Part shown: positions 1 to 12,293 of the stretch, one piece after another
Position numbering within the stretch: the stretch's first letter is position 1
How the letters are laid out: every line of letters starts with the position of its first letter
NCBI GenBank assembly: GCA_937927885.1
Contig: CALEZJ010000374.1
Location: 1 to 12,293, forward strand
DNA from: an uncultured Paracoccaceae bacterium
GTDB taxonomy: Bacteria; Pseudomonadota; Alphaproteobacteria; Rhodobacterales; Rhodobacteraceae
Direction: 5' to 3'
DNA: 12,293 nucleotides
Program-made: the position numbers and the translations under genes
The notes under the pieces: generated by a model
Told to the model about the DNA's origin: nothing
Databases searched by the model: none
The model's input: only the letters and a program-made list of their open reading frames with translations

Positions 1-372
1 GCCCATGGCGGCGGCGGTGGCCAGGGACGAGCCGCAGACGGCGGCAAAGCCCGAGCAGGCAAAGATCGATGAAATCGCCAGCGCGCCCGGCACCCGGCGC
101 AGCACGGCCTTGGCCGCTTCGAACAGCCCGCCGGTCAGGCCTGCATGAAAGCTGATGAAGCCCATCAGCAAGAACATCGGCACCGCCGACAGGGTCCAGT
201 TGGCGACGAAGGAAAACGGCGTGTTCTGGATGATGCCGATGGCCGGCTGAAGGCCGATCATCGTGGCGACGCCACCAAAGCTGACCGCAATCAGCGCCAG
301 CGCCACCGGCACGCGCAGGATCAGGAGCACCATGAGCACTCCGACGCCGAGGAACCCGATGGTAACGCTCAT
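1..372 (-). CDS. dctM: TRAP transporter large permease subunit DctM (N-terminal part, cut by window edge)
   Basis: Reading leftward from an ATG at 370-372, the frame stays open to the window edge and gives 124 residues starting MSVTIGFLGVGVLMVLLILR. The hydrophobic start, the RVPVALAL stretch and the glycine/serine-rich segment CSGFAAVCGSSLATAAAMG near residue 106-124 match the start of the 12-TM DctM family (about 430 residues when whole). DctM carries the sodium-coupled translocation path of a tripartite TRAP importer in the inner membrane. Its start codon overlaps the stop of the upstream dctQ by four bases (ATGA), so the two are translationally coupled. It is the last visible gene of the leftward operon. 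The family is sure; the substrate is inferred from neighbours (aromatic acid, possibly hydroxycinnamate). Confidence 0.93.
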   Translation of the reverse strand, partial: MSVTIGFLGVGVLMVLLILRVPVALALIAVSFGGVATMIGLQPAIGIIQNTPFSFVANWTLSAVPMFLLMGFISFHAGLTGGLFEAAKAVLRRVPGALAISSIFACSGFAAVCGSSLATAAAMG

Positions 373-863
373 GCCTTGCCTCCCAAAGCCAGTCTGAAGC
401 CACGCAGCGCCACGCTGATCGCCGCAAGCCCGAAGCCCAGCGGCGGCAGCCAGTAGGCGGGCCAGGTGATGACGCGCGTCTGGTTGGCCATCACGAAAGC
501 CCCCACATTGGTGCGCCCGACAGCGGCGTTCCACGTCACCCAGGCCAGGGTCGCATAGATCGCCACGGCAATCACCGCGACCAGGATATCCGACAGCAGC
601 CGCATCCGGGGCGAGAGCATGCCGTTGATGACCTCGACCTGCACCATGCCACCGGTCTTTTCGACCCAGGCCAGCGGGATGAAGGCCAGCGCGACCATGT
701 AATAATGGGTGACGATCTCCCAGGTTGCGGGGATCGGGGCGTTCCAGAGGTTGCGCATCACGATGTCGGTGCCGACGTGCAGCATCAGCATTACGGTCGC
801 AATCGCACCCAGAACGGCCAGTGCGGCAAGAAAGCCGTCCTGGAATCGGGTCAGGCGGTCCAT
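369..863 (-). CDS. dctQ: TRAP transporter small permease subunit DctQ (TRAP 1)
   Basis: This 164-residue protein has four hydrophobic segments, at about residues 12-34, 49-66, 88-110 and 132-150, as expected for DctQ, the small membrane subunit that pairs with DctM. Family signatures include the DIVMRNLWNAPIPATWEI region after TM1 and the VEVINGML loop (MVQVEVINGM) between TM2 and TM3. It lies between dctP and dctM of the same system and overlaps dctM by four bases. The ATG at 861-863 is preceded, in the sense of the gene, by a run of seven C with no good Shine-Dalgarno sequence. It is also separated from dctP by a strong hairpin, so it may be expressed less than the binding protein. Confidence 0.93.
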   Translation of the reverse strand: MDRLTRFQDGFLAALAVLGAIATVMLMLHVGTDIVMRNLWNAPIPATWEIVTHYYMVALAFIPLAWVEKTGGMVQVEVINGMLSPRMRLLSDILVAVIAVAIYATLAWVTWNAAVGRTNVGAFVMANQTRVITWPAYWLPPLGFGLAAISVALRGFRLALGGKA

Positions 864-901
864 GGGGGGGCCTATCGGCGAAGGGGGTGACGAAAAGGGG
901 A

Positions 902-928
902 GCGGGGCGCCCGTCTGGGGCGCCCCGC
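902..928 (-). terminator. Intercistronic hairpin between dctP and dctQ (partial terminator or mRNA-stabilising stem)
   Basis: There is a perfect 11-base inverted repeat, GCGGGGCGCCC at 902-912 and GGGCGCCCCGC at 918-928, with a 5-base loop. In the transcribed (minus) sense it begins seven bases after the dctP stop and is followed within a few bases by CCCCTTTT. The stem plus short T-run resembles a leaky intrinsic terminator. Hairpins at this spot are common after periplasmic binding-protein genes, where they keep binding protein in excess over permease. That role is inferred; the stem itself is directly visible. Confidence 0.7.
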
Positions 929-935
929 AGAGGCC

Positions 936-2060
936 TCAGAGGCCGTAGGTCGCGAAGTCGACGTGCGCCCAGACCTCGGCATAGACGCGCTCGGCCATGG
1001 CGACCGGATCGGCACCCACTTCCTCGGCGATGGCTTCCCACTTGGCATAGAGCTCGCGGAAGGCCGCGATGCGCTCGGCCGCGTCGGTCATGCCGAAACG
1101 TTCTTGCGCCACGCGGGCCGCGGTCGCCAGTTCGGTCGCGCGGAACTCCTCGAAGGCGGCGACCAGGCTTTCATCGGGCTGGATCATCTCGATCCCGGCG
1201 GCGACGGCAGCGGCCTCGGCTTCGCCGGGCATCGAATAGCCCCAGCGCTGGGTGAAGTCGGCATTCGCGCGGTTCGCGGCGCGCGCCATGGCGGCACGAT
1301 CCTCGACCGACAGGCTGGCCCAGACATCGGCGTTGGTGGTGAAGTTCGAGGTCGACTGATAGAGGCCGATCGGCAGGAAGGTCACATGTCGAACCAGCTC
1401 GACCAGACGGAACGACACGAGGTCGGCGATCGAGGCCATGGTGCCGTCGATGACCCCCTGGCTCATCGCCTCGAACTGGTCGTTCACCTGGATCTGGGCG
1501 GGAACGGCGCCGAAATGCTCGGCAAAGCGGGCCCAGGGGGCGCCGCCCGACCGCAGGCGCAGGCCCTGAAGATCGGCCGCCGTGCGCACGGGGCGCGTGG
1601 TCAGCAGTTCATAGACGTCCGACGCGCCCGAACCCAGGTAGACAAAGCCAAAGGCACGCATTTCGGCCTGGCAGGGCTCGCAGTTGACGATGTATTCGGT
1701 CATCGCCGCGCCCGCCGCGTGGCTGTTCGACGAGGTCAGCGACAGTTCGCCGGCCAGCGCCATGTTGGGCAGGTCCGCCGGGAAGAACAGCGGCAACAGG
1801 TTGCCCACCTCGGCGACCTGGCTTTGCAGCGCGTCCTTCATCTGCACGAGATTGACGACCTCGGGGCCGAGGATCGTGGCGCCCATGCGGCCCGCCGATT
1901 CCTCAGGCAGGTAGCGCGCAAAGCCCTGATAGAGATAGCCGTTCGCCGGATGGGGCGGCGGTGCGGCGGGGGCCACGCGCAGCACGCGGTCCTGTGCCCC
2001 GGCGGTAAAGGCGATGACCGAGGCGGCCAGCGCGAGTCCTGCGATCTTTCTCAGTTTCAT
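936..2060 (-). CDS. dctP: TRAP transporter substrate-binding protein DctP (TRAP 1)
   Basis: This is a 374-residue periplasmic binding protein of a TRAP importer. Residues 1-22 form a signal peptide (basic MKLRK, hydrophobic core, TAGA before QDR). The DctP-family core is visible, including GLRLRSGG at 167-173, whose second arginine (170) sits where TRAP binding proteins hold the ligand carboxylate, and the downstream NDQFEAMSQGVIDGTMAS block. I chose the start at 2058-2060 because it gives a clean signal peptide and has GGGAGGA (plus positions 2069-2075) eight bases upstream; longer frames lack both. A cysteine pair (127 and 130, NCEPC) could form a periplasmic disulfide. It lies 32 bases after the amidohydrolase in the operon. 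An aromatic acid ligand such as a hydroxycinnamate is inferred from the operon; TRAP systems for such acids (TarPQM of Rhodopseudomonas) are known. Confidence 0.93.
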   Translation of the reverse strand: MKLRKIAGLALAASVIAFTAGAQDRVLRVAPAAPPPHPANGYLYQGFARYLPEESAGRMGATILGPEVVNLVQMKDALQSQVAEVGNLLPLFFPADLPNMALAGELSLTSSNSHAAGAAMTEYIVNCEPCQAEMRAFGFVYLGSGASDVYELLTTRPVRTAADLQGLRLRSGGAPWARFAEHFGAVPAQIQVNDQFEAMSQGVIDGTMASIADLVSFRLVELVRHVTFLPIGLYQSTSNFTTNADVWASLSVEDRAAMARAANRANADFTQRWGYSMPGEAEAAAVAAGIEMIQPDESLVAAFEEFRATELATAARVAQERFGMTDAAERIAAFRELYAKWEAIAEEVGADPVAMAERVYAEVWAHVDFATYGL

Positions 2061-2092
2061 GGATGGTCTCCTCCCAAAGACGCCCGACATGC

Positions 2093-2974
2093 TCAGAGTT
2101 TCAACAGTCTCTTTGCGTTCTCTTTCAGGATGAGGGGGCGCACCTCGTCCCGAAAATCCGATTTTTCGAAATCCTTCAGCCAGCGGTCCGGCGTGATCGC
2201 GGGCCAGTCCGAGCCGAACAGCATCTTCTTCTTCAGCATCGTGTTGGCGTAGCGTACCAGTATTTCCGGGAAATACTTGGGCGACCAGCCGGAAAGGTCG
2301 ATATAGACGTTCGGCTTGTGCTGGCAGACGGACAGGGCCTCTTCCTGCCATGGAAAGCTGGGATGGGCGAGGATGATCGGCATGTCGGGAAAATCGACTG
2401 CCACATCATCGAGATACATCGGGTTCGAATACTTCAGCCGCATCCCCATGCCGCCGCGCATTCCCGAACCGACACCGGTCTGCCCGGTGTGAAAGAGGCT
2501 GATCGCGCCTTCGTCGGCAATGGCCTCGTAGAGGTCATAGGCCATGCGGTCGTTGGGGTAGAACCCCTGCATCGTCGGGTGAAACTTGAAGCCCTTGACC
2601 CCGAAGTCGCGCACCAGTCGCCGCGCCTCACGCGCGCCCATCTTGCCCTTGTGGGGGTCGATCGAGGCGAAGGGGATCAGGATGTCGTCGTTCTCGGCGC
2701 AGATCTGCGCGACTTCCTCGTTGTGATAACGCTTGAACCCGGTCTCTCGTTCGCCATCGACGGGAAAGATCACCGCGGCGATCTTGCGCTCGCGGTAATA
2801 GGCGGCGGTTTCCTGCACGGTCGGCAGCATCCCGGCCGCCCCGGCGGGGTTCTTGAAATAATTCGCCATCCCCGCCTGGAATTCGTTGTAGCCGTCATCG
2901 CGGCAGGTGTCGCAGGGCTCCTCGGCATGGGTGTGAATGTCGATGGCGACGATTTCGTCGAGGTTCACGGGCAT
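2093..2974 (-). CDS. couO: Amidohydrolase-family hydrolase, CouO-like (4-hydroxyphenyl-beta-ketoacyl-CoA hydrolase)
   Basis: This 293-residue protein belongs to the amidohydrolase superfamily (Amidohydro_2 type TIM barrel). Metal-ligand candidates are HTH at residues 14-16 (DIHTHAEE), His162 (FHTGQTG), His204 (LAHPSFPWQEEAL) and Asp256 (FGSDWP); GFKFHP at 128-133 holds a lysine at the barrel. The overall pattern (FASIDPHKG, YPNDRMAY, YIDLSGWSPKYFP) recalls the CouO/PhdC hydrolases of actinobacterial p-hydroxycinnamate clusters. Those replace a thiolase and split the aryl beta-ketopropionyl-CoA to an aryl carboxylate and acetyl-CoA. The neighbours fit: crotonase, MarR, divergent CoA synthetase and SDR. 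The start overlaps the end of marR by ten bases (2965-2974) with AAGGA upstream, showing tight coupling. Superfamily is certain; the specific reaction is inferred from remembered homologues and context. An unrelated decarboxylase or hydratase of the same superfamily is the main alternative. Confidence 0.8.
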   Translation of the reverse strand: MPVNLDEIVAIDIHTHAEEPCDTCRDDGYNEFQAGMANYFKNPAGAAGMLPTVQETAAYYRERKIAAVIFPVDGERETGFKRYHNEEVAQICAENDDILIPFASIDPHKGKMGAREARRLVRDFGVKGFKFHPTMQGFYPNDRMAYDLYEAIADEGAISLFHTGQTGVGSGMRGGMGMRLKYSNPMYLDDVAVDFPDMPIILAHPSFPWQEEALSVCQHKPNVYIDLSGWSPKYFPEILVRYANTMLKKKMLFGSDWPAITPDRWLKDFEKSDFRDEVRPLILKENAKRLLKL

Positions 2975-3444
2975 GCGGCGGGTTCCTTGATCAGGGCGAT
3001 CTTGCGGATCAGCGTCAGGAGGGTTGCGTATTCATCCGCGCTCAGGCCGACGCGTTCGGCACAGTGCACAGTCAGAAAGGCGGGGCGGTGGCGCTCCAGA
3101 TGCGCCTTGCCTGCCGGGGTCAGTTCCAGATGGACCGAACGGCGGTCCGAGGCGGGCACCTCACGCCGCACCAGCCCGTCGCGCACCATGCGCTGCACCA
3201 GTTTGGTCATGTGCGCGGGCTTGATGTTCAGCGTCGCGGCCAGCGTGCCCTGGCGGACCTGCGGGTTAATGTCGATCACCCAGAGCACGGTCATCTCTCC
3301 CGGGCGCACATCGGTGCCCTCGAAAGCCTCGAAGAACTGGCCGAACAGGCGGACCTGCGCCAGACGCATCAGAAATCCGATGGACTCGGCCAGATCGCCA
3401 AGGTCCACCTCGTCGCTCAGCGTGCCGGCAAAGGGCGCGTTCAT
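2965..3444 (-). CDS. MarR-family transcriptional regulator (hydroxycinnamate-CoA responsive type)
   Basis: This 159-residue protein is a winged-helix MarR regulator. The helix-turn-helix lies at roughly residues 62-87 (QGTLAATLNIKPAHMTKLVQ). It is followed by the wing, with the diagnostic ASDRRSVHLELT motif near residues 97-108. N- and C-terminal helices would form the dimer interface. It sits four bases after the crotonase stop and overlaps the amidohydrolase start, so it is co-transcribed with pathway genes. MarR regulators of phenylpropanoid clusters (CouR, PhdR, FerC and relatives) repress until a hydroxycinnamoyl-CoA thioester binds. I infer the same here, with the duplicated element at 4275-4339 as target. 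The start at 3442-3444 has only a weak ribosome site and probably relies on coupling. Confidence 0.92.
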   Translation of the reverse strand: MNAPFAGTLSDEVDLGDLAESIGFLMRLAQVRLFGQFFEAFEGTDVRPGEMTVLWVIDINPQVRQGTLAATLNIKPAHMTKLVQRMVRDGLVRREVPASDRRSVHLELTPAGKAHLERHRPAFLTVHCAERVGLSADEYATLLTLIRKIALIKEPAACP

Positions 3445-3448
3445 GGTG

Positions 3449-4222
3449 TCATGCGTTCGGGTTGGAGACCTTGCCCGCCTTCTTTGACAGGAAGGCGTTC
3501 AGGCGCTCTTCGGCCTCGGGCGAGGTGGCGGTGAACGAGGCGATGAAGCTCTCGACAAACAGCCCGTCCTCGGTGCCCATGTCGTTGATGCGCGGCAGGG
3601 CGTGGATGATGGCATAGGTCGAGATCGGCGCGTTGGTCGCGGCGTGGCGGGCCAGGGCGATGGCCTTGTCCAGCGCCTGACCTTCGTCGACGACATAGTT
3701 GACCAGGTTCCAGCGTTCCGCGGTGTCGGCATCCACGGAACGCCCGGTCAGCATCATGTCGGTCATGCGCGACACGCCCATCAGCCGTGCCGACCGCACG
3801 CTGGCGCCACCGCCGACAAAGATGCCGCGCTGGCCCTCGGGCAGGGCGAAGAACGCCGTGCGATCCGCCACCCGCACATGCAGCGACGAGGCCAGTTCCA
3901 GCCCGCCGCCCACCACTGCCCCGTGCAGCGCGCCGAACCACGGCAGCTTGCCGCGCTGGATGCGGGCAAAGACCTCGTGCCAGCGGCGACTGCCATGCAC
4001 GCCTTCGAACGGGGTCTTTTTCACATGTTCGGCCAGATCGAGCCCGGCGCAGAAATGCGGGCCATGGCCGTGGATCACCGCCGCCTTGCAGCGCGCTTCC
4101 ACCTGAGTGATCACGTCGTTCAGTTCTTCGATGAAGGCATCCGAGATCGCATTGCGCTTTTCGGGCCGGTTCAGGCCGACGACGGCCACATCGCCCTGGA
4201 ACTCGAGTGTCAGATATTTCAT
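3449..4222 (-). CDS. Crotonase-superfamily enoyl-CoA hydratase (probable hydroxycinnamoyl-CoA hydratase)
   Basis: This 257-residue enoyl-CoA hydratase/isomerase has its family features in order. LNRPEKRNA lies at 17-25, HFCAGLDL at 56-63 supplies an oxyanion-hole element, HGAVVGGGLELA covers 100-111, and LPEGQRGIFVGGG covers 127-139. Both catalytic glutamates of classical hydratases appear present, Glu109 and Glu129, with the same 20-residue spacing as Glu144/Glu164 of rat crotonase. The likely role is to add water to feruloyl- or coumaroyl-CoA. If the pathway is beta-oxidative it stops at the beta-hydroxyacyl-CoA; a lyase activity giving vanillin (HCHL type) cannot be excluded. The start at 4220-4222 matches the usual N terminus (MKYLTLEF). 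The same frame stays open upstream across the promoter repeats and past the divergent gene's start, which is not credible as coding. It is first gene of the leftward operon. Confidence 0.9.
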   Translation of the reverse strand: MKYLTLEFQGDVAVVGLNRPEKRNAISDAFIEELNDVITQVEARCKAAVIHGHGPHFCAGLDLAEHVKKTPFEGVHGSRRWHEVFARIQRGKLPWFGALHGAVVGGGLELASSLHVRVADRTAFFALPEGQRGIFVGGGASVRSARLMGVSRMTDMMLTGRSVDADTAERWNLVNYVVDEGQALDKAIALARHAATNAPISTYAIIHALPRINDMGTEDGLFVESFIASFTATSPEAEERLNAFLSKKAGKVSNPNA

Positions 4223-4267
4223 CGCAGGCCCCGCCGTCTTGCCGAATGTTGCGCCGATTCTGTGACG

Positions 4268-4296
4268 AATATCGGCGGAAAAAGTATCCGTGTAAA
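4268..4296 (-). promoter_or_regulatory. Candidate sigma-70 promoter of the leftward crotonase operon
   Basis: On the minus strand a -35-like TTTACA (plus 4291-4296) and a -10-like GATATT (plus 4268-4273) are separated by exactly 17 bases, about 45 bases upstream of the crotonase start. The -35 box lies inside the first copy of the duplicated element, so a regulator bound there would block polymerase. The box matches are five of six and four of six. This is a reasonable but unproven assignment; no equally good promoter was found for the rightward gene. Confidence 0.45.
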
Positions 4297-4339
4297 CAAT
4301 TTCCTCGCTTTGCGGAAAAATAGTTTCCGTGTAAACAAT
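4275..4339. repeat. Tandem duplicated element in the divergent promoter, candidate MarR operator pair
   Basis: Two near-identical copies lie in direct orientation, at 4275-4300 and 4312-4339. Each begins GCGGAAAAA and ends TCCGTGTAAACAAT (exact 14-base matches at 4287-4300 and 4326-4339, 39 bases apart). They differ by a two-base insertion and one substitution. Within each copy is a semi-palindrome, GTATCCGTGTAAAC at 4284-4297 and GTTTCCGTGTAAAC at 4323-4336, fitting GTTTnCnnGnAAAC, the kind of dyad MarR dimers bind. One copy covers the leftward -35 box; the other lies just upstream of the rightward gene's ribosome site. The repeat is directly seen; the regulator assignment is inferred. Confidence 0.75.
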
Positions 4340-4344
4340 CTCGC

Positions 4345-4350
4345 AGGAGG
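4345..4350 (+). promoter_or_regulatory. Ribosome binding site of feruloyl-CoA synthase
   Basis: A perfect AGGAGG sits eight bases before the ATG at 4359. It fixes the start of the synthase and lies only five bases after the second copy of the duplicated promoter element, so a protein bound there would sit very close to the translation start. Confidence 0.85.
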
Positions 4351-4358
4351 ACTTACCC

Positions 4359-6173
4359 ATGACAGAATCACCGCTGCGCCCGGTCAAGCTGTGGCGTCCT
4401 GACGTGCGTTGGACCGACCGCGAGGATGGTTCGATCCTGGTCTGGCAAGAGGGGGCGCTGGGCGCCTATCCCGACCGGATTTCCGACCGGATCCATCATT
4501 GGGCCGGGCTGGATCCAGACCGGATCTGGATGGCCGAGCGCGACGCTGCGGGCGCCTGGGTCAAGGTGAGTTATGGCCAGATGCTGGCCCGGGTCCGGGC
4601 GATCGGGCAGCGGCTTTTGGACATGGGTCTGTCCACCGACCGCCCGCTGCTGATTCTGTCGGCCAATTCGATTGCCCACGCCCTGATGGCTCTGGGCGCG
4701 CAATATGTCGGCATTCCCTCGGCGGCGATTGCGCCCGCCTATTCCACCTCGTCCGGCGAATTCGAAAAGCTGCTCTCGGTGCGCGACCAGATCACCCCGG
4801 GGGCGGTCTTTGCCGATGATACCGCGCCTTTCGCCCGCGCCCTGTCGGAGGTGCTGGCGGGACTGCCGGTGATCTGCGTGACCGGCGCGGGGCAGGCGCT
4901 GGACGCGGTGCTGGCAACCCCCGTCACCCCTGCCGTCGATGCGGCCAATGCCGCGACCGGGCCCGATACGGTGGCCAAGTTCCTGTTCACCTCGGGCACC
5001 ACGGGGTCGCCCAAGGCGGTGATCCAGACCCAGCGCATGATGTGCGCCAACATGGAACAGATGACCGATTGCTATGCCTTCCTGCGCGACGAGGCACCGA
5101 TCATTCTGGACTGGGCGCCGTGGAACCACGTCGCGGCGGGGAACCTGGTGTTCAACGCGGCGATCTACAACGGCGGGACGTTCTATATCGACGGCGGGCG
5201 CCCGACGCGCGACCTGATGCACCAGACCATCGCCAACCTGCGCGATGTGCCGACGAACTGGTATTTCAACGTGCCCTTTGGCTACGAGATGCTGGTCGAG
5301 GCGATGCGCAAGGACCCCTCGCTGGCCAAAGCGTTCTATGGCCCGCTCAAGCTGATGTACTACGCCGGCGCGGCCATGGCGCGCCACACCTGGGATGCGC
5401 TGGAAGAACTGTCGGTGCAGGCCACCGGCGAGCGGGTGCAACTGGGGACCGGCCTTGGTGCCACCGAAACCGCACCGTTTTCACTGTTCAACACCGACCC
5501 CGACGCCGAAGCGGGATGCATCGGCGTGCCGGCCAAGGGCATCACGCTGAAACTGGTCCCGGTCGAGGGCAAATGGGAAGTGCGCCTGAAGGGTCCGAAT
5601 GTGACGCCAGGCTATTGGCGCAATGAAAAACTGACGCGCGAGGCGTTCGACGAGGAAGGCTTCTATTGCCTTGGCGATGCGCTGCGTTTTGCCGAGCCGG
5701 GCAACCCGGCCAAGGGGTTCTTCTTTGACGGGCGTGTGGCCGAGAACTTCAAGCTGTCGACCGGAACCTGGGTGTCGGTGGGGGCGCTGCGCGCGAAGCT
5801 GACCGATGCCCTGGGCGGCCTTGCGCGCGATGCGGTGATCGTGGGCGAGGGCGAGGACAGTCTGGGAGCGTTGCTGGTGCCTTTCCGCCCGGCCATCGAG
5901 GCGCTGGTGGGGCAGGCGGGGTTGAGCGATGCCGAACTGTGCGCGCATCCCGCCTTGCACGCGGCGATTGCCGAGCGGCTGAAGGCCTATAACGCGACGG
6001 CGACGGGATCCTCGCTGCGCGTGCCGCGGGTGATGATGCTGGTCGAACCGCTGAATCTGGACCGGGGCGAGGTGACCGACAAGGGATCGGTCAATCAGCG
6101 GGCGGTGCGCAGCCATCGGGCCGATCTGGTGGCGGCGCTTTATGCGGGCGATGCCCGGGTCATCAGGGGGTAG
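4359..6173 (+). CDS. fcs: Feruloyl-CoA synthase (ATP-dependent hydroxycinnamate-CoA ligase)
   Basis: This 604-residue ANL-superfamily adenylating enzyme activates ferulate or related acids to the CoA thioester through an acyl-AMP, in the cytoplasm. Motifs in order are the phosphate loop TSGTTGSPK at 211-219, GLGATETAP at 365-373, YCLGD at 436-440, DGR at 457-459 and NFKLSTG at 463-469. The C-terminal TDKGSVNQRAV holds the catalytic lysine at about 575. The length, the long N-terminal extension, the WAPWNHVAAGN segment (252-262) and the NFKLSTGTWV junction are typical of bacterial feruloyl-CoA synthases rather than generic fatty acyl-CoA ligases. It diverges from the crotonase across a 136-base promoter and is followed two bases later by the SDR, so the two form an operon. 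Substrate within the hydroxycinnamates is not resolved by sequence alone. Confidence 0.92.
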   Translation: MTESPLRPVKLWRPDVRWTDREDGSILVWQEGALGAYPDRISDRIHHWAGLDPDRIWMAERDAAGAWVKVSYGQMLARVRAIGQRLLDMGLSTDRPLLILSANSIAHALMALGAQYVGIPSAAIAPAYSTSSGEFEKLLSVRDQITPGAVFADDTAPFARALSEVLAGLPVICVTGAGQALDAVLATPVTPAVDAANAATGPDTVAKFLFTSGTTGSPKAVIQTQRMMCANMEQMTDCYAFLRDEAPIILDWAPWNHVAAGNLVFNAAIYNGGTFYIDGGRPTRDLMHQTIANLRDVPTNWYFNVPFGYEMLVEAMRKDPSLAKAFYGPLKLMYYAGAAMARHTWDALEELSVQATGERVQLGTGLGATETAPFSLFNTDPDAEAGCIGVPAKGITLKLVPVEGKWEVRLKGPNVTPGYWRNEKLTREAFDEEGFYCLGDALRFAEPGNPAKGFFFDGRVAENFKLSTGTWVSVGALRAKLTDALGGLARDAVIVGEGEDSLGALLVPFRPAIEALVGQAGLSDAELCAHPALHAAIAERLKAYNATATGSSLRVPRVMMLVEPLNLDRGEVTDKGSVNQRAVRSHRADLVAALYAGDARVIRG

Positions 6174-6175
6174 GA

Positions 6176-6869
6176 ATGCAGATCGAGGGGATTTCGGCCT
6201 TTGTGACCGGTGGGGGCTCGGGCCTTGGCGAGGCGACGGCGCGCATGCTTGCGGCGCGCGGGGCAAGGGTGGCGGTGTTTGATCGCGACGCGGCCAAGGG
6301 CGCGGCCATCGCGGCGGCCATTGGCGGGATGGGGCTTCAGGGGGATGTGACCTCGGAAGCCGAGGTGGCTGCGGCGCTGGACGCGGTCGCGGCCGCGCAG
6401 GGCGCGCCCCGCATCGTGGTCAATTGCGCCGGGATCGGGACGGCGGGCCGCGTGCTGGGTCGTGACGGGCCGCTGCCGCTGGAGGCTTTCGAGCGAACGG
6501 TCAAGGTGAACCTGATCGGCACGTTCAATGTGCTCAGGCTGGCCGTGGCGCGGATGGCGGCGCTGGAGCCGATGGAGGATGGCGAGCGCGGCGTGGTGAT
6601 CAACACGGCGTCGGTCGCGGCCTTTGACGGGCAGATCGGGCAGGCGGCCTATTCGGCCTCCAAGGGCGGGATCGTCGGGATGAGCCTGCCCATCGCCCGC
6701 GAACTGGCAAGGGTCGGCGTCCGGGTCAATGTGATCGCGCCGGGGATCTTTCTGACGCCCTTGCTGTTCACCTTGCCCGAGGAGGCGCAAAAGGCATTGG
6801 CGGCCGACATTCCGTTTCCCCAGCGGCTGGGCGATCCGGCGGAATTCGCGGATGCGGAAAGCGAAGTGA
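6176..6869 (+). pseudogene. SDR, type II 3-hydroxyacyl-CoA dehydrogenase, 3' end disrupted by an internal deletion
   Basis: The first 225 residues are a convincing NAD-dependent short-chain dehydrogenase of the HSD17B10/type II 3-hydroxyacyl-CoA dehydrogenase kind. TGGGSGLG lies at 11-18, the NAD-type Asp at 36, NCAGI at 83-87, Asn112, Ser146, and YSASK at 159-163. It should oxidise the beta-hydroxyacyl-CoA made by the crotonase. Homology stops after GDPAEFA (ends 6850), where the family continues with about 23 residues, including an ENPxLNGEVIRLDGA block, before ending in RM plus a few residues. That block is missing here. Codons for RMRKAK and a TGA stop occur at 6849-6869, in the +1 frame. 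The original frame instead runs open through two hairpins into gntR. I infer a deletion of about 68 or 71 bases, removing the last helix and strand of the Rossmann fold, so the enzyme is probably inactive. A sequencing or assembly error is the alternative. Confidence 0.78.
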
Positions 6870-6872
6870 GGC

Positions 6873-6905
6873 GGCGCGCGGCCCCCGTCGAGGGGACCGC
6901 GCGCC
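6873..6905 (+). terminator. Hairpin 1 after the ancestral SDR stop
   Basis: GGCGCGCGG at 6873-6881 pairs perfectly with CCGCGCGCC at 6897-6905. After one mismatch, CCCC (6883-6886) pairs with GGGG (6892-6895) around a five-base loop. It begins three bases after the TGA at 6867-6869. That placement supports 6869 as the original end of the SDR gene. There is no T-run, as is common in GC-rich alphaproteobacteria. Confidence 0.6.
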
Positions 6906-6928
6906 GACGGGCTGCCGCCCGCACCTGC

Positions 6929-6985
6929 CCCAAAGGGGGCACGCCCCCTTTGGGAAATCCCGTGAGTATTTCCGGCAAGGTGGAA
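6929..6985 (+). terminator. Hairpin 2 with Rhodobacterales-type GAGTATTT tail
   Basis: CCCAAAGGGGG at 6929-6939 and CCCCCTTTGGG at 6944-6954 form a perfect 11-base stem with a four-base loop. The segment at 6963-6985 reads GTGAGTATTTCCGGCAAGG followed by TGGA. From general familiarity, a GC-rich stem followed by GAGTATTT and GGCAAG-like sequence is a frequent end-of-gene element in Rhodobacteraceae. It probably terminates the synthase-SDR transcript before gntR. The stem is seen; the family-wide recurrence is recalled, not computed. Confidence 0.6.
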
Positions 6986-7010
6986 CACGGCAATTGCCTT
7001 GGGGCTTGGG

Positions 7011-7033
7011 ATGTATACATTGGATGTATACAC
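7011..7033. promoter_or_regulatory. Paired GntR operators upstream of gntR (ATGTATACAT and ATGTATACAC)
   Basis: A perfect 10-base palindrome, ATGTATACAT, lies at 7011-7020. A one-mismatch copy, ATGTATACAC, lies at 7024-7033, centres 13 bases apart. They sit directly before the gntR ribosome site (GAGGGG, 7034-7039) and start codon. The TGTATACA core fits the short GT-n-AC dyads bound by FCD-subfamily GntR repressors. The position implies autoregulation. A third perfect copy is in front of ligM. Confidence 0.8.
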
Positions 7034-7042
7034 GAGGGGCCC

Positions 7043-7777
7043 ATGAGCGAATCGAAGAGCACCAGCCTGACCAAGCGCGCCGCCTATGAGCTGCGCCAGC
7101 GGATCTTTCATGGCGGATTGCCGGGCGGAACACGTCTTTACGAGGTGGCACTGTCCGAGGATTTGCAGATCTCGCGCACGCCGGTCCGCGAGGCTATGTC
7201 GCGATTGGCCGAGGAAGGTCTGCTGGAGCGCGCCTCTGGCGGCGGGTTCCAGGTCCGGGCCTTCAGTCTGGGGGATGTGTCCGATTCCATCGAGTTGCGC
7301 GGCGTTCTGGAGGGGACGGCAGCGCGCATGGCGGCCGAGCGTGGCGCCGACGGACCGGGGCTGACGGCAGTGCGCGAGGTGTTGGCCCGGCTGGAACGCT
7401 GTTTCGACGGGCCGGGCAATACAGTCGATTTCGACGCCTACAGCGAGTTGAACGCGCTGTTTCATTGTCGACTGGCCGAACTCTGTGGCAGCGCGGTGAT
7501 CCTGCGCGAACTCGAGCGGGTCAAGTCGCTGCCTTTTGCGTCGCCCTCGGCCTTTGTGCTGGGGCAGGCGGATGACGCGCGGTCGCACCGGTCGCTGGTG
7601 GTGGCGCAGGAGCAGCACCGCGCCCTCGTGCAGGCCATCGAGCGGCGCGAGGGCGCGCGCGCCGAAGCCCTGGCGCGCGAACATGCCCGCATCGCGCGGG
7701 GCAACCTGGAATCGGTTTTTGCCGCCGATGCGCGGACGCCCGAGGCCATGCCGGGCATGGCGCTGATTGTGCGGTGA
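7043..7777 (+). CDS. GntR-family (FCD subfamily) transcriptional regulator, VanR-like role
   Basis: This 244-residue protein has an N-terminal winged helix (about residues 7-72), with the GntR recognition segment ISRTPVREAMSRLAEEGLLE at 43-62. Its C-terminal all-helical FCD effector domain shows candidate metal/ligand residues Asp131, His141 (ALFHCRL), a histidine in QEQHRAL and one in REHARIA. The start at 7043 has GAGGGG three bases upstream and gives the normal family N terminus. The frame is open far upstream, into the SDR, only because of the SDR frameshift. Palindromes before this gene and before ligM imply that it represses itself and the O-demethylase. By analogy with VanR regulators of vanillate demethylase genes, vanillate or a similar aromatic acid is the likely inducer (inference). 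Confidence 0.93.
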   Translation: MSESKSTSLTKRAAYELRQRIFHGGLPGGTRLYEVALSEDLQISRTPVREAMSRLAEEGLLERASGGGFQVRAFSLGDVSDSIELRGVLEGTAARMAAERGADGPGLTAVREVLARLERCFDGPGNTVDFDAYSELNALFHCRLAELCGSAVILRELERVKSLPFASPSAFVLGQADDARSHRSLVVAQEQHRALVQAIERREGARAEALAREHARIARGNLESVFAADARTPEAMPGMALIVR

Positions 7778-7800
7778 GGGAATGAATACATGAAATGCAG

Positions 7801-7825
7801 GAAATCGCCTGTGTGGGGCGATTTC
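7801..7825 (+). terminator. Hairpin after gntR
   Basis: GAAATCGCC at 7801-7809 and GGCGATTTC at 7817-7825 form a perfect nine-base stem with a seven-base loop, starting 24 bases after the gntR stop. It lies just upstream of the proposed ligM promoter, so it probably separates the gntR transcript from ligM. No T-run follows. The right arm is part of an 11-base word, GGCGATTTCAC, that recurs inverted at 9404-9414. Confidence 0.55.
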
Positions 7826-7827
7826 AC

Positions 7828-7856
7828 TTGCAATGATGTGTGTCTCTTCGCATTAT
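7828..7856 (+). promoter_or_regulatory. Candidate ligM promoter
   Basis: TTGCAA at 7828-7833 and CATTAT at 7851-7856 are separated by the ideal 17 bases and lie 33 bases upstream of the ligM start. The -10 box overlaps the GntR palindrome that begins at 7855, so binding there would directly block open-complex formation. The boxes match the sigma-70 consensus only in part (four of six each). Confidence 0.55.
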
Positions 7857-7864
7857 GTATACAT
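7855..7864. promoter_or_regulatory. GntR operator upstream of ligM (ATGTATACAT)
   Basis: This perfect palindrome is identical to the copy at 7011-7020 in front of gntR. It overlaps the proposed -10 box and lies ten bases before the ribosome site. Finding the same 10-mer at two promoters 840 bases apart, one belonging to the regulator itself, is strong evidence for a shared operator. Confidence 0.8.
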
Positions 7865-7873
7865 TCTTGCTTT

Positions 7874-7881
7874 GGGAGGAG
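7874..7881 (+). promoter_or_regulatory. Ribosome binding site of ligM
   Basis: GGGAGGAG lies seven bases before the ATG at 7889 and decides this start over an in-frame ATG at 7790. The upstream start would place the gntR hairpin, promoter and operator inside the coding region. Confidence 0.85.
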
Positions 7882-7888
7882 AATCGAT

Positions 7889-9301
7889 ATGTCGGCAACC
7901 AGCCTGGCAGCCCTGATCGCGCAAAAAGGTGGCAACCCCGTCAAGATGTTGCGCGATTCCAAGATCGGCATGTATGTCTATCCGGTCGTCGCGCCGGAGT
8001 TCTCGAACTGGCGCGTCGAGCAGGAGGCCTGGCGCCATAGCGCCGTGCTGTTCGACCAGTCGCACCACATGGACGAGGTGATCGTCGAGGGTCCGCAGGC
8101 CACCGAATTCCTGGCCCACCACGGCATCAACGCCTTTTCGAATTTCGAACTGAACCGTGCCAAGCACTACGTCCCCGTCACGCCGCACGGCCATGTGATC
8201 GGCGACCACATCAGCTTCCGCGAGCGCGAGGACAAGTACGTTCTGGTGGGCCGCGCGCCGACCTCGAACTGGCTGATGTTCGCCGCCAGCTATGGCAACT
8301 GGAACGTCCGTCTGCGCTATGACCCGCGTTCGCCCAGCCGCCCCGAGGGCGAGCGGGTGCTGCGCGAGCATTACCGCTTCCAGATTCAGGGTCCCGATGC
8401 GCCGAAGATCTTTGAAAAGATGAACGGCGGCCCGATCCCGGACATCAAGTTCTTCCATGTCGACTGGATCAACATCGGCTCGAAAAAGGTGCAGGCGCTG
8501 CGTCACGGCATGTCGGGTGCGCCGGGCCTGGAAATCTGGGGTCCCTACAAGGACAAGGATTACATCCATTCGACCGTGCTGCAGGCCGCGCGCGACGCGG
8601 GTGTGAACCTGGTGCAGTGCGGCAGCCGCGCCTATTCGACCAACACGCTGGAATCGGGCTGGATTCCCTCGCCGCTGCCGGGCATCTATACCGGCGATGG
8701 CATGCTGGCCGATTACCGCGAGTGGCTGGGCACCGAGATGTACGAGGCGGCCGGTTCGATCGGCGGGTCGTTCGTCAGCGACAACATCGAGGATTACTAC
8801 GTCAACCCCTTCGAACTCGGCTATGATTTCTATATCGGCTGGAAGAAGAAGGACTTTATCGGCAAGGCCGCGCTGGAAAAGATCAAGGCCGAAGGCGCCA
8901 AGCGCAAGAAGGTCACCTTCGAGTGGAACCGCGACGATGTGCTGAAGGTGATCGCCTCGGCATTCGAGCCGGGCATTCCCTACAAGTGGATCGACTTCCC
9001 GCAGCCCAACTATGCCTCGTCGAGCGCCGACATGGTCGTCAATGACGCGGGCAAGATGGTCGGCATGAGCATGTTCAACGGCTATTCGTTCAACGAGCGT
9101 TGCGTGCTCAGCCTTGGCGTGGTGGCCAACGACGTGCAGGTCGGCGACATCCTGACGCTGAAATGGGGCGAGCCGGAAACCACCGGCAAGACCTCGACCG
9201 AAAAGCACCGTCAGGCCGAAATCCGTGTGCGTGTTGCCCCGACGCCCTACTCGGCCGAGGCGCGCACCAACTATGCCGACAGCTGGCGCACGCGCAGCTG
9301 A
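7889..9301 (+). CDS. ligM: Tetrahydrofolate-dependent aryl O-demethylase, LigM/DesA type (aminomethyltransferase fold)
   Basis: This 470-residue protein is essentially the length of Sphingobium LigM. It shows the GcvT/aminomethyltransferase-like fold of the LigM/DesA family. The enzyme moves the methyl of a methoxy aromatic acid (vanillate, 3-O-methylgallate or syringate) to tetrahydrofolate, giving the phenol and 5-methyl-THF, without oxygen or an iron-sulfur reductase. Visible landmarks are VLFDQSHHMDEV near 53-64, the FQIQGPDAPKIFEKMNGG block near 164-181, GMSGAPGLEIWGP at 207-219 and GSRAYSTNTLESGWIPSPLP at 245-264. Tyr31 and Tyr249 lie where LigM has its functionally important tyrosines (Tyr31 and catalytic Tyr247). 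This gene is downstream of an FCD regulator with a shared operator and next to a ferulate pathway that would yield vanillate. Vanillate is therefore the best-guess substrate; syringate or 3-O-methylgallate remain possible. Confidence 0.88.
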   Translation: MSATSLAALIAQKGGNPVKMLRDSKIGMYVYPVVAPEFSNWRVEQEAWRHSAVLFDQSHHMDEVIVEGPQATEFLAHHGINAFSNFELNRAKHYVPVTPHGHVIGDHISFREREDKYVLVGRAPTSNWLMFAASYGNWNVRLRYDPRSPSRPEGERVLREHYRFQIQGPDAPKIFEKMNGGPIPDIKFFHVDWINIGSKKVQALRHGMSGAPGLEIWGPYKDKDYIHSTVLQAARDAGVNLVQCGSRAYSTNTLESGWIPSPLPGIYTGDGMLADYREWLGTEMYEAAGSIGGSFVSDNIEDYYVNPFELGYDFYIGWKKKDFIGKAALEKIKAEGAKRKKVTFEWNRDDVLKVIASAFEPGIPYKWIDFPQPNYASSSADMVVNDAGKMVGMSMFNGYSFNERCVLSLGVVANDVQVGDILTLKWGEPETTGKTSTEKHRQAEIRVRVAPTPYSAEARTNYADSWRTRS

Positions 9302-9311
9302 GGATCGAGAC

Positions 9312-9347
9312 CGGGGCGGGCGACACCGACGCGTGTCGCCCGTCCTG
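9312..9347 (+). terminator. Strong hairpin after ligM
   Basis: The arms 9312-9326 and 9333-9347 can form a 15-pair stem with a six-base loop. The inner ten pairs (CGGGCGACAC with GTGTCGCCCG) are perfect; the outer five include two G-U pairs. It starts ten bases after the ligM stop. Without a T-run it may terminate, attenuate or protect the 3' end of the ligM message ahead of the transporter genes. Confidence 0.6.
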
Positions 9348-9388
9348 CCGACTGGAGGGTCGGTTCAGCAAGGCTGATCTGGGGTCAA

Positions 9389-9427
9389 GGCGCGTCATCA
9401 GGGGTGAAATCGCCACGGTGACGCGCC
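9389..9427. repeat. Inverted repeat in the ligM-dctP interval
   Basis: GGCGCGTCA at 9389-9397 and TGACGCGCC at 9419-9427 are perfect nine-base inverted repeats separated by 21 bases. The interval contains GTGAAATCGCC (9404-9414), the exact reverse complement of GGCGATTTCAC at 7817-7827. It lies 62 bases before the dctP start, where a promoter or operator would be expected. Whether it acts as DNA dyad or RNA stem is open. No convincing -35/-10 pair was found. The rest of the 188-base gap between ligM and dctP holds nothing else recognised. Confidence 0.5.
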
Positions 9428-9489
9428 ATACTGGACCGGTCTTTCGGGTTTGAAACTGGGGCATGGCCCCGATCTGTGGGAGGATCACA

Positions 9490-10479
9490 ATGAGCTATCT
9501 TACCTCTTTCCGTGCCTTTGGCGCCGCCGCCGCACTGGCCGTGACCGTCTCGGCGCCTGCGATGGCGCAAGAGCTGCGCCTGGCCCATTGGGTGCCCCCG
9601 GCGCACACGCTGACCGCCTCGACCATCGAGCCGCTGCAGGCTGCGGCCTCGGCCGCGGGTCTGAACATCCGCGTCTATCCGGGCGGTGAACTGGGTGCCG
9701 GTCCGCTGGAGCAGTATGTCCGCGTTCTGCAGGGCGTCGCCGACATCGTCTGGGGGCTCCAGGGCTACAACTCGTCGCAGTTCCAGCGCACGATGATCTC
9801 GGAACTGCCGGGCGTTCTGGCCGAGGGCCAGTCGGGCTATGACGCGATCTGGCGCGCCTATGATGCGGGCCTGCTGAACGGCGAATTCCCGGGCACCGTG
9901 CCGCTGGCGCTGTGGACCTCGGAACCCAACGTGCTGATCATGCGCGGCCGCAACGTGCGTCTGCCCGGGGACCTCGCGGGGCTGAAGATCCGTGTGTCGG
10001 GTTCGGTCGCAGGCTCGATCGTCGAGGCGCTGGGCGCGACCCCGGTGCAGATGCCTGCGGGCGAGATCTACAACGCGCTGCAGACCGGCCTGATCGACGG
10101 GCTGATCACCGGGGCTTCGGCGATCGGCGACTTCCGTCTGGACGAAGTGGCGGACAGCTACACGATCGGCATGCCTCTGGGCCACATCAGCTTTTATCTG
10201 GTAATGAACGAAGGCGCGTACAACGGCCTTTCGGCCGAGCACCGCGCCGCCATCGACAGCGTTGCCGGTCGCACGCTGTCGGCCTCGGCCGAAGCGGGCT
10301 GGAACGCGCGCGCCACGCAGGTGATCGAGCAGATCACCGCCGCCGGTGACAACACGATCATCAACCTGACGGACGAGGAAATCGCCGCCTGGGCTGCGAT
10401 CACCCTTCCGGTGCGCGATCAGGTCGTGGCGACCATCGACGGCGGCGCCGCCGTTCTGGCCGCAATGCAGGGCAACTGA
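9490..10479 (+). CDS. dctP: TRAP transporter substrate-binding protein DctP (TRAP 2)
   Basis: This 329-residue periplasmic binding protein has a signal peptide at 1-26 (cleavage after APAMA, before QELR). The mature start ELRLAHWVPPAH is classic for DctP proteins. LKIRVSG carries Arg168, the usual carboxylate-binding arginine, and the TGLIDGLITG segment after it is also typical. The start at 9490 is chosen because GGGAGG (9478-9483) lies six bases upstream; an in-frame ATG at 9463 would bury the signal peptide. It is clearly not a copy of TRAP 1 DctP, which is longer and differs throughout. Position after ligM suggests a methoxylated aromatic acid such as vanillate as ligand (inference). Confidence 0.94.
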   Translation: MSYLTSFRAFGAAAALAVTVSAPAMAQELRLAHWVPPAHTLTASTIEPLQAAASAAGLNIRVYPGGELGAGPLEQYVRVLQGVADIVWGLQGYNSSQFQRTMISELPGVLAEGQSGYDAIWRAYDAGLLNGEFPGTVPLALWTSEPNVLIMRGRNVRLPGDLAGLKIRVSGSVAGSIVEALGATPVQMPAGEIYNALQTGLIDGLITGASAIGDFRLDEVADSYTIGMPLGHISFYLVMNEGAYNGLSAEHRAAIDSVAGRTLSASAEAGWNARATQVIEQITAAGDNTIINLTDEEIAAWAAITLPVRDQVVATIDGGAAVLAAMQGN

Positions 10480-10983
10480 GTGCTGCGCGCACTCGATACG
10501 GTTGCGGGCAGGGTCATCGCCCTGTCCGCGATCCTCGGCACCCTCGGTCTGTTGACCGAGGTTGCCGTCATTCTGTCCGACGTGATCATGCGCTATTTCG
10601 GCGCTCCGATCCGGGGCGCGCAGGATGTGGTGCAGATGTCGATGGTCGTGCTGGTCTTTGGCGGCATGGCCCTGTGCGACCGCCAGGGCGGGCACATCGC
10701 CATCGACCTGTTCGAGCGCCATTTCCCCGCCTGGGCGAACCGGCTGGGTGACATTCTATCGGCGCTTCTGGGAGCGGTGATCTTTCTGGGCATCGCCTGG
10801 ACGACCTGGGAAAGCTCGATCCTGTCGCGGATGTTGCGCTCGGCCACCAATATCATCGGCCTGCCAAAGATCTGGTTTCAGTATTACGTCATCGTCTCGT
10901 GCGTCATCACGGCCTTTGGCATGACCCTGCGCGCCATCGTCCTGACCATGGGCGCCCAGATTTCCAGGGAGTCCCGGGCATGA
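10480..10983 (+). CDS. dctQ: TRAP transporter small permease subunit DctQ (TRAP 2)
   Basis: This 167-residue protein with four hydrophobic segments (about 13-35, 50-68, 90-112 and 130-152) matches DctQ, including VIMRYFGAPIRGAQDVVQM after TM1 and the GGHIAIDLF loop. It starts with GTG at 10480, immediately after the dctP stop with no spacer, and overlaps dctM by four bases. The abutting GTG start implies translation by re-initiation from dctP. This contrasts with TRAP 1, where 72 bases and a hairpin separate the two genes. Confidence 0.93.
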   Translation: MLRALDTVAGRVIALSAILGTLGLLTEVAVILSDVIMRYFGAPIRGAQDVVQMSMVVLVFGGMALCDRQGGHIAIDLFERHFPAWANRLGDILSALLGAVIFLGIAWTTWESSILSRMLRSATNIIGLPKIWFQYYVIVSCVITAFGMTLRAIVLTMGAQISRESRA

Positions 10984-12284
10984 CCGATTTTGCCATTGGC
11001 ATCGTAGGAATGCTGGCGCTGTTCGGCCTGCTGGCGCTGCGCGTGCCGGTCGCCTTTGCGATGTTCGCGGTCGGCTTTTGCGGCATCTGGGCGCTGAACG
11101 GGCTCAGGGCGGCGAAAAGCCTGCTGGCCTCGGAAAGCTTCACGCTGGCCTCGATGCCCGAACTCGTCGTGGTGCCGCTGTTCATCCTGATGGGCAATGT
11201 CGCCTCGGAAACCGGAATGAGCCGAAAGCTCTATGACGCGGCCTATGCCATCGTCGGCCGGGTGCGCGGGGGGCTCGCCAGCGCCACGGTCATCGGCTGC
11301 GGCGGGTTCGCGGCGCTGTCGGGGTCGTCGGTCGCTTCGGCGCTGACCATCGGCCGCGTCTCGCTGGGCGAGATGGAGCGCTACAAGTACGACCACCGTC
11401 TGAGCACCGGTGCGGTCGCTGCCGGCGGAACGCTGGGCATCCTGATCCCGCCGTCGACCGGGTTCGTGATCTACGCGATCCTGACGCAGGAATCCATCGG
11501 GCGGCTGTTTCTGGCCGGGGTGCTGCCGGGACTTCTGCTGCTGGGCATGTTCATCCTGACCATCACGGTGATCTGCACCCTCAACCCCGAGATGGGCCCG
11601 CGCGGCCCGAAAACCACGGTGACCGAGAAACTGCGCGCCTTTGTCGGCGCGGTGCCGGTGGTGGGCGTGATCGTGATGACGGTTGGCGGCATCTACAGCG
11701 GCTTCTTTTCGCCGGTCGAGGCTTCGGCGGTGGGGGCGGGCGCCTTCATCCTGATCGGTCTTGTCACGCGCACGCTGACCCTGCGGGCGTTCTGGGCGGC
11801 GGCGAAATCCTCGGTCGTGACCACCGCCACGGTGATGCTGATCCTGATCGCGGCGCATATGATCAACCCCTTCCTTGCGCTCAGCCATATCCCGCAGGCG
11901 CTGGGGGCCTTCCTGACCGGGCTCGACCTGCCTGCGCTGGCGATCCTTGCGTTGATCCTGGCGACCTACCTGGTTCTGGGCTGTTTCCTCGAAGGCTTCG
12001 CCATGCTGGTGCTGACGATGCCGATCTTTTTCCCGATCATCACGCAACTGGGCTTTGATCCGATCTGGTTCGGGGTGCTTGTTGTGCTGACGCTCGAGAT
12101 GGGCCTCATCTCGCCGCCTGTCGGGGTCAATGTGTTCATCGTCAAATCCGTGGTTCCGCATGTGCCGCTGGGCACGATCTTTCGCGGGGTCATGCCCTTC
12201 TGGCTGGCGATGATCGCAACCCTGGTGCTGCTGGTCGCCTTTCCCCAGATCGCGCTTTACCTGCCAAACACGATGATCCGATGA
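10980..12284 (+). CDS. dctM: TRAP transporter large permease subunit DctM (TRAP 2)
   Basis: This 434-residue, strongly hydrophobic protein of about 12 membrane segments has DctM signatures: RVPVAFAMFAVGF near the start, GCGGFAALSGSSVASALTIG near 105-124, GTLGILIPPSTGFVIYAIL near 150-168, and a C-terminal LTLEMGLISPPVGVNVFIV segment. The start at 10980 is preceded by AGGGAG (10966-10971) and overlaps the dctQ stop as ATGA. It forms the transport channel of the second importer. Its own stop (12282-12284) overlaps another ATG, so the operon probably continues. Confidence 0.95.
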   Translation: MTDFAIGIVGMLALFGLLALRVPVAFAMFAVGFCGIWALNGLRAAKSLLASESFTLASMPELVVVPLFILMGNVASETGMSRKLYDAAYAIVGRVRGGLASATVIGCGGFAALSGSSVASALTIGRVSLGEMERYKYDHRLSTGAVAAGGTLGILIPPSTGFVIYAILTQESIGRLFLAGVLPGLLLLGMFILTITVICTLNPEMGPRGPKTTVTEKLRAFVGAVPVVGVIVMTVGGIYSGFFSPVEASAVGAGAFILIGLVTRTLTLRAFWAAAKSSVVTTATVMLILIAAHMINPFLALSHIPQALGAFLTGLDLPALAILALILATYLVLGCFLEGFAMLVLTMPIFFPIITQLGFDPIWFGVLVVLTLEMGLISPPVGVNVFIVKSVVPHVPLGTIFRGVMPFWLAMIATLVLLVAFPQIALYLPNTMIR

Positions 12285-12293
12285 GTGTACTGC
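12281..12293 (+). CDS. Possible start of the next operon gene (partial)
   Basis: An ATG at 12281-12283 overlaps the dctM stop as ATGA, the same coupling used twice elsewhere in this window, and the frame reads Met-Ser-Val-Leu to the edge. Only four codons are present, so neither family nor reality can be judged. Confidence 0.35.

Follow-up and report, generated by a model that had tools for sequence, protein, structure and literature searches.

Ferulate and p-coumarate clusters and the present locus

The ferulate cluster of A. fabrum SpG8-1b is a described system that the locus analysed here resembles. The available excerpts of its description assign to it a synthase (Atu1416), a hydratase (Atu1417), a phenylhydroxypropionyl-CoA dehydrogenase (Atu1415), a beta-keto-thiolase (Atu1421), a folate-dependent vanillate demethylase (Atu1420), and HcaR (PMC7797058). 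The same excerpts place Atu1419 in the VanR group of GntR proteins and give the palindrome ATGTATACAT as the DNA used with it (PMC7797058).

The window, by which we mean the whole 12,293-nt stretch of DNA analysed (contig CALEZJ010000374.1, from an uncultured Paracoccaceae bacterium), carries a comparable gene set. A feruloyl-CoA synthase (FCS)-like acyl-CoA synthetase is encoded on the plus strand directly upstream of an SDR gene (4359..6173; NCBIfam PRK12582, E 1.7e-212, with a score of 707 bits that lies below the model cut-off of 777). On the minus strand are a crotonase/enoyl-CoA hydratase (3449..4387), which matches NCBIfam NF006013 above its cut-off from residue 57 onward and whose true start is probably near 4222; a MarR-family regulator in an HcaR-like position (2965..3444), recognized by weak, below-cut-off family matches and by synteny; and an Amidohydro_2 protein (2093..2974; Pfam PF04909), a candidate beta-keto-acyl-CoA cleaving enzyme whose position suggests that it performs the Atu1421 step. 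A vanillate/3-O-methylgallate O-demethylase of the LigM type lies on the plus strand (7790..9301; NCBIfam NF047885, above cut-off). TRAP transporter genes form two groups, one on the minus strand at 369-2351 (DctQ, DctP) and one on the plus strand at 9463-12284 (DctP, DctQ, DctM), perhaps for the uptake of two substrates.

By family models, the window brings together FCS, enoyl-CoA hydratase, an SDR (here broken), MarR, a VanR-type GntR protein, and a folate-dependent demethylase, the assemblage that the excerpts describe for the A. fabrum type of cluster. This context suggests that the SDR is a phenylhydroxypropionyl-CoA dehydrogenase filling the role the excerpts give to Atu1415. The same gene set occurs in Pararhodobacter zhoushanensis (locus L001), in which all 12 tested window genes were found with their order conserved. 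A five-gene upper block is present in Rhizobium sp. TH2, which a distant plasmid search matched at 70% over 61% of the query, and a near-search of plasmids returned no close copy of the locus, its top match being Paracoccus aestuarii (75% over 33% of the query). Across 394 genomes of one family, the best DNA match was 81%, and the 18 genomes of the genus to which that match belongs yielded six loci with FCS, SDR, GntR, and demethylase genes in the same order. Similarity to L001 suggests that this genus is Pararhodobacter.

Two loci met along the way have arrangements of their own. The FCS-like homologue on the P. aestuarii plasmid p190534 (L081, 7904-9745) is interrupted by an in-frame stop at codon 346, and the annotation splits it into two proteins. 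It has no SDR gene as an immediate neighbor; a 56% homologue of the SDR is found about 7 kb downstream. In another genome (G413; L113, 1399-1535), 136 bases separate the crotonase and GntR genes. This interval contains no N, and both FCS and SDR are absent from their customary position there.

The reading favored here, to which we assign a probability of about 80%, is that a recent and ordinary 68-nt deletion broke the SDR gene of a Pararhodobacter-like ferulate/p-coumarate cluster, leaving a frame that now runs into the vanR-like gene.

A probable 68-nt deletion near the end of the SDR gene

SDR enzymes are marked by a glycine-rich cofactor motif at the N-terminus and a catalytic YxxxK motif. 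The window frame has both, as TGGGSGLG and YSASK, together with a Pfam adh_short match at its N-terminus (E 8e-43), and a protein homologue search aligned it with the homologue P0001 at 93% identity over 225 aa. A preliminary description of this DNA, drawn up from the sequence, had set the start of the gene at 6176, as is confirmed here, and had proposed that a small deletion threw the gene out of frame and left its old stop codon where it was. The retained 5' part, which belongs to the type II 3-hydroxyacyl-CoA dehydrogenase family, occupies 6176..6856 on the plus strand and encodes residues 1-227 without a second frameshift or stop. At residue 228 the frame shifts, and SDR similarity breaks off abruptly after residue 227. 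The abruptness had been described correctly, but the similarity does not end at residue 225 as stated then, since residues 226-227 (DA, in GDPAEFADA) are also identical to P0001. Beyond this point the C-terminal helix and strand and the N-G-E-x-x-R-L-D-G block that characterize the family are lacking; the absence of an LNGEVIRLDGA-type block had been reported before, and NGE-x-x-RLDG is indeed missing in the window.

The surviving 3' end of the gene lies at 6857..6869 on the plus strand, with the old TGA at 6867-6869 now out of frame, and shares an 11-base exact match with the gene end in L001. Of 2000 shuffles of window positions 6850-6899, 4 attained a match of this length to the relatives' gene ends, a figure that takes account neither of the match position nor of the agreement with a 68-nt loss. 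The codons CGG ATG CGG AAA GCG AAG TGA do stand at 6849-6869, one frame over, as first described. Their RM was then taken for the ancestral RM-ending tail, a reading that fails: it derives from the left flank and resembles that tail by coincidence, while the match of the surviving piece begins at the G that precedes AAA. The right part is best read as (G)AAAGCGAAGTGA, in agreement with the ..KAK end of the relatives, whose SDR proteins finish in RLKAK, RMKAK, RLRAK, RLKAR, RMRAK, or RLAPK.

The size of the loss was determined by split alignment, in which every gap from 0 to 90 nt was tried against seven syntenic orthologues (L001, L083, L108, L109, L110, L111, and L126). A gap of 68 nt was best in five of the seven, namely those with a normal gene end. 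Summed over all seven relatives, it scored 551, against 539 for the nearest other gap (18 nt). L108 and L109, in which the old end has been lost and replaced, lend no support: no single gap is prominent there, 68 is absent from the best gaps listed, and other gaps score higher. Measured as far as the old stop, the gene spans 694 nt in the window and 762 nt in the five normal orthologues. Between the two sizes first offered, 68 and 71 nt, only the former stands, because the normal length is 253 aa and the split alignment favors 68; a loss of 71 nt is ruled out by the result in the five relatives. The family length of about 254 residues assumed at first was close, the actual value being 253 aa in 110 of 120 protein homologues among the matches listed and in five of the seven syntenic orthologues.

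The junction falls within 6853..6863 on the plus strand, best at 6857/6858. With scores summed over the five relatives, the right part begins at 6857 or 6858, and with scores summed over all seven, at 6854; taken singly, L001 gives 6853-6854, L111 and L126 6854-6858, L110 6857-6858, and L083 6862-6863. The breakpoint predicted at 6848-6850 was accordingly a few bases too far upstream, so that the 68-71 base gap expected there in an alignment with orthologous loci was recovered with respect to its size in five of seven relatives but near 6857. About one base (G) at the junction could belong to either flank, and the junction is not bordered by a direct repeat in the window. Near the corresponding site, L001 contains imperfect repeats of 19 nt (74%) at a spacing of 78, and none at a spacing of 68.

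No counterpart of the lesion was encountered in the relatives. Every one of the 125 fetched loci that match the SDR (some of these loci overlap) keeps the missing C-terminal block, as do all seven syntenic orthologues. A scan of genome_contigs gave at least 584 confirmed relatives, and in each of the best 80, which are included in the 125, the SDR measures 251-259 aa with a normal end block. The protein homologue search, in which 8000 candidates limited to about 124-394 aa were scored, returned as its shortest homologue among the matches listed a protein of 239 aa, flagged as partial. A shared 3' end in relatives had been named at the outset as a finding that would speak against a deletion, and none of the relatives searched has it. 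The gene therefore fits a pseudogene formed by small deletion, that is, one with a frame-breaking lesion that its orthologues lack. On the sequence evidence, the deletion is well supported and ordinary in kind.

These observations also bear on whether the loss belongs to the genome at all. The true genome could have an intact 253-aa gene, with the loss introduced during sequencing or assembly or contributed by a minority variant of a mixed sample; such an account draws on the fact that the lesion is known from one assembled sequence, that no identical protein occurs among the matches listed, and that the fetched relatives are uniformly intact. The junction itself speaks against it. With about one base of clear microhomology and no flanking direct repeat in the window, collapse of a repeat has no obvious cause, and a clean loss of 68 nt is unlike a base-calling slip. 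We regard an artefact or a minority variant as unlikely.

Intergenic repeats, a probable operator, and the fused frame

The intergenic stretch that follows the old stop (6868..7000, plus strand) contains two hairpins and matches dispersed repeats; among the 18 genomes of one genus, 16 have such matches, 1 to 30 apiece. Its inverted repeats lie at 6872-6906 and 6929-6954; the first arm begins at the third base past the TGA, in line with the hairpin described earlier as starting three bases after that codon. A consensus scan of the plus strand found no intrinsic terminator in 6700-7100. A limited literature search found nothing to the point on the dispersed repeats, or on genus, pseudogene, and pathway together.

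Repeats of this kind may have touched the same gene elsewhere. In L108 and L109, the N-x-E-x-x-RLDG block is kept and the last five codons have given way to repeat-like sequence, yielding proteins of 301 and 264 aa, and the very end of the SDR therefore tolerates change. The 264-aa protein P0018 of Pararhodobacter marinus (8 member sequences) has an SDR end of the same kind. These cases raise the possibility that in the window, too, the 3' end was remodeled by a dispersed repeat invading or recombining at the stop codon, as seems to have happened in these two orthologues, and the repeat matches in the window do begin at about the old stop. The old gene end, however, survives between junction and repeat (13 nt, including TGA), which means that the repeat is not at the junction, and remodeling of this sort is judged highly improbable for the window.

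Downstream of the repeats, two TGTATACA palindromes form a probable VanR operator (7009..7032, plus strand), which resembles the site of Atu1419, given as ATGTATACAT in the excerpted source (PMC7797058). Such palindromes precede the GntR gene in all seven orthologous loci. The gene behind them (7043..7777, plus strand) has its own ATG at 7043 and encodes a 244-aa VanR-like regulator with Pfam GntR and FCD domains, which together with the putative operator of the ATGTATACAT type agree with the VanR group as the excerpts present it. Its closest counterpart among the matches listed, P0241, is a separate 244-aa protein with 97% identity.

The preliminary description overlooked that the shifted SDR frame meets no stop until 7777 and enters the GntR gene in frame. 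The result is an open frame of 533 aa (6176..7777, plus strand; ORF translation and Pfam) composed of SDR residues 1-227, a 62-residue linker, and the complete GntR/FCD regulator. As a caution for annotation, a plain ORF call yields a 533-aa SDR-GntR protein that is probably no evolved fusion. Of 5000 shuffled versions of the intergenic region, 935 left the linker open; with frames matching one time in three, a fusion of this kind would arise by chance in about 6% of cases, which is unusual and not remarkable. A natural near-fusion occurs at this position in L108 (1501-2406), where the 301-aa SDR frame extends through the palindromes to a stop that shares bases with the GntR start codon (ATGA).

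The fused frame might nevertheless be functional, as an SDR-VanR protein with a regulatory and perhaps an enzymatic role, or as a means by which translation through the hairpins ties vanR and the demethylase to transcription of the upper pathway; either is compatible with a deletion. The whole linker is open, a complete GntR gene is entered in frame, and the SDR remnant is not plainly decayed. Set against this, an open linker is common by chance, the linker is read from repeat-like intergenic DNA, and the GntR gene has retained its start and operator. Among the matches listed, no SDR-GntR fusion was found, and no protein match covered more than 53% of the 533-aa query (best 120 of 546). Aligning the fusion together with both families gave SDR rows of 24-27% identity, and this alignment was set aside as faulty. 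A functional role for the fused frame is therefore very unlikely. More specifically, there is a faint prospect that a working fusion, or translated hairpin read-through, subjects the vanillate repressor and the demethylase to control by the ferulate operon; if true, this would amount to a one-step rewiring of the upper and lower pathway. Synthesis of VanR probably still starts at 7043, controlled by the regulator's own operator. The explanations considered for the window need not exclude one another, and a fusion or the involvement of a repeat could accompany the deletion.

Age, expected effect, and comparison with described systems

The deletion itself, the favored reading, is probably recent, with constraint on the remnant at most slightly relaxed. 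Recency is suggested by how little the remnant has decayed. For the SDR, omega ranges from 0.14 to 0.20 (mean 0.17) in pairs of the window with its orthologues and from 0.07 to 0.19 (mean 0.12) in pairs without the window. For FCS, over its last 480 codons, the corresponding means are 0.22 and 0.19; for the GntR gene (L083 omitted) they are 0.21 and 0.16. The remnant is thus nearly as constrained as its neighbors, which fits a recent event but would also fit retained function. It differs at 2 of 124 positions invariant in 38 close homologues (253 aa, more than 78% identical, taken from the 120 matches listed). An old pseudogene is less likely than a recent one, given 227 codons with no extra lesion and little decay.

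Some counts lean the other way. At 179 positions invariant in the seven orthologues, the window SDR has 12 private changes, whereas each orthologue has 0-2 in a comparison of eight sequences in which the window is the most distant; this is a point against recency. In a relative-rate count of the window against P0001 with 11 outgroups, the window had more private changes in seven, fewer in three, and an equal number in one, as illustrated by 9 to 2 (window to P0001) with P0002 and 4 to 6 with P0008. The best homologues among the matches listed stand at 93% for the SDR (P0001) and 97% for GntR (P0241), a difference that could reflect relaxed constraint if P0001 and P0241 come from one strain.

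The deletion would have removed the codons of about residues 228-250 of the phenylhydroxypropionyl-CoA dehydrogenase, after which translation would pass the old stop, cross the intergenic hairpins, and enter the vanR-like gene in frame. In the AlphaFold2 model of P0001, the affected segment contains or cuts into a helix (221-233) and a strand (241-243), and the lost part comprises most of that helix together with the strand; confidence in the model is middling (mean pLDDT 81, 63 for residues 241-250, and 32 residues under 50). In a set of 36 sequences, ten residues of the segment show conservation of 90% or more, namely V228, F230, Y236, N238, E240, R243, L244, D245, G246, and R249; N238, E240, R243, D245, and R249 are invariant. 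Judged from the model, the window SDR, deprived of the closing helix and strand of its fold, is likely to have lost activity.

Without this enzyme, the pathway would be expected to stop at the beta-hydroxyacyl-CoA unless another SDR acts, so that the oxidation step would be either blocked or supplied by a paralogue elsewhere. At least one further SDR match at 67-69% DNA identity occurs in each of the six genomes of the genus that have the locus, and the step may therefore be bypassed. The locus offers a well-resolved candidate natural knockout within a lignin-phenolics pathway. If the knockout is real, one would expect either impaired growth on ferulate and p-coumarate while the beta-hydroxy intermediate builds up, or else replacement by a paralogous SDR.

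Compared with type II 3-hydroxyacyl-CoA dehydrogenases of known structure (PDB 4o5o, 1so8), the intact homologue P0001 matches 4o5o over its full length (residues 1-253, E 1e-75), whereas the window SDR is without about residues 228-250 and a proper end. The locus of P. zhoushanensis has the same 12 tested genes as the window in the same order, and differs in its intact SDR (253 aa) and in the intergenic sequence that follows it. The likeness to the Atu1415 cluster, as far as the excerpts describe it, is one of function rather than alignment: both have FCS, the hydratase, MarR, a VanR-group GntR protein with a palindrome of the ATGTATACAT type, and a folate-dependent vanillate demethylase, while the window differs in the presence of TRAP genes and in an SDR gene that is 68 nt short and out of frame.
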